Positions 1 through 64,000 of a stretch of 64,000 bases of DNA are shown piece by piece. The stretch lies in assembly GCF_005796185.1 (NCBI RefSeq), contig NZ_VAHM01000013.1, positions 1 through 64,000 on the forward strand. The letters are read 5' to 3'. Below the pieces are notes generated by a model, which was given only the letters and a program-made list of their open reading frames with translations, had not been told where the DNA came from and searched no databases. Both the position numbers and the translations under genes were made by a program. This stretch comes from Pseudarthrobacter sp. NamB4 (GTDB lineage Bacteria > Actinomycetota > Actinomycetes > Actinomycetales > Micrococcaceae). How positions within the stretch are numbered: position 1 is the stretch's first letter; each line of letters starts with the position of its first letter.

Positions 1-126
1 CGTTCCCTCGAGATGCTGGCGCGCCGCGGCGAGGTTGATGCCCAGGCTCCGATGAAGGCAATCGAGAAGTACAGGCTCCACAACGTGAACGCCGGCACCA
101 CCGGCAACGCGGGCGGAGAGGCCTGA
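1..126 (+). CDS. aceE: Pyruvate dehydrogenase E1 component, C-terminal end (partial)
   Basis: Only the last 41 codons of an open frame that enters from the left edge are visible, ending with TGA. The tail reads MLARRGEVDAQ then AIEKYRL, which fits the C-terminal helix of homodimeric pyruvate dehydrogenase E1 (AceE), the decarboxylating subunit of the pyruvate dehydrogenase complex. The assignment leans on context: in many Actinobacteria aceE lies just upstream of a FasR-type regulator and fabD, as here. A strong hairpin follows it, so it probably ends its own transcript. Too little protein is present to confirm the function from sequence alone. Confidence 0.6.
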   Translation, partial: RSLEMLARRGEVDAQAPMKAIEKYRLHNVNAGTTGNAGGEA

Positions 127-150
127 CCTCACCGTCTGACCCCGTACAGC

Positions 151-186
151 GACGGCGGCCCCCTCCGAAAGGCGGGGGCCGCCGTC
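151..186 (+). terminator. Intrinsic terminator after aceE
   Basis: A perfect 13-bp inverted repeat (151-163 with 174-186, GACGGCGGCCCCC and its complement) has a 10-nt loop and lies 24 bp after the aceE stop. The following sequence (GTCCGTTTGG) has only a weak T-run, as is common in high-GC actinobacteria. Confidence 0.8.
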
Positions 187-228
187 GTCCGTTTGGCCGG
201 CCCGCCCTGTGACACAAGGCAAAGCAGA

Positions 229-245
229 TTGTAGCCTTCGCACAA
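229..245. promoter_or_regulatory. Putative FasR-type operator upstream of fasR
   Basis: TTGTAG-ccttc-GCACAA at 229-245 is an imperfect inverted repeat. It has the same layout as the palindrome in front of fabD (TTGTAG-acttc-CTACAA, 1531-1547) and shares the left half and four of five spacer bases. It lies just upstream of fasR, which suggests autoregulation. The function is inferred from the match only. Confidence 0.5.
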
Positions 246-281
246 ATGGAGGTTGGGCGGCGCTGCCCGTATGCTCAAAGA

Positions 282-1526
282 ATGCCAGCACCTGCCACCC
301 CGTCCGCCCAGCGCAAACCCTCCACTCCGAAGGTCACGCCGGAGAAGTCAGAGACGCTCAAAAAGCTGCGGGCAAACGTGGGCCAGCTCTCCACCACCAC
401 CATGCGTGAGCTGGAAAAGTCCCTGCCCTGGTACAGCCGCCTCAGCTCAGACGAGCGCTCGGCGCTGGGGATGGTGGCCCAAAACGGCATCGCGGCCTTT
501 GTCACCTGGTATGAGCGGCCAAGCTCCCCCTCGTGGATCCTGACGGACGTTTTCGGAACAGCCCCCACCGAACTGACCCGGTCGATCAGCCTGCAGAAGG
601 CCCTGCAGCTGATCCGGATCGTGGTGGAAGTGGTGGAGGACCAGGTCCCGGTCATCGCACCCGAAGCCGACCAGCCGTCGCTTCGGGAAGCCGTGCTGCG
701 GTACTCACGCGAGGTCGCCTTCGCTGCCGCCGACGTCTACGCCCGTGCCGCCGAATCCCGCGGGTCCTGGGATACCCGGCTCGAGGCCCTGATCGTGGAC
801 GCCATACTGCGCGGGGAGAACACGGACGCCCTGCGCTCCAGGATCGCTGCGCTGGGCTGGAAAGCCCAGGAACGGTTCACCGTCATGGTGGGGAATTCCC
901 CCTCCGAGCCCAGCGCCAGCTATGTCAGCGAACTTCGCCGCATGGCAGGCCGCTACGCGGAGGATGCCCTGGTGGGGATCCAGGGTGACCGGCTCATCCT
1001 CATCCTGGGCGGGGTCACGGACCGCGAAACCGCGTATGTGAAGCTAAGCGACATGTTCGCTCCCGGACCTGTGGTGTACGGCCCCGAAGCGGGGTCCCTG
1101 CTGGAGGCCAGCGGGTCGGCCCAGTCGGCCTTCGCCGGCCTGACCGCGGCCAGGGCCTGGCCCTCCGCACCACGCCCTGTGGCCGCAGACGACCTGTTGC
1201 CGGAGCGGGTGATTTCCGGCGACGACGCGGCACGCCGTTCACTCGTGAAGAACATCTATCGGCCGCTCCTGGCGGCCTCGAACGGCCTGGTGGAAACGCT
1301 GGGAACCTACCTGGAGCTCGGGCATTCACTCGAGGCCACGGCCCGGGAACTCTTCGTCCATGCGAACACCGTTCGGTACCGCCTGAAGCGTGTCTGCGAC
1401 GTAACGGGTTGGGATCCCCTCCTGCCGAGGGAGGCATTCGTACTGCAGGCAGCACTCGTGGTGGGCCGCCTTTCTGCCCCGCCAAAGGCTGCCGCCGAAC
1501 GCCAGGCGTCCCGGAACCAGCCCTGA
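282..1526 (+). CDS. fasR: FasR-like PucR-family transcriptional regulator of fatty-acid synthesis
   Basis: A 414-residue protein ending in a CdaR/PucR-type helix-turn-helix: the segment around residues 345-385 contains SLEATARELFVH and NTVRYRLKRV, typical of the HTH_30 domain. Orthologues directly upstream of fabD include Streptomyces coelicolor FasR (SCO2386), an activator of the fabD-fabH-acpP-fabF operon, and the same order is found here. Start choice: ATG 282 has a -10-like TATGCT at 270-275 just upstream and would be leaderless, and homologous sequence appears to begin near it. An in-frame ATG at 246 abuts the putative operator and has no ribosome-binding site. The gene is followed by a second palindrome, before fabD, that is a likely target of this protein. 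Confidence 0.85.
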   Translation: MPAPATPSAQRKPSTPKVTPEKSETLKKLRANVGQLSTTTMRELEKSLPWYSRLSSDERSALGMVAQNGIAAFVTWYERPSSPSWILTDVFGTAPTELTRSISLQKALQLIRIVVEVVEDQVPVIAPEADQPSLREAVLRYSREVAFAAADVYARAAESRGSWDTRLEALIVDAILRGENTDALRSRIAALGWKAQERFTVMVGNSPSEPSASYVSELRRMAGRYAEDALVGIQGDRLILILGGVTDRETAYVKLSDMFAPGPVVYGPEAGSLLEASGSAQSAFAGLTAARAWPSAPRPVAADDLLPERVISGDDAARRSLVKNIYRPLLAASNGLVETLGTYLELGHSLEATARELFVHANTVRYRLKRVCDVTGWDPLLPREAFVLQAALVVGRLSAPPKAAAERQASRNQP

Positions 1527-1529
1527 GTC

Positions 1530-1548
1530 GTTGTAGACTTCCTACAAC
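1530..1548. promoter_or_regulatory. Palindromic operator candidate in the fasR-fabD gap
   Basis: GTTGTAG-acttc-CTACAAC is a perfect 7-bp inverted repeat with a 5-nt spacer, 4 bp after the fasR stop and 66 bp before the fabD start. Its position at the fab operon promoter and its sister copy at 229-245 make it the best candidate FasR binding site. Binding has not been shown here. Confidence 0.6.
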
Positions 1549-1614
1549 CTGACCCCGTGAGCTTGGTGCGGACAAACACCGCTGGATCACACTGCAATTT
1601 GGAAAGCTGGATAC

Positions 1615-2544
1615 GTGCTTGCAATAGTCTGCCCTGGACAGGGCTCACAAACCCCGGGTTTTCTGGCCCCCTGGCTGGAACTGCCCCAGGTGGCAGGCCA
1701 GCTGGCCTCCTTGAGCGACATCGCAGGCATCGACCTCATCGCGCACGGCACCACCTCGGATGAAGAAACCATCAAGGACACCGCTGTCGCGCAACCCCTG
1801 ATCGTCGCTGCCGGCCTGGTGGCGGCGTCTTCCCTCTTTGACGTCGAACTAAGCTCGCTTCCGGTCATTTTGGCGGGTCACTCTGTTGGCGAGATCACCG
1901 CATCCGCCCTCGCCGGCGTGCTCACCGACGAGGAAGCAATGACGTTCGTCCGCGAGCGTGCCAACAGCATGGCAGAGGCCGCGTCCGTCACACCCACCGG
2001 CATGAGTGCCGTGGTGGGTGGTGATCCTGCTGACGTCCTCGCAGCCATCACCGCCTCCGGCGCCGCCCCCGCTAATGTCAACGGTGCCGGCCAGACCGTC
2101 GCCGCCGGAACTTTTGAACAGCTCAAGGCCCTTGCGGACAACCCGCCCGCCAAGGCGCGCGTGATTCCCCTGAAGGTCGCCGGCGCCTTCCACACGAGCC
2201 ACATGGCACCCGCCGTCAGCGCGTTGAAGGCACTGGAACCGCAGCTGAAGCCGCAGGCGCCCAAGGTTCCGCTGCTGTCCAACTTCGACGGCGGCGAAGT
2301 CACCGACGGCCGCGACGGCGTCGAGAGCCTCATTGCCCAGGTGTCACGTCCCGTCCGTTGGGATCTGTGCATGGAAACAATGGTCAGGCGCGGCGTCACC
2401 GGCGTCATTGAGCTTGCTCCCGCCGGCACCCTGGCAGGCCTTGCCAAGCGGGGCATGCCCGGCGTCAAGACCGTCGCCGTCAAGACCCCCGACGACCTTT
2501 CCGCAGCCCTGGCACTCTTCGCAGAACTGGAGGGAAACGCATGA
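1615..2544 (+). CDS. fabD: Malonyl-CoA:ACP transacylase
   Basis: A 309-residue cytoplasmic enzyme that moves malonyl groups from CoA to acyl carrier protein, supplying extender units for type II fatty-acid synthesis. The N-terminal GQGSQ motif is present. The nucleophile is Ser90 in GHSVGE and the catalytic histidine is His193 in GAFHTSHM. Length is normal for FabD. Translation starts at GTG 1615; there is no strong Shine-Dalgarno sequence, only a weak GGAAAG at about 1600. The stop overlaps the fabH start (ATGA), so the two are translationally coupled. First gene of the fabD-fabH-acpP(-fabF) operon. Confidence 0.96.
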   Translation: MLAIVCPGQGSQTPGFLAPWLELPQVAGQLASLSDIAGIDLIAHGTTSDEETIKDTAVAQPLIVAAGLVAASSLFDVELSSLPVILAGHSVGEITASALAGVLTDEEAMTFVRERANSMAEAASVTPTGMSAVVGGDPADVLAAITASGAAPANVNGAGQTVAAGTFEQLKALADNPPAKARVIPLKVAGAFHTSHMAPAVSALKALEPQLKPQAPKVPLLSNFDGGEVTDGRDGVESLIAQVSRPVRWDLCMETMVRRGVTGVIELAPAGTLAGLAKRGMPGVKTVAVKTPDDLSAALALFAELEGNA

Positions 2545-3602
2545 GCGTTCCCACGCTGAAGCAGGCTCCCCTCCAGGAGCACACCCGCATCCTTGGACTG
2601 GGCGCCTACCGCCCCAATGTCATCGTCACCAACGAGGACGTCTGCCAGTGGATCGACTCCTCAGACGAGTGGATCCGCCAGCGCACCGGTATCGTCACGC
2701 GCCATCGGGCCGCAGCAGATGTCAGCGTCATTGACATGGCCGAGGGTGCTGCCCGCGAGGCAATGGACAAGGCCGGCATCGAAGCTTCCGATCTCGGCGC
2801 CGTCATTGTCTCCACTGTGACCCACCCCTACGCCACCCCCTCTGCCGCTGCCAGCCTTGCTGACCGCCTGGGCGCCACCCCCGCCCCTGCTTTCGACATC
2901 TCGGCCGCATGCGCGGGCTACTGCTACGGGATTGCGCAGGGCGACGCGCTGGTCCGGTCCGGCACCGCCAAGTACGTCCTGGTGGTCGGCGCGGAAAAAC
3001 TGTCCGACGTCATCGACAACCGGGAGCGCACCATCTCCTTCCTGCTCGGAGACGGAGCGGGCGCCGTCGTCATCGGACCTTCCGAAACCCCCGGCATCGC
3101 CCCGTCGGTCTGGGGCTCGGACGGCAGCAAGTGGGACGCCATCGGCATGACGCGGTCCATGCTGGATGTCCGCGACCTTGGCATGGCCGCCCGGCAGTCC
3201 GATTCCACTGGTGACCTCGCGCTCCTCGAGGAGGCGCAGGAACTCTACCCAACCCTCCGGCAGGACGGCCAGACGGTCTTCCGGTGGGCGGTATGGGAGA
3301 TGGCCAAGGTTGCCCAGCAGGCCCTTGAGGCTGCGGGCATCGAGGCCGGGGACCTGGTGGCCTTCATTCCCCACCAGGCCAACATGCGCATCATTGACGA
3401 GATGGTGAAGAAGCTGAAGCTGCCCGAGACCGTTACAGTGGCACGGGACATCGCTGACGCCGGCAACACCTCCGCAGCCTCCATCCCGCTCGCAACGCAC
3501 CGCCTCCTGCAGGAGAACCCGGGGCTGAGCGGCGGACTGGCCCTCCAGATCGGTTTCGGTGCCGGACTGGTCTTCGGTGCCCAGGTAGTTGTCCTTCCCT
3601 AG
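2541..3602 (+). CDS. fabH: Beta-ketoacyl-ACP synthase III
   Basis: A 353-residue condensing enzyme that starts fatty-acid chains by joining an acyl-CoA primer to malonyl-ACP. In actinobacteria the primers are typically branched, giving iso/anteiso lipids. The catalytic triad is visible: Cys124 in ISAACAG, His278 in PHQAN and Asn309 in DAGNTSAAS. It overlaps fabD by 4 bp (ATGA) and is followed after about 77 bp by acpP. Length and motif order match FabH rather than FabF or FabB. Confidence 0.96.
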   Translation: MSVPTLKQAPLQEHTRILGLGAYRPNVIVTNEDVCQWIDSSDEWIRQRTGIVTRHRAAADVSVIDMAEGAAREAMDKAGIEASDLGAVIVSTVTHPYATPSAAASLADRLGATPAPAFDISAACAGYCYGIAQGDALVRSGTAKYVLVVGAEKLSDVIDNRERTISFLLGDGAGAVVIGPSETPGIAPSVWGSDGSKWDAIGMTRSMLDVRDLGMAARQSDSTGDLALLEEAQELYPTLRQDGQTVFRWAVWEMAKVAQQALEAAGIEAGDLVAFIPHQANMRIIDEMVKKLKLPETVTVARDIADAGNTSAASIPLATHRLLQENPGLSGGLALQIGFGAGLVFGAQVVVLP

Positions 3603-3679
3603 AAATGCCCGAGGGCCGCACCCGCGGCCTGACCCATTTCCGGCAGTCCCTGCCGGCAATACAAGAAAAGGAGCCACCA

Positions 3680-3925
3680 ATGGCTAGCAACGAAGAGATC
3701 CTGGCCGGCTTGGCTGAAATCGTGAACGAGGAAACCGGCCTGGCCCCCGAGGCCGTGGAGCTGGACAAGTCCTTCACCGAGGACCTGGACATCGACTCCA
3801 TCTCCATGATGACCATCGTGGTTAACGCGGAAGAGAAGTTCGGCGTCCGCATCCCCGACGAAGAGGTCAAGAACCTGAAGACCGTTGGCGACGCCGTCAG
3901 CTTCATCGCCGGAGCTCAGGCCTAG
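3680..3925 (+). CDS. acpP: Acyl carrier protein
   Basis: An 81-residue acidic protein that carries growing acyl chains. The phosphopantetheine attachment residue is Ser40 in the DIDS motif, within DLDIDSISMM. A good ribosome-binding site (AAAAGGAG) ends 8 nt before ATG 3680; the open frame continues upstream to 3605 but without a comparable site. It sits between fabH and fabF, and a strong hairpin follows it, so it is probably made in excess over fabF. Confidence 0.96.
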   Translation: MASNEEILAGLAEIVNEETGLAPEAVELDKSFTEDLDIDSISMMTIVVNAEEKFGVRIPDEEVKNLKTVGDAVSFIAGAQA

Positions 3926-3958
3926 CCCTAGGCTTCTGCCGTCTTTTCGGCAATGGCA

Positions 3959-4000
3959 GGGCTGCCGGTCCGGTTGACTGGACCGGCAGCCCGCATTTTT
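3959..4000 (+). terminator. Hairpin with T-tract between acpP and fabF
   Basis: A perfect 13-bp stem (GGGCTGCCGGTCC at 3959-3971 with 3980-3992) and 8-nt loop, followed by GCATTTTT. It looks like a complete intrinsic terminator lying inside the fab gene run, which would lower fabF expression relative to acpP or leave fabF to its own promoter (4001-4089). Confidence 0.8.
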
Positions 4001-4089
4001 CCGGCACATTCCCCAAAGCGGAACGCTGCCGAACATCACAACGCGGGACCTCCGGCAGACGGATTCCCCACCGACGAAAGAGTGATCCC

Positions 4090-5325
4090 ATGACACGCAA
4101 AGTAGTCATTACCGGTCTGGGTGCCACCACGCCCATCGGCGGCGATGTGCCCACGATGTGGAACAACGCGCTCAAGGGGGTCTCCGGTGCCCGCACCCTG
4201 GAGGACGACTGGGTCAGCAAGTACGAGCTGCCTGTCCATTTCGCTGCACGCTGCAGCACGCCCGCCCTTGACGTGCTTAGCCGCGTGGAAGCCAGGCGCA
4301 TGGACCCGTCCACCCAGTTCGGTGTTATTGCCGCCCGCGAAGCCTGGGCCGATGCCGGCATCACGGAAATCGACAAGGACCGGCTGGCCGTTGCCTTCGC
4401 AACAGGCATCGGTGGCGTCTGGACGCTGCTGGACGCTTGGGACACCCTGAAGGAGAAAGGCCCCCGCCGGGTCCTCCCTATGACCGTTCCCATGCTGATG
4501 CCCAACGGTGTTGCAGCTGCCGTCAGCCTGGACCTGGGCGCCCGCGCCGGCGCCCACACCCCGGTTTCGGCATGCGCCTCAGGCACCGAGGCCCTGCACC
4601 TCGGACTGGACCTGATCCGCTCCGGCAAGGCGGATGTGGTCATGTGCGGCGGCGCCGAGGCTGCCATCCACCCCATGCCCCTGGCGGCTTTTGCTTCAAT
4701 GCAGGCCCTTTCCCGCCGTAATGATGAACCGGAGCGTGCCTCCCGCCCCTACGACACGGCCCGCGACGGCTTTGTCATGGGTGAGGGTGCGGGCGCACTG
4801 GTCCTCGAGGCCGAGGAACACGCGCTGGCACGCGGTGCCCGGATCTATGGTGAGCTTGCAGGAACTTCAGTCACCGCTGATGCCTACCACATCACTGCCC
4901 CGGACCCTGAGGGCCTGGGTGCCACCCGTGCCCTGAAGGCAGCGATGTTCGATGGCAGGATCCAGCCGGAGGACGTGGTGCACGTAAACGCCCACGCCAC
5001 GTCGACCCCGGTGGGCGACAAGCCTGAGTACACGGCCCTCCGCGCTGCTTTGGGAGCCCATGTGGACAGCGTTGCCGTATCTGCGACCAAGTCGCAGATG
5101 GGCCACCTCCTGGGCGCATCCGGTGCCGTCGAGGCTGTCCTTACAGTGCTCGCCGTCCACGAACGGAAGGCGCCCGTCACCATCAACCTGGAAAACCAGG
5201 ACCCGGAGATCCCGCTGGACGTCGTCACCTCTGCCCGCGACCTGCCCTCTGGCAACATCGTGGCGCTGAGCAACTCGTTCGGCTTTGGCGGGCACAATGC
5301 CGTGATTGCCGTCCGCAGCGCCTGA
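4090..5325 (+). CDS. fabF: Beta-ketoacyl-ACP synthase II
   Basis: A 411-residue elongating ketosynthase of type II fatty-acid synthesis, condensing acyl-ACP with malonyl-ACP. The catalytic residues are Cys162 in SACASGTEA, His302 in NAHATSTPVGD and His339 in MGHLLGASGA, in the spacing of the KAS II family. The C-terminal NSFGFGGHN motif is present. It starts at ATG 4090 after a terminator-like hairpin and ends before a bidirectional terminator that separates it from the convergent DUF3145 gene. Confidence 0.96.
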   Translation: MTRKVVITGLGATTPIGGDVPTMWNNALKGVSGARTLEDDWVSKYELPVHFAARCSTPALDVLSRVEARRMDPSTQFGVIAAREAWADAGITEIDKDRLAVAFATGIGGVWTLLDAWDTLKEKGPRRVLPMTVPMLMPNGVAAAVSLDLGARAGAHTPVSACASGTEALHLGLDLIRSGKADVVMCGGAEAAIHPMPLAAFASMQALSRRNDEPERASRPYDTARDGFVMGEGAGALVLEAEEHALARGARIYGELAGTSVTADAYHITAPDPEGLGATRALKAAMFDGRIQPEDVVHVNAHATSTPVGDKPEYTALRAALGAHVDSVAVSATKSQMGHLLGASGAVEAVLTVLAVHERKAPVTINLENQDPEIPLDVVTSARDLPSGNIVALSNSFGFGGHNAVIAVRSA

Positions 5326-5356
5326 CAGACTCTGGCGGACCTGATACCGCACGCAT

Positions 5357-5393
5357 AAGAGGAGGCCCCGCCGGTTGGCGGGGCCTCCTCTTT
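5357..5393. terminator. Bidirectional terminator between fabF and the DUF3145 gene
   Basis: AAGAGGAGGCCCCGCC pairs with GGCGGGGCCTCCTCTT around a GGTT loop, with A and T flanks on either side. It lies between two convergent genes and can end transcripts from both. Confidence 0.85.
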
Positions 5394-5423
5394 GCTATGG
5401 AATAAGCGTCTGGTCGACGGCGG

Positions 5424-5927
5424 TCAGCCCACTTGGTGGAGCCAGCGCACAGGGGCTCCCTCGGCGGCGTGCCGGAAGGGCTCGAGTTCTTCGTCCCACG
5501 CTTCGCCGAGGGCGAGGGAGAGCTCGTGGTAGACGGCGGCCGGGTCGCCGGAGCCGGATTCGTAGGCGTAGCGGATCCGGTCCTCCGACACCATGATGTT
5601 GCCGTGGACATCCGTCACGGCGTGGAAGATCCCCAGCTCGGGCGTATGCGACCAGCGCCCGCCGTCAACCCCGGGGCTGGGCTCCTCGGTAACCTCGTAA
5701 CGGAGGTGCGCCCACCCGCGCAGGGATGAGGCAAGCTTGGATCCCGTACCGGGGGCACCGGTCCAGGACAGCTCAGCCCGGAACATTCCGGGCGCGGCAG
5801 GCTGAGGGGTCCACTCAAGGTCCGTCCGCTTGTCCACGACGGATCCGATGGCCCACTCAACATGGGGGCACAAGGCCGTAGGGGCCGAGTGAACAAACAG
5901 CACACCGCGGGTCATTGCAACAGACAT
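5424..5927 (-). CDS. DUF3145 family protein
   Basis: A 167-residue protein of the actinobacterial DUF3145 family, recognised from the N-terminal TRGVLFVHSAP and the CPHVEWAIG segment. Members are frequently encoded beside fabF, as here, but their role is not established. No membrane segment or signal peptide is seen. The start is ATG 5927, chosen because GGAGG lies 5 nt upstream; an in-frame ATG at 5939 lacks this. It is convergent with fabF. Function unknown; a link to lipid metabolism is only suggested by position. Confidence 0.85.
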   Translation of the reverse strand: MSVAMTRGVLFVHSAPTALCPHVEWAIGSVVDKRTDLEWTPQPAAPGMFRAELSWTGAPGTGSKLASSLRGWAHLRYEVTEEPSPGVDGGRWSHTPELGIFHAVTDVHGNIMVSEDRIRYAYESGSGDPAAVYHELSLALGEAWDEELEPFRHAAEGAPVRWLHQVG

Positions 5928-6164
5928 TCCATCCTCCATAGCTCTAGGTACGTCTTCCCCAACGACCTCTGCCTGGATGGAACTGCCGTGCCCTGCACTG
6001 CGGCGGTGGTTCCTGCCCGAATATTCAGATGTAGTGACTGCTGTTGTCCGTACCCCGTGGCGCAGGAAGCTCTAGAGCTTCAAGCGTGACTTGAAAGTTG
6101 CCGGACGTGACTCCTATTGTGCCGTACCCCACCGAATTACGCCAGTGCGATTCCTGCTGGCCCT

Positions 6165-7091
6165 TTATGCCCTCGGGTGGGCCTGCTGGTAGCTCTTCCG
6201 CAGCCGGTCAACGGAAACATGGGTGTAGATCTGGGTAGTGGCCAGACTGCTGTGTCCCAGGATCTCCTGGACGGCGCGCAGATCGGCGCCGCCGTCCAGC
6301 AGGTGGGTTGCCGCCGAGTGCCGGAATGCGTGGGGCCCGGATGCGGAGGTGTCGCCCAGTTCCTCAAATAGGCTGTTGACCATGGCCCGGACCTGGCGCT
6401 GGTCCACCCTGCCGCCGCGGGAGCCCAGGAAGAGGGCACGTCCACTGGTGGCCTTGGCGAACACGGGCCGGCCCCGCCGGAGCCAGTCGTCCACCGCAAG
6501 GGCAGCCGGAACGCCGTACGGGACGGTCCGCTCCTTGTTGCCCTTGCCGATGACGCGCAACGTCCGCCTGTCCGGGTCGAGGTCGTCAATGTCCAGCCCG
6601 GCCAGTTCGCCCACCCGGACACCCGTGGCGTAGAGCAGCTCCACGATGGCCCGGTTGCGGACGGCAAGCGGAGCACCTTCCGCCGCCGCCTCTTCCAGGC
6701 CTGCGAGCAGCCGGGCCAGTTGCCGGGCCTGCAGCACGCCGGGCAGGGAGCGTTCCCGTTTCGGGGCCTTAAGCCGCAGGGCAGGATCGGCGGTAAGGCG
6801 TTCCTCGCCCAGCGCCCAGGCAGTGAAAACCCTGATGGAAGCTGACCGCCGGGCAAGTGTTGTGCGCGCTGCACCGGCCTGGCTCTGCGTCCCGAGCCAG
6901 CGCCGAAGGGTGCCGAGGTCAAGGTCCACAAGGGCGCGTGCACCTTCGCCTGAGGCATGGGCAAGGAGGCTGCGGACGTCACCTAGGTAACCGCGGAGGG
7001 TATGCGGCGAAACTGCGCGCTCGGCGGTGAGGTAGCGCGCGAAGGCGTCAAGTGCAACGCCTAGCTCCGCGGGCAGTTCCTCGTTTTCCAC
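6165..7091 (-). CDS. xerC: Tyrosine recombinase XerC
   Basis: A 308-residue site-specific recombinase that, with XerD, resolves chromosome dimers at dif. The N-terminal SAM-like core-binding domain (residues about 8-100) precedes the catalytic domain. Catalytic residues are visible: Arg159 in TGVRVGEL, Lys183 in GKGNKER, His254 and Arg257 in HAFRH, His280 in LGHSS and the nucleophile Tyr289 in TTQIYTH. The start is GTG 7091. It lies downstream of dprA on the same strand after a 93-bp gap. This is the housekeeping gene and not the integrase of the element at 9.85-19.2 kb. The 237-bp gap at 5928-6164 shows nothing recognisable. Confidence 0.93.
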   Translation of the reverse strand: MENEELPAELGVALDAFARYLTAERAVSPHTLRGYLGDVRSLLAHASGEGARALVDLDLGTLRRWLGTQSQAGAARTTLARRSASIRVFTAWALGEERLTADPALRLKAPKRERSLPGVLQARQLARLLAGLEEAAAEGAPLAVRNRAIVELLYATGVRVGELAGLDIDDLDPDRRTLRVIGKGNKERTVPYGVPAALAVDDWLRRGRPVFAKATSGRALFLGSRGGRVDQRQVRAMVNSLFEELGDTSASGPHAFRHSAATHLLDGGADLRAVQEILGHSSLATTQIYTHVSVDRLRKSYQQAHPRA

Positions 7092-7184
7092 TCTCCTACT
7101 GTCCCAGCTCCGGCCCGGAATGTACCGCCTGACACGGTGCTTCGGACCCGTACCTGCCCGATTGGTGCCCTGGCCACGGCTCCA

Positions 7185-8372
7185 TCAGTTGTTGACCTTC
7201 CCGCGTTTCCAGCCGCCGCGCTCCGAGACGGCAAGGCCCATCAGGCCCAACCGGCCCAGCCCTGCGCGGACTGAGTCCTGACCCAGGCCCGCCACCACGC
7301 AGAGCTTGTCCACGGACGTGGTGGAACGCAACGGAAGCGCGTCCAGAAGGATCAGGTCTTCGAGCGTCAGCCCGTCCTGCACCGCCGCCTCCCCGTGGCG
7401 GGGATCAGGAAGCGCCGAGCCGCTTGGAGCGGCAAGTTCGGCGATTTCGGCAGCGTCGGTCACGCAGACTGCTCCCCCGTCCCGCAGAAGCCGGTGGCAG
7501 CCCGCCGAGTTGGCGCTGTGAACCGACCCAGGAACGGCGCCGACAGCACGTCCTAGAGTCTCCGCGTGATGTGCGGTGTTGAGCGCGCCGGAGCGCCACC
7601 TGGCCTCGACCACCACCGTCACGGCAGACAGTGCGGCAATGATGCGGTTACGTTGGAGGAACCGGTAGCGCGTCGGGGCGGAGCCCGGCGGCACCTCCGC
7701 GAGTACTGCTCCCTGGTTGCACACTGCCCGCAGGAGATCCTCATTGCCTGAGGGATAGAACCTGTCCACTCCCCCGGCCATCACCGCAATGGTGGGAACG
7801 GTATTGGAAGCCCCGGCCAGGGCAGCACGGTGGGCATGGGCGTCAATGCCGTATGCTCCGCCAGACACCACGGTAAGGCCTCTCTGGGCCAGAGAGTAGG
7901 CGATGTCCCCCGTGACGGCAGCCCCATAGCTGGTACTGTCCCGGGAACCGACAAGGGCAACCGATGCAGCAACTGCGGGAAGCTGTTGTTCCTGCCCCCG
8001 CCACCAGAGGCAGATCGGCTCCTGGATCCCGAGGTCGGCCAACTGGGTGGGCCACAATTCGTCTGAGGGAGTGATAAGCCGCCCGCCGAGGCGGGCCATG
8101 GTTGCGAGGTCACGGTCGGGAGCAAGGTCAGGTATGCGTGGTTGCCAGCGCTTCAGGGATGCGGCGATTCCCGACCATCCGGCGGAAGAACCGGAGCCAG
8201 CCAGGAGGGCGGTGATCTCCTGCTCCAGCTCCGGCCCTGCAGTTAGCTGACCGGTGGCAATACGTAGTGCGTCCACTGCCCCTGTTGCCTGGACAAGTGC
8301 AAGGCCTGCAGCGTCCTGCGGCTCCATCAGGCGTGACAGGGCTGCGCGGGACAGGTGTTCGCTGCTGGCCAT
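7185..8372 (-). CDS. dprA: DNA-processing protein DprA
   Basis: A 395-residue protein that loads RecA on incoming single-stranded DNA in natural transformation. The Rossmann-like core is clear: ALVGSRDSTSYG, then SGGAYGIDAHAHRAAL, and RNRIIAAL further on. A C-terminal winged-helix-like end is likely. The start is ATG 8372, which has AAGGA 8 nt upstream. An earlier in-frame ATG at 8387 overlaps the comM stop (ATGA), so coupling to comM is also possible. Its normal upstream partners are comM and yraN; a 9.4-kb element now separates it from yraN and from any promoter ahead of yraN. Confidence 0.92.
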   Translation of the reverse strand: MASSEHLSRAALSRLMEPQDAAGLALVQATGAVDALRIATGQLTAGPELEQEITALLAGSGSSAGWSGIAASLKRWQPRIPDLAPDRDLATMARLGGRLITPSDELWPTQLADLGIQEPICLWWRGQEQQLPAVAASVALVGSRDSTSYGAAVTGDIAYSLAQRGLTVVSGGAYGIDAHAHRAALAGASNTVPTIAVMAGGVDRFYPSGNEDLLRAVCNQGAVLAEVPPGSAPTRYRFLQRNRIIAALSAVTVVVEARWRSGALNTAHHAETLGRAVGAVPGSVHSANSAGCHRLLRDGGAVCVTDAAEIAELAAPSGSALPDPRHGEAAVQDGLTLEDLILLDALPLRSTTSVDKLCVVAGLGQDSVRAGLGRLGLMGLAVSERGGWKRGKVNN

Positions 8373-8383
8373 GCTTGCTTCCT

Positions 8384-9856
8384 TCATGCTGCGGCCGCCG
8401 CTGCCTGCCGAAGCCCCAGGGCCTGCCCAATATCGTTCGTGTCCGGCCTCTCCCCGTGCCCCAGATCCGACAGCGTCCACGCCATGCGAAGTACCCGATC
8501 GTAACCGCGGGCAGTCAGAACGCCACGCTCCAGTGAATGGTCCAGGATGCGGGTGACGGCGGGAGGCAGCCGCAGCTCACCCCGCAAGACACGCCCAGGG
8601 ACCTGCGCATTCGTCTCCAGCCCGTAGGGCCCGAGCCGCTCCAGCTGCCGAGCGCGGGCATCCCGCACACGCCGGGCGACGGTGGCTGTATCCTCCTCAA
8701 CCCCTGCCTGGCCAAAATCGGCGAGGGAGACTCTCTCCACCTGCAGCTGGATGTCCACCCGGTCCAACAACGGCCCGGACAGCCGGGCCATGTACCGCCG
8801 CCTCATCAGCGGCGTGCAGGTGCACTCCAACCCTTTTCCGGTGGCCTTGCCGCATGGACAGGGATTGGCCGCAAGGACCAGTTGGAACCGGGCGGGATAG
8901 GCGGCGGTGCCGGCAGAGCGGTGAATCACCAGTTCCCCGCTTTCCAGCGGCTGGCGCAGCGCGTCCAGCACGCGGCGCTCATACTCCGGCGCCTCGTCCA
9001 GGAACAGGACGCCACGGTGTGCCCGTGATGCCGCTCCCGGCCGGGGAAGCCCGGAACCGCCGCCGATGATGGCTGCGGCAGTCGCGGAGTGGTGCGGGCT
9101 TTCGAACGGCGGACGCCGGAGGAGCTGGACCGAGGATGACGGCAGTCCGCACAGCGAATGGATGGCGGTGACCTCCATGGACTCATGGTCACCCAACTCG
9201 GGCAACAGCCCGGGCAACCGTTCTGCCAGCATGGTCTTCCCGGCACCGGGCGGGCCGGTCAGGAGAAGATGATGTGCTCCGGCGGCGGCGACTTCCAGCG
9301 CGCGCCGGGCATCGCCCTGGCCCGAGACGTCAGCCATGTCCGGGCAGGTGCCGGTTTCCGCGCCTGCGTCCCCGGTGCTGTCCATGTCCTCGGGTTCGAA
9401 ATCCAGGACCAACTCCTGGGGGTCGGCCCCGAAATCAAGCGCCAGCCTCGCCAGGGTGCTGTACCCGCGCACATTGGCGTCCGGCACCAGCGCCGCCTCT
9501 GCCAGGTTTGCCTGCGCGACAACAATGTCCGGGTATCCGGCCCGTACCGAGGCCATGACGGCGGGGAGGACGCCCCTGACAGGGCGTAGCCTGCCGTCGA
9601 GACCCAGTTCGGCGATGAAGACCGTGCGCCCGGTGGGTTTGATGTCATTGGCGGCCCGCAGCACTGCCATGGTGACCGCCAGATCGAAACCCGAGCCCCG
9701 CTTGGGCAGTGAGGCAGGAATAAGGTTGGCGGTGATTTTCCGGCGGCTAAGGGGAATACCGGAGTTCTTGGCAGCGGAGCGGATGCGTTCCTTGGCCTCG
9801 TTGAGGGAAGCGTCCGGCAGGCCCAGGAGCACGAAGGCCGGAAGTGTTTGGCCGAT
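8384..9856 (-). pseudogene. comM: comM (YifB family Mg-chelatase-like ATPase), 3' part of a gene split by an insertion
   Basis: This holds residues 25-514 of ComM, a hexameric AAA+ helicase that promotes branch migration during natural transformation. Visible are the Walker A motif GPPGAGKT, the Mg-chelatase-type LFLDEAPEY Walker B, the NPCPCG segment and the C-terminal domain. The first 24 residues are missing here and lie at 19186-19284. The joint is at the 8-bp core TGGCCGAT (9849-9856). Rejoining gives VEVEADIGQTLPAF, the expected N-terminal sequence. Upstream of the joint the frame hits TAA inside the element. A GTG at codon 33 (9832) could restart a 482-residue truncated protein, but it would lack the conserved N-terminal strand pair and has no evident ribosome-binding site. 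Confidence 0.93.
9849..9856. other. attL core of the comM element
   Basis: TGGCCGAT, the left copy of the 8-bp sequence shared by the two junctions. Outward sequence (GGCCGGAAGTGTT) is comM; inward sequence (TCCTTACAATCG) belongs to the element. The exact strand-exchange point within the 8 bp cannot be resolved. Confidence 0.85.
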
Positions 9857-9872
9857 TCCTTACAATCGACAC

Positions 9873-11387
9873 ATGAAAAATTCGACCCCGAAACGCGCAA
9901 TATTGTATCTGCGTCTTTCTGTCTCGAAAGACGAGTCAACCTCGATCACCCGCCAGCGGCAGGAGCTAACCGCCCTTGCCAAGCGCGAGGAATGGACCAT
10001 TGTCGAAACTCTCACCGACGACGGCCTCAGCGGTGGCAAGCCCCGCGCCAACGCCGACCACGCCCTCGCCATGCTCCGGAAGAACCAAGCAGACGTAATC
10101 GCCGTCTTCAAGTTCGACCGCTGGAGCCGCATGGGCGCTCGCGCCGTGGCTGACCTTCAGGACGCGCTCGACGAACGCGCCGCCAAGGGCAACCCGGCGC
10201 TGTTCATCGCGCTTCAAGACGGCCTCCGCTCCGACATGACAAGTTGGGATATTCACGTTGCACTCACTGCGGCGCTTGGTCGCTCCGAGCGCGAACTGAT
10301 CCGCTCCCGCGTGAAGTCAGCCCGCAAGTACCAGCGCGAAGCACGTCGGCACTCCGGCATCCCGCCCTACGGCTACCGTCCCATCCCCCACCCTTCCGGC
10401 AAGGGCCGTGCTCTGGAACTTCACCCCGAGGAAGCTGCGCTCGTGCGCCGCATGGCGGACGAAGTCCTCTCCGGCGCAACCGGGTACGCCGTCGCTAAGC
10501 GACTGAACGCCGAAGGGATCAAGCCCCGGAGGGCGGCAAGGTGGAATGCCGCCACCGTCGCCGACCTGCTCCGCGGCGACGCAATCCTCGGATACATGAG
10601 CCACCGCCGCCCCGGCGACCCCTCCCGCGCAAGCCGCCCGCTCCTCGGCGAGGACGGCTTGCCTGAGCAGGTGTGGCCGGCAATCATCACGCCCGACGAA
10701 TCGGCGGAACTGCGGGCCCTCCTCTCCCGGCGCCCCGACTGGAACTCAATGCCCGGCGCTGGAAGGAAGCGCGCTTCTCGCCTCTTATCCGACCTCGTGG
10801 AGTGCGTCACCTGCGGAAGCACGCTCCGCGTGAATTACACCGACAAACTTAAGAACGGCACCCGCGCCGCCCGCTATGTCTGCTCCGCGAGCGCCGGTGC
10901 ATGTCCGAAAAAGGTAAGCATCCATGCCGTAATGCTGGAGGACTACGTCTCCAAGGAGTTCCTGGCCGTTGCTGGCGGAATGGAAGTCTTTGAGATCCGA
11001 GAGTCTAGGCGCGACACCGGGGAACTGGCGCAGGTCCAGCAGGCCATTACCGCCACGGCTGCGGATATGGCCATCCCTGGCGCTGACATAGCTGCCCTGG
11101 CTTCCCGGCTGACAGACTTGCACGCCCGCCGTGAAGCGCTGGAAGCCGTCCCCGTCGAAACCGTGGTCGAGTCAGTCAGCACCGGCGAGACGTTCGCCGA
11201 GGCATGGGAGAACCGCGACACTGCCGGACGCCGCACGCTCATCGCTTCAGTGTTGAACGGCCGAATCGTCGTAAACCCCGCCCCGCGAGGCACCCGCCAG
11301 ATTGAGGACTCCCGGCTCTACATTCCTTGGCGGTGGACGGCGCCCGATCTGGAAGCTGAGCTGGTTGACGCCGCGAGGGCGGACTGA
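9873..11387 (+). CDS. Large serine recombinase (integrase of the comM element)
   Basis: A 504-residue site-specific recombinase that would integrate and excise the element at comM. The N-terminal resolvase domain (residues about 8-150) has the nucleophile Ser16 in YLRLSVSKDES and the LTDDGLSGG and KFDRWSRMGA segments. The recombinase domain follows (PPYGYRPI; LNAEGIKPRRAARW). A zinc ribbon is formed by Cys311, Cys314, Cys337 and Cys344, and the C-terminal part is helical, rich in Glu and Arg. ATG 9873 is chosen because it begins the conserved domain and lies 17 bp from the attL core; the open frame runs further upstream into comM antisense sequence. This domain order is that of phage-type large serine integrases, which usually act on short attP/attB sites with a core of only a few identical bases, as seen here. 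Confidence 0.95.
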   Translation: MKNSTPKRAILYLRLSVSKDESTSITRQRQELTALAKREEWTIVETLTDDGLSGGKPRANADHALAMLRKNQADVIAVFKFDRWSRMGARAVADLQDALDERAAKGNPALFIALQDGLRSDMTSWDIHVALTAALGRSERELIRSRVKSARKYQREARRHSGIPPYGYRPIPHPSGKGRALELHPEEAALVRRMADEVLSGATGYAVAKRLNAEGIKPRRAARWNAATVADLLRGDAILGYMSHRRPGDPSRASRPLLGEDGLPEQVWPAIITPDESAELRALLSRRPDWNSMPGAGRKRASRLLSDLVECVTCGSTLRVNYTDKLKNGTRAARYVCSASAGACPKKVSIHAVMLEDYVSKEFLAVAGGMEVFEIRESRRDTGELAQVQQAITATAADMAIPGADIAALASRLTDLHARREALEAVPVETVVESVSTGETFAEAWENRDTAGRRTLIASVLNGRIVVNPAPRGTRQIEDSRLYIPWRWTAPDLEAELVDAARAD

Positions 11388-11563
11388 CGGACGCAGAGGA
11401 GAGACCCGACCACGCCCGCGACCGCATCTACGGCGGCGGCCAGCCGTTCGAGCTCGGCTACGAGCCAGACGCCGATGATTTCCGGCGCTGGCTTCTCGCG
11501 GGCGCCGAACGGATCGTCAAGGCCGAGGAGGATCGTGTAAACGACCCGCCGCCGAACGACTGA
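11384..11563 (+). CDS. Small acidic protein overlapping the recombinase stop (non-standard start)
   Basis: An open frame of about 59 residues follows the recombinase with a 4-base overlap (CTGA) and ends directly before a terminator. The translation is protein-like and acidic, with segments such as RIYGGGQPFELGYEP and FRRWLLAGAERIVKAEE. The only start available after an in-frame TGA at 11366-11368 is CTG 11384, so it needs either a CTG start or coupling to the recombinase. Not recognised. Its position suggests a small partner such as a directionality factor, but nothing in the sequence shows this. Confidence 0.4.
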   Translation: MTDAEERPDHARDRIYGGGQPFELGYEPDADDFRRWLLAGAERIVKAEEDRVNDPPPND

Positions 11564-11567
11564 GAAA

Positions 11568-11594
11568 AGCCCCGCCACCTTGGCGGGGCTATTT
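11568..11594 (+). terminator. Intrinsic terminator after the recombinase unit
   Basis: A perfect 10-bp stem AGCCCCGCCA/TGGCGGGGCT with a CCT loop is followed by ATTTT. It lies 4 bp after the small frame's TGA. Confidence 0.9.
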
Positions 11595-12196
11595 TCGTTC
11601 CGCATGAGCAAGACCGCCCGTTGGGGCAACCTTCTACGGTAGCGACAGAGGATTCATGAGCAAACAGGCGCGGCTGGCCGACTCCTCCCTTGAAAGGGTT
11701 TGAGGAGCCGACTTGATTCAGAGAAAAAAGTTGCCCTGGAAGCGAGCAAAAATGGCCCTCTGGCTCCCTCTGTATATGTAATCGGGACTTGCCGCCGCCA
11801 GCCCGCACCCACTAACGCCTTGTGCTTCCGTGCGGCGGCCAGACACTCGCCGCGCTGGTTTGGTTGAAGCTCGGCGCCTGTTGGAGAGCGTGTAAACGCA
11901 CGCCGAGGCGGGCGAGCCGCCCCTTTGCCAGCTTGTGCGTCGACCAAAGACGCCGACGATGGACGCCGACGAGGGACAAGGGAGGTGGCCCAAACGGGTC
12001 ACAGTGACGCTTCTACGTCTATCTCAATTAACCCCCTAAAAGGGTCTCTCTCTTATAGGTAAATGCAGAGAAGAAAGAAAACGTCACTGTGACCGCTTTG
12101 CGCCACCCAGCCCCTAAAACTTTGCAACCGGGCCGCCACCGGCGCCGACGTCATCGGCAACACCGCAACCGCCCCTGAAAGGAATCACACGGCACC
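11595..12196. other. 600-bp non-coding region of the element
   Basis: No convincing gene is seen on either strand; the minus-strand frames here lack ribosome-binding sites and protein-like composition. The stretch holds a small hairpin (CTCCTC at 11682 with GAGGAG at 11702), an AT-rich block with a purine run at about 12060-12081, and a 13-bp inverted repeat at 11997-12094. It ends with GAAAGGA, the ribosome-binding site for the gene at 12197. It could hold the promoter of the small-gene operon, a replication origin, or both. Confidence 0.6.
11997..12094. repeat. 13-bp inverted repeat flanking an AT-rich tract
   Basis: GGTCACAGTGACG (11997-12009) and its exact reverse complement CGTCACTGTGACC (12082-12094) face each other across 72 bp. 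Each arm contains GTCAC-A/T-GTGAC and so is itself a palindrome, which is the form of a dimeric protein site. The spacer is AT-rich for this genome and contains TTATAGGT and a GAGAAGAAAGAAAA purine run. Confidence 0.8.
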
Positions 12197-12574
12197 ATGC
12201 AACCCTTTGAACGTGACCTAGCCAACCTCCGCGACGGCCGCTACTACGCCAAGAAAGCCCAGAGGCCCGTCACGCTGAAGACTGCCTCAGGCGTAGCTCT
12301 GGAAATTCCTGGCCCGGCCGTCCTCGCAGAGGTCTACGCCCTGCCCTGGCTCCGCTCACGCGTCGACGCCTATCGCTCCGGCTCGGCCCTCTTGACCCGC
12401 CCCATCGATATCAGCGGAGAACCCACGCCCATTCACCAAGGCGAGCTCGCAAACGAGCTCCTGGCGGCTATCCAGCAGCTCCCGGAGCGCACCACCACCG
12501 AGGCTGGTCGGCCCTACCGCGACCTCGGCTCTACGCCACCGCGGCGTCACCCGGCGCTCGATCGGTCTACCTGA
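12197..12574 (+). CDS. Hypothetical protein of the element (possibly the N-terminal part of a frameshifted gene)
   Basis: A 125-residue frame with ATG 12197 and a good GAAAGGA ribosome-binding site 12 nt upstream. Segments such as FERDLANLRDGRYYAKKAQ and IHQGELANELLAAIQQLPE look like real protein, but the last 20 or so residues (STPPRRHPALDRST) do not. From about 12500 the coding signal moves to the frame used by the next gene, which reads RLYATAASPGARSVYLTD and continues without a stop. The two may therefore be one gene of about 260 residues broken by a frameshift or a sequencing error. No family recognised. Confidence 0.55.
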   Translation: MQPFERDLANLRDGRYYAKKAQRPVTLKTASGVALEIPGPAVLAEVYALPWLRSRVDAYRSGSALLTRPIDISGEPTPIHQGELANELLAAIQQLPERTTTEAGRPYRDLGSTPPRRHPALDRST

Positions 12575-12603
12575 CCGACGTCGTAACCTACACGCGGCGC
12601 TTA

Positions 12604-12984
12604 TTGCCGGAGTGGCGGGCCCCGAAACTCGCAGTGGAACGCCCGCCGGCCAAGACCGCCGCCGAGCGCAAGGCCGCCAGCCGTGCACATATCAGGCGTG
12701 AAGAGGAATTGTCAGCCCGTGACTGGCTGGAAGGCTTTCTTACCGGCTGGGATGGCGACACAGACGCCCCCGTCCCCGGCTCCCGCTGGGTTGCGTACGA
12801 GCTCTACGAACTAGCCGTAGAGGCCATCGAGGAGAGCGTCGAGCTAGAAGAGGAACGCATCGACGGCGGTGACTACCGCGTGCCCCGACAGCGCGTCTTT
12901 TACGCCGTCGCTGACACGATCCTCGGCCCCCGCCGCCGCGGCGCCCACGGCTCCGCAAGGGTCTACGTGCTCCCAGGCAAATGA
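12604..12984 (+). CDS. Hypothetical protein of the element (possible C-terminal part of the preceding frame)
   Basis: A 126-residue frame listed from TTG 12604, but protein-like sequence extends in the same frame back to about 12500 (VYLTDVVTYTRRLLPEWR), overlapping the end of the previous gene. There is no ribosome-binding site before TTG. The middle is strongly acidic (AVEAIEESVELEEERIDGGD) and the end (RVFYAVADTILGPRRRGAHG) resembles a small winged-helix or DNA-contact tail. Not recognised. It is followed after 59 bp by the coiled-coil gene at 13044. Confidence 0.5.
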   Translation: MPEWRAPKLAVERPPAKTAAERKAASRAHIRREEELSARDWLEGFLTGWDGDTDAPVPGSRWVAYELYELAVEAIEESVELEEERIDGGDYRVPRQRVFYAVADTILGPRRRGAHGSARVYVLPGK

Positions 12985-13043
12985 CCTCACCGACCTCCGG
13001 CGTAACCCCGCGCCGGAACCCTAAATAACCGAAAGGAACCCCC

Positions 13044-13799
13044 GTGAATATCACCCGAAACGACGTGACCAGCGACATTCTCACCAGTGGAGGTAAAGCT
13101 CAGATCAGGGCCTCCGCTGACCCCCTGACCGCAGAACAGCGCGCCCTCTCCCCCGCGCTTACAAAGGCCTATGCCGCCATTGAGGAACAAAACGCCGCCG
13201 CGCAGGCCCTGACGGACCGGCTCCGGAAAGTAATAGCCGAGAAGAACGTACTGTGGCGATCCCGCAACTCATACGAGCGGTACGACCAGGAGCGTGAAGA
13301 CGAGCTCAACCGCGAAATCCGGAACCTGGAACGCGCATTGCGACGCAATGAGAGCCTCGCGAAGGAACGTGCCATCGAATACCTCGTCCTCGCGTGGAAT
13401 GATCCTCACCGGGACCGCATGAAGGCGGAGGGCGCCAACCTAGCCCTGGAAGCCCACGCGGACGCCGTAGCCGCCCTCGCCGCCCTGGAGGAAGCCCTCG
13501 CCCGCCGCGAGAAGTTCTACGCTTCGGCCGGCCGTCCTGCTATCTGGCGGCACCACTCAGAAACCATGAGTGTCCCGCGCAACGCCGGGCAGGTCCACCT
13601 CGCCCATCAGCTCATCGCCCGCGAGGTCAACGAGTTCCCTGCCGCAGATCTCAAGACCGTCGTCGAGGGTGGCCAGGTCAAATCCCTGGCCGAAATCCAG
13701 GCCGAACAGCAGCAGGCTCTTACCGATGCCACCGCGAAGATGAAGGCCGCTGCCCGCGAACGCGACCGGCGCCGGGTAATCAGCGAGAGGAACAACTGA
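13044..13799 (+). CDS. Hypothetical coiled-coil protein of the element
   Basis: A 251-residue protein from GTG 13044, with GAAAGGA 8 nt upstream. It is mostly charged alpha-helix: residues about 45-125 have long runs of Glu, Arg, Asn and Lys with leucines at heptad-like spacing, and residues about 135-160 and 215-245 are again helical. It has no signal peptide, membrane segment or cysteine cluster. It sits in a plus-strand run with the small genes either side, all with similar GAAAGG-type ribosome-binding sites, so these are probably co-transcribed. No family recognised; a structural, scaffolding or DNA-associated role cannot be told apart. Confidence 0.65.
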   Translation: MNITRNDVTSDILTSGGKAQIRASADPLTAEQRALSPALTKAYAAIEEQNAAAQALTDRLRKVIAEKNVLWRSRNSYERYDQEREDELNREIRNLERALRRNESLAKERAIEYLVLAWNDPHRDRMKAEGANLALEAHADAVAALAALEEALARREKFYASAGRPAIWRHHSETMSVPRNAGQVHLAHQLIAREVNEFPAADLKTVVEGGQVKSLAEIQAEQQQALTDATAKMKAAARERDRRRVISERNN

Positions 13800-13876
13800 T
13801 GCCTGCGCCAAATTTGAAAGGCCGCCTCCTCTCCGCCACTGCCGCCAACCACTCCTCCGATACCCCCGAAAGGTAG
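13799..13876 (+). CDS. Possible 25-residue leader or coupling peptide
   Basis: ATG 13799 overlaps the previous stop by one base (TGATG). The frame is 25 codons and ends TAG at 13874-13876, inside which lies the GAAAGG ribosome-binding site of the next gene at 13880. Its main role may be to carry ribosomes through the gap. No sequence conservation can be judged. Confidence 0.25.
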   Translation: MPAPNLKGRLLSATAANHSSDTPER

Positions 13877-13879
13877 ACA

Positions 13880-14128
13880 ATGCCCTCCTACAACGTGGTC
13901 TCCGCGATTGTCTCGAAAGTCCTGGCGAACAGCCCAGATCTCCCCGCCGATTACCGCGACGCCGACACCCAAACTCAGCGCCGCGTCGAGCGTATGGCCG
14001 AAACCCAGAGCACCACTCCGGCGCAAATCTGGGAAGTCATCCGCGCCCAGCACGTCAAGGACAAGGCCGAGGCTAAGGGCGAAGGCGGATTCGACGCCGC
14101 TGCAATCGCCAAATCCGCCCGCCGTTAG
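13880..14128 (+). CDS. Small hypothetical protein of the element
   Basis: An 82-residue protein from ATG 13880, with GAAAGG about 7 nt upstream. The sequence is hydrophilic and helical (YNVVSAIVSKVLANS; RRVERMAETQSTTPAQIWEVIRAQHVKDKAEAKGEGG), with a lysine/arginine-rich end. No family recognised. It belongs to the plus-strand run 12197-14931. Confidence 0.6.
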   Translation: MPSYNVVSAIVSKVLANSPDLPADYRDADTQTQRRVERMAETQSTTPAQIWEVIRAQHVKDKAEAKGEGGFDAAAIAKSARR

Positions 14129-14250
14129 GCCCCTTGGCCCACATCAGAACTGAATAACCACCACGCCTCGAAGGCCGCCCGAACCACGCTACGGCGGCCT
14201 TCGGCGCGTAAATCCCCATTCCTCCGCACGAGAAAGCCCCCTGGATACAC

Positions 14251-14931
14251 GTGGAAATCACCCCAACCATCCCCGCCGACGTCTCTGCAACCATCGACCG
14301 CCGCGCTGCCCGCCGCATGGAGAAGCTAACCAGGTTCGCAAAAGATCCGGACTCGATTGGCAAGGTGCCCGCGCCGCTCCGTAAACCCTTCAACCTCAAA
14401 AGCTGGCGGGCCCTAGCTGAAGACGTCCGCCTCCAGCACCTGACCAAAAAGGTCTGTGAGCAGCTCACGGCCGAGGAACTAGCGAAGCTCCAGTACCGCC
14501 AGAAGCTGAACGCCGCCCGCGCTGCTGTCCGCGAAGCTGCGAGGAAGCGCCCCTCCCGCCCGCCGGTAAAAGCCCTTTCCCTACCTGAGGCCAAGGCGCC
14601 CACCCTGACAGTAGTGAAAGCCCCCTCACCAGCCGCTCCCCGGCGTCGTCTTGTAGCTTGCGTCGCAGGCTGCGGCGAGTTCCACCCGGCGACTTCACAT
14701 AAGCCGGTAGTCGTCTCCTGTGGCGGCTGGCTGGCAACCGGGAGGCGCAAGGCCCGCGACCTCTTCAGCGCGCAGAAGGAAGTAAGCCACGAAGGTACCA
14801 AATACCTGATTCGAGCACTTCGCCGCGAGGCTGAGGAAGCCCGCCGCCTCGCCGACTTCGGCGCCGAAGCCAAGAAGCAGGAGCGGAAGCCGAAGGCACG
14901 CCGCCGAGCAATCTGCTCGAACACTAGGTAA
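14251..14931 (+). CDS. Basic hypothetical protein of the element with a Cys pair
   Basis: A 226-residue, strongly basic protein from GTG 14251. The N-terminal half is helical (TIDRRAARRMEKLTRFAKD; ALAEDVRLQHLTKKVCEQL), a proline/lysine-rich linker covers about 100-130, and a small domain with CVAGCGEFHP and VVVSCGGW could bind a metal. The C-terminus is a Lys/Arg tail (KKQERKPKARRRA), suggesting nucleic-acid contact. No family recognised. It is the last gene of the plus-strand run and is followed by a terminator. Confidence 0.6.
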   Translation: MEITPTIPADVSATIDRRAARRMEKLTRFAKDPDSIGKVPAPLRKPFNLKSWRALAEDVRLQHLTKKVCEQLTAEELAKLQYRQKLNAARAAVREAARKRPSRPPVKALSLPEAKAPTLTVVKAPSPAAPRRRLVACVAGCGEFHPATSHKPVVVSCGGWLATGRRKARDLFSAQKEVSHEGTKYLIRALRREAEEARRLADFGAEAKKQERKPKARRRAICSNTR

Positions 14932-14943
14932 AAGGAAGCAACG

Positions 14944-14976
14944 GGGCGCCGTGCCCATCATGCGCGGCGCCCTTTT
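14944..14976 (+). terminator. Intrinsic terminator ending the small-gene run
   Basis: GGGCGCCGTGC (14944-14954) pairs with GCGCGGCGCCC (14962-14972) with one G-T pair and a 7-nt loop, followed by TTTT. It lies 12 bp after the stop at 14931. Confidence 0.85.
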
Positions 14977-15423
14977 CCCGCTGACCCCGGCCACCCCCTC
15001 CCCCTACCCCTCCCTCCGAGCTCGAAGGGGCACAGCGTCTCCCTGTTAGCGCAGGTCTGGGGTTTTAGAGGTCTTGCCCACCGAAAGGACCGCCGATCCT
15101 CCTCGCGCCCTGAGCAGTTCGCGCCCCGCTTTGTCGCCACGGACACCCCGGCGTGGAGGCCATGCCCGACGGCCACGAGCTAACCGCTCCCGGCGTCCCC
15201 TCCGGCGCCTGCATGGCCCTGCCCTCCTCGGCACCGACGGTCCACGTCGGCGAGCTCGCCCTCCTGCCCGACACCGCCAATTAACCGCAGCTTCGCCCCT
15301 GAACTAACAGAAATGCCCCTCACACGAACCCCAGATCTTAACCCCGAGGCCCGCCGAGAGAAGCTTCTTCATTGCTGACCTGCGCGATCCTCTGTTCGCG
15401 ATACTCCTGCATTGTGGAACCAT
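14977..15423. other. Non-coding stretch before the TIR-like gene
   Basis: About 450 bp without a convincing gene. Overlapping frames on both strands are arginine/proline-rich and have no ribosome-binding sites. It is C-rich at its left and more AT-rich towards 15400. It probably holds the promoter for the gene at 15424. Confidence 0.5.
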
Positions 15424-16329
15424 ATGGGAATGACCTCGAAATCTGCCCCGCCTGCGGCGCCGCTTGACGATCAGGCGCCAAAAAAGCGTAATTCAGTGTT
15501 TGTCGTATCGCCCATTGGCGCCCCAGGCACTGAAGCGCATCGCAAGGCGTCTTACGCGCTGAAGTACATCTTCCGGGAGGCCCTGAAGGGCGACGAATGG
15601 GACGTTCACCGGGCAGACGAGGGGGAGAGCCCGGACTCCATCGGTCAGCACGTAATTCGGAAGTTATGGGAGGCCGATCTGGTCATCGCGGATTTGACCG
15701 GTCATAACCCCAATGTTTTTTATGAGCTCGCGATCGCCCACGGTTGGCGGAAGCCGGTAGTCCACCTGATCGCCAAAGGGGAAACAATTCCCTTTGACAT
15801 TGTGGACCAACGCACCATCTTTTATGACATTACTGACTTAGCATCAGTGGAGGCGACGGTCGAAATTCTCCGTAAATACGCCGAGTATGCGATGGCACAT
15901 ACCGAAGAGCTCATAACCCCGCTGTCAAGCTTTGAGAAATTCAGCCACATACGGGCCGACGACAGCGACGGTGGCGTGGCGGTCGCGGAGGTATTGGAGG
16001 AAGTCGTATCACGGCTTTCCAGACTTGAGCACACAATTACCCGACAGAGTGGAACGCATGTGTTCCACGGCGACGGCGCTCCATCTACGTGGTTCCCCCC
16101 GGGAAGCGGCAAGACAGCGGAACTTGTGGAGGAATACGCAAAGCTGCTGAACATTGTCAACATGGTCGAGGCCGAGGATTCTATGACAGAGACTTCCAAA
16201 GCGGTGAAGGACGAAGTGCAACGAAGAATGGATGCCCTCCTTAAACCGTATCCCAAGGTTATGAAGCACCAGCTACATCGGCGGGCCGAGGAGCTATTGG
16301 CGGACGGCTTCGCTGAACAGAAGTCGTGA
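15424..16329 (+). CDS. Nucleoside 2-deoxyribosyltransferase/TIR-like (SLOG-type) protein
   Basis: A 301-residue protein whose first 140 residues form a recognisable nucleotide-processing fold: FVVSPIG at 26-32, an ADEGESPDSIGQHVIRKL helix, then ADLVIADLTG and HNPNVFYELAIAHG with Glu101 in the place of the catalytic Glu of N-deoxyribosyltransferases, and PFDI before a final strand. Related domains (SLOG/TIR-like) act as NAD- or nucleotide-targeting effectors or sensors in several immune systems; that is family knowledge, not shown here. The C-terminal half is helical and unrecognised. The start could also be ATG 15430 or TTG 15412; ATG 15424 has GGA 5 nt upstream. The gene is visibly more AT-rich than the core genome and is convergent with the minus-strand operon that follows. 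Confidence 0.75.
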   Translation: MGMTSKSAPPAAPLDDQAPKKRNSVFVVSPIGAPGTEAHRKASYALKYIFREALKGDEWDVHRADEGESPDSIGQHVIRKLWEADLVIADLTGHNPNVFYELAIAHGWRKPVVHLIAKGETIPFDIVDQRTIFYDITDLASVEATVEILRKYAEYAMAHTEELITPLSSFEKFSHIRADDSDGGVAVAEVLEEVVSRLSRLEHTITRQSGTHVFHGDGAPSTWFPPGSGKTAELVEEYAKLLNIVNMVEAEDSMTETSKAVKDEVQRRMDALLKPYPKVMKHQLHRRAEELLADGFAEQKS

Positions 16330-16475
16330 AGGCCGAAATTGCGGCCTCCTCGTCTAAACGCTCGCCTTCCTTGTGCGCCAGCCGGAGCGCCACGCCGACA
16401 GCGAAGATCGTCTCGATCGCGGCCGCTAGTTCGGCAATATGCCCCAGTCCGGCGCGGTGAACAGTTCCCAAATAT

Positions 16476-17102
16476 TCACCCGCAAAACCTCGTCCGTGCA
16501 GCGGCGCCGACAGCTTCGGCGTCAGCATACATCCCGTCCCCGAGCACGATGTTGCACCATCGGTGGGCGGTCCGGAGATTCTCCGGATCGTCGTCACGTC
16601 CGAACACAGCAATGGACGCAATATGGTCCAGCGTCGGATACCTGTCGTCGGACGGCCTGGCGTCAGGATCGGTAGGAAGCCCGCAGATTTGGCAAATGTA
16701 GTTGTCCCGCTCCAGCACCAACTTCCTATGCTTGGTGTGACCGCTGGATGATCCGCGCTTGCGAGCAGAAGGCGGGACCGACAGAACATCGGTAATACCT
16801 TTCCGGCGCTTGCAATGGGCGCACCGGCAGTCATCCGACCGTCCCCTCTTGTCCAGAACTGCACGACGGCAAACCTCGTGTTCCTTGACGAAGTCTGCCC
16901 GCGACTTGGCTGCCTCATGGGCCTCAGACCAGTAATAGATCTGGCAGCCATAGCAGAAGCCCAACGAGCTGGCCGCCGCCCGCCTCATGGCCCCGCAAAG
17001 GTTCGAGCAGTAGTCTCGGCTCCTCTGGTGGGACTCAAACTCGATGCCGCACCCTTCGCAAATTACCTGCTCACGAAAGGGCGGTCCTGGGGGGCGGGGC
17101 AC
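16476..17102 (-). CDS. HNH endonuclease with N-terminal zinc fingers
   Basis: A 208-residue protein. The C-terminal half is a classic HNH nuclease: Cys137 and Cys140 in YICQICG, Asp159-His160 in LDHIASI, Asn175 in PENLR, His180, and Cys183-Asn184 in RWCN. The N-terminal half has several cysteine pairs (Cys15/Cys18, Cys32/Cys36, Cys50/Cys53, Cys92/Cys94/Cys97) that probably bind zinc and contact nucleic acid. The start is GTG 17102, which shares its G with the TAG stop of the HIRAN gene and has a GGAAAGG/GGCGGAG ribosome-binding site. An upstream in-frame ATG (17168) would overlap the previous gene by 67 bp. It is the last gene of the four-gene operon and the most likely DNA-cutting effector. 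Confidence 0.88.
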   Translation of the reverse strand: MPRPPGPPFREQVICEGCGIEFESHQRSRDYCSNLCGAMRRAAASSLGFCYGCQIYYWSEAHEAAKSRADFVKEHEVCRRAVLDKRGRSDDCRCAHCKRRKGITDVLSVPPSARKRGSSSGHTKHRKLVLERDNYICQICGLPTDPDARPSDDRYPTLDHIASIAVFGRDDDPENLRTAHRWCNIVLGDGMYADAEAVGAAARTRFCG

Positions 17103-17725
17103 TACTCCGCCTTTCCTACCGTCTTGGCAAACGACCTGAGCTTCGGAATTGCAGGAAGGTCCACCCACATGCGGATCGAGTTCGGCGCTGGCGCCGTGCC
17201 GCTGACCCGGTAGGCGCCGAACCCAAGCTCGTCAAAGATGGGAGACAGGGCCGCAGCCTTCGCCTCCGACAGGTGACCTATCTTCCGCCCCTTGCCGTAG
17301 ACGGCGACGGCGTTCGCATCCCACTCATTCTTCGGCTCGCGGACAAGCAAGTACTCATTGCCACCGTGCTTGTATCGGCCTGCGTCGCTGACCCAGAACG
17401 CCGAGCCGACGATGCGGAATCGGCTGGACGGAAGCTCACGAAGGTCGAGGATAAACACCTTTGTATCGTCGAGCGTGACCTTCTTAATGCTCGCGGCCTT
17501 CGGCGTAAGCTCCCGCTCGGGCTCAGCCGCCGCCTCTTCAGCAGTGACGCTAGGCGCCAGCGGCGGCGCTTGTGGCTCCGGCGAGGTAACAGGGGCGTTC
17601 ACAGCCACCGCTTCCCTCGGTGGTTGCGTCACCGCCACGGCAGGCTCATCCTCACGCCGTTTCGGCGCGTCTATGTCCTGATCCACGCCCTTCAGCCAGC
17701 CGGTTAGCTTCTTCATCATCCCCAT
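17102..17725 (-). CDS. HIRAN-domain protein
   Basis: A 207-residue protein. Residues about 103-190 match the HIRAN domain: RFRIVGSAFWVS, LLVREPKNEWDANAVAVYG, KIGHLSEAKAA and a final FGAYRVSG strand. HIRAN domains of Rad5/HLTF bind 3' ends of single-stranded DNA, and bacterial versions occur beside nucleases and helicases. Residues 20-75 are a proline/alanine/glutamate-rich linker. The start is ATG 17725; the open frame extends to 17836 into the previous gene, and ATGs at 17719 and 17716 are also possible. It lies 19 bp after the HEPN-like gene and overlaps the HNH gene by one base, so HIRAN and HNH are probably made together as a sensor/nuclease pair. Confidence 0.82.
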   Translation of the reverse strand: MGMMKKLTGWLKGVDQDIDAPKRREDEPAVAVTQPPREAVAVNAPVTSPEPQAPPLAPSVTAEEAAAEPERELTPKAASIKKVTLDDTKVFILDLRELPSSRFRIVGSAFWVSDAGRYKHGGNEYLLVREPKNEWDANAVAVYGKGRKIGHLSEAKAAALSPIFDELGFGAYRVSGTAPAPNSIRMWVDLPAIPKLRSFAKTVGKAE

Positions 17726-17744
17726 GGGGGAAGCGTAACAGCGG

Positions 17745-18512
17745 CTATGACCCTTGCAGCGACTTGATAAGCTTCTCCGCTTCCTCGATGCCCGGCGGCA
17801 ACAAACGGAGGGTGCTGTCAGCCTCGTCGAACTCAATCCACCGGGCCTTATGCAGTGGCCTCAGCGTCTGATTCCGCAGGTTGTGCTTGTTGCTGTGCTC
17901 CATCCAACGGATCACTTCACTTTCAGTCGCCTCGGTAACGCCGGCCAGAAGCAGCAGCAGTTGCTCCTTACGCGAGAGCCCTGGCTGGAGAACCCGCTTC
18001 TTGTCGCCGCGCTGCCACACCAAGGCGATCTGCCGCTCCACCAACTCCTCGACCACGTCAGCCGCCTCCTGCGTGCTGCACGTGTGAAGGAGCCTGACGA
18101 GCTCGGCGACGAGCCACTTACTCATGTAGAGGACAACGGTAGCGTCCATCTGGTTGGGGTCGACGTCGCCCCCGGCGTGCCCGACGCCGCGGTTGTTCCT
18201 TATCTCGTACAACCCCACCAGCATCCGAGGAATCTGAATCCTCGCCGACCGCACCGCCTGCGGGTACTTCTGTTCCAGCCCTTGGCACGCCTGAACCATG
18301 TTGCGGGGCTTCACGGCACGTGCTGAGTAGGTCCCTGACAGGTAGCCGTCGACGGCAGTAAAGACCGCTTCGCACAGCTTGCCGCCGTTGAGCTCCGACG
18401 GCTCCCACCTGTGCTGCTCGAAGTTAGCAACAACCTCGGTGAACGCCGAGAGCACATCAGTCGCCAGCCCGACGGGAAGGACGGACAGCGCTCCCTTGGC
18501 GTCAACCGGCAT
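17745..18512 (-). CDS. HEPN-like protein with R-x6-H motif and winged-helix-like C-terminus
   Basis: A 255-residue, largely helical protein. It contains EIRNNRGVGHAGGD, in which Arg105, Asn106 and His112 (counting from ATG 18512) form the RN-x-H arrangement typical of HEPN ribonuclease active sites and of Abi_C-type abortive-infection proteins. A helix pair follows (MSKWLVAELVRLLHTC; VVEELVERQIALVW). The C-terminus (NLRNQTLRPLHKARWIEFD...LLPPGIEEAEKLI) looks like a winged helix. The start is ATG 18512, which overlaps the previous gene by 11 bp; TTG 18530 is an alternative with AAGG upstream. The HEPN assignment is by motif only; a fold prediction would test it. Second gene of the operon. Confidence 0.65.
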   Translation of the reverse strand: MPVDAKGALSVLPVGLATDVLSAFTEVVANFEQHRWEPSELNGGKLCEAVFTAVDGYLSGTYSARAVKPRNMVQACQGLEQKYPQAVRSARIQIPRMLVGLYEIRNNRGVGHAGGDVDPNQMDATVVLYMSKWLVAELVRLLHTCSTQEAADVVEELVERQIALVWQRGDKKRVLQPGLSRKEQLLLLLAGVTEATESEVIRWMEHSNKHNLRNQTLRPLHKARWIEFDEADSTLRLLPPGIEEAEKLIKSLQGS

Positions 18513-19047
18513 TCTCGACCATTTCTTCAACAGCCTTCAACCCCGGCTGGGTCAGCTTCAGAACCCGCCGCGTCTTGTCGGCAGCACCGCCACCCAACTG
18601 CGCCACGAACTTAGGCGACTTCGCCTTCATCCGATCCACTACCTTGTTGAGGCCCGGAATGTCCTCGCCTTGGTCCCTAAGGAGTTTATTGATGTCACCG
18701 TTGCCGAATGTCTCCTTTGCCAGCTTCACTTGCAGCCAGTAGGCCGCGACAAGAAAACGCTCCTGCGAGCCGGGCGGGCTGCAGTGGCTGTAGAGCTCCC
18801 CAAAGTGCTGGAAGCGATCCGCAATGGGGACTTCGGGGTCTGTCGCCTCCAACTCGCCAACAAAAACGGGTGATGCAGGCTCTGGCTCGTTCTGCTGCCG
18901 CTGCTGTGGAGACCGCCCCATCGTGAAATCTGACGCCGCCGCGTACTTCGCATACGCCCATCCCAGCACCCGCGCCCGGGTCTCGTCGTCAAGCGAAACG
19001 AAGGCGTCTTCGATGGCCCCCATAGCTTCGATCTCAGCACTTGGCAT
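18502..19047 (-). CDS. Unrecognised first gene of the four-gene operon (winged-helix-like C-terminus)
   Basis: A 181-residue protein. The N-terminal part (EIEAMGAIEDAFVSLDDETRARVLGWAYAKY) is a helical segment seen in many actinobacterial hypotheticals, followed by a polar Gln/Glu linker. The C-terminal half (QERFLVAAYWLQ; GDINKLLRDQGEDIPG; LNKVVDRM; VLKLTQPGLKAVEEM) resembles a winged helix-turn-helix. The start is ATG 19047, with GGGGA 5 nt upstream; ATG 19059 is also in frame. Its stop overlaps the next gene by 11 bp. It may be a regulator, adaptor or antitoxin for the HEPN-like partner, but this is inference from layout. The promoter must lie within 19048-19204, beside the attR core. Confidence 0.65.
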   Translation of the reverse strand: MPSAEIEAMGAIEDAFVSLDDETRARVLGWAYAKYAAASDFTMGRSPQQRQQNEPEPASPVFVGELEATDPEVPIADRFQHFGELYSHCSPPGSQERFLVAAYWLQVKLAKETFGNGDINKLLRDQGEDIPGLNKVVDRMKAKSPKFVAQLGGGAADKTRRVLKLTQPGLKAVEEMVENAG

Positions 19048-19185
19048 CTGTATCCCCATTTGATCGATCCGGCGGACCCCTCCGGCCCCTACCACAAGTT
19101 TACCGGCGGGTAGCGGATAGCACGCGGGAAACGAGCAAGAAACTACACATATGTCATTCCCCCGGTAGCGAACACACCTCATGTG

Positions 19186-19284
19186 TCATTTGCTGGACAA
19201 CGGCTGGCCGATGTCGGCTTCCACTTCGACCAGGTATCCGTTCAGCCCCACCAGGGCAATGGAGTAGGTACGGCCCAGGGGCAT
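19186..19284 (-). pseudogene. comM: comM, 5' part of the split gene
   Basis: ATG 19284 begins MPLGRTYSIALVGLNGY and VEVEADIGQ, the conserved ComM/YifB N-terminus. After Gln27 the frame enters the element and ends PLSSK-stop at 19186, so only a 32-residue peptide is made. The ATG overlaps the yraN TGA by one base (TGATG), showing the original coupling. The matching downstream part is at 8384-9856. Confidence 0.93.
19205..19212. other. attR core of the comM element
   Basis: TGGCCGAT, the right copy of the shared core. To its right the sequence is comM codons 24 and lower (GTCGGCTTCC, antisense); to its left (GGACAACGGC) it is the element. Two near-identical 10-mers, ATATGTCATT and ATGTGTCATT, lie within 60 bp on the element side and may be recombinase or regulator contacts. 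Confidence 0.85.
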
Positions 19285-19640
19285 CACCCCACCCCCCTGA
19301 GATGTTCCACCAGGGGGGAGCCGCCGCCGTCGTCAATCACCGCGATGACATCAACACGCCGCAGCGGCATCCCCAGCTCGCGGTCACGGCACCACGCGGC
19401 ACCAAGCCGGTGAAGCCGGGCGAGTTTGCCGGGGCCGACGGCTTCGAACGGATGGCCGTAATCCAGGGAACGGCGGGTCTTTACTTCAGCGATAACCAGG
19501 GCGTCGCCGTCAAGGGCAACAATGTCTATTTCACCTTCGGTACACCGCCAGTTGCGCTCCACCACCAGCATGCCAAGGGTTTCCAGATAGTCAGCGGCCA
19601 AGTCCTCGCCGTGCCGGCCCAGCAGGTCTTTTGATTTCAT
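19284..19640 (-). CDS. yraN: YraN/UPF0102 family nuclease-like protein
   Basis: A 118-residue protein of the UPF0102 family, with the restriction-endonuclease-like core visible as GRHGEDLAADYLE, EGEIDIVALDGDALVIAEVKTR. The conserved Glu/Asp-x-Glu-x-Lys pattern (EIDIVA...IAEVKTR) suggests a nuclease fold, but cellular function is not established. A strong ribosome-binding site (GGAGGT) precedes ATG 19640. It is the first gene of the ancestral yraN-comM-dprA operon, and its stop overlaps the comM start. The 119 bp upstream hold no gene. Confidence 0.9.
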   Translation of the reverse strand: MKSKDLLGRHGEDLAADYLETLGMLVVERNWRCTEGEIDIVALDGDALVIAEVKTRRSLDYGHPFEAVGPGKLARLHRLGAAWCRDRELGMPLRRVDVIAVIDDGGGSPLVEHLRGVG

Positions 19641-19759
19641 TTCTACCTCCGCAACCAGCCTGATGCGGCGGGTTTACGGAGGACAGGGGGCCAGTCCCGT
19701 ATGTGGACCAGCCAGGGCCGGAAGCCCCTGTGCAGGACAAGTCCGGGTAGGGTGAAGCG

Positions 19760-20086
19760 CTAGTGGCCCAAGTCGACGTCCTTCGGCAGCGCCAGTTCCT
19801 CGCTGCGCGGCAGCTCTTCGACGTTGACATCCTTGAAGGTCAGGACGCGGACACTCTTGACGAACCGCGCCGAGCGGTAGACGTCCCAGACCCAGGCGTC
19901 CTGCAGCGTCAGGTCGAAATAGACCTCGCCGTCCGCGCTGCGGGCCTGCAGATCCACATGGTTGGCCAGGTAAAAGCGCCGTTCGGTCTCAACCACGTAA
20001 CTGAACAGGCCGACGACATCGCGGTATTCACGGTAGAGCTGAAGCTCCATGTCGGTTTCGTAGTTTTCAAGGTCCTCAGCACTCAT
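19760..20086 (-). CDS. DUF2469 family protein
   Basis: A 108-residue protein of the actinobacterial DUF2469 family (Mycobacterium Rv2901c type), recognised from SAEDLENYETDMELQLYREYRDVV and the YLANHVDL segment. Function unknown. Gene order rnhB-DUF2469-yraN is conserved in Actinobacteria. The start ATG 20086 matches the family N-terminus; the frame stays open to 20104. Confidence 0.88.
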   Translation of the reverse strand: MSAEDLENYETDMELQLYREYRDVVGLFSYVVETERRFYLANHVDLQARSADGEVYFDLTLQDAWVWDVYRSARFVKSVRVLTFKDVNVEELPRSEELALPKDVDLGH

Positions 20087-20136
20087 GCTTCCATCTTGCA
20101 CCATCCGCAGGTCTGCTGGCGCCCGGGCGGGAACCT

Positions 20137-20940
20137 TCAGCCTACGCCGGCCGGCTCTTCCGCGTCAGTTGGCTCTTCGCCGTCGTCCAGCTCTTCCCCG
20201 CCGGCCAGCCCGCCGTCGAGCAGGTCGCCGCCCAGGAGCCGCCAGCTGACCCGGTGGTAGGGCGTGGGGCCGGCTGCGCGGAGGACGTCGCGGTGCCGCA
20301 CGGTGGCATACCCCTTGTTGATGTCCCAACCGAAGTCAGGAAACTCAAGGTGCAGTTCCCGCATCATCCGGTCCCGTTCAACCTTGGCGATGACGCTTGC
20401 CGCCGCAACACTCAGGCACTGCATATCGGCCTTGACCTTGGTGTGGACGGGAGCGTCGCAGCTGGCCTCGAACACCGGCTCCTCAAACAGAGAGAGCTGT
20501 TCAGCGGGGGAAAGCCAGTTGTGGCTTCCGTCCAGGAGCACAGCCTCCGGGCGGATCCCTGTTGAGACAACGTCCTGCCAGGCCCGGCTCCCGGCCAGGC
20601 GCAGCGCAGCGATAATCCCGAGGGAATCGATCTCCTGGGCGGAGGCGTGACCGACGGCAGCTGCCACGCTCCACCGGCGGACCAGCGGGTCCAGGCGTTC
20701 CCGCTCGGCGGGGGTCAGCAGCTTGCTGTCCCGCACGCCGGCCAACGGCTTCTGGCGTTCCAGGTCCACCACGGCGATGCCTACGCTGACGGGGCCGGCA
20801 AGGGCGCCACGCCCCACTTCATCCACTCCTGCCAGGTAGCGGATGCCCTGCGCCTTAAAGGTCCGCTCATGCCTGAGCGACGGCGCCTTGCTGCGGAGGG
20901 GCGCCTTGGAACCCGGGCGGGCCTTGACTGCGGGAGGCAT
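20137..20940 (-). CDS. rnhB: Ribonuclease HII
   Basis: A 267-residue enzyme that cuts RNA in RNA/DNA hybrids and removes misincorporated ribonucleotides. The acidic active site is visible: Asp and Glu in [13 protein letters not shown], Asp in LLDGSHN, and Asp in [17 protein letters not shown]. It has an N-terminal basic extension of about 30 residues and an acidic C-terminal tail ([17 protein letters not shown]) beyond the usual domain. ATG 20940 lies 2 bp after the signal peptidase stop. Confidence 0.94.
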
Positions 20941-20942
20941 GG

Positions 20943-21767
20943 TCAAGGTGCCGCCGGCACGTTCCGGAAAACGTCCGGGTGGTTGTCGAGGGTGGTGATG
21001 CGGTTCAGGGGCCATGCAATGACGGCGGCCTTGCCTTCGAGGTCGTCAAGATCGATGAAACCGCCGTCGGAATCCATGTGGGCGCGGGAGTCGGCGGAGT
21101 GGTTCCGGTTGTCGCCCATCACCCACACTTTCCCTTCGGGAACAACCACATCGAAGTTGCGGATCTGCGGGACCTCAGCGGGGTTGACGTAGGTCTCGTC
21201 AATGGCGGTCCCATTGATGGTCAGTTTACCGCCGGTGTCGCAGCACACCACGTGGTCACCCGGCAGTCCGATGACCCTTTTGACCAGGTGCTGTTCGGAG
21301 TTGTCCGGCAGCAGGCCTACGAACGTCAGGCCTTCCTGGACCCACGTGAAGGGTCCCTGCGCCTGCTCCGGCGCGGCCGGCAGCCAGCCTTTAGTGTCCC
21401 GGAACACCACCACGTCGCCGCGGCTGAGGGAGAAGGGCTCGGGTACCAGGAGGTTGACGAAGATACGGTCGTCCACGTCCAGGGTGTTGACCATGGACTC
21501 CGACGGAATGAAAAACGCCCGGAACAGGAACGTCTTGATGAGGAAGGAGAGTACGACGGCGATGACCACCACCGTGGCGATTTCCTTCAGCCAGGCAAAG
21601 ACAGGGTTGCCTGCAGGCTTTCCTGCCGCTTTCGCGGCCGAACGGCTGCCTGCGGCGGCGGGAGCAGCAGCGTCAGGACGCCGGCCGCCCGCCGTGGAGA
21701 CATCGGCCGGAGCGTCCGAAGCGCCGTCGTGACGCGGCTTAGGAAGCCGTGCGTGGTTCTCGGGCAT
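20943..21767 (-). CDS. lepB: Signal peptidase I (second copy)
   Basis: A 274-residue membrane protease that removes Sec/Tat signal peptides. A long Ala/Pro-rich cytoplasmic N-terminus (1-55) is followed by one membrane helix (about 60-84). The catalytic dyad is Ser91 in IPSESM and Lys163 in [12 protein letters not shown]; the C-terminal [11 protein letters not shown] box is present. It starts 3 bp after lepB at 21771, making a tandem pair, and is followed by rnhB. The two copies differ in length and linker and may favour different substrates. Confidence 0.94.
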
Positions 21768-21770
21768 CTA

Positions 21771-22448
21771 CTACTGTCCGTTCTCTGTTGAAGGTCCTGC
21801 CGCAGGCGGACGGGGTACTGGAGCAAATCTATCAAGGGGCCAGATAATCTGGACCGGCCTGCCGATCACCCTGTCCACGGGAACCATGCCGCCCCCAGGT
21901 GCGCCGAGCAGGCTCCGGGAATCGGCGGAACGGGACCGGTGGTCGCCCATCAGCCACAGGCGCCCCTCTGGGACCACGGCGCTGAACTTCTGGCTGCTGG
22001 GCGCGTCGCCGCCGAAAATGTACGGCTCTTCCAATGGCTCCCCGTTGACCGTCACCTTGCCGTCTGGACTGCAGCAGGCCACCGAGTCGCCAGGCAAACC
22101 AATGACCCTCTTGACGTACGTGGTGTCACTGCCGGTAAACCCAAGCCACTGGGTGATGCCGGCAGCAGTGTCCGCGAGCCGGCCCCTGCCGCTGTTCAGC
22201 GGGGCGAACGTGCCCCGGCCGTCGAAGACGACGATGTCCCCGCGCCGGATGGGTTCCTGCTGGAAGCCGGTCCGGGAAACCAGGATTCGGTCCCCGCCGT
22301 CCAGCACAGGTTCCATGGAATCGGAGGGGATGAAGTAGACATCAAGCCACAGTGACCTCACCAGCCCGCTGATGGCGACCGCTAGAAGTACGGCAAGGAA
22401 CGCAAAACGCCAGCCCATGTTCCGGGGCTGGCGTTTTGTCTGGTCCAT
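21771..22448 (-). CDS. lepB: Signal peptidase I (first copy)
   Basis: A 225-residue signal peptidase with one N-terminal membrane helix (about 13-33), catalytic Ser44 in IPSDSM and Lys113 in [11 protein letters not shown], and the GDHRSRSADSR box. The start is uncertain: ATG 22448 is listed, but a 14-bp terminator-like inverted repeat (22403-22438) lies over its codons 4-16, and an in-frame ATG at 22418 (MGWRFAFLAV) would place the start inside the loop side of that repeat. The next gene upstream is rplS. Confidence 0.9.
   Translation of the reverse strand: MDQTKRQPRNMGWRFAFLAVLLAVAISGLVRSLWLDVYFIPSDSMEPVLDGGDRILVSRTGFQQEPIRRGDIVVFDGRGTFAPLNSGRGRLADTAAGITQWLGFTGSDTTYVKRVIGLPGDSVACCSPDGKVTVNGEPLEEPYIFGGDAPSSQKFSAVVPEGRLWLMGDHRSRSADSRSLLGAPGGGMVPVDRVIGRPVQIIWPLDRFAPVPRPPAAGPSTENGQ
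22403..22438. repeat. 14-bp perfect inverted repeat in the first codons of lepB, terminator-like
   Basis: CAAAACGCCAGCCC (22403-22416) and GGGCTGGCGTTTTG (22425-22438) form a perfect stem with an 8-nt loop. A-runs and T-runs sit at the base on both strands, so it resembles a bidirectional intrinsic terminator, probably for rplS, though it lies in the lepB reading frame. Confidence 0.8.
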
Positions 22449-22529
22449 AGTCCGTATCCTGGCGCTGGTGCATGGCTCCGGCGCTGGCCGGATACGGCTG
22501 CGGCCCAGCCTTCGTAGGTCCGAAAGGAC

Positions 22530-22889
22530 TTACTTGGCGGTGCTGAAGTCGCGCTTTTCCTTGATCTTCGCAGCCTTACCGCGCAGGGCGCGCATGTAGT
22601 AAAGCTTGGCACGGCGGACGTCACCCTTGGTGACGACCTCGATCTTTTCGATGATCGGGGAGTGTACCGGGAAGGTACGCTCCACGCCGACGCCGAAGGA
22701 TACCTTGCGGACCGTGAAGGTCTCGCGGACGCCCTCGCCCTGGCGGCCCAGGACGAAGCCCTGGAAAACCTGGACACGGGTGTTCTTGCCTTCGATGATG
22801 TTCACGTGCACCTTGAGGGTGTCGCCCGCGCGGAACTCGGGAACATCGCTGCGCAGCGAAGCTGCATCTACGGAATCGAGAATATGCAT
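22530..22889 (-). CDS. rplS: 50S ribosomal protein L19
   Basis: A 119-residue ribosomal protein at the 30S-50S interface. It has the L19 signature [32 protein letters not shown] and the C-terminal [18 protein letters not shown]. The start is ATG 22889 ([10 protein letters not shown]), with GGAGTG upstream; the open frame extends to 22925 without support. Its usual neighbour trmD lies upstream on the same strand, separated by a hairpin. Confidence 0.97.
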
Positions 22890-22994
22890 TGTTTGCACTC
22901 CTGGTGAACGCCACAGGTCATTCACTTTGGGTCACGGCAGGAAAGCCCGGACGCCGTACTGGCGGACCGCAGATTTCTGCCGAAAGTTAAGTGT

Positions 22995-23023
22995 CCGGCC
23001 CCTTCACTGATTGACGGGGCCGG
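22995..23023 (-). terminator. Hairpin between trmD and rplS
   Basis: An 8-bp stem CCGGCCCC/GGGGCCGG with a 13-nt loop in the 237-bp gap between trmD and rplS. No strong T-tract. It may separate the rpsP-trmD unit from rplS. Confidence 0.5.
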
Positions 23024-23126
23024 TTGTCTTGGCTGTTGGTTGCGCTCCCCCTGTGGCAGGTGCGGACCCAGCAGACACAAGGACTAATTTTGCCACACTG
23101 GGCAGGTTACAGCCAATCCCGGCAGG

Positions 23127-23939
23127 TCAGCCGTGCGGGACACCCGCGCTGTCCGGCCGGCGGCGCAGGCGGCCGTCTACGACGTCGTACCCCAGGTCCT
23201 GCAGTTCCTCGCGGTCGGCACGTGGCAGCTTGGCGGCGTCGAACCCTTCGAGGAGGTCAGGACGCCGCTCAGCGGTCCGGCGGAACTGTTCGTGCCGCCG
23301 CCACTGGGCGATCCTGCCGTGGTTGCCGCTCAGCAGCACCGCCGGCACTTCCCGCTCCCGCCACACCGAGGGTTTGGTGTAGACGGGGTACTCCAGCAAG
23401 CCGTCGGAGTGGGACTCCTCCACCAACGATTCGGGGTTGCCCACCACACCGGGCAGGAGGCGGCCGATGGCCTCAACCATGGCCAGCACAGCCACCTCCC
23501 CGCCGTTCAGGACATAATCCCCGAGGCTGACGGGACGGACGTCGAAGTGTTCCCGGGACCACTCGATCACGCGCTCGTCGATCCCCTCATAGCGGCCGCA
23601 CGCGAACGCCAGGTGCTCTTCCTCTGCCAGTTCGTAGGCAAGGGCCTGGGTGAAGCGTTCGCCCGCGGGCGACGGGACGATCAGGACGGGCTTTCCCGCA
23701 TTTTGCGGGCGGTCGTCAACGATCGCCGCGAGGGCCTGGGCCCAGGGTTCAGGCTTCATCACCATGCCGGCGCCGCCGCCATAGGGGGTGTCATCCACGG
23801 TCCGGTGCCTGTCCGTGGTGAACGCGCGGAGATCATGGACGCGCAGGTCCAGCAGGCCGTCCTGCCGGGCCTTTCCGATCAGCGAGAGTTCCAGCGGGGC
23901 CAGGTACTCGGGGAATATGGTGACGACGTCGATCCGCAT
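23127..23939 (-). CDS. trmD: tRNA (guanine-N1)-methyltransferase
   Basis: A 270-residue SPOUT-class enzyme that methylates G37 of tRNAs to prevent frameshifting. The trefoil-knot cofactor site is visible as [12 protein letters not shown] and [11 protein letters not shown], with the N-terminal [17 protein letters not shown] loop. ATG 23939 directly follows the rimM stop. Part of the conserved rpsP-khpA-rimM-trmD run. Confidence 0.97.
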
Positions 23940-24488
23940 CTACGCTTTTCCCTCCGCCTCGGGTGAGGCAGGCACGTCTTCCGAATTCAGTTCGAAGAGG
24001 CCGTCCGGCGGAGTGAGGAGGATGTACCCTTGGTCGATGTTGACTTCGGGAACGATCTGCTCCACGAAGGGGATCAGGACCTCATCGCCGGCCGGCGTGG
24101 TGACCACCAGCAGGTCCTGGACAGGCATGGTGTTGAGGGCGGCAACCTTGCCGACGACCTGGGAGCCCACCCGGGCCTCGAGCCCAACGAGCTCATGCTC
24201 GTACCAGCCCTCGTCGTCATCCTCGTCCAGTTCTTCGGTTTCGATGAAGAGCTTGGCTCCGCGGAGGGTTTCCGCTTCATTGCGGGTGGCAATTTGGTCG
24301 AACCCCAGAAGCAGGATGTCCTTGTTCCAGCGGGCGCTGCTCACGGTCAGCGGGCCATGGGATGCCGGCTCAACCACGAATTCGGTGCCAGGCACAAACC
24401 GGTCCTCAGGGGCATCGGTCAGGACCTGGACCGTAACTTCCCCGCGGATGCCGTGGGGTTTGCCGATTCGTGCCACCTGAAGCTGCAT
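23940..24488 (-). CDS. rimM: 16S rRNA processing protein RimM
   Basis: A 182-residue ribosome maturation factor for the 30S head. The RimM N-terminal domain begins LQVARIGKPHGIRGEV, and a PRC-barrel follows (LVGLEARVGSQVVGKVAAL; DEVLIPFVEQIVPEVN). ATG 24488 is the family start. Its stop abuts trmD, so these are coupled. An unusual acidic insertion (DEDDDEGWYEHE) links the domains, as in other actinobacteria. Confidence 0.95.
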   Translation of the reverse strand: MQLQVARIGKPHGIRGEVTVQVLTDAPEDRFVPGTEFVVEPASHGPLTVSSARWNKDILLLGFDQIATRNEAETLRGAKLFIETEELDEDDDEGWYEHELVGLEARVGSQVVGKVAALNTMPVQDLLVVTTPAGDEVLIPFVEQIVPEVNIDQGYILLTPPDGLFELNSEDVPASPEAEGKA

Positions 24489-24537
24489 TTGTTCCTCTGT
24501 TCGGGTTGTGGTTGGTCCACGTGTACTGGTGAAAGCA

Positions 24538-24574
24538 CTCCGGCCCCTCCACCGCATTGGTGAAGGGGCCGGAG
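24538..24574 (-). terminator. Hairpin between khpA and rimM
   Basis: An 11-bp perfect stem CTCCGGCCCCT/AGGGGCCGGAG with a 15-nt loop in the 111-bp gap. It is followed on the minus strand by TGCTTTC. It may partly end the rpsP-khpA transcript. Confidence 0.6.
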
Positions 24575-24599
24575 CCAAAAACTGGAGGTTGCCGAGCGC

Positions 24600-24842
24600 T
24601 CAGCGGCGGCGGTCGGTGTCGACGACGTCGACCCGTACCGGCTCCCCGCCGGCCAGGGCTGCCACTACGGTGCGCAGTGCGCGCGCCGTGCGGCCCTGGC
24701 GGCCAATCACCCGTCCGAGGTCGTCCTGGTGCACACGCACTTCGAGGGTGTCCCCGCGGCGGTTGCTCTTGGAGCTGACCTTGACATCTTCCGGAGAATC
24801 AACGATCCCCCGGACCAGGTGTTCCAGCGCTTCTGCCAGCAA
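24600..24842 (-). CDS. khpA: KH-domain RNA-binding protein KhpA
   Basis: An 80-residue protein that is one KH domain. The GxxG loop is visible as GRQG in DLGRVIGRQGRTARALR. KhpA-type proteins bind RNA, often with KhpB, and the gene sits between rpsP and rimM in many Gram-positives. The start is TTG 24842, 1 bp after the rpsP stop. Confidence 0.93.
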   Translation of the reverse strand: MLAEALEHLVRGIVDSPEDVKVSSKSNRRGDTLEVRVHQDDLGRVIGRQGRTARALRTVVAALAGGEPVRVDVVDTDRRR

Positions 24843-24843
24843 T

Positions 24844-25266
24844 CTACTCAGCCTCGGTGGTCTCTGCTTCGGCCTCGGCAGGTGCTTCGGCGGCGTCAGA
24901 CTTGGATGCCTTCTTGGTGATGGCTTCCGGGATGATCACGGAACCCTTTTCCGGGGCAACGAAGGCTTCCTTCTCAGACTTGGTCTTCAGGGTGCCTTCC
25001 TGGCCCGGCAGGCCCTTGAACTTCTGCCAGTCACCAGTGATCTTGAGGATCGCGGCGACCTGCTCGGACGGCTGGGCGCCGACGGACAGCCAGTACTGCG
25101 CACGCTCAGAGTCGACCTCGATGTATGAGGGCTCTTCGGTGGGGTGGTACTTGCCGATCTCCTCGATGGCGCGGCCGTCACGCTTGGTGCGTGAGTCCGC
25201 GACGACGATGCGGTAGTACGGGGCGCGCATCTTGCCGAAGCGCTTAAGGCGAATCTTTACGGCCAC
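24844..25266 (-). CDS. rpsP: 30S ribosomal protein S16
   Basis: A 140-residue ribosomal protein. The S16 core [25 protein letters not shown] is followed by a C-terminal extension rich in Ala, Glu and Lys ([18 protein letters not shown]), common in actinobacteria. The start is GTG 25266, with AGGAG 11 nt upstream; the open frame runs to 25380 without family similarity. Confidence 0.96.
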
Positions 25267-25471
25267 TGTTGTGGTCACTCCTGTTTCAGAAAAGGGGGTG
25301 AACCCGGCGTTCTGCACCCGTGGGGCGGGCCGTACTTGCGGATTCGAAGGACAGGATCCTGACGCGGAGAGAGGGGCCACGCCGATCGAGTACCTGTTTA
25401 TTGTGCCAGATCAGCGTCCGGATTTCGACTTGACACCGGCGCCGGCCCCGACAGGTTGCGCCGGGGACAGC

Positions 25472-25912
25472 TCAGACGGACCAGACGTAGAGGCCGGTAC
25501 GCTCCGAGTCGCCAATTCCGCCGGCGAGTTCGGCCACCTGGTGCACATAGGTCCGTGCCTCGGCGGCACCAAAGGGCATGTCCTCCTGGGCCGCCCACTG
25601 CTCGGCAACATCATCGAGGACATTGCCTTCGCCTTCGGTTTCGTAGGACAACAGGTCGGCCAGGGCGCGCACCATGGCCGGCGGAACCGCCAGGAGCGAG
25701 TCACTCGCCACGTCCACCATGGTCAGCTCGTAATCCGCCCCGCCGGCGTGCACAGCGATGCCGGCCAGGTCTCCCAGCTGTTCAACCTCGAAGTCGGTGA
25801 TTCCCGGGATCCGGACCGCGTCACCGGCAGGCGCATGACCGCCCTGGTCAAGGATGCCTGCGCGTTCCAGCGCGGCATCATGGGTGGCCACAAAGATTTC
25901 GGTGAAGCCCAT
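25472..25912 (-). CDS. Hypothetical protein upstream of rpsP
   Basis: A 146-residue acidic protein with no recognised family, signal peptide or membrane segment. It has a plausible compact alpha/beta pattern (GFTEIFVATHDAALERAGI; DYELTMVDVASDSLLAVPPAMVRALADLLSY). ATG 25912 is the start. The coding signal is good by composition. It could be an Arthrobacter-lineage gene; no function is assigned. Confidence 0.7.
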   Translation of the reverse strand: MGFTEIFVATHDAALERAGILDQGGHAPAGDAVRIPGITDFEVEQLGDLAGIAVHAGGADYELTMVDVASDSLLAVPPAMVRALADLLSYETEGEGNVLDDVAEQWAAQEDMPFGAAEARTYVHQVAELAGGIGDSERTGLYVWSV

Positions 25913-26013
25913 GGGGAAGTGCCCTCATTCCGTTGATGGTATGGCCCGTCAGGAAGCAGCAGATGCCGGCCGGCCGTTCGGGTTCAGCAGGTTCGGATTC
26001 AGCCTAGTACAGC

Positions 26014-26036
26014 CGCCGCCGGCTTCCCCGGCGGCG
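26014..26036 (-). terminator. Possible hairpin after the VOC gene
   Basis: CGCCGCCGG/CCGGCGGCG stem with a 5-nt loop lies 9 bp past the stop of the VOC-family gene. No T-tract follows. Confidence 0.35.
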
Positions 26037-26045
26037 CGGCCCCAG

Positions 26046-26921
26046 TCAGCGCACTGCCACCCGGATCCGGTTCCGCCATGGATCCTCAAACCGCAGTTCG
26101 ACTCCTGTGTGGCGGGCAGCAACGCCGGCGACTTTGAGGCGGTCGGCGAGGGCGCCGACGTCGTCCCCTGACGGGACCTCGATGAGCACCTCGCCGAGGC
26201 CCAGGGTGTCCTTCCGGGGTCCGGCGCCGCGGCTGTTCCACACGTTCATGGCCATGTGGTGGTGGTAGCGCCCTGCCGAGACAAACAGCGCCTGCCCATG
26301 CCAGCCGGCGGTCTTCTCGAAGCCAAGCGTCCCCACGTAGAAGTCGCGTGCCGTCTGGACGTCGCCCACCTGGAGGTGCACGTGGCCAACTCCTGCCACG
26401 CTGCCGCGCTGGCGCTCGAGGGATTCCTCGGTGAGGTGCTGCTCAAGGTACCGCTGCGGCGGCAGCGCCAGGCTGTCCATCACCACGTCCGTGCCGTTCC
26501 AGGACCAGTTGCTGCGCGGCCGGTCCCAGTAGAGCTCGATCCCGTTGCCCTCGGGATCGTTGAAGTAGAACGCCTCGCTGACCAGGTGGTCGGCACTGCC
26601 TGTAAAGGAACGGGGTTCGTACTGCGCTGCAGTGGCGATGGTTGCTGCCAAATCCGCCTGATTCTGGAACAGCAGCGCCGTGTGGAAGAGCCCGGCTTCT
26701 CCCCTGCCCGGAAGGTTCAGCCCGGGGGCCGGGGCAAGGTGCACCAGCGGCTTCTGCAGCCGCCCGAGGTACAGTCCGCCGTCCTGTTCGGCGACAACCT
26801 CAAGGCCAAGGGCCCGCTGGTAATAATCAGTCATGACGTTCATGTCGCCCACCTTGAGCATGACAGTGCCCATGGCGAGATCGGCAGGAAGAAGATCCTG
26901 GCTGGTGGCTTGTGCAGTCAT
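26046..26921 (-). CDS. VOC-family protein, catechol-2,3-dioxygenase (CatE)-like
   Basis: A 291-residue protein with two vicinal-oxygen-chelate modules (about 15-145 and 170-285). The C-terminal module keeps candidate metal ligands: His in GVGHVHLQVGD, His in RYHHHMAMNVW and Glu in GVELRFEDPWRN. Bacillus CatE-type enzymes of this layout are induced by quinones or hydroquinones through MarR-type repressors and cleave aromatic rings; the substrate here is unknown. ATG 26921 is the start. A TTGAAGCTTCAA palindrome lies 60 bp upstream. It could instead be a glyoxalase-related detoxification enzyme. Confidence 0.8.
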   Translation of the reverse strand: MTAQATSQDLLPADLAMGTVMLKVGDMNVMTDYYQRALGLEVVAEQDGGLYLGRLQKPLVHLAPAPGLNLPGRGEAGLFHTALLFQNQADLAATIATAAQYEPRSFTGSADHLVSEAFYFNDPEGNGIELYWDRPRSNWSWNGTDVVMDSLALPPQRYLEQHLTEESLERQRGSVAGVGHVHLQVGDVQTARDFYVGTLGFEKTAGWHGQALFVSAGRYHHHMAMNVWNSRGAGPRKDTLGLGEVLIEVPSGDDVGALADRLKVAGVAARHTGVELRFEDPWRNRIRVAVR

Positions 26922-26980
26922 TGAAAACTCCCGGTGGTCGAGGCCGTCCCGGAGCGGAGGCCTTTCACCCTTAAAATTAC

Positions 26981-26992
26981 TTGAAGCTTCAA
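26981..26992. promoter_or_regulatory. Palindrome, possible MarR-type operator
   Basis: TTGAAGCTTCAA is a perfect 12-bp palindrome in an AT-rich patch (AATTAC before, TTTATT after) between the amidohydrolase stop and the VOC gene start. Its form suits a MarR-family repressor. No regulator gene lies nearby. Confidence 0.55.
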
Positions 26993-27032
26993 TTTATTCC
27001 AACCCTGCGGGGGTAAAATCAGGGCCAAGTCC

Positions 27033-28115
27033 TCAGCCGATCACCCGCCCGCGGAGGACAACGTGCTCGGGCTCCTTCACCACCCCGGGCACCATCCGCG
27101 GATCGTCCCGGAAGAGGACCACGTCCGCGGGCGCTCCCTCCCGGATTCCCGCTGCCCCCAGCCACGTCCGCGCACTCCAGGCGGCTGCGTCAAGCGCCGC
27201 TGGCATGGGCAGTCCTGCTGCATGCAGGGCCAGGATTTCGTGGGCAATCCTGCCGTGCCGGATGACGCTGCCGGCATCGGTACCGGCATAGATCCGCACC
27301 CCTGCCTCGTACGCCTCGAGCACCCGCTCCGCCCGCCGTTGCCACAGCGACCGCATATGCGCCGCGTACCGCGGAAACTTTAGTTCTGCCCGGGCGGCAA
27401 TGTCCGGGAAGGTGGCGATATTGATCAGGGTGGGCACAATCGGTACTTGCTGCTCCACGAACCGGGCAAGATGCCGTGGCAGCAGTCCGGTGGCGTGCTC
27501 CACGCAGTCGATCCCGGCATCCAGCATGTCGTCGAGCGTCTCTTCGGCAAAGCAGTGCGCCGTAACCCGCGCGCCCTCGTCGTGGGCTGCCTGCACGGCA
27601 TCACGGACGACGGCGGCCGGAAAGGAGGGCGCCAGGTCGCCGGCGCCCCGGTCAATCCAGTCGGCAACGAGTTTGACCCAGCCGTCACCGGCCCGGGCCT
27701 GCTTCCTGATGGCTTCCACCAGGCCGTCGGGTTCAACCTCGTCCGCAAACCCGCGGAGGTACCGGCGGGTGCGTGCAACGTGCCGGCCGGCGCGGATGAT
27801 CACCGGGACGCCGCTGCGGCCCTGCAGCCATCGTGTATCCGCAGGGGACCCCGCGTCGCGGACCAGCAGGGTGCCGGCTGCAAGATCTGTCCGGGCCTGT
27901 TCTTCGGCAACGGCAGGATCAACCGGACCGCCCGGACCGAGGCCGATGTGGCAGTGTGCGTCCACGAAGCCCGGCAGCACCCAGCCGTCCAAAAGCACGT
28001 CGGGCTCCTGCTGCGGGCGGGTGAATGTCAGCGTTCCGTCAACTGACCAGAGCCCTTGCTGCTCACGGTGGGGCCCGGTCAGAACCGCCCCGGTGAACCC
28101 GATGACTTCCGGCAT
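27033..28115 (-). CDS. Amidohydrolase family protein (imidazolonepropionase-like)
   Basis: A 360-residue TIM-barrel metal-dependent hydrolase. Metal-site motifs are visible: the HxH pair in DAHCHIG, Lys in WVKLVADW (possible carbamylated ligand), His in VTAHCF and EHATG, and Asp in YAGTDAGS. The composite beta-sandwich segments flank the barrel (N-terminus and C-terminal ADVVLFRDDP). Substrate unknown; related proteins include prolidase-like and dipeptidase-like amidohydrolases. ATG 28115 has AAGGGG 6 nt upstream. It is divergent from thiC. Confidence 0.85.
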   Translation of the reverse strand: MPEVIGFTGAVLTGPHREQQGLWSVDGTLTFTRPQQEPDVLLDGWVLPGFVDAHCHIGLGPGGPVDPAVAEEQARTDLAAGTLLVRDAGSPADTRWLQGRSGVPVIIRAGRHVARTRRYLRGFADEVEPDGLVEAIRKQARAGDGWVKLVADWIDRGAGDLAPSFPAAVVRDAVQAAHDEGARVTAHCFAEETLDDMLDAGIDCVEHATGLLPRHLARFVEQQVPIVPTLINIATFPDIAARAELKFPRYAAHMRSLWQRRAERVLEAYEAGVRIYAGTDAGSVIRHGRIAHEILALHAAGLPMPAALDAAAWSARTWLGAAGIREGAPADVVLFRDDPRMVPGVVKEPEHVVLRGRVIG

Positions 28116-28211
28116 GCGCACCCCTTCTTCCTCGCCCGTCAGGCTAGCACCGCAATATGACAACCGTTTTTCCTTTCACCCGCCAGGGCGCTGTGGTAGC
28201 TTCGTTCCTGA

Positions 28212-30143
<1,932 letters not shown>

Positions 30144-30158
30144 CGGCCCCTGCAGGCA

Positions 30159-30194
30159 CCCGTCCGGCTGGCAATTGGGGGCCGGCCGGACGGG
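30159..30194. terminator. Terminator between thiC and the alpha/beta hydrolase
   Basis: A 10-bp stem CCCGTCCGGC/GCCGGACGGG with a 16-nt loop lies between two convergent genes. Confidence 0.65.
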
Positions 30195-30215
30195 GCTACA
30201 CCCGGGGAGGGAGAG

Positions 30216-30947
30216 TCAGGACGCGCGTGCCTGCACCCGGCTGGCATCGCTGATGAAGGACCGGATGATGCGGTCCCCCTCGACGGAGTCATGGGGCCGG
30301 TGCCCGCCGGTGGCAGTGCGGTGAAGGGCCCCGGTTTCCCGGAGGTAGCCGGCGATCTCCTCATACAGGGGTTCCCAGCCGCCGGTCAGGACGAGCGTCG
30401 GCACCCCGGGCACGATGTGCAGCGGAGCTTCCCAAAAAGGGGCCTGCAGCCGCAGCCGCCTGGCAGAGCGCTTCTCCTCCGCCGTGACCGGCTGCTGAAG
30501 ATCGGTGGCGTAGACCCTGCGGACGAATTCCCGCTGGAAGTCCTCGTCATTGAGCTGGTGCCTGACGGCGAACAGGGGCTGCATCAGCCCGATATGTGCC
30601 GACGTGGCGGGCAGTTCGGCGGTCAGTGAAAGGCAGGCCGGTTCCACCAGCGTCAGCGAGTAGACCAGATCGGGACGTTCGACGGCGGCCATCATCGCTG
30701 CGATGGCGCCCTGGGAATGTGCCACAACGTGCCCGCCGGCGACGCCGCGGCCGTCATCGGCTAGGGACCGCAGCAGGATGCGGGCATCCTCCCCGAAGGA
30801 GGATTCGACGGGTTCAGCCGTGGGATCGTATCCATGCCGGCGCAGGAACAGGGCGTCGTAGGACAAGGCCATGCCATGCTGCCGGGGCCATGCCGCAGCA
30901 CCGAAGCTGCCCGCGCCGTGCACGAACACTACCCTCTGCTTGAACAT
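30216..30947 (-). CDS. Alpha/beta hydrolase
   Basis: A 243-residue alpha/beta-hydrolase fold protein. It has the oxyanion FVHGAGSFG segment, the nucleophile elbow AHSQGA and a catalytic His in TGGHRPHDS, with a lid-like helical insertion about residues 120-175. No signal peptide, so cytoplasmic. ATG 30947. Substrate unknown. It stands alone between convergent thiC and co-directional ffh. Confidence 0.85.
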   Translation of the reverse strand: MFKQRVVFVHGAGSFGAAAWPRQHGMALSYDALFLRRHGYDPTAEPVESSFGEDARILLRSLADDGRGVAGGHVVAHSQGAIAAMMAAVERPDLVYSLTLVEPACLSLTAELPATSAHIGLMQPLFAVRHQLNDEDFQREFVRRVYATDLQQPVTAEEKRSARRLRLQAPFWEAPLHIVPGVPTLVLTGGWEPLYEEIAGYLRETGALHRTATGGHRPHDSVEGDRIIRSFISDASRVQARAS

Positions 30948-30986
30948 GACCCAACCCTATTCCACGGCAACGACATCCCAAGTGAG

Positions 30987-31034
30987 CAGCAGCTGGTGTC
31001 GTTATGAACACTCAAAACGACACCTGCTGCTGCC
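30987..31034 (-). terminator. Long hairpin after ffh
   Basis: GCAGCAGC-t-GGTGTCGTT pairs with AACGACACC-t-GCTGCTGC, with one mismatch and a 12-nt loop. It lies 15 bp past the ffh stop. Confidence 0.65.
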
Positions 31035-31048
31035 TGGCCGGGGAAGCG

Positions 31049-32632
31049 TTACTTGCCCAGGAACTTGTCGAAGCCCTTGGGCAGGTTCAGCTGGGAAGGA
31101 TCGAAATCACCCGGCTGCTGGCCAAAGGCTGCTCCGGTGGGAAGCGCCTTGGCAGCGTTGGCCCGGCGGGCCTCGGCTTCCTTGCGCTCCTGGGCAGCCT
31201 TGGCCGGGTTGCCGGACTTGGCCTTCTTCTTGGGCGCGTTCTTGGCGTTCTTCCGGGCCCCGCCGCCGGCACCGGGCAGCCCCGGCATTCCGGGCATCCC
31301 CGGCATGCCGCCCTGGGCCATCTTCTTCATCATCTTCTGGGCCTGGGCAAAGCGCTCCAGCAGGCCGTTGACCTCGGACACGTGGACTCCGGAACCGCGG
31401 GCGATGCGCGCACGGCGTGAACCGTTGATGATCTTGGGAGCCACGCGCTCGTGCGGGGTCATGGACCGCACAATGGCCTCCACGCGGTCAATCTCGCGCT
31501 CGTCGAACTGCTCCAGCTGCTGGCGGATGTTCTGCGCACCCGGCATCATCATGAGCATCTTCTTCATGGACCCCATGTTGCGGATCTGCTGCATCTGGGC
31601 AAGGAAGTCCTCGAGGGTGAAGTCCTCCTGGTCAGCGAATTTCTTCGCCATCCGGGCTGCCTCGTCCTTGTCCCAGGACTTCTCCGCCTGCTCGATCAGG
31701 GTGAGGACGTCACCCATGTCCAGGATGCGCGAAGCCATCCGGTCCGGGTGGAAGAGTTCGAAGTCGTCCAGGCCTTCGCCGGTGGACGCAAACATGACCG
31801 GCTTTCCGGTGACCGACGCGACCGAGAGGGCGGCACCGCCGCGGGCGTCGCCGTCGAGCTTTGACAGGACGATGCCTGTGAAGTTGACGCCCTCATCGAA
31901 GGCAAGCGCCGTGTTCACGGCGTCCTGGCCAATCATCGAGTCGATGACGAACAGGACCTCGTTGGGAACGATGGCGCGGCGGATCTGGCGCGCCTGCTCC
32001 ATCATGTCCGTATCCACGCCCAGGCGGCCAGCGGTGTCAACGATCACGACATCGTGCAGCTTCTGCCGGGCTTCCTCCACACCGGCACGTGCAACGGCTA
32101 CAGGATCGCCTGCGGGCTGGTCGAGCTCGGTGGACGTGGCACCGGGGTGGGGCGCGAACACCGGCACCTTGGCGCGCTGGCCCACCACCTGGAGCTGGGT
32201 GACGGCGTTGGGGCGCTGGAGGTCGCACGCCACCAGCATGGGGCTGTGGCCCTGGGCCTTGAGCCATTTGGACAGCTTGCCGGCGAGGGTGGTCTTACCG
32301 GCACCCTGGAGACCGGCCAGCATAATGATGGTGGGGCCGCTCTTGGCCAGGCGGATCCGGCGGGTTTCGCCGCCGAGAATCTCCACGAGTTCCTCATTAA
32401 CGATCTTCACGATCTGCTGGCTCGGGTTCAGTGCACCCGAAACCTCGGCACCGAGTGCCCGTTCCCGGACCCGGCCGGTGAACTCACGGACTACTGGTAC
32501 GGCAACGTCGGCGTCCAGAAGGGCACGGCGGATCTCGCGGACTGTTGCATCAACATCGGCCTCGGTGAGGCGTCCTTTTCCGCGGAGATTCCTAAAGGTT
32601 GCTGTCAACCGGTCAGAGAGTGAATTGAACAC
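31049..32632 (-). CDS. ffh: Signal recognition particle protein Ffh
   Basis: A 527-residue SRP54 GTPase that binds signal sequences and SRP RNA and docks with FtsY. N and G domains have GLQGAGKTTL, DTAGRLG and SKLDGDARGG. The Met-rich M domain (about 330-460: QQIRNMGSMKKMLMMM and FAQAQKMMKKMAQGG) is clear. A glycine/lysine-rich tail extends beyond the usual C-terminus. Start ATG 32632. Divergent from zwf. FtsY is 6 kb away. Confidence 0.97.
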   Translation of the reverse strand: MFNSLSDRLTATFRNLRGKGRLTEADVDATVREIRRALLDADVAVPVVREFTGRVRERALGAEVSGALNPSQQIVKIVNEELVEILGGETRRIRLAKSGPTIIMLAGLQGAGKTTLAGKLSKWLKAQGHSPMLVACDLQRPNAVTQLQVVGQRAKVPVFAPHPGATSTELDQPAGDPVAVARAGVEEARQKLHDVVIVDTAGRLGVDTDMMEQARQIRRAIVPNEVLFVIDSMIGQDAVNTALAFDEGVNFTGIVLSKLDGDARGGAALSVASVTGKPVMFASTGEGLDDFELFHPDRMASRILDMGDVLTLIEQAEKSWDKDEAARMAKKFADQEDFTLEDFLAQMQQIRNMGSMKKMLMMMPGAQNIRQQLEQFDEREIDRVEAIVRSMTPHERVAPKIINGSRRARIARGSGVHVSEVNGLLERFAQAQKMMKKMAQGGMPGMPGMPGLPGAGGGARKNAKNAPKKKAKSGNPAKAAQERKEAEARRANAAKALPTGAAFGQQPGDFDPSQLNLPKGFDKFLGK

Positions 32633-32716
32633 GCGACGTGCACTTCTTTCAGTGGATGATCGGGACTCGACTATCTAGGGTACCAAGTCGGGACCTGAAG
32701 GTGGCATGCTGGCAAA

Positions 32717-34120
32717 ATGACGAGCCAACCAACTGTAAGAACCCTGCTCATCCTTGGCGCCTCAGGAGACCTTACCGGCCGGCTGCTGCTCCCAGGCCTT
32801 GCCCGGCTGGTGGCCAAGGGCCGGGCGGCAGGGCTGCAGCTTGTCGGAGCAGGCTCCGATCCCTGGACTCCTGAGCAGTGGCGGGAGCGGGTGCAGGCGT
32901 CCTTCGCAGGGGCGGCAGGGGCCGCGGGCCCCGAGTGGAAGGAGGCCCTCCAGGCCCTCGAAAAGGAAACGGTGTACCACCAGCTGGATGTCACCGCCGA
33001 GGGCGCCCTCGCGTCGCTGCTTTCCACCCTCGATGGCCCCACCGCCGTCTACTTCGCGCTGCCGCCCCGGATCAGCCAGCTCGCCTGCGAGTCCCTCCGG
33101 CCCGGGCAGGTCCCGGCGGGCACCCGGCTGGTGATGGAAAAACCCTTCGGTTCCAGCGAGGAATCTGCCCGGTCCCTGAACCAGACCCTGGTCCGGCTGG
33201 TCCCCGAAGACCACATCCACCGCGTGGACCACTTCCTGGGCAAGGCCACGGTGCTGAACATCCTGGGCCTGCGCTTCGCGAATAACTTCCTGGAACCGGT
33301 GTGGAACCGGCAGCACGTGGAAAAAGTGGAAATCATCTTTGACGAGGACCTGGCGCTGGAAGGCCGGGCACGATATTACGACGCTGCCGGTGCCCTGCGG
33401 GACATGATCCAGAGCCACCTCCTGCAGATCATGGCACTGATGGCCATCGAGCCTCCTGCAAGCATTGGTGAACGTGACCTGCGCGATGCCGTTTCCACAG
33501 TGCTGCGCGCGAGCAGCGTCCGGCCCCCGTATTCCGGGTCCACCCGCAGGGCACGCTACACAACCGGCCAGGTGGGCGGGAAGGTTGTTCCGGACTACGC
33601 CCGGGAGGAAGGCGTGGACGCGGCGCGGGAAACCGAGACCCTCGCCGAGGTGCAGGTGAACATCGATAACTGGCGCTGGAAAGGCGTGCCGTTCATCCTG
33701 CGGTCCGGCAAGGCGCTGGGTGTGAAACGCAAGGAAGCCGTGGTGACCTTCCGCCCGGTCCCCCACCTGCCGCAGGGTTTCACCGGGGTCGACGCACCCA
33801 ACCAGCTCCGGATCGGCTTCGGGCCGGACACCCTGGCCTTCGACGTCGATGTCAACGGGCCGGGCAACATCTTCAGCCTGGGCCGGGTAACGCTGGATGC
33901 GGAGCTGAGCGCATCCGAACTCCTCCCCTACGGTGAGGTCCTTGAAGGCGTGCTGGCGGGCGACCCGCTGCTGTCCGTCCGCGGCGACACGGCGGAGGAA
34001 TGCTGGCGGATTGTCGAGCCCGTGCTGAAGGCCTGGCAGCAGGATGCGGTGCCGTTGGAGGAGTACGACGCCGGCTCTGCAGGTCCCGCCGGCTGGCCCA
34101 CCACTGCAGCAAGGGACTAA
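32717..34120 (+). CDS. zwf: Glucose-6-phosphate 1-dehydrogenase
   Basis: A 467-residue NADP-linked dehydrogenase for the first step of the oxidative pentose phosphate pathway. The nucleotide-binding GASGDLTGRLL is at 14-24 and the active site RVDHFLGK places the catalytic His at 172. It is a little shorter than the roughly 490-510 residues of common Zwf proteins. It stands alone, not next to gnd, tal or opcA, so it may be a second copy in this genome. A large terminator separates it from convergent glnB. Confidence 0.92.
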   Translation: MTSQPTVRTLLILGASGDLTGRLLLPGLARLVAKGRAAGLQLVGAGSDPWTPEQWRERVQASFAGAAGAAGPEWKEALQALEKETVYHQLDVTAEGALASLLSTLDGPTAVYFALPPRISQLACESLRPGQVPAGTRLVMEKPFGSSEESARSLNQTLVRLVPEDHIHRVDHFLGKATVLNILGLRFANNFLEPVWNRQHVEKVEIIFDEDLALEGRARYYDAAGALRDMIQSHLLQIMALMAIEPPASIGERDLRDAVSTVLRASSVRPPYSGSTRRARYTTGQVGGKVVPDYAREEGVDAARETETLAEVQVNIDNWRWKGVPFILRSGKALGVKRKEAVVTFRPVPHLPQGFTGVDAPNQLRIGFGPDTLAFDVDVNGPGNIFSLGRVTLDAELSASELLPYGEVLEGVLAGDPLLSVRGDTAEECWRIVEPVLKAWQQDAVPLEEYDAGSAGPAGWPTTAARD

Positions 34121-34125
34121 GCGGG

Positions 34126-34180
34126 ACAACAGCAGGGCGGGCAGGAAACCGTCCGGTTTTCCTGCCCGCCCTGCTGTTGT
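34126..34180. terminator. Bidirectional terminator between zwf and glnB
   Basis: A perfect 23-bp stem (34126-34148 with 34158-34180) and 9-nt loop, with AAA at the loop side and TGT/ACA at the base. It is the longest hairpin in the window and lies between convergent genes. Confidence 0.88.
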
Positions 34181-34197
34181 TGTCTTGTGTGGCTGCC

Positions 34198-34536
34198 CTA
34201 GATGGCTGCGACGCCGCGTTCGCCGGTGCGGACGCGAACCGCCTCGGAGACGTCGACGGTCCAGACCTTGCCGTCCCCGGCCCTGCCCGTATTCGAGCTG
34301 GCGATGATGACGTCCAGGATGTCGTCGGCCTGTTCGTCCGTGGCCAGGACCTCGACCCGGATCTTCGGCAGCAGGTCCACGTTGTACTCCGCACCGCGAT
34401 AGACCTCCGTGTAGCCGCGCTGCCGGCCGTAGCCGCTGGCCGCGCTGACCGTCAGACCCTGCACGCCATAGGCCTCCAGTCCTTCCCGGATGGCTTCGAG
34501 CTTTTCCGGCCTGACGATCGCAGTAATCAGTTTCAT
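34198..34536 (-). CDS. glnB: Nitrogen regulatory protein PII (GlnB/GlnK)
   Basis: A 112-residue PII signalling protein that reads 2-oxoglutarate, ATP and ADP and controls AmtB. The T-loop is complete, with Tyr51 in RGAEYNVDLLPK, the residue modified by GlnD; in actinobacteria modification is commonly adenylylation. The B-loop TGRAGDGKVW is present. It overlaps amtB by 4 bp (ATGA), which fits the GlnK role. No glnD follows; the next gene is convergent zwf. Confidence 0.95.
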   Translation of the reverse strand: MKLITAIVRPEKLEAIREGLEAYGVQGLTVSAASGYGRQRGYTEVYRGAEYNVDLLPKIRVEVLATDEQADDILDVIIASSNTGRAGDGKVWTVDVSEAVRVRTGERGVAAI

Positions 34537-35894
34537 GCCCCCACGCTTTCCTTGCCTGTTGCTGATTCAGTCTTCTGCGCATCCGCTGTTGCTGCGGAAG
34601 CCTGCGCGTTGTCTGTCTGGGTCTTGCCCGTGATCATGTCGTGCAGCGGCTGGAAGCTCCCGCCGTGGCCGCCGACGCCGAACTCGTAGGCGGTCTCGGC
34701 GTGGAGGCTGAGGTCCACACCCACCGTCTCCTGTTCCTGCGAGACCCGGAAGCCCATGGTCTTGTGGATGGCCAGGGCGATGATCGCCGTCAGGATGGCC
34801 GAGTAGGCGATGGCGATGCCGGCGGCTGCGAGCTGTGCCCACATCTGGGCCATGCCGCCGCCGTAGAAGAGGCCGCCGCCCACACCGTCGGCAGGCAGTG
34901 CGATGAAGCCCAGTGCCACGGTGCCGATGATGCCGGAGACAAGGTGTACGCCCACGACGTCCAGTGAGTCATCGAAGCCCCAGCGGAACTTCAGGCCCAC
35001 GGCCAGGGCGGAGGCCACGCCTGCCACGACGCCGAGGCCAAGTGCTGCGACCGGGCTGACGTTGGCGCAGGCGGGGGTGATGGCGACGAGGCCGGCAACG
35101 ACACCGGAGGCTGCACCCAGCGAGGTGGGGTGGCCGTCGCGGATTCGCTCGGTCACGAGCCAGCCGAGCATTGCGGCAGCGGGGGCGGCGAGGGTGTTCA
35201 CCCAGATCAGGCCGCCCTGTTCCGCGGTGGCGGCAGCGCCGCCGTTGAAGCCGAACCAGCCGAACCACAGGATGGCTGCGCCGAGCATCACGAACGGGAT
35301 GTTGTGCGGGCGGTGGTTCGGGTCCTTTCCGAAGCCCTTGCGGTTGCCGATGATCAGGACCAGGACCAGTGCTGCAACGCCGGCGTTGATGTGGACAACG
35401 GTGCCGCCTGCGAAGTCGATGGCCGGGCCGAGGGCCTGACCCACTGCGCCTTCGGGACCGAAGAGTCCGCCGCCCCACACCATGTATGCCAGGGGGCAGT
35501 AGACCAGCGTGACCCAGACGGGCACGAAGACGCTCCAGGCGCCGAACTTGGCTCGGTCCGCGATGGCGCCGCTGATCAGGGCGACGGTGATGATGGCGAA
35601 GGTGGCGGCGTAGCCGACCTTGATCAGCCCGTCAGGGGTGTCGATGCCTTCCAGTCCGAACGTGGCGAACGGGTTGCCGACGATCTGCAGGAAGCCCTCA
35701 CCGGAGCTCATGGAAGCGCCCCATAGAACCCAGACAACTCCCACCATGCCAATGGAGATGAAGCTCATCATCATCATGTTCAGCGCGGCTTTGGCCCGGG
35801 TCATGCCGCCGTAGAAAAATGCCAGACCCGGTGTCATGAGCAGCACAAGCGCCGCCGACACCATGATCCATACGTGACCTGCGGTAAGTTCCAT
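34533..35894 (-). CDS. amtB: Ammonium transporter AmtB
   Basis: A 453-residue membrane channel of the Amt/Mep/Rh family, with eleven predicted helices. The signature GGTVVHINAG with a pore His and HNIPFVMLGAAILWFGWFGFN are clear. The start is ATG 35894 (MELTAGHVWIM), a normal Amt N-terminus; the open frame continues 73 codons upstream without similarity. A cytosolic tail of about 45 residues is rich in Ala, Gln and Ser. It is translationally coupled to glnB. The upstream 225 bp (35895-36119) probably holds a nitrogen-controlled promoter, but I see no clear GlnR or AmtR box. Confidence 0.95.
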   Translation of the reverse strand: MELTAGHVWIMVSAALVLLMTPGLAFFYGGMTRAKAALNMMMMSFISIGMVGVVWVLWGASMSSGEGFLQIVGNPFATFGLEGIDTPDGLIKVGYAATFAIITVALISGAIADRAKFGAWSVFVPVWVTLVYCPLAYMVWGGGLFGPEGAVGQALGPAIDFAGGTVVHINAGVAALVLVLIIGNRKGFGKDPNHRPHNIPFVMLGAAILWFGWFGFNGGAAATAEQGGLIWVNTLAAPAAAMLGWLVTERIRDGHPTSLGAASGVVAGLVAITPACANVSPVAALGLGVVAGVASALAVGLKFRWGFDDSLDVVGVHLVSGIIGTVALGFIALPADGVGGGLFYGGGMAQMWAQLAAAGIAIAYSAILTAIIALAIHKTMGFRVSQEQETVGVDLSLHAETAYEFGVGGHGGSFQPLHDMITGKTQTDNAQASAATADAQKTESATGKESVGA

Positions 35895-36119
35895 GGTGCA
35901 CGTCCTTCCTGATCGAAACTGCGGAGATGATCCGCCTGCCAACGCCTTTTGCGTCCTGTAAAAAGTGTGTCGGCGCCGTGTTTCGCCCACGAAGGTTTTA
36001 GATTGCGTGGCTGTTACAACAACCTCTAGGAAGTAAATGGTGCATATCCGGCTTGTTACGGTTATGTTTCCCCTCCCCCGCCGATGCCCGGCGCACCCGT
36101 ATGCAAGGACCACTCGACC

Positions 36120-37361
36120 ATGACGGCAGGACCCCGCGTAAGCCGCGCCACCTCAAGGATTCTTTCGATGCTGCGGCGGGACAGGCAGAAGCTCCCGCGC
36201 GATATCAAGGTGATGCTGGCGGCGGCCTTCCTGATTGCCCTCGGATTCGGGCTTGTTGCGCCCGTGTTGCCACAGTTCGCCACAACCTTTGGTGTGGGAA
36301 ACACCGAAGCGTCCGTGATTGTGGCGATCTTCGCGTTCATGCGCCTCGTCTTTGCCCCGGCGGGCGGAGCCTTGATCGGCCGGCTCGGTGAACGCCCCGT
36401 CTACGTCAGTGGCCTGCTGATCGTGTCCGCCTCCACGGCTGCCTGCGCCTTCGCCCAGGATTACTGGCAGCTGCTGCTCTTCCGTGGCCTTGGCGGAGCC
36501 GGTTCGGTGATGTTCACCGTGGCGTCGATGGCGCTGGTGGTGCGCCTCGCTCCGCCTGAGAGCAGGGGGCGCGTTTCCGGAGCCTATGCGTCGGCTTTCC
36601 TCGTCGGAAACGTCTGCGGCCCTATCGTGGGCGGGCTGCTGGCCGGCTTCGGTCTGCGGGTTCCCTTCCTGGCCTACGCGGCGGCGCTGGTGGTGGCCGC
36701 CGTCGTGGTCCAGACCCAGCTGAGCCATCAGCGCCAGGGCAGCGGACCGCGGCAGGACCGCGCACCCGACATGCCCCTGGCCGAAGCCCTTGGCGAACGT
36801 GCGTACAGGACAGCCCTGCTGTCCAGCTTCGTGAACGGATGGGCGACTTTTGGTGTCCGGATGGCCACGGTTCCGCTGTTCGCCGTCGCCGCCCTGGGTT
36901 CAGGACCTGAAGCGGCAGGCTTTGCGTTGGCTGTCTTTGCTGCCGGCAACGCTGCAGCCCTTACCTTCTCCGGCCGGCTGGCAGACACCCTGGGCCGCAG
37001 ACCCATGATGATCGCCGGGCTGCTGGTGGCCGGAGCCGCCACGGCCGCCATTGGCTTCACGCCCGGGCTGGGCTGGTTCCTGGCAGCGTCAGCACTGGCC
37101 GGCGTCGGATCAGGCCTTTTCGGCCCTGCCCAGCAGGCCGCGGTGGCCGATGTCATCGGCAGCGGGCGCTCCGGCGGCAAGGTCCTGGCCGTGTACCAGA
37201 TGACCTCCGACGTCGGAGCGATCGTTGGGCCGGTCCTGGCTGGTGTGCTCGCTGACCAGTTGGGCTACGGCTGGGCCTTCGGTGTCACGGGCGGCATCAT
37301 GGTGGTGGCGGCAGCCAGCTGGCTCACCACCAGGGAAACGCTGCGGACAGTAAAGTCCTGA
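36120..37361 (+). CDS. MFS transporter (probable drug or metabolite efflux)
   Basis: A 413-residue protein with 12 hydrophobic segments. MFS loops are visible: GGALIGRLGERPVYV between helices 2 and 3 and SGRLADTLGRRPMMI between 8 and 9. It resembles DHA1-type efflux pumps. Substrate unknown. ATG 36120 has AAGGA 10 nt upstream; ATG 36084 is in frame but without a site. It is divergent from amtB and followed by a terminator convergent with ftsY. Confidence 0.85.
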   Translation: MTAGPRVSRATSRILSMLRRDRQKLPRDIKVMLAAAFLIALGFGLVAPVLPQFATTFGVGNTEASVIVAIFAFMRLVFAPAGGALIGRLGERPVYVSGLLIVSASTAACAFAQDYWQLLLFRGLGGAGSVMFTVASMALVVRLAPPESRGRVSGAYASAFLVGNVCGPIVGGLLAGFGLRVPFLAYAAALVVAAVVVQTQLSHQRQGSGPRQDRAPDMPLAEALGERAYRTALLSSFVNGWATFGVRMATVPLFAVAALGSGPEAAGFALAVFAAGNAAALTFSGRLADTLGRRPMMIAGLLVAGAATAAIGFTPGLGWFLAASALAGVGSGLFGPAQQAAVADVIGSGRSGGKVLAVYQMTSDVGAIVGPVLAGVLADQLGYGWAFGVTGGIMVVAAASWLTTRETLRTVKS

Positions 37362-37384
37362 CCGTGGACCCCGCCCACTGACCA

Positions 37385-37420
37385 ACGGCGCCCGCCCCCG
37401 TGGGAGCGGCCGCCGTTTTT
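37385..37420. terminator. Terminator between the MFS gene and ftsY
   Basis: ACGGCG-CCCGC pairs with GCGG-CCGCCGT, followed by TTTTT, between convergent genes. Confidence 0.7.
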
Positions 37421-37439
37421 CATGGCTTCTTGATACGGG

Positions 37440-38645
37440 TCAGTTCAGGAGTGCGTCGACGAAGCCTTCGGCTTCGAAGGGGGCGAGGTCGTCGGCGCCT
37501 TCACCCAGGCCGATCAGCTTCACCGGAACGCCCAGCGTTTTTTGGATGGCGACGACGATGCCGCCCTTGGCGGTTCCGTCCAGCTTGGTGAGGACGATTC
37601 CGGTGATGTTCACGACTTCCGAGAAGACCCTGGCCTGGTTCAGGCCGTTCTGGCCGGTGGTGGCATCGAGCACCAGGAGCACCTCGTCCACCTCGGCGAG
37701 CTTCTCCACGACTCGCTTGACCTTGCCGAGCTCGTCCATGAGACCCACCTTGTTCTGGAGCCGCCCGGCGGTGTCGATCATGACCACATCGACTTCCTGG
37801 TCGATGCCGGCCTTGACGGCTTCATAAGCTACGGAGGCGGGATCGGCGCCATCGATGTCCGACTTGACGGTGGGAACACCCACGCGCTGGCCCCAGGTGG
37901 CGAGCTGCTCTGCGGCGGCGGCACGGAACGTGTCCGCTGCTCCGAGCAGGACGTCCTTGTCCTCGGCCACCAGGACCCGGGCGAGCTTGCCAACCGTGGT
38001 GGTCTTGCCCACGCCGTTGACGCCCACCACCATCATGACTGCCGGCTTGTCGGCGTGGCGCTGCACGTTGAGGCTGCGGTCCATGGTGGGGTCCACGAGC
38101 TTGATGAGTTCCTCGCGGAGCAGCTCCTTGACCTGTTCCGGGGTGCGGGTGCCCAGCACTTTAACCCGTTCACGCAGCGAGTCCACCAGCTGCATGGTGG
38201 GTTCGGTGCCGAGGTCAGCCAGGAGGAGGGTTTCCTCCACTTCGTCCCAGACATCCTCGTCGATCCTGTCGCCGGACAGCAGCGCCAGCAGCCCCTTGCC
38301 CATGATGTTGTTGGACCGTACCAGCCGCTCACGCAGGCGGACCAGGCGCCCGGCCACGGGCAGCGGGGTTTCTACCGGGATGACTTCCAGGCCGGCGGCG
38401 TTGTCCGGGACCTCAGTGGTCTCCAGCCCTTCGAGGTCCACAGGGGCCGGCACCGTCCGGTCTGCCGCCTCAGGCCGGTCAGCCACCGCCGTGCTGCCGC
38501 CCCGCGGCATCTCCGGATCATTGGCATCACGGGTGCCGGGGTACCGGGTGATGTTCCTCCGGGTCTTCACCAGGACCGGAATCAGCCCGCCGACAACCAC
38601 CAGGGCAGCAAGGATGGACAGAATTATGGGAAGGATGTCATTCAC
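37440..38645 (-). CDS. ftsY: Signal recognition particle receptor FtsY
   Basis: A 401-residue SRP receptor GTPase. It has an N-terminal membrane helix (about 6-26), an acidic/proline linker and an NG domain with GVNGVGKTTTVGKLA, DTAGRLQNK and TKLDGTAKGG. It is anchored by its own helix, as in many actinobacteria. The start is GTG 38645. It follows smc on the same strand with an 84-bp gap. Confidence 0.96.
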   Translation of the reverse strand: MNDILPIILSILAALVVVGGLIPVLVKTRRNITRYPGTRDANDPEMPRGGSTAVADRPEAADRTVPAPVDLEGLETTEVPDNAAGLEVIPVETPLPVAGRLVRLRERLVRSNNIMGKGLLALLSGDRIDEDVWDEVEETLLLADLGTEPTMQLVDSLRERVKVLGTRTPEQVKELLREELIKLVDPTMDRSLNVQRHADKPAVMMVVGVNGVGKTTTVGKLARVLVAEDKDVLLGAADTFRAAAAEQLATWGQRVGVPTVKSDIDGADPASVAYEAVKAGIDQEVDVVMIDTAGRLQNKVGLMDELGKVKRVVEKLAEVDEVLLVLDATTGQNGLNQARVFSEVVNITGIVLTKLDGTAKGGIVVAIQKTLGVPVKLIGLGEGADDLAPFEAEGFVDALLN

Positions 38646-38729
38646 TCCCCTAGCTTCTCACAAACGCCGGAGGCCGCCCGGAGGCCGGAGAGCGCTTGAC
38701 CTGCCGTTACGCAGCTGTGCGGCCGTGCC

Positions 38730-41700
38730 TTAGACGTCGGCTCCCAGCCGCTGGCTGATCACGGTGGATACGCCGTCACCACGCATGGTGACTCCATACA
38801 ATGCGTCGGCCACCTCCATGGTCCGTTTTTGGTGGGTGATCACAATGAGCTGGCTGGATTCCCGGAGTTCTTCGAAGATGGTGATCAAACGGCCCAGGTT
38901 GGTGTCGTCCAGGGCGGCTTCCACCTCATCCATGACATAGAACGGCGAGGGCCTGGCCTTGAAGATCGCAACAAGCAGGGCCACCGCGGTCAGTGAGCGC
39001 TCCCCGCCGGAGAGAAGTGAAAGACGTTTGATTTTCTTGCCGGCAGGGCGCGCCTCCACCTCGATGCCGGTGGTCAGCATGTCCGAGGGGTCGGTGAGGA
39101 CAAGCCGCCCCTCCCCGCCGGGAAACAGCCGCTCGAACACCCGGACAAACTGCGCTTGCGTGTCCTCGAAGGCTTCGGTGAAAACACGCTGGACGCGGTC
39201 ATCCACCTCCTTGATGATGTCCAGCAGATCCTTCCGGCTGGCCTTCAGGTCCTCCAGCTGCGTGCTGAGGAACTGGTGGCGCTCCTCGAGGGCCGCGAAT
39301 TCCTCCAGCGCCAGCGGGTTCACCCGGCCCAGGCCGGCGAGGTCCCGTTCGGCCTTCCGGAGCCGTTTCTCCTGCTCGGCGCGGACATAGGGCTTGCCCT
39401 CCGCGATCTCCGCTCCGGCCTCATCCACCGGGGCGCGAAGCGCTGCCCACTTGTCGCCGCTGTCTTCGGCCGGGACCGGAACCGGAACGTCCGGCCCATA
39501 TTCGGCCACCAGGGCATCGGGGGTGATTCCCAGTTCATCGATGGAGCGGGTTTCAAGGGCTTCGATCCGGGCCCTTTGCTGGGCCCGGGCAAGCTCGTCG
39601 CGGTGGACGTTGTCCGTGAGGTCGGCAACTTCCCGGGCCAGCAGATCGTTGGCGCTCCTGGCCTCCGCGAGCGCCTGGTCCCGTTTCTCCCGGTTTTCTT
39701 CAGCCAGGTCCCGTTCATGTCTTGCGGCGTCCACGGACACGTCCAGGTACTGCAGGGCCTGTTTCACGGCGGCGGATACCGCAGCTGCGCGGCGCGCCTG
39801 CATGCGGCGCAGTCGGGCGCGTTGGGCGGCTTCCTCCCGGGCGCGGCGCTCGGTGGCGGCGGCGCGCTCCAGTGATGTGGCCCGGTTCCGGATGGCCGCC
39901 AGCTGTTCCTCGGCGCTGCGGAGTGAGAGGCGCGCTTCCACCTCGGCGGTCCGTGCCTGGGAGGCGGCCTGGGCGAGGCGGTCGCGGTGCTGGGTGGAGG
40001 GCTCCTCTTCCAGCGGTGCTTCCTGGGCTGCCGCCAGGCGTGCCGCCACAGCGGCGAGGGCTTCCTCCTCTGCCGCGACGTTGGCCTCGGCCTTGGCCAG
40101 GGATGCCGCCAGGCGTTCGCTTTCGCCGACGGCGCTGCGGAGCACGGAGTTCAGGTGGCCCAGCCGTTCTGCGACGGCGGCCAGCCTGGCGTCAGACTCA
40201 TGCAGCCTCTCCAGTGCAGCGTCTGCCTGTTCCTGGGCTGCGGCGCGTCTTGCCTCCGCGCCGGCAAGGGCGAACCGGTTCCGCTCCAGCCCCGCCCTGA
40301 CCTCGGCGAGCCGGCTCTCGGCATCGTCCACTGCGGCCTGCACCTCGAGGAGTGACGGTGCCTTTGCCGAACCGCCAGTGACTGACACCGCGGTGAAGAC
40401 GTCGCCGGAGCCGGTGACCGCCGTCAGCTCCGGGTGCCGGGCCACCAGGGCGGCCGCTGCCTGGATGTCCGGGACGACGGCGGCCCCGGACAGGAGGTGC
40501 GCAACCAGCGGGGCGTAGGGGTCCTCGCAGCTGACAAGGTCGGTGGCCCAGCTGGCACCGGCGGGGAGGGCGGCGGCATTGCCTTCCGGTGCAGCCTCCG
40601 CCCCCGAAGCCGAGGAGGGCAGCAGCGCCGCGCGGCCGGCGTCGTCATCCTTGAGCAGCTGAAGCACGGCAGCGGCAGTCCCGGCATCCTTGACCAGGAC
40701 TGCCTCTGAGGCCTCACCCAAGGCTGCAGCTATGGCCGGTTCAAAGCCTGCTTCCACCGTTAGTCCTGCTGCCAGTGTGCCCAGTATTCCGTCAAGGCCT
40801 GACTGCAGCGCGTGCCTTGCTCCGTCTTTCCGCTCGAGGCCCAGCTTCAATGCATCGAGCCTTGCTGACAGCGCGTCGCGTTTCCGGAGTCCTTCGCCTA
40901 CGGCCTGCTGGAGGCCGGCAATCTCCTGCACCACGGTGTCCAAAGCCTCGCTGGCGGCCTCATAATCGGCGTCGAGGGACTCCTCCCCCGCCTCCACGCC
41001 TGCCACCTGGTTTTCCAGCGCCGTGAACTCAGCCTGCGCGCGGGCGCGGCGTTCAGTACCGGCCGTCAGTGATTGGCGCAGCCGGCCCAGTTCGGCATGG
41101 GCGGACTCCACCCGCGACCTCGCCGCGGCCACCTGCCCCGCCAGCCTGGCCAGTCCTTCCCGCCGGTCAGCGGCTGCCCTGAGTTCCGCCGTCAGGCGTT
41201 TGTCCTCGGCGAGCGCCTCGCGCTCTGCCTCGGCTTTTGCCGCACTGGCTTTTTCAAGGGCGCTTTGCCGTTGCAGAATGACTCGCTCCAGTTCGGCAAG
41301 CTCCTCACGAATCCTGGCCGCCTGGCGTTCCAGCTGTTCCGGATCCCGGCCGGCCGCCGGCGGCTCCACGGAGCCGAGGAGGCGGTAGCGTTCCTGCGCC
41401 AGCAAGCCCAGGGAGCGAAGGCGCTCCCTGGTGGCCGACAACCGGTACCACGTATCCCTGGCCGCGTTCAGCTCGGGGGTTGCCTCGGCCGCGAGTTGCT
41501 CCAGCCCGGCCTGCTGCCGGCGGCCGACCTCCAGCTGCTGGCCGGCAAAGGCACGGCGTTCCTTCAGGGCAGCTTCGTCCGCGACGTCCTTTTCCAGTGC
41601 GAGCTGCACCTGGACGAGGTCATCCGCGAGCAGGCGTGCGCGGGCGTCCCGGACATCGAACTGGACGCGCTGGGCGCGGCGCGCCACTTCGGCCTGCTTG

Positions 41701-42317
41701 CCCAGCGGCGTCAGTTGCCGTCGGATCTCGCCGGTGAGGTCGGTGAGGCGCTGCAGGTTGGCCTGCATGGCCTCCAGCTTGCGCACGGTCCTTTCCTTGC
41801 GGCGGCGGTGCTTCAGGATGCCTGCGGCTTCCTCTATGAAGCCGCGGCGCTCCTCCGGGGTGGCATGCAGGACGCGGTCCAGCTGGCCCTGGCCGACAAT
41901 GACGTGCATCTCCCTGCCGAGGCCCGAATCGGACAGCAGTTCCTGGATGTCGAGCAGCCGGCAGCCGGCGCCGTTGATGGCGTATTCCGATCCGCCCGCG
42001 CGGAAGAGGGTCCGCGAAATCGTCACTTCGCTGTATTCGATGGGCAGGGCACCGTCACTGTTGTCGATGGTCAGCGCGACGTGGGCGCGGCCCAGGGGCG
42101 GCCGGCCGGACGTACCGGCGAAGATGACATCCTCCATCTTGCCGCCGCGGAGGGTTTTGGCGCCCTGCTCGCCCATCACCCAGGCGAGGGCGTCTACCAC
42201 GTTGGACTTCCCCGAGCCGTTGGGACCCACCACGGCAGTAACGCCGGGTTCGAAATTGAAGGTGGTGGCGGACGCGAACGACTTGAACCCCCGTACGGTC
42301 AGGCTTTTGAGGTGCAA
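38730..42317 (-). CDS. smc: Chromosome segregation protein SMC
   Basis: A 1195-residue ATPase that folds and separates chromosomes. The head is split between the ends: Walker A GPNGSGKSNVVDAL near residue 32, ABC signature LLSGGERSLTAVALL and Walker B FYVMDEVEAALDDTN near the C-terminus. Two long coiled coils (about 170-480 and 670-1000) flank a hinge (about 510-640) with an unusual Ala/Gly-rich insertion (LLPSSASGAEAAPEGNAAALP). The start is TTG 42317. The long open frames on the opposite strand are codon-bias shadows. Confidence 0.97.
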   Translation of the reverse strand: MHLKSLTVRGFKSFASATTFNFEPGVTAVVGPNGSGKSNVVDALAWVMGEQGAKTLRGGKMEDVIFAGTSGRPPLGRAHVALTIDNSDGALPIEYSEVTISRTLFRAGGSEYAINGAGCRLLDIQELLSDSGLGREMHVIVGQGQLDRVLHATPEERRGFIEEAAGILKHRRRKERTVRKLEAMQANLQRLTDLTGEIRRQLTPLGKQAEVARRAQRVQFDVRDARARLLADDLVQVQLALEKDVADEAALKERRAFAGQQLEVGRRQQAGLEQLAAEATPELNAARDTWYRLSATRERLRSLGLLAQERYRLLGSVEPPAAGRDPEQLERQAARIREELAELERVILQRQSALEKASAAKAEAEREALAEDKRLTAELRAAADRREGLARLAGQVAAARSRVESAHAELGRLRQSLTAGTERRARAQAEFTALENQVAGVEAGEESLDADYEAASEALDTVVQEIAGLQQAVGEGLRKRDALSARLDALKLGLERKDGARHALQSGLDGILGTLAAGLTVEAGFEPAIAAALGEASEAVLVKDAGTAAAVLQLLKDDDAGRAALLPSSASGAEAAPEGNAAALPAGASWATDLVSCEDPYAPLVAHLLSGAAVVPDIQAAAALVARHPELTAVTGSGDVFTAVSVTGGSAKAPSLLEVQAAVDDAESRLAEVRAGLERNRFALAGAEARRAAAQEQADAALERLHESDARLAAVAERLGHLNSVLRSAVGESERLAASLAKAEANVAAEEEALAAVAARLAAAQEAPLEEEPSTQHRDRLAQAASQARTAEVEARLSLRSAEEQLAAIRNRATSLERAAATERRAREEAAQRARLRRMQARRAAAVSAAVKQALQYLDVSVDAARHERDLAEENREKRDQALAEARSANDLLAREVADLTDNVHRDELARAQQRARIEALETRSIDELGITPDALVAEYGPDVPVPVPAEDSGDKWAALRAPVDEAGAEIAEGKPYVRAEQEKRLRKAERDLAGLGRVNPLALEEFAALEERHQFLSTQLEDLKASRKDLLDIIKEVDDRVQRVFTEAFEDTQAQFVRVFERLFPGGEGRLVLTDPSDMLTTGIEVEARPAGKKIKRLSLLSGGERSLTAVALLVAIFKARPSPFYVMDEVEAALDDTNLGRLITIFEELRESSQLIVITHQKRTMEVADALYGVTMRGDGVSTVISQRLGADV

Positions 42318-42454
42318 GGTTTTTCGGATCTCCTGGGTGGCTGAGGCGGGTGCTTCGCTTCCTAAATCTACTGGGTTGCCGGCGGAAGTCCCGCCATTCC
42401 GGGCGACTGTGCCCTGTCAGGCAGCTTTACCCGTGCCCCAGGGGCTACCCTGGG

Positions 42455-43486
42455 TCAGCGCACCACGGCGGGCGACCAGGCATGCTGGATGAACAGTTCC
42501 GGGGCCGACCCGGCTTCGATGGAGAGTTTCCAGATGTCACTGTCGAGGCTGGCTTCGTCCCGTGGCATGCCGTAGAGCACTGTGCTGTTGTCCAGCCACT
42601 CAATCTGGTCGTCGACGTTCCGCTGCTCGGTCAGGACAGTCACGGAGCCGGTGGCGATGTCCAGGACTGCGGGATGGCGCATCCCCACCGCCTTTCCGGT
42701 GGCACTCTTCTTGAAGGCGATCCTTTTGCCGTCCGGGGAGATGGACGGACACTCCACGCCGGAAGCGACGACGGTCAGGGTCTGTTCTGTGAGGTTGCCT
42801 TTCACGAGCCAGACGCTCTCCCCTGACGATGCTGTGGCGTAGAACTCGGTGGGGTGCCCGGGCACGAAGGTCACGCCCCAGATGTTCCCGTCCGTTGCCG
42901 CTATCCGGTTTCCTCCGGACAGCAGTGCGAACTGCTCCAGGTTTCCGTAATCGGTGCCGTCGGTTCCACGGATTATTGTCTCGGTGGAGAACCAGGCGGA
43001 CGTATAGGAGTGGCCGGTGACGAACACGGTGGAGGCCAGCAGCGAACCGTCGGGGCTCACCCGTGTCCGGCTGGGGCTGCCGGCGAGTACCCATGACTGT
43101 TGCGGCTGCAGCGAGGAGCTGTAAGCCACCGCCTCGAACCTCGTGGGAACCTCGTTCCTGGTGGCAAGGCAGCTGACAAGCTGCCTTGTTCCGTACACAC
43201 GGTCACACATCAGTCCCGTGAGGGACCGGATGCCGGAGGGATCGGCCAGATCCACAAATGCTGCCTGCCCGTTTCCCTGTCCCGGGGCGGTGTTCTGGAA
43301 AATGATGAAAGGCTCTGCGGGCAGGGCATCCGCCGTTGCAGTCTCCACCATGGACGCTGCCTCCTGGCTGCTTCTGGCCTGCTGAAACGATGAAACGCCA
43401 TACACCCCGGCGGCCGCCAGGGTGAAGACCACCACCACAAGCAGGAGCAGCAGGCGGCCCCGCGCGGCGGTTGCTCCAAAGCTCAT
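42455..43486 (-). CDS. Membrane-anchored beta-propeller (TolB-like) protein
   Basis: A 343-residue protein with a short cytoplasmic start, one membrane helix (about 12-34) and an extracytoplasmic domain with repeated propeller-type blades (SRTRVSPDGSLLASTVF; GNRIAATDGNIWGVTF; CPSISPDGKRIAFKK). SPDG motifs are typical of TolB/WD40-like PD40 repeats. Function unknown. ATG 43486 overlaps the stop of the upstream MFS gene (ATGA), so the two are coupled. Possibly a periplasm-side partner or sensor for the transporter. Confidence 0.8.
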   Translation of the reverse strand: MSFGATAARGRLLLLLVVVVFTLAAAGVYGVSSFQQARSSQEAASMVETATADALPAEPFIIFQNTAPGQGNGQAAFVDLADPSGIRSLTGLMCDRVYGTRQLVSCLATRNEVPTRFEAVAYSSSLQPQQSWVLAGSPSRTRVSPDGSLLASTVFVTGHSYTSAWFSTETIIRGTDGTDYGNLEQFALLSGGNRIAATDGNIWGVTFVPGHPTEFYATASSGESVWLVKGNLTEQTLTVVASGVECPSISPDGKRIAFKKSATGKAVGMRHPAVLDIATGSVTVLTEQRNVDDQIEWLDNSTVLYGMPRDEASLDSDIWKLSIEAGSAPELFIQHAWSPAVVR

Positions 43487-44757
43487 GGCATTGCCGCCCC
43501 GGCTGCGGCACCGCGGAGCAGGAAGGCGGCCGACGCCACCGCGGGGGCCAGGAGCAGCGCGACACACGCCACTGCCACTCCGGAGCCCGCCGCATACCAG
43601 AGCACGCCGAAGCCGGCGGCGGATGCCATCCTGCTCAGCGCGACTACCGTCTGCGCCGTTCCAAGGGCGGCACCCAGGTGTTCCCGTGCTGCCACCTGGC
43701 TGACCAGCGCAGCCAGCACCCCATCCGTGGCGGCATAGAAGAACCCGAGCAGGAGCAGGCAACCCAGGGTGGCGGCTGTCCCGCCCGCCGGCACCACTGC
43801 CAGCACATAGGAAGCCAGGAGCGCCAGATGGCCGGCAAGAAATACCGGCACCCGGCCCCACCGGTCCGCAAGGCGGCCGAGCGGAACCGCGAACGCCAGG
43901 AAAGCGGCATTGGTGCCGACATAAAGCAGGGGGAACCACTGGACGGCAAATGCCTCACGGTCCTGCAGCAGGAGGTAAACAAAGCCGTCCCCGATGGTCA
44001 GCAGCCCGAGGAGTCCTGCCGCCAGTACCAAGCGGGTCAGGCCCTGCTCTTTAAGCCGTGACCATTTCAGGTCGGCCCAGCGGAACCTGGGCCTGGCCGG
44101 TGCAGCTTCCTGCTTCCGCCGCCCGGGGGTCCGGCCCGGCACCATGAGCAGCAGGACGGCAACGCCGATTACCGCGAAGGCCAAAGAAACAACGAATACA
44201 GTGCCGAATCCGTTGGGAATCAGCAGCAGGAGCAGGAAAGCAATCAGGGGTCCGGCTGCAGCACCAATATTGTCCATCATGCGGTGGACTCCGAAGGACC
44301 GGGCAAGGTGTTCCGGCTGCGCGGCATCCGAAATCATGGCATCCCGGGGCGCAGTCCGGATCCCCTTGCCGATCCTGTCCCCGGTGACGATCCCCGCCAG
44401 CGCCCAGAAACCGCCGGCAAACAGGAATCCGATCCTGGCAAGCATGGACAGCCCGTACCCGGCAAGAGCCACGCGCTTGGGGTGGCCGGTCCGGTCCGAG
44501 AGCCAGCCGGCGCCGATCCTGACAATCGCGCTCGCGCCTTGGTTAATCCCGTCGATGATGCCGAACGCGATCGTGGAAAGACCCAGGAAACCCGTAACGT
44601 ACAGGGGCAGGATGGCGGCCACCGACTCCGAAGAGATATCCGTCATCATGCTCACGATGCCCAGCCACAGAATGACCGGTGACAGCCGGAAGGCCGTGGT
44701 TGCGGCTGCGGGAGTGCTGTCCAGCTGGTCCTTGTGGCCGCCTTTACGGTCCGACAT
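43483..44757 (-). CDS. MFS transporter coupled to the propeller protein
   Basis: A 424-residue transporter with 12 hydrophobic segments. The motif GAGWLSDRTGHPKRV lies between helices 2 and 3; GDRIGKGIRTAPRDAMISD is characteristic of a subgroup of MFS proteins of unknown substrate. The start is uncertain: ATG 44757 is chosen (MSDRKGG), and ATG 44769 is in frame. It is translationally coupled to the downstream propeller protein. Confidence 0.82.
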   Translation of the reverse strand: MSDRKGGHKDQLDSTPAAATTAFRLSPVILWLGIVSMMTDISSESVAAILPLYVTGFLGLSTIAFGIIDGINQGASAIVRIGAGWLSDRTGHPKRVALAGYGLSMLARIGFLFAGGFWALAGIVTGDRIGKGIRTAPRDAMISDAAQPEHLARSFGVHRMMDNIGAAAGPLIAFLLLLLIPNGFGTVFVVSLAFAVIGVAVLLLMVPGRTPGRRKQEAAPARPRFRWADLKWSRLKEQGLTRLVLAAGLLGLLTIGDGFVYLLLQDREAFAVQWFPLLYVGTNAAFLAFAVPLGRLADRWGRVPVFLAGHLALLASYVLAVVPAGGTAATLGCLLLLGFFYAATDGVLAALVSQVAAREHLGAALGTAQTVVALSRMASAAGFGVLWYAAGSGVAVACVALLLAPAVASAAFLLRGAAAGAAMP

Positions 44758-44897
44758 CGAAATGTACAACGGCTGCCTTTTCCTTGGAGGGACGGTGGCG
44801 CTGCACTGCCACGGGCTGCTGACTGCCTGTATCTACACAGTCTTACAGCAGGGGCAGCCCCGGTTCCTCAAGAAATCCGAAAATTAACGGCGCTCGC

Positions 44898-45869
44898 TTA
44901 CCATCGTCCGTTCCGGGGCCGGGGCTGGCAGACAGGGCACGTGTGCGAGGACCGGTTCATGAACTGCTCCCGCCGGATGGAGGCCTGGATTCCCACATCG
45001 GCACACCGTTTGCAGGCCTGCCCTGCACGGCCATAGGCATTCAGGGAACGGTCGAAGTATCCGGAGGCGCCGTTGACGTTGACGTAGAGCGAGTCAAAGC
45101 TGGTTCCACCCGCCGCCAGGGCATCAAGCATGACGTCCCTGGCGCTCGCGAGGACCCTTTCGGCTTCGGCGCGGCGCAAAGTGTCTGTGGCCCTGGCATA
45201 GTGCAGCTTTGCGCGCCACAGGGCCTCGTCCGCGTAGATGTTGCCGATGCCGGACACCAGTCCCTGGTCCAGCAGGGCCCGCTTCAGACCGGTCCTGCGT
45301 CTTCGGAGGCGCCGGTAGAACAGGTCGAAGGAGAAGGCGGGGTCGAGTGGATCCCGGGCGATATGCGACGCCTCCTCCGCTATCAGCGGCAGGGGTGATT
45401 CGGCCAGGCCTCCCGGGCCGCCGTCGTCGGTAGGAACCATCGCTGTAACGAAAAGCCCGCCGAAGATCCGTTGGTCCACGAACCGCAGCTGTGCAGGCAT
45501 GGCGTCCCGGGGGCTTAGCCGGAAACGGACTTTCAGGTGTTTTTCATCCGGCACCTCCCTGTCCTGCATCAGGAGCTGTCCGCTCATGCCCAGGTGGGCC
45601 ATGAGTGCAACCTTCGGCCGGGGGGACTCTGGGGCGTCGGCGGCCCTGCCACCGCCGGCAGTATCCACCAGGGGCATCCAAAGGAACTTGCCGCGGCGGA
45701 CAACGTCCGCCACGGTGGCGCCCTCAAGGTTCCCGATGAAATCCTCCACGCCCAGTGCGTGACGGCGGATGGAGCGGGGGTCGAGGACCTCGACGCCGGT
45801 AATGGTCCGTCCGCGGACCCAGCTCACCAGGCCGCGGCGGACCACTTCAACCTCGGGAAGTTCAGGCAC
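44898..45869 (-). CDS. mutM: Formamidopyrimidine-DNA glycosylase
   Basis: A 323-residue base-excision repair enzyme for oxidised purines. It starts [12 protein letters not shown] after GTG 45869, so Pro2 and Glu3 are the catalytic residues. [11 protein letters not shown] and the helix-two-turn-helix are present, and a C-terminal zinc finger uses CKRC and CPVCQ. An insertion near residue 80-90 is Ala/Pro-rich. The start lies 4 bp after the rnc stop; the open frame extends to 46004 without similarity. Confidence 0.95.
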
Positions 45870-45873
45870 GTCG

Positions 45874-46605
45874 CTACGTGGCGGTGACGGAACCGGCGGA
45901 TTTGCGTGTCGCTGCGCCGGCGGCAGTTCCGGAAAGCACCCGCCAGGCGTCGGCGGCGGCTTCCTGCTCGGCTTCCTTCTTGGAATGGCCTGAGCCCTTG
46001 CCATAGGCAGTCCCGCCCAGGTGGAGGACAGCGGTGAACGTCCGGGCGTGGTCCGGCCCGGAGCCCTCCACTGCGTAGTGGATCGCGCCCAGCTGACGGC
46101 TTGCGGCCAGTTCCTGGATGCTGGTCTTCCAGTCGGTACCCGCGCCCAGCGCAGCAGCGTCCTTCAGCAGCGGTCCGATGAGGCGCATCACCAGCTGGCG
46201 GGCTGTTTCAATGTCGTTGGACACATAGGTGGCGCCAATCAGCGCTTCCATGGTGTCAGCGAGGATGGAGGCCTTGTTCTTGCCCTGCGTGAGCTTTTCG
46301 CCCTGGCCAAGGTAGATATAGTCCCCAATTCCGAGGCTGCGTCCGATGCCTGCCAGTGCGCGCGTGCTGACCACGGCAGAGCGCCGCTTTGCCAGGTCGC
46401 CCTCGGGAAGGTCCGGGTTGTCCCGGTACAGTGCGTCCGTCACGGAAAAGCCCAGGATGGAGTCGCCCAGGAATTCCAGGCGCTCGTTGGTGGGTATGCC
46501 GCCGTTTTCGTAGGCGTAGGAACGGTGCGTGAGCGCAAGACGAAGCGTCCCGGCGTCAATAAAGACACCGAGACGCTTCAGAAGCTCTTCAGTTGAAGAC
46601 ATCAT
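45874..46605 (-). CDS. rnc: Ribonuclease III
   Basis: A 243-residue endonuclease for double-stranded RNA, processing rRNA precursors. The catalytic [13 protein letters not shown] signature and Asp/Glu in DTMEALIGA are present, with a C-terminal dsRNA-binding domain ([32 protein letters not shown]). ATG 46605. It lies in the order rpmF-rnc-mutM, as in other actinobacteria. Confidence 0.96.
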
Positions 46606-46623
46606 GTCAGCCTGAGTGGCCGA

Positions 46624-46827
46624 TTAGACGTCCGCGACCTTGCGTCCCTTGTACTCAAGGAACAGCGCAGTGCCGGCCGAGTCGGTGACGACCTTCGCCT
46701 GGTGCGGCAGGCTGTAGGTAACCTGGCCGTTCTCTACGGTCTTCACCAGGTGGGGGGCGGTCGCCTTCCACTGGGAGCGGCGGGCGCGGGTATTCGAGCG
46801 AGACATTTTCCGCTTGGGAACAGCCAC
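46624..46827 (-). CDS. rpmF: 50S ribosomal protein L32 (cysteine-free form)
   Basis: A 67-residue protein beginning [21 protein letters not shown] after GTG 46827, the L32 signature. The zinc-ribbon cysteines of the common form are absent; the whole protein has no Cys. This is the zinc-independent (C-minus) type. It lies between the DUF177 gene and rnc, the usual order. Confidence 0.95.
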
Positions 46828-46863
46828 GGCTAACTCATTTCTCTCTAGACAAACACGTACACA

Positions 46864-47388
46864 TCAATTTTGCCGGTCAGGCTTAGCCAAATCAGCTAGG
46901 GCAGCCCAGCGAGGATCCGTGACCTCGTGGTGGTGCCCCGGCTCGTCTTCCAGGCGAACTCCGCATTCGGAGCAAAGGCCCTGGCAGTCTTCCCGGCACA
47001 CCGGCTGGAACGGCAGCGCGGTCACCACTGCGTCCCGCAACACCGGTTCAAGATCGATTAGATCGTGCTCGACTCGACGTTGCTCTTCATCATCTTCTTC
47101 GTCCGAGAGCTCAACGCCCTCATAGAAGAAAAGTTCCTGCACATTGACTTCAAGGTCATACGCAAGGGGATCCAGGCATCGGCCGCACTCACCGGTTACC
47201 TCGGTAAGAACGGTTCCTGATACCAGAATTCCTTCGTGTACGGCCTCAAGCCTCAGGTCCAGCTCGACATCCGAGCCCTCCTGAACGCCAATGAGCGCCA
47301 CACCAAGGTCACCTGGTGCGGGTACATGTTCCGTCAGTGTCCGCATGCTTCCCGGGCTGCGCCCGAGATCCTTGACGTCGAACACCAA
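46864..47388 (-). CDS. DUF177 (YceD) family protein
   Basis: A DUF177/YceD protein, usually upstream of rpmF and linked to 23S rRNA or ribosome assembly in plants and bacteria. It has GECGRCLDPL and a C-terminal CREDCQGLCSECG motif with a likely metal site. The annotated TTG 47388 lacks a ribosome-binding site; an in-frame ATT at 47412 has AGGAG 5 nt upstream and would add eight residues. Length 174 or 182 residues. Confidence 0.9.
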   Translation of the reverse strand: MVFDVKDLGRSPGSMRTLTEHVPAPGDLGVALIGVQEGSDVELDLRLEAVHEGILVSGTVLTEVTGECGRCLDPLAYDLEVNVQELFFYEGVELSDEEDDEEQRRVEHDLIDLEPVLRDAVVTALPFQPVCREDCQGLCSECGVRLEDEPGHHHEVTDPRWAALADLAKPDRQN

Positions 47389-47511
47389 GGGCGAACCAGC
47401 ATCTCTTTTAATGAGAACTCCTGTTGAACATATGACCGACGTACCATGTTAGCCCGAAGAGCCGCAGGGACTCAAACCGGCAAGCCGGCGGCGCCGAAGT
47501 ACCGGACAAGC

Positions 47512-48012
47512 CTACCCTTTCGGATGCGGGGCCGGCGCAGGCTCGCCGGTGGCGAACCTGCGCTGCACCGAACGCGGGACGTAATCGGCCACGTTGCCGC
47601 CCAGGCCAGCCACCTCTTTGATAAGGGTGGAGGACAGGTGGACATAGTGGGCCTCCGCGGGCAGGAATACCGTTTCTACTCCGCTCAGCTGGCGGTTCAT
47701 GGTGGCCATGGGCAATTCGTAGTCAAAGTCCGAGGACGACCGGAGGCCCTTCACGATGGCCGAGACCCCGCGCTGGCGGCAGTACTCGGCGAGCAGGCCC
47801 TCACCTACCGGTTCCACCACGATGCCCTTTAGCGAGGCCAGAGTTTCCCGGGCCATGTCCAGCCGTTCAGCCAGCGCGAATCTGTACTTCTTGGCCTGGT
47901 TGGTGGAGACAGCCACAATGACTTCATCAAACAGGCTGGCAGCGCGTGCAATAACCTCGAGATGGCCGTTGTGAATGGGGTCGAAGGAACCGGGGCACAC
48001 AGCGCGTCTCAT
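47512..48012 (-). CDS. coaD: Phosphopantetheine adenylyltransferase
   Basis: A 166-residue enzyme for the penultimate step of CoA synthesis. The nucleotidyl-transfer motif is GSFDPIHNGH and the second site is KGLRSSSDFDYE, with AHYVHLSSTLIKE near the end. Start ATG 48012. Divergent from the aminotransferase gene by 43 bp. The order rsmD-coaD is broken here; rsmD is 2.1 kb away. Confidence 0.96.
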   Translation of the reverse strand: MRRAVCPGSFDPIHNGHLEVIARAASLFDEVIVAVSTNQAKKYRFALAERLDMARETLASLKGIVVEPVGEGLLAEYCRQRGVSAIVKGLRSSSDFDYELPMATMNRQLSGVETVFLPAEAHYVHLSSTLIKEVAGLGGNVADYVPRSVQRRFATGEPAPAPHPKG

Positions 48013-48055
48013 GCTCCGAACCTACCCCATGGGAGCGCCGGGATACCATGACTGG

Positions 48056-49285
48056 ATGCATTCACCAAGGGAAGTTTCCACCCCCATGGCTACCGCTCCC
48101 TGGCAGCGTGCCGCGCTCGGAGCAAATCTCCTGGCCCCCGATGGAGGGCTGGGGGTCACGATTTTTGAAGAAATGACCACGCTGGCAGTCCAGACCGGTG
48201 CCATCAACCTGGGCCAGGGGTTCCCGGACGAGGATGGTCCCCTGGAGATCAGGGAAGCGGCCCGGGCCGCCATCGCCGCCGGGGCAAACCAGTACGCACC
48301 GGGCAAGGGGGTCCCTGAACTTCGGGAAGCCGTAGCGGCACATCAGCGGCGCTTCTACGGGCTCTCCCCGGACCCGGCAACCGAGGTCATCATCACCACC
48401 GGTGCCACCGAGGCCATCGCCGCCTCACTCCTCGCCTTCGCCGGTCCCGGTGACGAGGTGTTGACCCTCGAGCCGTTCTACGATTCCTACGGTGCGCTGA
48501 TCGGGCTGTGCGGCGCAACCCATGTGACTGCACCACTGCTGGTTCCTGATTTCATGCCGGACATGACAGCCCTGGAGGCTGCCTTCTCGGAACACACGAA
48601 GGTAGTGCTCCTCAACAACCCCCACAATCCTACCGGCGCCGTGTTCCCCCGCGAGGTGCTGCAGAAGATCGTGGAACTCGCTATCAGGCACAACAGCATC
48701 ATCGTCTCGGATGAGGTCTATGAACACCTCACGTTCGGTGCCAGGCACATCCCGGTCGCATCGTTGCCCGCTGCCGCGGAGCGGACCATTACCATTTCTT
48801 CCGCGGGGAAGACCTTTTCCCTGACCGGTTGGAAGATCGGCTGGCTGACTGGCCCTGAAAAGCTGGTGTCCGCCGCGCGCACCGTCAAGCAGTTCCTGAC
48901 CTACAGCTCAGGCACGCCGTTTCAGCAGGCCATCGCCGCCGGACTTGCTTTTCCCGACTCCTTCTTCGAGGGCATTGCCGCCTCCCTCAAAGCTAAGCGC
49001 GACATCCTCAGCGAAGGGCTGCGGGCGGCAGGGTTCAATGTTTTTTCCCCGCAGGGGACCTACTTCGTCAACGTCGATACCGAGCCCCTTGGCATCACGG
49101 ATGCCGTGGACCTGGCCCGGCGGCTTCCCGAACTGGTGGGCGTGGCCGCCATACCGGTCCCGGTCTTCTGCCATCCGGAAGGAGCCGAACGGACCCGGAG
49201 CCTGCTTCGCTTCGCCTTTTGCAAACGGACCGAGGTCCTCGAAGAGGCTGCCGGGCGGCTCGCCAGGCTCAGCGGCAGGCTCTGA
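48056..49285 (+). CDS. Class I/II aminotransferase (DapC/kynurenine-aminotransferase type)
   Basis: A 409-residue PLP enzyme. It has INLGQGFPDEDGP, typical of the YbdL/KAT/DapC group, NNPHNPTGAVF and the Schiff-base Lys252 in SSAGKTFSLTGWK. Mycobacterial relatives act as N-succinyldiaminopimelate aminotransferases; methionine aminotransfer is another possibility. ATG 48056 follows a -10-like TACCAT by 5 nt, so a leaderless mRNA is likely; ATG 48086 is an alternative with AAGGGAAG upstream. Its TGA overlaps the next gene. Confidence 0.88.
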   Translation: MHSPREVSTPMATAPWQRAALGANLLAPDGGLGVTIFEEMTTLAVQTGAINLGQGFPDEDGPLEIREAARAAIAAGANQYAPGKGVPELREAVAAHQRRFYGLSPDPATEVIITTGATEAIAASLLAFAGPGDEVLTLEPFYDSYGALIGLCGATHVTAPLLVPDFMPDMTALEAAFSEHTKVVLLNNPHNPTGAVFPREVLQKIVELAIRHNSIIVSDEVYEHLTFGARHIPVASLPAAAERTITISSAGKTFSLTGWKIGWLTGPEKLVSAARTVKQFLTYSSGTPFQQAIAAGLAFPDSFFEGIAASLKAKRDILSEGLRAAGFNVFSPQGTYFVNVDTEPLGITDAVDLARRLPELVGVAAIPVPVFCHPEGAERTRSLLRFAFCKRTEVLEEAAGRLARLSGRL

Positions 49286-50070
49286 TGGCCGGAGGGCCGG
49301 AGGGGCGGACGCGGTTCCTGCGGACCACCGGGCAGCACGCGTCCATAGAACCGGATGCCTTCATCGCCGGCAGCTACGTCCTCCGCATTGGGGGCGCGGA
49401 ACAGTCCCATGTGAACCTGGCCCGGCCGGAGGAGATCTTTTACGAGTACCTCCGCCGCATCGGACACCTTGTGGACCTTACGGCCCCTGGCGGCCAACCG
49501 GTCACCGCACTGCACTTGGGGGCCGGCGCGCTGACCCTGGCCCGGTATATCCAGGGCACCCGGCCGGGGTCGGTGCAGTACGCAGTGGAACTGGAGCGTG
49601 AGCTGCTCGATTTTGTCCTGCGGCAACTGCCCCTGCCCGAGGGGACGCAACTGCAGACCGTTATCGGTGACGCAAGGGAATCGCTCACCCGGATTGACCC
49701 TGCGCTCCGGTTCGACGTGGTGATCCTGGATATCTTTTCCGGCCCGGACGCGCCTGAACACCTGGCGTGCAGCGGGTTCTACCGGGAGGTGCGGGAGCGG
49801 CTAAGCCCTGCCGGGCTGCTGATTGTCAACGTGGGTGATGAACCGGGACTGACGCTGGTCCGGAGCCAGATCGGCGCTATGCGGCAGGCGATGGCAGATG
49901 TGGCCGCGGTGGCGGAAGCAGGAATGTTCGAGGGCCGCTACCCCGGGAACATCGTCCTCGCCGGCACCCAGACCCCTTGGCCCCTGGAGTGGACGGCGGA
50001 ACTTACGGCCCGCGGGCCGCACCCGGCAAGGGTGCTGGCGGGAGTGGACCTTGACCCCTTGGCCAGATGA
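49285..50070 (+). CDS. Spermidine-synthase-like SAM-dependent protein
   Basis: A 261-residue protein with the spermidine-synthase fold: VTALHLGAGALTLARYI as the SAM-binding loop, YAVELERELLDFV, VIGDARESLTR and FDVVILDIFSG. True spermidine synthases keep the gatekeeper DSSDP-type sequence, which is not seen, so the substrate is unclear. ATG 49285 overlaps the aminotransferase stop by one base (TGATG), so they form an operon. Confidence 0.82.
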   Translation: MAGGPEGRTRFLRTTGQHASIEPDAFIAGSYVLRIGGAEQSHVNLARPEEIFYEYLRRIGHLVDLTAPGGQPVTALHLGAGALTLARYIQGTRPGSVQYAVELERELLDFVLRQLPLPEGTQLQTVIGDARESLTRIDPALRFDVVILDIFSGPDAPEHLACSGFYREVRERLSPAGLLIVNVGDEPGLTLVRSQIGAMRQAMADVAAVAEAGMFEGRYPGNIVLAGTQTPWPLEWTAELTARGPHPARVLAGVDLDPLAR

Positions 50071-50108
50071 CCGGCGCTAAGGCATACACGGAGCTGAGGG
50101 CCGGCCCG

Positions 50109-50753
50109 CTACTGCTGGCCTTCTGCCACTTGCGAAGCCTCGGAAAGATCGTCACCGTCAACGGCATCTGGGTCAATGGCATCGGGCACGAACGGCTCCG
50201 CGAACCATAGCCTTGTTTCCCCGTATTTTCTCTCCGCGAACCGGGTGAGGCCGTCAGGCCACCACGGCTCCGGCGAACGGGACGAGCGCTCAACCACCAC
50301 CACCGCGCCGGGTGCCAGGTGGGAGCAGAGCTTCTGCAGCACGGCCTGCAGGGCCACCTCCTCCAGCGGGTACGGCGGATCCAGGAAGACAAGGTCCCAC
50401 ATGTCACCCGCGTCTGCGCGGTCCAGGAAGGGCTCGACTTTGGACCGGTGGACAGTAACAGCCTTGCGGCCCAGGACGCCATTAATCAGGTCGGCATTGC
50501 GCTGGCAGACTCCGCTTGCCTTGGCATCGGACTCCACCAGGTCCACTGCCGTTGCTCCCCTGCTGCCGCTCTCCACGCCCAGCGAGCCGGAGCCGGCGTA
50601 AAGGTCCAGCACGCGCGCTCCCGTGATGACGTTAAAGGCGTCGAGGCGGGAAAAGAGCGCCTCTTTGACCCGGTCGGTGGTGGGCCTCGTAAGGGAACCT
50701 GGAACGGCCGTCAGAGGGGTTCCGCCGGCTGCACCTGCGATGATTCGGGTCAT
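50109..50753 (-). CDS. rsmD: 16S rRNA (guanine-N2)-methyltransferase RsmD
   Basis: A 214-residue methyltransferase for G966 of 16S rRNA. It has RIIAGAAGGTPL, RPTTDRVKEALFSRL, VLDLYAGSGSLGVE and the catalytic DPPYPLEE. An acidic tail of about 20 residues is extra. ATG 50753. It is convergent with the spermidine-synthase-like gene. Confidence 0.95.
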   Translation of the reverse strand: MTRIIAGAAGGTPLTAVPGSLTRPTTDRVKEALFSRLDAFNVITGARVLDLYAGSGSLGVESGSRGATAVDLVESDAKASGVCQRNADLINGVLGRKAVTVHRSKVEPFLDRADAGDMWDLVFLDPPYPLEEVALQAVLQKLCSHLAPGAVVVVERSSRSPEPWWPDGLTRFAERKYGETRLWFAEPFVPDAIDPDAVDGDDLSEASQVAEGQQ

Positions 50754-50798
50754 GCCATGGTCCTCTCTGCGCCGCCGGGCCCTCCGGTGTGCACCTTA

Positions 50799-53066
50799 CT
50801 ATCCGCGTTCAAGGAACGCCTCCTTTTCCGGGTTGAGGTACTTCTCGATGGCGTAGGCCAGTTCCGGGCGGCCGGCGAGCGCCGGATCCTCGGCAACAAT
50901 CTGCTGCGCATCTTCCCGGGCGCGGGCGATCACATCCCCGTGTTCGAGGACCCGGAGCAGCTTCAGGGTGGAGCGTCCGCCTGACTGTGAGGCTCCGAGG
51001 ATGTCGCCCTCACGCCGCAGTTTCAGGTCCTCCTCGGACAGGGCGAAGCCGTCGGTGGTGGCTGCCACCGCCTCCAGCCTGCGCCGGCTGGGATGGCCGG
51101 GCTCAAGTGAAGTGACCAGCAGGCAGGTTCCCGGCAGCCCGCCGCGCCCCACCCTGCCGCGGAGCTGGTGCAGCTGGGAAATCCCGAACCGGTCGGCATC
51201 GAGGATGACCATCAAGGTGGCATTGTGGACGTCCACACCCACCTCGATCACGGTGGTGGAGACGATCAGCTTGGTGCGGTTGGCAGCGAAGTCATCCATG
51301 ACACCGAACTTCACGTCGGCCTCCTGCCGGCCATGAAGCGGCGCCAGGGGGACCCCTGCCAGCGCGGGCTCCTCCAGCAAATGCCCGACGACGGCCGTCA
51401 CCGATGCGAGTTCGCGCCCGCCGTCATCCTCGCTGTCCGCTTCCGGAGGTGCCGCCTCCCCCGGACTGAAATCGCCGTCGTCGTCCGTTCCGATCCTGGG
51501 GCAGACAACGTACACCTGGTGCCCCGCGTCAATTTCCTCGCGGGCGCGCTGCCAAATCCGGCGCACCCAGCCCGGATTCTCGGCGAGCCCCACCAGGTGG
51601 GTGGCGATCGGCGCCCGGCCGGCGGGCAACTCGTCCAGCACCGATGTTTCGAGGTCGCCGAAGACCGTCATGGCGACAGTACGCGGGATGGGGGTTGCCG
51701 TCATGACGAGCAGGTGCGGAGGCTTCCGGGCTTTGGCCCGCAGGGCATCGCGCTGCTCCACGCCGAAGCGGTGCTGCTCATCCACGACGATCAGGCCGAG
51801 ATCGTAGAAAGTGACATTCTCGCTCAGCAGGGCATGCGTACCGATGACGATGCCGGCCGTCCCTGAGGCGGCATCGAGGAGCGCCTGCTTGCGTGCGGCT
51901 GTGGGCATGGAGCCTGTGAGCAGTGTGACCTGGACGGAGGCGCCCGCTGTCCCGCCCAGCAGTCCGTCACTGGACAGGGGTCCCAGGGTGCGGCGGATCG
52001 ATTCGAAATGCTGGGCGGCGAGGACTTCCGTTGGAGCGAGCAGGACAGCCTGCCCACCGGCGTCGACAACCTGCAGCATGGCCCGGAGCGCCACCACTGT
52101 TTTGCCCGAGCCCACCTCACCCTGCAGCAGCCGGTTCATGGGGATGTCCCTGGCCAGTTCGGCTGCGAGGGTGTCACCGACTGCGGCCTGCCCGGCTGTC
52201 AGCGTGAACGGAAGCGCGGCATCGAAACTGGCCAGCAGTCCCTGCGAAACCGGCCGCCGGGCGGTGGCTTCCTCTGAGGCAAGCTGGGCCCGGCGCCGGG
52301 CCAGGGCAGACTGCAGTACCAGGGCTTCCTGGTACCGGAAACGGCGGCGCGCCTGCTGCCAGTCTGCCGCTGACTCGGGCGCGTGGATGAGCCGGTAGGC
52401 GTCCGGGACCGGCAGGAACTTCTCCCGGGCCGCGACGGCGGGGGGCACCGGGTCCGGCAGAGACTCAAGATCCACAGTTTCGAGCAGTGTTGAGACGGCT
52501 TTTTGGATTTTCCAGCTGGGAAGCTTCGCGGTCGCCGGATAAACGGGGATGGGCATGGCTGCCAATTTTTCCGGGTCACTGCCGTCCCCGCTGAACGGGT
52601 CGTCGTCCAGCAGCTGGTAGTCGGGGTTGGTGAGGCCAAGGGTCCCCTTGAAGGATGTGACCTTGCCGGAAAAAAGCGCCCGCCGGCCCTGGAGCAGCTC
52701 CGCTTGCGCCTTATAGCCGTTGAAGAAACTGATCTTGAGCGTGCCCGGCGCTTTGCCGCGGTAGTCCGTGCCGCCCACCAGCCGAAGCCCCTGCCTCCCG
52801 TCGTCGTCGGAAACAACGACGTCGGTGATGGTGCCGCGGCGTGCCTGCATCCGCCGGGTGCTGCTGGACAGCACCCGTGCTATCAGGGTGACTTCTTCGT
52901 CCCGCGGAATCTCGCTGATGGGGGTCAACTCCCCCCGGTTCAGGTAACGGCGGGGGAAGTAGTTGAGCAGCCCCTCCACAGTGGTGATGCCCAGGTGCTT
53001 CTCGATGACTGCGGCGGAACGCTTACCCAGCCGGCGTTCCAGCGCCAGGTCCAGCTCAGCGCTCAT
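50799..53066 (-). CDS. recG: ATP-dependent DNA helicase RecG
   Basis: A 755-residue branched-DNA helicase for fork regression. An N-terminal wedge/OB domain (about 60-190) precedes SF2 motifs: GEVGSGKTVVALRAM (I), VDEQHRFGVEQR (II), TATPIPRT (III), STTVIEVGVDVHNAT (V) and QLRGRVGRG (VI). The segment between motifs IV and V has an acidic insertion (DDDGDFSPGEAAPPEADSEDDGG). It overlaps the DAK2-domain gene by 11 bp. Confidence 0.96.
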   Translation of the reverse strand: MSAELDLALERRLGKRSAAVIEKHLGITTVEGLLNYFPRRYLNRGELTPISEIPRDEEVTLIARVLSSSTRRMQARRGTITDVVVSDDDGRQGLRLVGGTDYRGKAPGTLKISFFNGYKAQAELLQGRRALFSGKVTSFKGTLGLTNPDYQLLDDDPFSGDGSDPEKLAAMPIPVYPATAKLPSWKIQKAVSTLLETVDLESLPDPVPPAVAAREKFLPVPDAYRLIHAPESAADWQQARRRFRYQEALVLQSALARRRAQLASEEATARRPVSQGLLASFDAALPFTLTAGQAAVGDTLAAELARDIPMNRLLQGEVGSGKTVVALRAMLQVVDAGGQAVLLAPTEVLAAQHFESIRRTLGPLSSDGLLGGTAGASVQVTLLTGSMPTAARKQALLDAASGTAGIVIGTHALLSENVTFYDLGLIVVDEQHRFGVEQRDALRAKARKPPHLLVMTATPIPRTVAMTVFGDLETSVLDELPAGRAPIATHLVGLAENPGWVRRIWQRAREEIDAGHQVYVVCPRIGTDDDGDFSPGEAAPPEADSEDDGGRELASVTAVVGHLLEEPALAGVPLAPLHGRQEADVKFGVMDDFAANRTKLIVSTTVIEVGVDVHNATLMVILDADRFGISQLHQLRGRVGRGGLPGTCLLVTSLEPGHPSRRRLEAVAATTDGFALSEEDLKLRREGDILGASQSGGRSTLKLLRVLEHGDVIARAREDAQQIVAEDPALAGRPELAYAIEKYLNPEKEAFLERG

Positions 53067-54042
53067 GCCCGCTGGAGTTCACTGCATCGGTTGCCGGATC
53101 ACCCGGCAACGCGAGCTCACTGATGCTGATGTTGGCCGGCTCCCCCAGGGACCGGATGATTCCGACTGCCGGCTCTGCGTCAGGAACATGGACGTGGACG
53201 CGCCACCGGTAATTGCCGTCGTCGTCCGGCCCGCCGCCAACCTGGCTCATGATGACAGACTCGCCAATCTCATCCAGCCGCTGGCGCAGGGTGGCTGCAT
53301 TGAGGGGGGAAAGACTGATGGTGCACATGACTTCCACGCCGTCGTCGTCAGGCATTGCTGTATGGATGTGCGGATCGGACACGTCGTACCCGTGCAGCCC
53401 GTCGAGGAGTTCGCTTTGGAGTTCCTCTCCCAGGATGGCGGAGCGGAGGCAGTCGAGGATGAGCAGCATGCCAACCCCTCCTGCATCAACAACGTGCGCT
53501 GACGCCAGTGCGTCCAGTTGGTCCTCCGTGTGGATGACCGCGGCGAGGGCGCCTTCGACGGCGGCATCCAGGGCAAGGCCCAGGGCGTGATTGCTGTCAT
53601 CGCCGTTTTGCCCGGCGTCGACGGCTGCGGCGGCACGCGCTGCGGCTTCCATGACGGAAAGCATGGTTCCGGGGACGGGGTCGCTGAGGGCAGACCAGGC
53701 ACGGATCTGGGCGCGGTTCAGGGCTGCTGCCAGCAGGGTGGAGGTCAGGCGGGTGTGCCCTGCCAACGGCTCTGCCGCTGCGCACAGGAAAACCGACAGA
53801 AGGGTTCCGGAGTTGCCGCGGGCCTCTTCCATGGCGGCCTGCCCGGCAGTGGCCAGGACGGCACCCACGTCCATCTGTGCAGGTTCGTCCCCGCCGCTGG
53901 TGATAGACCGCGCGGCCGCCCGCACTGTGACGTAAAGGTTTGTGCCGGTGTCCCCGTCGGCCACCGGGAAGATGTTGATGGCATTCAGTCGGTCGCTGTG
54001 GTTGCCGAGGGCGGTCTCAGCCTTGCCCAACCACCTCTTCAT
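53056..54042 (-). CDS. DAK2-domain protein (YloV/FakA-like)
   Basis: A DAK2-domain protein. The nucleotide-binding motif NIFPVADGDTGTNL and RGNSGTLLS, and HVVDAGGVGM, are present. The N-terminal DAK2 domain is followed by a shorter C-terminal domain than in FakA (about 330 residues here against about 550), so fatty-acid kinase activity is not assured. In actinobacteria it commonly lies between thiL and recG. ATG 54042 (MKRWLGKAE) is chosen; TTG 54075 or ATG 54135 inside thiL are alternatives. Confidence 0.82.
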   Translation of the reverse strand: MKRWLGKAETALGNHSDRLNAINIFPVADGDTGTNLYVTVRAAARSITSGGDEPAQMDVGAVLATAGQAAMEEARGNSGTLLSVFLCAAAEPLAGHTRLTSTLLAAALNRAQIRAWSALSDPVPGTMLSVMEAAARAAAAVDAGQNGDDSNHALGLALDAAVEGALAAVIHTEDQLDALASAHVVDAGGVGMLLILDCLRSAILGEELQSELLDGLHGYDVSDPHIHTAMPDDDGVEVMCTISLSPLNAATLRQRLDEIGESVIMSQVGGGPDDDGNYRWRVHVHVPDAEPAVGIIRSLGEPANISISELALPGDPATDAVNSSGHER

Positions 54043-54064
54043 CGCTTGCGCGTTAGCGGCAACC

Positions 54065-55198
54065 TTAGTGTGCAAAGTGATCCCATCCCCCGGTGTCAGC
54101 GGACCGGCCCGCAATTTTGACGCCCGGGCCTTCATCGATTCCCAGTGCTTGTACTGAGCCTATCGCAGTGAATCCCGGAGGCAGCGGCAGCCCGGAAGGG
54201 AATGTGGCCAGCAGTCCATGGTCCTCCCCGCCGCCGAGTACCCATTCCCGGGCATCTGCCGCAAGGAGTCCGGCAGCAGGACGCAGCGTGTCCGCCAGCG
54301 TCTGCAACGGACCGGGCTGGAGGTCGACGGCGACCCCGCTGGCTTTCGCCAGCCGCTCCCCGTCGCGCAGCATTCCGTCGGAGATGTCCAGCATGGCTGT
54401 GGCGCCGGCGGACCGGGCTGCCGGCCCTGCTGCCAGTGGCGGCCGCGGCCTGCATTGGAGTTCCACGAGTGCGCGCTGTTCACCGGTAAGGTTCTCCACG
54501 TGCACCTTTGATTCCAGCAGTGCGAGTCCTGCGGCCGCATGCCCTACAGTGCCGGCCAGGGCCAGGATATCCCCGGGTTTGGCTCCGGACCTCAGGACGG
54601 GCTGGCCGCCGTCGAGGGTTCCGAGCACGGCCACCGTTACCGATATCTCTGTCCCCCGCCCCAGGTCGCCGCCGGCCACCGAACAGTTGGCTGCACCCAG
54701 CTCCCTGATGCCGGAGGTGAGACCGTCCGCCAGGTCCTCCACCCAGGCGACGGGGGTGTCGGGGGGAAGGGTGAGGCTGACCACCAGCGAGGTAGCCCTG
54801 GCTCCCATGGCGTTGATGTCGCTGAGGTTCTGGGCCGCAGCCTTCCAGCCAACATCGAAACCGGTGGTCCGGTAGCCATTGGGCCACTGAAGCCGGAAGT
54901 CCTGGTCCTGGACCTGGGTGTCGATGCTGATGACCGTCCTGCCGTCCGGAGCCGCCACCACTGCAGCGTCGTCCCCGGGGCCGAGCAGGGTGGCGTCGCC
55001 GTGCGCGCCGCCCATCTCGAGACGGGGAAATATCCGTGCCAGCAGTTCACCTTCGGACAGGGCGGAAACCGTCAGCGGCAGCCCGGTAGCCGGCAGGGGG
55101 TCATGGTGGCTCCGCCCACTGTGATGCAGGGGCTCTTCAAGATGCAGCGGCCGTTCAGGATGCGGGGACTTTTCAGGCAGCAGGGGCTTTTCTGGCAC
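54065..55198 (-). CDS. thiL: Thiamine-monophosphate kinase with a repeat-encoded N-terminal extension
   Basis: A 377-residue kinase that makes thiamine pyrophosphate. The AIR-synthase-type fold shows LLGPGDDAAVV, ISIDTQVQDQDF, DVGWKAAAQNLSDINAMGA and GGGEDHGLLAT. The family begins near SALSEGELLARIF; here about 45 residues precede it, encoded by four 18-bp repeats (PEKPLL, PEKSPH, PERPLH, LEEPLH). No ATG/GTG/TTG lies between the repeats and the core domain, so the only start is GTG 55198 and the extension is probably translated. Confidence 0.92.
   Translation of the reverse strand: MPEKPLLPEKSPHPERPLHLEEPLHHSGRSHHDPLPATGLPLTVSALSEGELLARIFPRLEMGGAHGDATLLGPGDDAAVVAAPDGRTVISIDTQVQDQDFRLQWPNGYRTTGFDVGWKAAAQNLSDINAMGARATSLVVSLTLPPDTPVAWVEDLADGLTSGIRELGAANCSVAGGDLGRGTEISVTVAVLGTLDGGQPVLRSGAKPGDILALAGTVGHAAAGLALLESKVHVENLTGEQRALVELQCRPRPPLAAGPAARSAGATAMLDISDGMLRDGERLAKASGVAVDLQPGPLQTLADTLRPAAGLLAADAREWVLGGGEDHGLLATFPSGLPLPPGFTAIGSVQALGIDEGPGVKIAGRSADTGGWDHFAH
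55124..55195. repeat. Four tandem 18-bp repeats at the start of thiL
   Basis: Imperfect 18-bp units on the plus strand begin at 55124, 55142, 55160 and 55178: ATGCAGGGGCTCTTCAAG, ATGCAGCGGCCGTTCAGG, ATGCGGGGACTTTTCAGG, CAGCAGGGGCTTTTCTGG. The unit is a multiple of three, so copy-number change keeps the thiL frame. Confidence 0.88.
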
Positions 55199-55294
55199 GC
55201 CACTACGCTATCGCGGGCCCCGGACATTGTTGCAGCGCGCCCGGCGGAGGCCGGAGTGTCAGGGCGGGCTCCGCCGCGGCGATAGGCTGGAGAA

Positions 55295-55798
55295 ATGCAC
55301 CGTCCCCGCCCTTCCCTGCCCCAACGCGCTGCCCGGCTGGCACTGATCGGCACACTCGCGGCCGTTCCGCTGACCTCATGCTCGCCTGCAGTGGACGTGC
55401 CGGCCGCCAAGGACGCAGGCAACCCTGCCTGCGCCCCCATGATGGTGGCCTTGCCCGACGCCATCGGGGACTCGCGGCTGCGGAAGACGAACAGCCAGGC
55501 CACCGCCGCCTGGGGCGATCCGTCTCTGGTGATCCTGCGCTGCGGTGTTAATGTTCCCGGACCCACCACGGACCGCTGTGTCACCGTCAACGGCATCGAC
55601 TGGGTCATCAAGGAAGGCGACCCGGTATGGACCCTGACCACGTATGGCCGGGAACCTGCCACGGAGATTCTCATGGACCCGGACAAGATCAGCTCTGCCA
55701 CCGTGCTGGCCGACCTCGCAGCGGCTGCCGGCAAGATCCCGGCCGCAAGGAACTGTGTAGGCCAGGAAGACCTGCAGAACCTGCCGCCGAGCCAGTAG
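55295..55798 (+). CDS. DUF3515 family lipoprotein
   Basis: A 167-residue protein of the DUF3515 family. The N-terminal hydrophobic segment ends in a lipobox-like LTSCSP, with the lipidated Cys about residue 29. Conserved cysteines (PACAPM; LRCGV; DRCVTV; RNCVG) may form disulfides in the exported domain. Function unknown; it is often beside ddl and thiL in actinobacteria. ATG 55295. Convergent with ddl. Confidence 0.88.
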   Translation: MHRPRPSLPQRAARLALIGTLAAVPLTSCSPAVDVPAAKDAGNPACAPMMVALPDAIGDSRLRKTNSQATAAWGDPSLVILRCGVNVPGPTTDRCVTVNGIDWVIKEGDPVWTLTTYGREPATEILMDPDKISSATVLADLAAAAGKIPAARNCVGQEDLQNLPPSQ

Positions 55799-55824
55799 CG
55801 GGTGGGCCCACACGCCGGCGGGGA

Positions 55825-56973
55825 TCAGCGCAGGCCGGTTTTCCGGTTCAGTGCCAGGTAGATCAGCTCATCGATGAGATCTGCATAGGCCAGCCCTGAC
55901 GCAGCCCACATTTGCGGGTACATGCTCTTGGGCGTGAAGCCGGGCATGGTGTTGATCTCGTTGATGATGAGTTCACCGGCGGGCGTGTAGAAGAAGTCGA
56001 CGCGGCTCAGGCCCTCGGCGCCAACAGCATCAAAGGCCGCCGCTGCAAGCTCCCGGACCCGGGCGATGGCTTCCTCCGGTATGTCCGCGGGGCAGCTGAG
56101 CGAGGCGGCGTCGTCCTCCACGTACTTGGCGTTGAAGTCATAGAACTCGTGCGTTCCACCGGCCACGGAGATCTCTCCGGGCATGGAGGTCCGGGGCGCG
56201 TCAGTGCCCCTGCCTTCCAGGACGGCACATTCGATTTCGCGGCCCGTAATGCCGGCCTCGATGACGAGTTTGAGGTCGTGCCGGCGGGCTTCCTCGATGG
56301 CTGCGTCCAGCTCCGCCAGGGAATCCACCTTGGAGATGCCCATTGATGATCCGGCCCGGGCGGGTTTGACGAAGACGGGATATCCCAGCCGGTCAACCTG
56401 TTTGCGGACCGCTTCCGGGTCTTTGCGCCACTGCCTGTCCGTAACGGCCACATAAGGACCCACGTTCAGTCCGGCGGCCTCAAACACCACCTTCATGAAG
56501 TGCTTGTCCATGCCGACGGCGGAGGCCAGGACGCCTGCGCCGACGTAGCGGGTGTCGGAAAGTTCCAGCAGCCCCTGGATGGTTCCGTCCTCGCCGAAGG
56601 GTCCATGGAGCAGCGGAAAAACAACGTCCACGGCACCGAGTTCCTTGGGAACCTCGTTCGGGGATGCCACGATCAGCTGCTGCTCACCTCCGATTTCTGC
56701 CAGCGTCACGGTCTGCGGCGACGGCGGCACTTCCGGCAGGGAGGTTGCGGCAAGGGACCACTGGGCGGTGTCGGGGGCCATCAGCACCCATTGCCCGGAC
56801 TTGGCGATCCCGATGGGGATCACCTCGTATTTATCCTGGTTGATGGCGCTGAGAACCCCGGCGGCCGTCACGCAGCTCACGGCATGCTCGCTGGAGCGGC
56901 CGCCGAAAAGTACAGCCACGCGGGGCTTCGTCCGCCGGGTGGGTTCCCCTGGGGCCAGGTTGTCGTGGGACAT
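55825..56973 (-). CDS. ddl: D-alanine--D-alanine ligase
   Basis: A 382-residue ATP-grasp enzyme that makes D-Ala-D-Ala for peptidoglycan. It has VLFGGRSSEHAVSC, PLLHGPFGEDGTIQG, FVKPARAGSSMGISK, EIECAVLEG and the metal-binding INEINTMPGFT. ATG 56973 lies 2 bp after the gpsA stop. Part of the murA-plsC-gpsA-ddl run. Confidence 0.96.
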   Translation of the reverse strand: MSHDNLAPGEPTRRTKPRVAVLFGGRSSEHAVSCVTAAGVLSAINQDKYEVIPIGIAKSGQWVLMAPDTAQWSLAATSLPEVPPSPQTVTLAEIGGEQQLIVASPNEVPKELGAVDVVFPLLHGPFGEDGTIQGLLELSDTRYVGAGVLASAVGMDKHFMKVVFEAAGLNVGPYVAVTDRQWRKDPEAVRKQVDRLGYPVFVKPARAGSSMGISKVDSLAELDAAIEEARRHDLKLVIEAGITGREIECAVLEGRGTDAPRTSMPGEISVAGGTHEFYDFNAKYVEDDAASLSCPADIPEEAIARVRELAAAAFDAVGAEGLSRVDFFYTPAGELIINEINTMPGFTPKSMYPQMWAASGLAYADLIDELIYLALNRKTGLR

Positions 56974-56975
56974 CG

Positions 56976-58028
56976 TCAGTAATCGCCTTCAGGTTTCAGT
57001 TCCCGGGACAGCAGGACGGGCCCCAGTTGGTCAACGGACAGCTTGCCGGCCAGAACGGCAACGACGGCGGCAGTGATGGGCATCTCGACACCCAGCTTGC
57101 CTGCAAGTTCATGGACGGCCTGGCCCGATTTTATGCCCTCGGCAGTCTGGGTCATCTTCTGTCCCACCTGCTCCAGCGTAAGTCCCTGGCCCAGCAGGCG
57201 GCCGGCGGTGTGGTTGCGGGACAGCGGCGAGGAGCAGGTGGCCACGAGGTCACCCAGCCCGGCCAGGCCTGCCATCGTCTTGGCTTCACCGCCAAGGGCG
57301 AGGGCGAGCCGGGATGTCTCCGCAAGGCCGCGGGTGATGACCGAGGCCTTGGTGTTGTCCCCCATCTGCTTGCCCTCGCAAATGCCGACGGCCAGCGCAA
57401 TGACGTTCTTGACGATCCCGCCGATTTCCACGCCCACGATGTCGGCGGTGGTGTAAGGGCGGAAGTAGGGAGCAGTGCAGGTCCTGGCGAGCCAACCGGC
57501 AGCGGCAGGATCGGTACACGCCACCACCGAAGCGGTAGGTTCTTCCCGGGCAATTTCCATGGCAAGGTTTGGTCCGGAGACAACGGCAATGCGCTCCGTG
57601 GGCAGGCCCAGTTCTTCGCTGATGACCTCGCTCATCCGCGCGTCGGTGCCCAGCTCCAGGCCCTTCATCAGGGAAACGACCATCGCGTCGGGGGCGATCA
57701 TGTCCTTCCACTCACGCAGCTGCGGCCGAAGGGACTGGGCCGGAACCGCGATGACCACGAGGTCGGCACCGTCCAGTACCGCCGCGACATCAGTGGAGGC
57801 CCTGATGCTCCCGGGCAGCGGGATGTCCTTCAGGTACTGCTGGTTGCGGTGCGTGGTGTTGATCTGCTCCACGATTTCAGGACGCCTGCCCCACAGTTTG
57901 ATGGTCCGCGGATGACCGGTGGCAGCTGCGGCGTCAGCCAGGATCTTGGCGAAGGTTGTTCCCCAGGAACCGGCGCCAAGAACGGCAACCGAACGGGCGG
58001 AACCCGTCCGCCTGTTGTCAGCGGTCAC
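56976..58028 (-). CDS. gpsA: Glycerol-3-phosphate dehydrogenase [NAD(P)+]
   Basis: A 350-residue enzyme that supplies glycerol-3-phosphate for phospholipids. It has the dinucleotide motif VAVLGAGSWGTTFA, the substrate segment VEIGGIVKNVIALAVG with catalytic Lys and GLAGLGDLVATCSS. The start is GTG 58028, overlapping the plsC stop (GTGA); longer frames are unsupported. Confidence 0.95.
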   Translation of the reverse strand: MTADNRRTGSARSVAVLGAGSWGTTFAKILADAAAATGHPRTIKLWGRRPEIVEQINTTHRNQQYLKDIPLPGSIRASTDVAAVLDGADLVVIAVPAQSLRPQLREWKDMIAPDAMVVSLMKGLELGTDARMSEVISEELGLPTERIAVVSGPNLAMEIAREEPTASVVACTDPAAAGWLARTCTAPYFRPYTTADIVGVEIGGIVKNVIALAVGICEGKQMGDNTKASVITRGLAETSRLALALGGEAKTMAGLAGLGDLVATCSSPLSRNHTAGRLLGQGLTLEQVGQKMTQTAEGIKSGQAVHELAGKLGVEMPITAAVVAVLAGKLSVDQLGPVLLSRELKPEGDY

Positions 58029-58801
58029 GGGGTTTCCGTTCCAGACCCGGCCTGCTGCTGGCCGCCGCGCTCCACGAACCTGCCGTGCTTCGCCTGCTGC
58101 TGCTTGGCCGGATCCCACCGCTGCGCGGGAGGTTCCTCTCCCCTGAGCTCTGCCAGGAGGGCGGTGATTGCATCCATGATGGCGTCAGTGGCCGCAGCCA
58201 GCGTCGCCTTATCGAGGGGACGTCCGCGGAAGGCGCTCAGGTCCACCGGCTCGCCCACCACCACACGCGATGTCTTGCGGGGGAACAGGTGGAACCGTTT
58301 GCCGTAGCGCGGAAAGACCTCGTGGGCCCCCCAGTGGGCGATTGGAACCACAGGAATGCCGCCCTCAAGGGCAAGCCGTGCTGCCCCGGTGTGGCCCTTC
58401 ATCGGCCACAGGTCCGGGTCGCGGGTCAGGGTGCCTTCGGGATAGATGATGATGGCGCCGCCCTCTGCGACCACCTCCTGGGCGACCTGGAGGGAGCGGT
58501 TGGCTCCCGCCGTCGATCGTTCCACCGGTACCTGCTTGGTGGCCCGCAGGACCCAGCCCAGGACCGGAACCTTGAAGAGCCCGGACTTGGCCAGGAAGTG
58601 CGGGGCACGTTTCTGGTTATAGAGGAGGTGGCCGATGATCAGGGGGTCAATCTCGGTGCAGTGGTTCGGCGCGGCAATAAACCCTCCCGCAGGCAGCCTT
58701 TCGGTGCCTTCCCACTCCTTGTTCATCATGAGGTTGAACAGGGGACGCACTATCGCGGCGACCACCACAAAGGTGGCGCGGCTCTTGGCCGATTCCTTCA
58801 C
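58025..58801 (-). CDS. plsC: 1-acylglycerol-3-phosphate acyltransferase
   Basis: A 258-residue membrane-associated acyltransferase for phosphatidic acid synthesis. The catalytic NHCTEID (H-x4-D) and YPEGTLTRD are present, and an N-terminal hydrophobic helix. The tail is Gln/Lys-rich and not part of the domain. The start is GTG 58801, 9 bp after murA. It overlaps gpsA. Confidence 0.92.
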   Translation of the reverse strand: MKESAKSRATFVVVAAIVRPLFNLMMNKEWEGTERLPAGGFIAAPNHCTEIDPLIIGHLLYNQKRAPHFLAKSGLFKVPVLGWVLRATKQVPVERSTAGANRSLQVAQEVVAEGGAIIIYPEGTLTRDPDLWPMKGHTGAARLALEGGIPVVPIAHWGAHEVFPRYGKRFHLFPRKTSRVVVGEPVDLSAFRGRPLDKATLAAATDAIMDAITALLAELRGEEPPAQRWDPAKQQQAKHGRFVERGGQQQAGSGTETP

Positions 58802-58810
58802 TGTGGTCCG

Positions 58811-60136
58811 CTACTTCGTGGTGGTGATGTCGAAATCGGCACCCAGCCCGGCCAGCTTTTCGGTGAAACGCTCATAGCCGCGGTTGATGATATCGATCCC
58901 GGTGACACGTGAGGTGCCGGTCGCCGCCAGCGCGGCGATCAGGTGGCTGAAGCCGCCGCGCAGGTCCGGGACGTCGATGTCGGTTCCCTTGAGCTGGGTG
59001 GGACCGGAAATGACGGCGGAGTGGAGGAAGTTGCGCTGGCCGAAGCGGCACGGGACGCTGCCCAGGCATTCGCGGTGAACCTGGATGCTGGCACCCATCC
59101 GGATCAGGGCGTCGGTAAAGCCAAAGCGGTTCTCGTACACCGTTTCATGGACGATGGACACGCCTTCGGCCTGGGTCAGGGCCACTACCAGCGGCTGCTG
59201 CCAGTCGGTCATGAAGCCAGGGTGCACGTCCGTCTCCAGCACCAGCGGGTTGAGCTTTCCGCCGCGGTGGTAGAAGCGGACGCCGTCCTCGCCGATGTCC
59301 ATGCCGCCGCCCACCTTGCGGTAGGTGTTCAGGAAGGTCATCATGTCCCGCTGCGAGGCGCCTTCAACGAAGATGTCACCGCGGGTGACCAGGGCAGCGG
59401 AGGCCCACGATGCCGACTCGTTGCGGTCGGAGAGCGCGCGGTGGTTGTAGCCGCCGAGGTCGCGGACGCCCTCGATGCGGATGGTGCGGTCCGTCTGGAC
59501 GCTGATGATGGCGCCCATCTTCTGCAGCACGGCGATGAGGTCGATGATCTCAGGCTCGGTTGCAGCACCGGAAAGCTCTGTGATGCCCTCGGCGCGCGTC
59601 GCGCTCAGCAGCACCTGCTCCGTGGCACCGACGGAGGGGTACGGCAGCGAAATCTTGGCCCCGTGCAGGCCCTTCGGCGCCGAGATGTGGATACCGCCGG
59701 GGCGCTTCTCCACTACCGCGCCGAACTGGCGCAGGACGTCCAGGTGGTAGTCGATGGGCCGGTCGCCGATCTTGCAGCCGCCGAGGTCCGGGATGAACGC
59801 TTCACCAATGGCATGGATCAGCGGCCCGCAGAGCAGGATGGGAATCCGGGAGTCGCCCGCGTGGGCGTCGATCGCGGTGCTGGGCGCCGTCTTGGCCGCC
59901 TTCGGATCCAGTGTGAGATCCCCGTTGACTGGGTCCTTCTCCACTGTCACGCCGTGCAGCTGCAGGAGGGAGGTGACCACCTCCACGTCCTTGATCTCCG
60001 GAACGTTCCGCAACACCGACGGTTCGTTGCCCAGCAACGCTGCCACCATCGCCTTGGGAACAAGGTTCTTTGCTCCCCGGACGCTGACGCGGCCTGTCAG
60101 CGGGACTCCGCCGCGAATTGTCAGAACACTACTCAT
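58811..60136 (-). CDS. murA: UDP-N-acetylglucosamine 1-carboxyvinyltransferase
   Basis: A 441-residue enzyme for the first committed step of peptidoglycan synthesis. It has Lys23-Asn24 in RGAKNLVPKAM, and the active-site loop LGGCKIGDRP keeps Cys121, the fosfomycin target (Asp in naturally resistant mycobacteria). ATG 60136. It heads the murA-plsC-gpsA-ddl run. Confidence 0.96.
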   Translation of the reverse strand: MSSVLTIRGGVPLTGRVSVRGAKNLVPKAMVAALLGNEPSVLRNVPEIKDVEVVTSLLQLHGVTVEKDPVNGDLTLDPKAAKTAPSTAIDAHAGDSRIPILLCGPLIHAIGEAFIPDLGGCKIGDRPIDYHLDVLRQFGAVVEKRPGGIHISAPKGLHGAKISLPYPSVGATEQVLLSATRAEGITELSGAATEPEIIDLIAVLQKMGAIISVQTDRTIRIEGVRDLGGYNHRALSDRNESASWASAALVTRGDIFVEGASQRDMMTFLNTYRKVGGGMDIGEDGVRFYHRGGKLNPLVLETDVHPGFMTDWQQPLVVALTQAEGVSIVHETVYENRFGFTDALIRMGASIQVHRECLGSVPCRFGQRNFLHSAVISGPTQLKGTDIDVPDLRGGFSHLIAALAATGTSRVTGIDIINRGYERFTEKLAGLGADFDITTTK

Positions 60137-60230
60137 ATACCGGTTTCCTTACGATCATTCGCCCCCAAATACTGGCAAAGGCTCCAACCAAGCATAGGAG
60201 GTCGCGTTACCGAACCGAAATAAGCGCGCG

Positions 60231-60258
60231 ACGGCGGCAGGGCGTGGCGCGCCGCCGT
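60231..60258 (-). terminator. Possible terminator after leuD
   Basis: An 8-bp stem ACGGCGGC/GCCGCCGT with a 12-nt loop about 28 bp past the leuD stop. No T-tract. Confidence 0.4.
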
Positions 60259-60285
60259 GACCCTTGCCAGGGCTGCTTCAGCCCC

Positions 60286-60888
60286 TCAGGAAAGGCGGGC
60301 GGGCAGGGTTTTGGGCAGGAACGCGGGACGGGTTGCTTCATAGGCCGTGATGTCCGCCTCATGCTGCAGGGTCAGTCCGATATCGTCCAGGCCTTCGAGC
60401 AGGCGCCAGCGGGTGTAGTCGTCAATGTCGAACGGAGCAACGATGTTCCCGCACACTACCGTCTTGGACACGAGGTCCACGGTGACTTCGGTGCCCGGGG
60501 CGTTCTCCAGCTCTTTCCAGATCAGCTCGATGTCGTCCTGGGCCACCTGCGCGGCCAGCAGGCCCTGCTTGCCCGAGTTGCCCCGGAAGATGTCGGCGAA
60601 CCGGGAGGAAAGCACGGCCTTGAAGCCGTAGTCCTTCAGCGCCCACACTGCATGTTCCCGGGAGGAGCCGGTGCCGAAGTCCGGGCCCGCCACGAGGACG
60701 GAACCTGCACTGAAAGGTTCCTGGTTCAGGATGAAGGACGGGTCCTTGCGCCACGCCGAGAACAGGGCGTCCTCGAAGCCGGTGCGGGTGATCCGCTTGA
60801 GGTAGACCGCGGGGATGATCTGGTCCGTGTCCACGTTGCTCTGCCGCAGCGGGACGCCGATTCCGGTGTGGGTGGTGAACTTTTCCAT
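60286..60888 (-). CDS. leuD: 3-isopropylmalate dehydratase small subunit
   Basis: A 200-residue subunit that forms the mobile lid of the leucine-pathway isomerase with LeuC. It has [30 protein letters not shown] and [19 protein letters not shown] 60888, 9 bp after leuC on the same strand. Confidence 0.96.
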
Positions 60889-60897
60889 GGCGTTGTC

Positions 60898-62352
60898 CTA
60901 GGCTGCGTTGGTGCGGATGGCGGCTGATTCAGGGGACGGATCAAGGTCCGACGGCGAGCTGAGCGTGCCCCGGACGGCGGTGGCTGCAGCAACCACCGGC
61001 GAGACCAGGTGCGTGCGGCCGCCCTTGCCCTGGCGCCCTTCGAAGTTGCGGTTCGAGGTGGAGGCACAGCGCTCCCCAACCTCCAGCTGGTCAGGGTTCA
61101 TGCCCAGGCACATCGAGCAGCCGGCAAAGCGCCATTCCGCTCCAAAGTCCTTGAACACCCGGTCAAGGCCCTCAGCCTCCGCCTCGAGCCGCACGCGCGC
61201 GGAGCCGGGCACCACCAGCATGCGGACGTTGGGGTCCTTCTGGCGGCCGCGGATGATGTCCGCGGCGGCCCGCAGGTCCTCCATGCGGGAGTTGGTGCAG
61301 GAGCCCAGGAACACGGTGTCCACCCGGATTTCCTTCATGGGCGTGCCGGCTTCGAGGCCCATGTACTGCAGGGCACGTTCCGCAGCTGCCTTGGCGTTCT
61401 CGTCACCGAAGTCCTCGGGTGACGGCACGGCTTCGGACAGGGAGACGCCCTGGCCGGGGTTGGTGCCCCAGGTGACGAAAGGCTCAAGCGTGTCGGCGTC
61501 CAGATCCACCTGTGCATCGAAGACCGCACCGTCGTCGGTGCGCAGCGTGTTCCAGTACTCGACGGCGGCGTCCCAGTCAGCGCCCTGCGGTGCGTGCGGA
61601 CGGCCCTTCATGTACTCGTAGGTGGTCTCGTCCGGCGCCACCATGCCTGCGCGGGCGCCTGCCTCGATGGACATGTTGCAGATGGTCATGCGCGCTTCCA
61701 TGGACAGGGCGCGGATGGCTGAGCCGCGGTATTCCAGGACGTAGCCCTGGCCGCCGCCGGTGCCGATCTTCGCGATGACCGCCAGGATGATGTCCTTGGC
61801 GGTAACCCCGGGACGCAGCGTTCCCTCGACGTTGATGGCCATCGTCTTGAACGGCTTCAGGGACAGCGTCTGGGTGGCCATGACGTGCTCCACCTCGGAG
61901 GTTCCAATACCCATGGCCAGCGCACCGAAGGCACCGTGGGTGGAGGTGTGGGAGTCGCCGCAGACAACGGTCATGCCCGGCTGGGTCAGGCCCAGCTGCG
62001 GACCAACGACGTGCACGATCCCCTGCTCGGCGTCGCCCAGGCTATGCAGCCGGACGCCAAACTCGGCACAGTTGTTGCGCAGCGTCTGGATCTGCGTCCG
62101 GCTGGTCAGGTCGGCGATAGGCTTATCGATGTCCAGCGTAGGAGTGTTGTGGTCCTCCGTGGCGATGGTCAGGTCCGGCCGGCGCAGCTTCCTGCCGGCC
62201 AGTCGCAGGCCTTCGAACGCCTGCGGGGACGTGACCTCGTGGACCAGGTGAAGGTCGATGAAGAGAAGGTCGGGCTGGGCGTTGGCTCCGTCGCCGTCGC
62301 CTTTGCGCACCACGTGTGCGTCCCAAACTTTCTCGGCCAATGTCTTTGCCAT
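60898..62352 (-). CDS. leuC: 3-isopropylmalate dehydratase large subunit
   Basis: A 484-residue aconitase-type enzyme for leucine synthesis. Iron-sulfur ligands are Cys in [13 protein letters not shown] and the pair in [22 protein letters not shown] is present. ATG 62352 has AGGGAG 6 nt upstream; ATG 62358 lies too close to it. It is divergent from the IclR regulator, with a palindrome between them. Confidence 0.96.
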
Positions 62353-62435
62353 GGCCATCTCCCTTCACTGCTGTTTGGCTGATGAGATCCACTGAACCAG
62401 TACCGCTTCGTACTGCGCCAGCCGAAAGATTTGCA

Positions 62436-62450
62436 TCTCAGATATTGAGA
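62436..62450. promoter_or_regulatory. Operator candidate between leuC and ltbR
   Basis: TCTCA-gatat-TGAGA is a perfect 5-bp inverted repeat with 5-nt spacer in the 113-bp divergent gap. LtbR/NdgR-type regulators act on such leuCD promoters in Corynebacterium and Streptomyces. Confidence 0.65.
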
Positions 62451-62465
62451 CGGCAATATCATTAC

Positions 62466-63185
62466 ATGGACAATTCTAGTGGAGTCGGTGTCATTGATAA
62501 AGCGGCCCAGGTGCTTGATGCACTCGAAGCCGGCCCCACTACTCTGGCGCAGCTGGTGGCGGCCACCGGCCTTGCCCGGCCCACTGTCCATCGCCTTGCC
62601 CTTGCCCTGGTCCATCACCGGCTGGTGAGCCGCGACATCCAGGGGCGCTTCGTCCTGGGCAGCCGCCTGGTTGAGCTGGCATCCGCTGCCGGCGAGGACC
62701 GTTTGATTGCTTCCGCCGGCCCAGTGTTGATGCAGCTGCGCGACGCCACGGGCGAGAGCGCCCAGATCTTCCGGCGGCAGGGCGACTGGCGCGTCTGCGT
62801 CGCCTCCGCCGAGCGCCCGATCGGCCTGCGGGATACCATCCCCGTGGGCACCCAGCTGTCCATGAAGGCAGGATCGGCCGCCCAGGTGCTGCTCGCCTGG
62901 GAGGACCACGACCGCCTGCTCGAGGGGCTGCAGTCGGCCCGTTTCACGCCTACTGTCCTGGCAGGCGTACGACGGCGGGGCTGGGGCCAGAGCCTTGGCG
63001 AACGTGAGCCGGGGGTTGCGTCAGTCTCGGCGCCGGTGCGGGGACCTTCCGGCCGGGTCATTGCGGCTGTTTCGATTTCCGGCCCCATCGAACGCCTCAC
63101 CCGCCAACCCGGGCGGCTGCATGCGGAAGTGGTCTGCAACGCGGGCCGGATCCTCACCGAGGCCCTCCGCAAAAACAACGACTGA
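62466..63185 (+). CDS. ltbR: IclR-family regulator of leucine genes (LtbR/NdgR type)
   Basis: A 239-residue IclR-family protein. The N-terminal winged helix is GPTTLAQLVAATGLARPTVHRLALAL, and the effector domain follows (SAQIFRRQGDWRVCVASAE; ASVSAPVRGPSGRVIAAVSISGP). The orthologous position divergent from leuCD matches LtbR of Corynebacterium glutamicum and NdgR of Streptomyces, which control leucine and tryptophan or nitrogen genes. ATG 62466 has no ribosome-binding site but a CAATAT -10-like box 6 nt upstream, so it may be leaderless. Confidence 0.9.
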   Translation: MDNSSGVGVIDKAAQVLDALEAGPTTLAQLVAATGLARPTVHRLALALVHHRLVSRDIQGRFVLGSRLVELASAAGEDRLIASAGPVLMQLRDATGESAQIFRRQGDWRVCVASAERPIGLRDTIPVGTQLSMKAGSAAQVLLAWEDHDRLLEGLQSARFTPTVLAGVRRRGWGQSLGEREPGVASVSAPVRGPSGRVIAAVSISGPIERLTRQPGRLHAEVVCNAGRILTEALRKNND

Positions 63186-63251
63186 CGCGGGAACAACGGC
63201 TCCTGCCGCCGCCGCCCTGACCCGGGCCCCGCCGGCGCTAGGCTTTTTGCC

Positions 63252-63830
63252 ATGGGCAGCTATGCAGTCTTCCTCCGCGGCATCAACGTCGGCGGCATCA
63301 CCATCAAGATGGGGGACCTCCGGGAGGCATTGAAGGGCTGCGGTTTTCCAGATGCCAGAACTCTCCTGGCCAGCGGAAACGTGGTGCTGACCAGCAGCCT
63401 GGATGCCCCCGCGGTCAAGCAGGAATGCGAGAAGTGCCTGCGGAGCGGGTTCGGTTATGACGCCTGGGTGGTGGTCCTGGACGCAGCCCGGGTGGCAGAA
63501 CTGGTGGCTGCCTGCCCCTACCCGGACAACGACAAAGCCACGCACACCTACATCACGCTTTCCTCTGATGAAGCAACCCTCGATGAACTCGACAAAGCAG
63601 GGGCGGGGCTTGAGGGCCATCAGCAGAAGAGGCTGGGACCCGAGGCTCTCGCGTGGCTGGCCCCTGCCGGCGGAACACTCGACAGCCCCTTCAGCAAGAT
63701 CTCGGCCAAGCCCCGGTTCAAGTCCGCCACCACAACCCGCAATCTGCGGACCCTGGTCAAAGTGCGGGATGCAGCTGCGGATCCCGCGGCCGCAGGAAGC
63801 CAGGAAACTGCAGCCCCTCCCGCCCGCTGA
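63252..63830 (+). CDS. DUF1697 family protein
   Basis: A 192-residue protein of the DUF1697 family. The N-terminal YAVFLRGINVGG and LLASGNVVL, and a C-terminal RFKSATTTRNLRTLVK, are characteristic. Function not known. ATG 63252. It follows ltbR after 66 bp. Confidence 0.9.
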   Translation: MGSYAVFLRGINVGGITIKMGDLREALKGCGFPDARTLLASGNVVLTSSLDAPAVKQECEKCLRSGFGYDAWVVVLDAARVAELVAACPYPDNDKATHTYITLSSDEATLDELDKAGAGLEGHQQKRLGPEALAWLAPAGGTLDSPFSKISAKPRFKSATTTRNLRTLVKVRDAAADPAAAGSQETAAPPAR

Positions 63831-63836
63831 ACGCAG

Positions 63837-64000
63837 TTAACCGGCGGCAGCTGTCTTCAAGGCGGCACTGAAGGCAGCCTGCCTGCTGACTTCCACCTCC
63901 ACCGGTTCCACCACGAGTTCCTGGGCCACCGCGGCCACGGCGGCGTTGAGCCGTTTCCGCGCTTTCGCCGCCCGTGCATTCGCGGCCGCGGCTGCCATGA
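63837..64000 (-). CDS. Alanine-rich protein, possibly partial at the right edge
   Basis: An open frame of at least 53 codons ends TAA at 63837-63839. ATG 63998 would give a complete 53-residue Ala-rich helical peptide (AAKARKRLNAAVAAVAQEL; VEVEVSRQAAFSAALKTAAAG), but the window ends two bases later, so it may continue. No family recognised. Confidence 0.5.
   Translation of the reverse strand, partial: MAAAAANARAAKARKRLNAAVAAVAQELVVEPVEVEVSRQAAFSAALKTAAAG

Follow-up and report, generated by a model that had tools for sequence, protein, structure and literature searches.

Two small overlapping genes, here called A and B, lie within a 64,000-nucleotide stretch of Pseudarthrobacter sp. NamB4 (the window), and a sequence-only reading of this DNA had noticed in B a motif like the active site of HEPN nucleases. 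The question raised by this locus is whether B is a HEPN ribonuclease, and if so, what its upstream neighbor does. Proteins of the HEPN superfamily have metal-independent RNase activity with the active site at the dimer interface, and RNases of this kind are found again and again in immune systems, from CRISPR-Cas13 to eukaryotic RNase L. We think it reasonably probable, based on predicted structure and comparative analysis, that A and B would form a mobile HEPN RNase module of the abortive-infection or toxin-antitoxin kind and represent an undescribed family. The features on which this reading draws are listed in Table 1.

Table 1. Positions of the A-B genes, their predicted domains and residues, and the element that carries them (coordinates of the window)
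Feature	Position	Strand	Basis
Integrated element, about 9.36 kb, splitting comM (ComM/YifB), with A-B at one end	9856..19212		Junction core and rejoined frame
Serine recombinase of the element	9873..11387	+	Pfam Resolvase (2.4e-19), Recombinase (6.9e-13), zinc ribbon (2.9e-7)
Gene B, 255 aa, predicted RNase effector (HEPN and winged helix)	17745..18512	-	ATG 18512, stop 17745
MarR-like winged helix, C-terminal, B residues 175-255	17748..17990	-	VIA-align Z about 10
HEPN domain of B (predicted), about residues 8-146	18075..18491	-	AlphaFold2 domain model, Foldseek, VIA-align
Putative catalytic motif R105-N106-N-R108-G-V-G-H112	18177..18200	-	R105, N106, R108, H112 invariant in 12 relatives
Invariant Glu48, helix 2, acidic position reported in HEPN domains	18369..18371	-	Alignment and PMC3710099
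Gene A, 181-aa partner (A-type), C-terminal half predicted winged helix	18502..19047	-	11-bp overlap with B; A-type relatives at other B loci

The translation of B (18512-17748, minus strand) begins MPVDAKGAL and contains RNNRGVGH at residues 105-112, where Arg105-Asn106 and His112 had been claimed to lie. This is the single match to R[NDH]x(3-5)H in the whole of B, but the motif pattern also occurred in 11% of composition shuffles of the protein, and the frequency of the motif was therefore discarded as evidence by itself. The overlap of A with the start of B had also been read correctly (A ends with TGA at 18504-18502 and B begins with ATG at 18512-18510), and A most likely starts at the ATG at 19047. 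With E allowed up to 10, neither gene had a match in Pfam, PADLOC, or NCBIfam, sequence searches of the PDB returned nothing, and the PHROG rows for the two genes held just two weak families of unknown function.

The motif gains its significance from conservation, because R105, N106, R108, and H112 are invariant in all 12 complete sequences of the B set (B and 11 further ones, sampled from parts of the collections). Relatives from named organisms were found in Homoserinibacter (L002), Brachybacterium (L003), Crossiella (L004), Breznakiella (L005), and on a Natronomonas plasmid (L007), and the other complete ones come from the genomes behind L006, L010, L014, L015, L030, and L031; an IMG/VR contig (L008) has a partial relative at its end. 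Their identity to B ranged from 22 to 64%, and with members in actinobacteria, a spirochaete (Breznakiella), and a haloarchaeal plasmid they span two phyla of bacteria and one plasmid of archaea. Fourteen positions were the same in every complete sequence (E48, R96, Y102, R105, N106, R108, H112, D123, W133, E137, R140, L187, L188, and G241), and these include only one of the six histidines of B (H112) and one of its nine asparagines (N106). If the 14 invariant positions were scattered randomly, the chance of three named positions all falling among them would be about 1.3e-4. B was carried by only 2 of 296 genomes of the class, and the family is thus rare there. Two candidate loci were rejected as relatives: L011, where DVDPNQMD in a phage contig matched by chance, and L020, a match in a GC-rich open reading frame without support. 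The literature searched held no paper naming the A-B family, which seems to be a hitherto undescribed group of self-defense or toxin modules of bacteria with exchanged partner genes.

AlphaFold2 modeled full-length B as a helical N-terminal domain followed by a C-terminal winged helix (pLDDT 83.6, pTM 0.60). The N-terminal domain was also predicted and searched alone, since winged helices filled the whole-protein search of PDB structures, and this model reached a pLDDT of 85.2 and a pTM of 0.83. The modeling covered monomers, five sequences underlie the model, and confidence is low in the H112 loop. HEPN domains are described as four-helix up-down folds that often carry an insert between helices 2 and 3 and that have an R-x4-6-H motif at the end of helix 3 or the start of the loop to helix 4, a polar residue after the arginine, and an acidic residue in helix 2 that often, but not always, lies within Ex3[KR] (PMC3710099). 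The domain model has helices at 14-32, 43-59, 72-82, 88-106, 119-143, and 147-161, of which 72-82 takes the place of the insert and 88-106 ends at R105-N106, as had been proposed from the sequence, with the next long helix at 119/124-143. The motif itself reads R105-N106-x5-H112 (R-x6-H) with the polar N106 after the arginine, and the invariant E48 lies in helix 43-59, although B lacks the following K/R of Ex3[KR]. Because this layout and the invariant residues fit the published description point by point, we assigned the predicted domain to HEPN.

Structural comparison agreed with the assignment. Foldseek placed the sacsin HEPN domain at the top (E 0.23, prob 0.95; neither this E value nor that of any other HEPN match is significant), and 12 of the top 20 rows were HEPN entries, with HepT, AF0298, AbiV, and TT1696 among them. 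With VIA-align, AF0298 (2hsb) came first (Z 9.8, 123 aligned residues, 4.0 A); behind it came FAT-type bundles and other HEPN entries, Csm6 among them. A search of a viral structure library gave nothing meaningful. With HEPN domains as the best matches, beside the invariant predicted catalytic residues, the helix layout, and the helix-2 acid, the HEPN-like character claimed for B is supported. The winged-helix look of its C-terminus was likewise supported, many chains of the MarR family and of AspA aligning with some 75-80 of its residues (Z about 10).

Two other readings of these domains have to be weighed. The N-terminal domain could be a different four-helix bundle, for example a FAT-like one, in which the motif is coincidental. 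Helical bundles match one another easily, and the FAT, GIT1, and p130Cas bundles scored Z 8-9.6 against 9.8 for HEPN, so that the structural scores by themselves would not decide for HEPN. However, HEPN domains head the Foldseek list, and several HEPN-specific features coincide in B (the acid in helix 2, the insert helix between helices 2 and 3, and an R-polar-x5-H where helix 3 ends, the residues concerned being invariant), which makes this reading very improbable. It is a little less improbable, but still quite unlikely, that B is a transcriptional or RNA-binding regulator in which the HEPN domain just dimerizes or binds RNA, a role proposed for MtlR, leaving the function to the winged helix. 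Such a role would suit a protein that ends in a MarR-like winged helix and has a winged-helix-like neighbor, yet a non-catalytic HEPN domain would be expected to lose its motif (PMC3710099), whereas R, N, and H never change in a protein that varies over most of its length, and the family is rare, patchy, and found in mobile and defense settings.

The neighbor of B had been likened to toxin-antitoxin or effector-adaptor partners on the basis of its overlap, and it proved to be a conserved and tightly coupled one. Of the 12 complete loci, 11 carry a gene of about 180-240 aa immediately upstream of B, with an overlap of 1-26 bp or a gap of at most 6 bp between the two. The Natronomonas plasmid relative (L007, 4782-5654) is the one with no recognizable partner upstream; a small 82-aa open reading frame follows it. 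The partners fall into several types. Those of the A-type occur in the window and at L002, L004, L006, and L010; those of the C-type at L003, L004, L014, L015, L030, and L008; and those of the D-type at L005 and downstream of B at L002, while the partner at L031 is of a further type whose possible likeness to the D-type was not significant. Two different partner genes are thus present both at L002 and at L004, where the gene order is C, A, B. Over the C-terminal half, A-type and D-type profiles show a weak relation (P 0.0026), and comparison of the A-type with the C-type profile gave no detectable relation. We infer a winged helix in A from its sequence and from one A-type relative that weakly matches PadR (E 0.0016, below the cut-off).

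Among 197 scanned genomes of the class, the A-type turned up at just two loci, both of which also have B; a C-type search of 197 class genomes, a set without a positive control, found nothing. The A-type partners diverge faster than B, with the window and L002 sharing 28% identity in A and 64% in B. The C-type gene at L004 is 53-56% identical to those at L014 and L030 and 35% identical to that at L003, whereas B of L004 is only 27% identical to B of L014 and L030 and 57% identical to B of L003. C-type genes are therefore close where the B genes are distant, indicating that they have been exchanged between B lineages.

In the window, both junctions of the integrated element carry an identical 8-bp core (ATCGGCCA), and joining the flanks restores the ComM reading frame. 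The joined flank sequence is contiguous in 17 genomes of the same genus and matches in two pieces in G000. In another actinobacterial genome (L025, about 9000-10215), a type I restriction-modification locus holds the A-B pair between its hsdS and hsdR genes in antisense orientation, and at L026 the pair lies about 3 kb from AbiH. The viral contig at L008 has the pair beside a Resolvase gene, and the region at L002 contains a Prim-Pol gene and a tape-measure-like gene (the latter recognized by eye, with no Pfam match) and is prophage-like. At L014 and L015, B lies among ordinary chromosomal genes. The restriction-modification, AbiH, Resolvase, prophage-like, and comM-element settings are typical of mobile defense cargo.

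In the HEPN module that we favor as the simplest account, B would be an endoribonuclease, probably dimeric, that cuts RNA without metal through R105, N106, and H112, perhaps with E48 and R108 joining in catalysis, and its winged helix may bind nucleic acid or a partner. A, encoded upstream in an overlapping gene, would be produced by translational coupling, and it could bind B, keeping it inactive like an antitoxin and/or bearing a surface that senses phage or another trigger. Once released or activated, B would cut cellular RNA, stop growth, and abort infection; alternatively, arrest by B might serve maintenance of the element. The RNase activity, dimerization, inhibition by A, trigger, and anti-phage role are steps that we infer. 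We favor this scheme because the predicted catalytic residues are invariant in 12 relatives of such wide distribution, because the predicted layout and the best structural matches are those of HEPN, because a partner lies upstream in nearly all of them and the A-type keeps to B, because of the mobile and defense settings, the faster divergence of A, and the C-type exchange, and because there are precedents in HepT/MntA (PMC7641770), Tha (PMC11087260), and the type IX retron (PMC13405049). It is weakened by the non-significant Foldseek E values and the close scores of FAT-type bundles, by the small alignment behind the model and its uncertain H112 loop, and by the partnerless archaeal relative and the predicted nature of the winged helix in A.

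Another account would dispense with phage sensing. A and B could be a plain type II toxin-antitoxin addiction pair stabilizing the mobile element, in which A is antitoxin and autorepressor and B is the RNase toxin. The two genes are small, adjoin, and overlap, with the partner upstream, and they are carried on mobile elements; HEPN toxins with a dedicated neutralizer are known (PMC7641770), and winged-helix-like partners could autorepress. Nevertheless, the pairs of different partners at L004 and L002, the partner exchange, and the placement within a restriction-modification locus point to a sensing or defense role as well, and the region upstream of A showed no sigma-70-like site and no strong palindrome, and hence no clear promoter or operator. 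We regard this account as rather unlikely. A further reading, put forward only tentatively, is that the loci make up a modular immune family: a single HEPN-winged-helix RNase would work with small partners that can be exchanged (A-, C-, D-type, and others, at times two per locus) and that serve as swappable sensors for different invaders. Such partners could reveal how a single killing enzyme becomes connected to different triggers. The family is absent from the libraries searched, and its predicted active site is a clear target for mutation. It is small, reaches across the two bacterial phyla and the archaeal plasmid, and lends itself to simple tests in laboratory strains.

Several known systems resemble the A-B pair in part. 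Like HepT/MntA, in which a HEPN toxin has a dedicated neutralizer (PMC7641770), it is a small two-gene operon with a HEPN RNase, here a predicted one, and HepT chains were among the structural matches. Unlike MntA, A is not a nucleotidyltransferase by Pfam, having no match there, and the partners of the relatives matched no nucleotidyltransferase either; in addition, B has an extra winged helix and an R-x6-H spacing in place of the R-x4-H of HepT. Tha shares a HEPN effector on mobile elements in a prophage-encoded defense (PMC11087260), and its DALI Z of 9.9 to 5yep may be set beside the VIA-align Z of the B domain, 9.8 to 2hsb and 7.3 to 5yep. However, the HEPN domain is C-terminal in Tha, and its inhibitor Ith is encoded antisense rather than by an overlapping upstream gene. 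AbiV (PDB 9bj6 and 9bj7) is a HEPN RNase of a two-component anti-phage system and was among the Foldseek matches, but it typically lacks the histidine of the motif (PMC3710099), and no common partner was detected.

In the type IX retron, which also includes a reverse transcriptase and a non-coding RNA, a HEPN RNase is held in complex with a separately encoded winged-helix protein (PMC13405049), and here too a predicted HEPN RNase is encoded with a separate, predicted winged-helix protein. The retron HEPN protein lacks the canonical motif that B has, and B contains a winged helix of its own. No reverse transcriptase was recognized among the element open reading frames scanned or read, and no Rfam family reached its gathering score in 9500-19500, a search that an uncatalogued non-coding RNA would escape. 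By motif register, the closest Pfam family appears to be Abi_C (PF14355), which shares R-N-x5-H; the two motifs coincide in the profile alignment of B with two Abi_C members, but this alignment is weak (hhalign P 0.011, probability 3.8%), too weak for membership. B itself has no Pfam match, no Abi_C match was obtained in the ten members scanned, and the domain is C-terminal in the Abi_C members fetched and N-terminal in B.

Other genes accompany the pair on the element. One (15412-16329, plus strand) has a TIR/nucleoside-deoxyribosyltransferase-like N-terminal region that matches a PADLOC TIR effector (E 3.4e-10) and PHROG 3634 (E 8.7e-41), and is possibly a second defense effector. Directly downstream of B, an HNH endonuclease gene (16476-17168, minus strand) and a HIRAN-domain gene (17102-17722, minus strand) overlap each other. 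Upstream of A, near the attachment site, there are two 11-bp direct repeats, a possible operator or recombinase arm site, at 19148-19158 and 19180-19190 (CATATGTCATT / CATGTGTCATT).

Follow-up and report, generated by a model that had tools for sequence, protein, structure and literature searches.

The YceD/DUF177 gene on the minus strand of contig NZ_VAHM01000013.1 of Pseudarthrobacter sp. NamB4, an Arthrobacter-like soil bacterium, very likely initiates at an ATT codon, a reading to which we assign a probability of about 0.93 because of its conservation in the genus, its recurrence at loci of other genera and of the order, and the parallel with infC, which starts at ATT or ATC. Direct observation in the 64,000-nt stretch of DNA analyzed (hereafter the window) and in its relatives covers the ATT with its surroundings and conservation, the extension behind it that looks like coding sequence, and the infC parallel. 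Non-canonical start codons are a known kind of signal, of which the DUF177 gene is a fresh case; no earlier treatment of its AUU start was recognized among the matches listed from the open-licence literature. Few such codons have been characterized experimentally, and start prediction depends on ATG, GTG, and TTG (PMC5472188). If the ATT start is true, annotations of this bacterial family likely put the N-terminus of DUF177 in the wrong place.

Results

Start Site and Gene Neighborhood

A preliminary description of the window had placed AGGAG at 47422-47418, 5 nt ahead of an in-frame ATT at 47412-47410, and these coordinates proved exact (Table 1). The ATT is followed by the codons AAA AGA GAT GCT GGT TCG CCC and then by TTG (47388) and GTG (47385), and the window carries no ATG, GTG, or TTG in the DUF177 frame between 47388 and the upstream in-frame stop, which sits within the -10-like box; the frame is open down to 46864. 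An in-frame start further upstream was rejected, since no canonical codon precedes the ATT before that stop and since leaders of other genera deviate in length by 1-3 nt. As is looked for in an AUH start, the codon is in frame, stands at Shine-Dalgarno distance, is conserved across relatives and has no better canonical alternative, the TTG at codon 9 being neither preceded by a Shine-Dalgarno sequence nor conserved.

The part of the product that begins at the TTG matches the YceD/DUF177 family (PF02620, E 6.2e-33, 113.8 bits versus a gathering cut-off of 33.2), and a search for a solved structure of a relative returned none at E 0.1. The adjacency of rpmF, a trait of the YceD/DUF177 family, is present here, and rnc lies downstream of both genes on the minus strand, followed on that strand by a gene that we presume to be mutM. 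On the other side, 99 bases separate the ATT from a cytidylyltransferase-like gene, which we take to be coaD-like. In E. coli, loss of yceD lowers 23S rRNA and the gene is not essential, plastid 23S rRNA needs a plant relative of YceD, and linkage of yceD to rpmF is found in many bacteria (PMC5049393).

Table 1. Features at and around the proposed DUF177 start, in window coordinates.
Feature	Position	Strand	Remark
Putative ATT start codon, YceD/DUF177 gene	47410..47412	-	Conservation in genus and other-genus loci
Shine-Dalgarno sequence AGGAG	47418..47422	-	5 nt before ATT; genus match pattern
Spacer TTCTC between AGGAG and ATT	47417-47413	-	
YceD/DUF177 CDS if read from ATT	46864..47412	-	182 codons plus stop; frame open from ATT
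N-terminal 8 codons, IKRDAGSP	47389..47412	-	Lost under a gene call at TTG 47388
Conserved leader, presumed 5'UTR, from GTCGGTC	47413..47440	-	Begins 5 nt after the -10-like box
-10-like box TAACAT (genus consensus TAAGAT)	47446..47451	-	Each position at least 0.94 in 104 genus windows
-35-like TTGAGT	47470..47475	-	18 nt before the -10-like box; all positions conserved at 0.99 or more (104 genus windows)
Mini-ORF ATG TTC AAC AGG AGT TCT CAT TAA	47408..47431	-	Stop overlaps ATT
rpmF, ribosomal protein L32, GTG start	46624..46827	-	PF01783, E 1.9e-11; directly downstream of DUF177
Cytidylyltransferase-like gene (Pfam)	48012-47512	-	Upstream neighbor of DUF177

Conservation of the Start Codon

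All 150 of the 150 genus genomes gave a DUF177 match, which was only weak in one of them (G135). Two overlapping sets of genus loci were read, one of 50 loci (the 30 best, 19 more, and that of genome G281) and one of 80, namely the best named loci among 313 GTDB-contig relatives; the titles of these 80 give Arthrobacter, Pseudarthrobacter, Paenarthrobacter, and, in a single case, Micrococcaceae bacterium. The pattern AGGAG-N5-AT[TC] in frame with the core was present in 129 of these 130 loci, a frequency that excludes chance; the 129 loci reduced to 104 distinct 240-nt windows with ATT in 103 and ATC in 1, and ATG was found at the start site of none of the 130 loci. The sole unmatched locus (L112), which comes from a metagenome-assembled genome, has AGGAG and carries ATA at the start site (about position 977). 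With one ATC and one ATA, the genus set shows replacement of the third base by C and by A, but none by G.

In frame, codons 2-8 gave a pairwise pN/pS of 0.22, close to the value for codons 9-50 (0.17), compared to 0.44 and 5.7 in the shifted frames; the ratios for these seven codons are raw and pairwise, with no correction for kinship. Judged from these ratios, the N-terminal extension evolves in a coding-like manner. Conservation of IKRDAGSP in relatives had been proposed as a check on the ATT, and (K/N)R(D/N/G)A(G/S)SP is retained in nearly all genus loci shown, while dissimilarity of homologs upstream of LVFDV had been named as evidence against it; a short stretch ending in (S/A)-P-L is instead shared by many distant homologs whose ATG or GTG start lies upstream of that stretch. 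The earlier proposal of ATT as the DUF177 start is thus well supported through conservation.

Beyond the genus, the DUF177 gene was found in 194 of 197 family genomes and in 32 of 32 genera. Among 40 loci sampled from 25 of the 31 other family genera, 32 carry ATT (22) or ATC (10) in frame, 5-7 nt behind (A/G)GGAG, covering 20 of the 25 genera read, with a linker of 24, 36, 45, or 57 nt to the TTG column. Six loci use ATG or GTG (L064, L066, and L078-L081), another looks GTG-started by eye with a long spacing (L075), and one falls in neither group (L054). In the rest of the order, sampled by 40 loci drawn from 18 families, ATT or ATC occurs behind GGAG 17 codons before the core, that is, in the ATT column of the window, at seven loci (2/2 in family f5, 3/3 in f15, and 2/3 in f8). 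Six of these seven also have a GTG at -8 within the conserved stretch, and two (L188 and L203) hold ATG, GTG, or TTG codons further upstream; the other 33 loci all offer a canonical codon (ATG, GTG, or TTG) within the stretch searched, in many cases between -12 and -22. Of 40 loci from the wider class, one was flagged (L287), which has ATG, TTG, and GTG codons beside the ATT, and none was convincing as an ATT start. Since ATG or GTG serves as the start at six family loci and at most loci read from other families of the order and class, DUF177 function does not require AUU.

The Leader Upstream of the ATT

The leader from GTCGGTC (47440), where the transcript presumably starts, to the ATT is more conserved in the 104 genus windows than the coding sequence that follows, and only position -13 (A/T) falls below 0.99, the AGGAG and the AT bases being conserved by construction because the windows were selected by AGGAG-N5-AT[TC]. 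Upstream of it, the 18-nt spacer between the -35-like and -10-like boxes is mostly variable. A consensus promoter scan gave 0 matches at its threshold for -35/-10 boxes, which counts against reading the two motifs as such boxes; the call of a -10-like box therefore rests on conservation.

The pattern TAnnnT-N5-GTCGG[T/C] was present at 34 of the 40 other-genus loci, compared to 0 in the reversed sequence and 2 on the other strand. A looser version (TAnnnT, 4-6 nt, G[T/C]CGG[T/C]) again matched 34 of the 40 other-genus loci. It also matched 12 of 40 order loci, 11 of them with 5 nt (controls 2 reversed and 0 on the other strand), and 4 of the 40 loci of the class, among which 3 had the 5-nt spacing (controls 1 and 0). 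In the strain's own genome TANNAT-N5-GTCGGTC has one exact site, at the head of the DUF177 gene, and seven sites with one mismatch, against 48 for the reversed pattern. The box-plus-GTCGG pattern (47434-47451 in the window) occurs also where the DUF177 gene has an ATG, and this distribution speaks for the leader block being a transcription-start or 5'-end element that is independent of the AUU.

Two pieces of the window covering the leader folded no more stably than their shuffles (z 0.38 and 0.24), and an Rfam search gave one match, due to chance and far below the gathering score, so that no known RNA element was recognized. In the folding predictions for the genus windows the mean unpaired value was 0.88-0.92 for the ATT and 0.17-0.52 for the TTCTC before it, and the AGGAG was partly paired (0.32-0.51 on average). 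The TTCTC and the GAGA after the ATT can pair with ATTAAAA in the loop (47402-47417, minus strand); with TTCTC apparently paired to GAG(A), the ATT may thus lie in the loop of a weak hairpin.

infC and Other ATT Sites in the Genome

The likeness to infC that the preliminary description had noted is stronger than that description could show, since infC of the strain's own genome reads AACAGGAGCTTTAACATTAGCGAGCCAAGA, an ATT start behind AGGAG. The AGGAG...ATTA of this locus (L091) lies at 28946-28961 on the minus strand of contig C45. Across the 30 best of 61 family genomes with infC, the start codon is ATT in 16 and ATC in 14, and in all 30 loci read it stands 6-8 nt behind AGGAG and is followed by AGC. 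An upstream ATG, GTG, or TTG is present in the open frame at 18 of the 30 infC loci, within 15 codons at 10 of them, and there the assignment rests on Shine-Dalgarno spacing and on the literature. In the strain's own genome, gene callers limited to ATG, GTG, and TTG would misplace the infC start.

The 3.8-Mb genome holds 13 AGGAG-N4..8-ATTA sites, compared to 31 for the reversed pattern, and only those of infC and DUF177 resemble gene starts that have no canonical alternative; inspected individually, the other eleven fall within longer frames or are followed by short ones. The resulting list of AUU genes is incomplete, as the pattern covers only AGGAG as Shine-Dalgarno sequence and ATT followed by a second codon in A. 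One of the sites (L215, C4:48189-48203, minus strand) lies in a palindrome, TTAGGAGGTCCTAA, with only a 24-codon frame, and may be an operator.

Discussion

Two other readings of the start region were weighed. The DUF177 gene could begin at TTG 47388 or GTG 47385, with everything upstream serving as leader only. TTG is an accepted start, it is found at this position in 72 of the 104 genus windows, and the next codon is ATG (codon 10) in 12 and GTG in 9; in all, 73 windows have a canonical codon no later than codon 20, which in most of them is this TTG at codon 9. However, the position is CTG in the remaining 32 windows and the next codon is GCG in 79, 31 windows have no in-frame ATG, GTG, or TTG anywhere between the upstream stop and codon 20, codons 2-8 look like coding sequence, and the SPL before the TTG is conserved in many homologs that start upstream. 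The earlier statement that the TTG and GTG have no ribosome-binding site was also borne out, no Shine-Dalgarno sequence being seen ahead of the TTG in the window. We therefore rejected this start, which we regard as highly improbable. It is hardly more probable that a leader peptide, MFNRSSH, is made from the ATG at 47431 and ends at the TAA overlapping the ATT, with ribosomes reaching the DUF177 frame by coupled restart at the ATT or by a +1 shift. The mini-ORF MF[N/Y]RS[S/F]H* is kept in 103 of 104 genus windows, the leader as a whole is nearly invariant there, and codon 2 has a fixed AA, shared with the TAA, in front of a third base that varies within the genus, but in many other genera the frame or the stop is lost. 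Outside the genus NTG-TTC lies 19, 20, 21, or 22 nt ahead of the ATT or ATC (at two loci the match was to another TTG, at 33), several loci have no NTG-TTC, the ATC species lack the stop, and L061 and L065 stop early. Moreover, codon 2 of infC also starts with A at 30 of 30 loci, so that the mini-ORF stop may be no more than a by-product of A being favored behind ATT, and no Shine-Dalgarno sequence was seen ahead of the mini-ORF ATG in the window.

With the ATT as start, DUF177 would be the first gene of a DUF177-rpmF-rnc group and would be initiated at AUU on a short transcript that begins about 28 nt upstream. The AGGAG would position the 30S subunit, and initiator tRNA would decode AUU as formyl-methionine. 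As IF3 rejects AUU and AUC, synthesis of DUF177 would be weak and would depend on how much IF3 there is relative to free 30S subunits, as for IF3's own gene. infC starts at ATT in E. coli and at ATC in Streptomyces, from which autoregulation follows, and the GTC start of Streptomyces sigR is repressed by IF3, helping to keep sigR below its partner in the same operon (PMC5472188). The likely benefit is that DUF177, a 23S rRNA assembly factor, would be kept well below L32, which is probably encoded on the same transcript; a possible further benefit is that DUF177 would be tied to the state of translation. We infer formyl-methionine initiation, transcript start, operon, IF3 sensitivity, and benefit, with throttling or control by IF3 drawn from published precedents (infC, sigR, and S. 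aureus genes), and on balance we lean towards an AUU start that makes DUF177 low and IF3-tuned.

Alternatively, the ATT may be a real but plain weak start that holds DUF177 at a low constant level relative to L32 and responds neither to IF3 nor to growth, which we consider possible but rather unlikely. E. coli pcnB, reportedly translationally limited by AUU according to a paper title, would be a precedent for AUU as an output limiter, and rpmF directly follows DUF177, L32 being presumably needed in large amounts. In S. aureus grown in poor medium, AUU and AUA starts reach about 10% of the output of AUG, and the output of the ccpN start rises up to 30% in rich medium, whereas the AUU of cvfC1 cut output to about a tenth with no media effect (PMC13009471), and hence an AUU start need not be regulatory. 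On the other hand, a constant low output alone leaves unaccounted why infC and DUF177 share a codon class, and ATG never appears among the 130 genus loci, although GTG or a weaker Shine-Dalgarno sequence could lower output too.

IF3 tuning of DUF177 could be part of something wider, in that IF3 of the Actinomycetales might run a small AUU/AUC regulon including infC and DUF177, with selection holding the start away from AUG in some 20 genera and GUCGGUC acting as a second control; we put this forward tentatively, as an extension that we doubt more than we believe. If it is true, free 30S subunits or low IF3 would raise a fidelity factor together with a 50S assembly factor, giving balanced subunits. 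A long-kept AUU or AUC on a ribosome-assembly gene beside rpmF would offer a natural test case for IF3 regulating other genes.

Among known systems, infC of the same genome is alike in its AGGAG, its AUU or AUC, a second codon starting with A, and a translation-related product, with a spacing of 6-8 nt compared to 5-7 nt for DUF177. DUF177 is not IF3, so that an IF3 effect there would be control of another gene and not self-feedback. In E. coli pcnB the AUU is said to limit output likewise, in a gene unrelated to DUF177. Streptomyces sigR shares with DUF177 an Actinobacterial non-canonical start on the first gene of an operon whose second gene's product is required in excess, but it starts at GTC, not ATT, encodes a sigma factor, and its repression by IF3 is experimentally proven where that of DUF177 is inferred (PMC5472188). 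Similarly, the S. aureus genes cvfC1 (AUU) and ccpN (AUA) combine a conserved non-canonical start with a strong Shine-Dalgarno sequence, as DUF177 does, and cvfC1 is likewise the first gene of its operon; they are other genes in another phylum, and their Shine-Dalgarno sequences are extended, whereas DUF177 has only AGGAG (PMC13009471).
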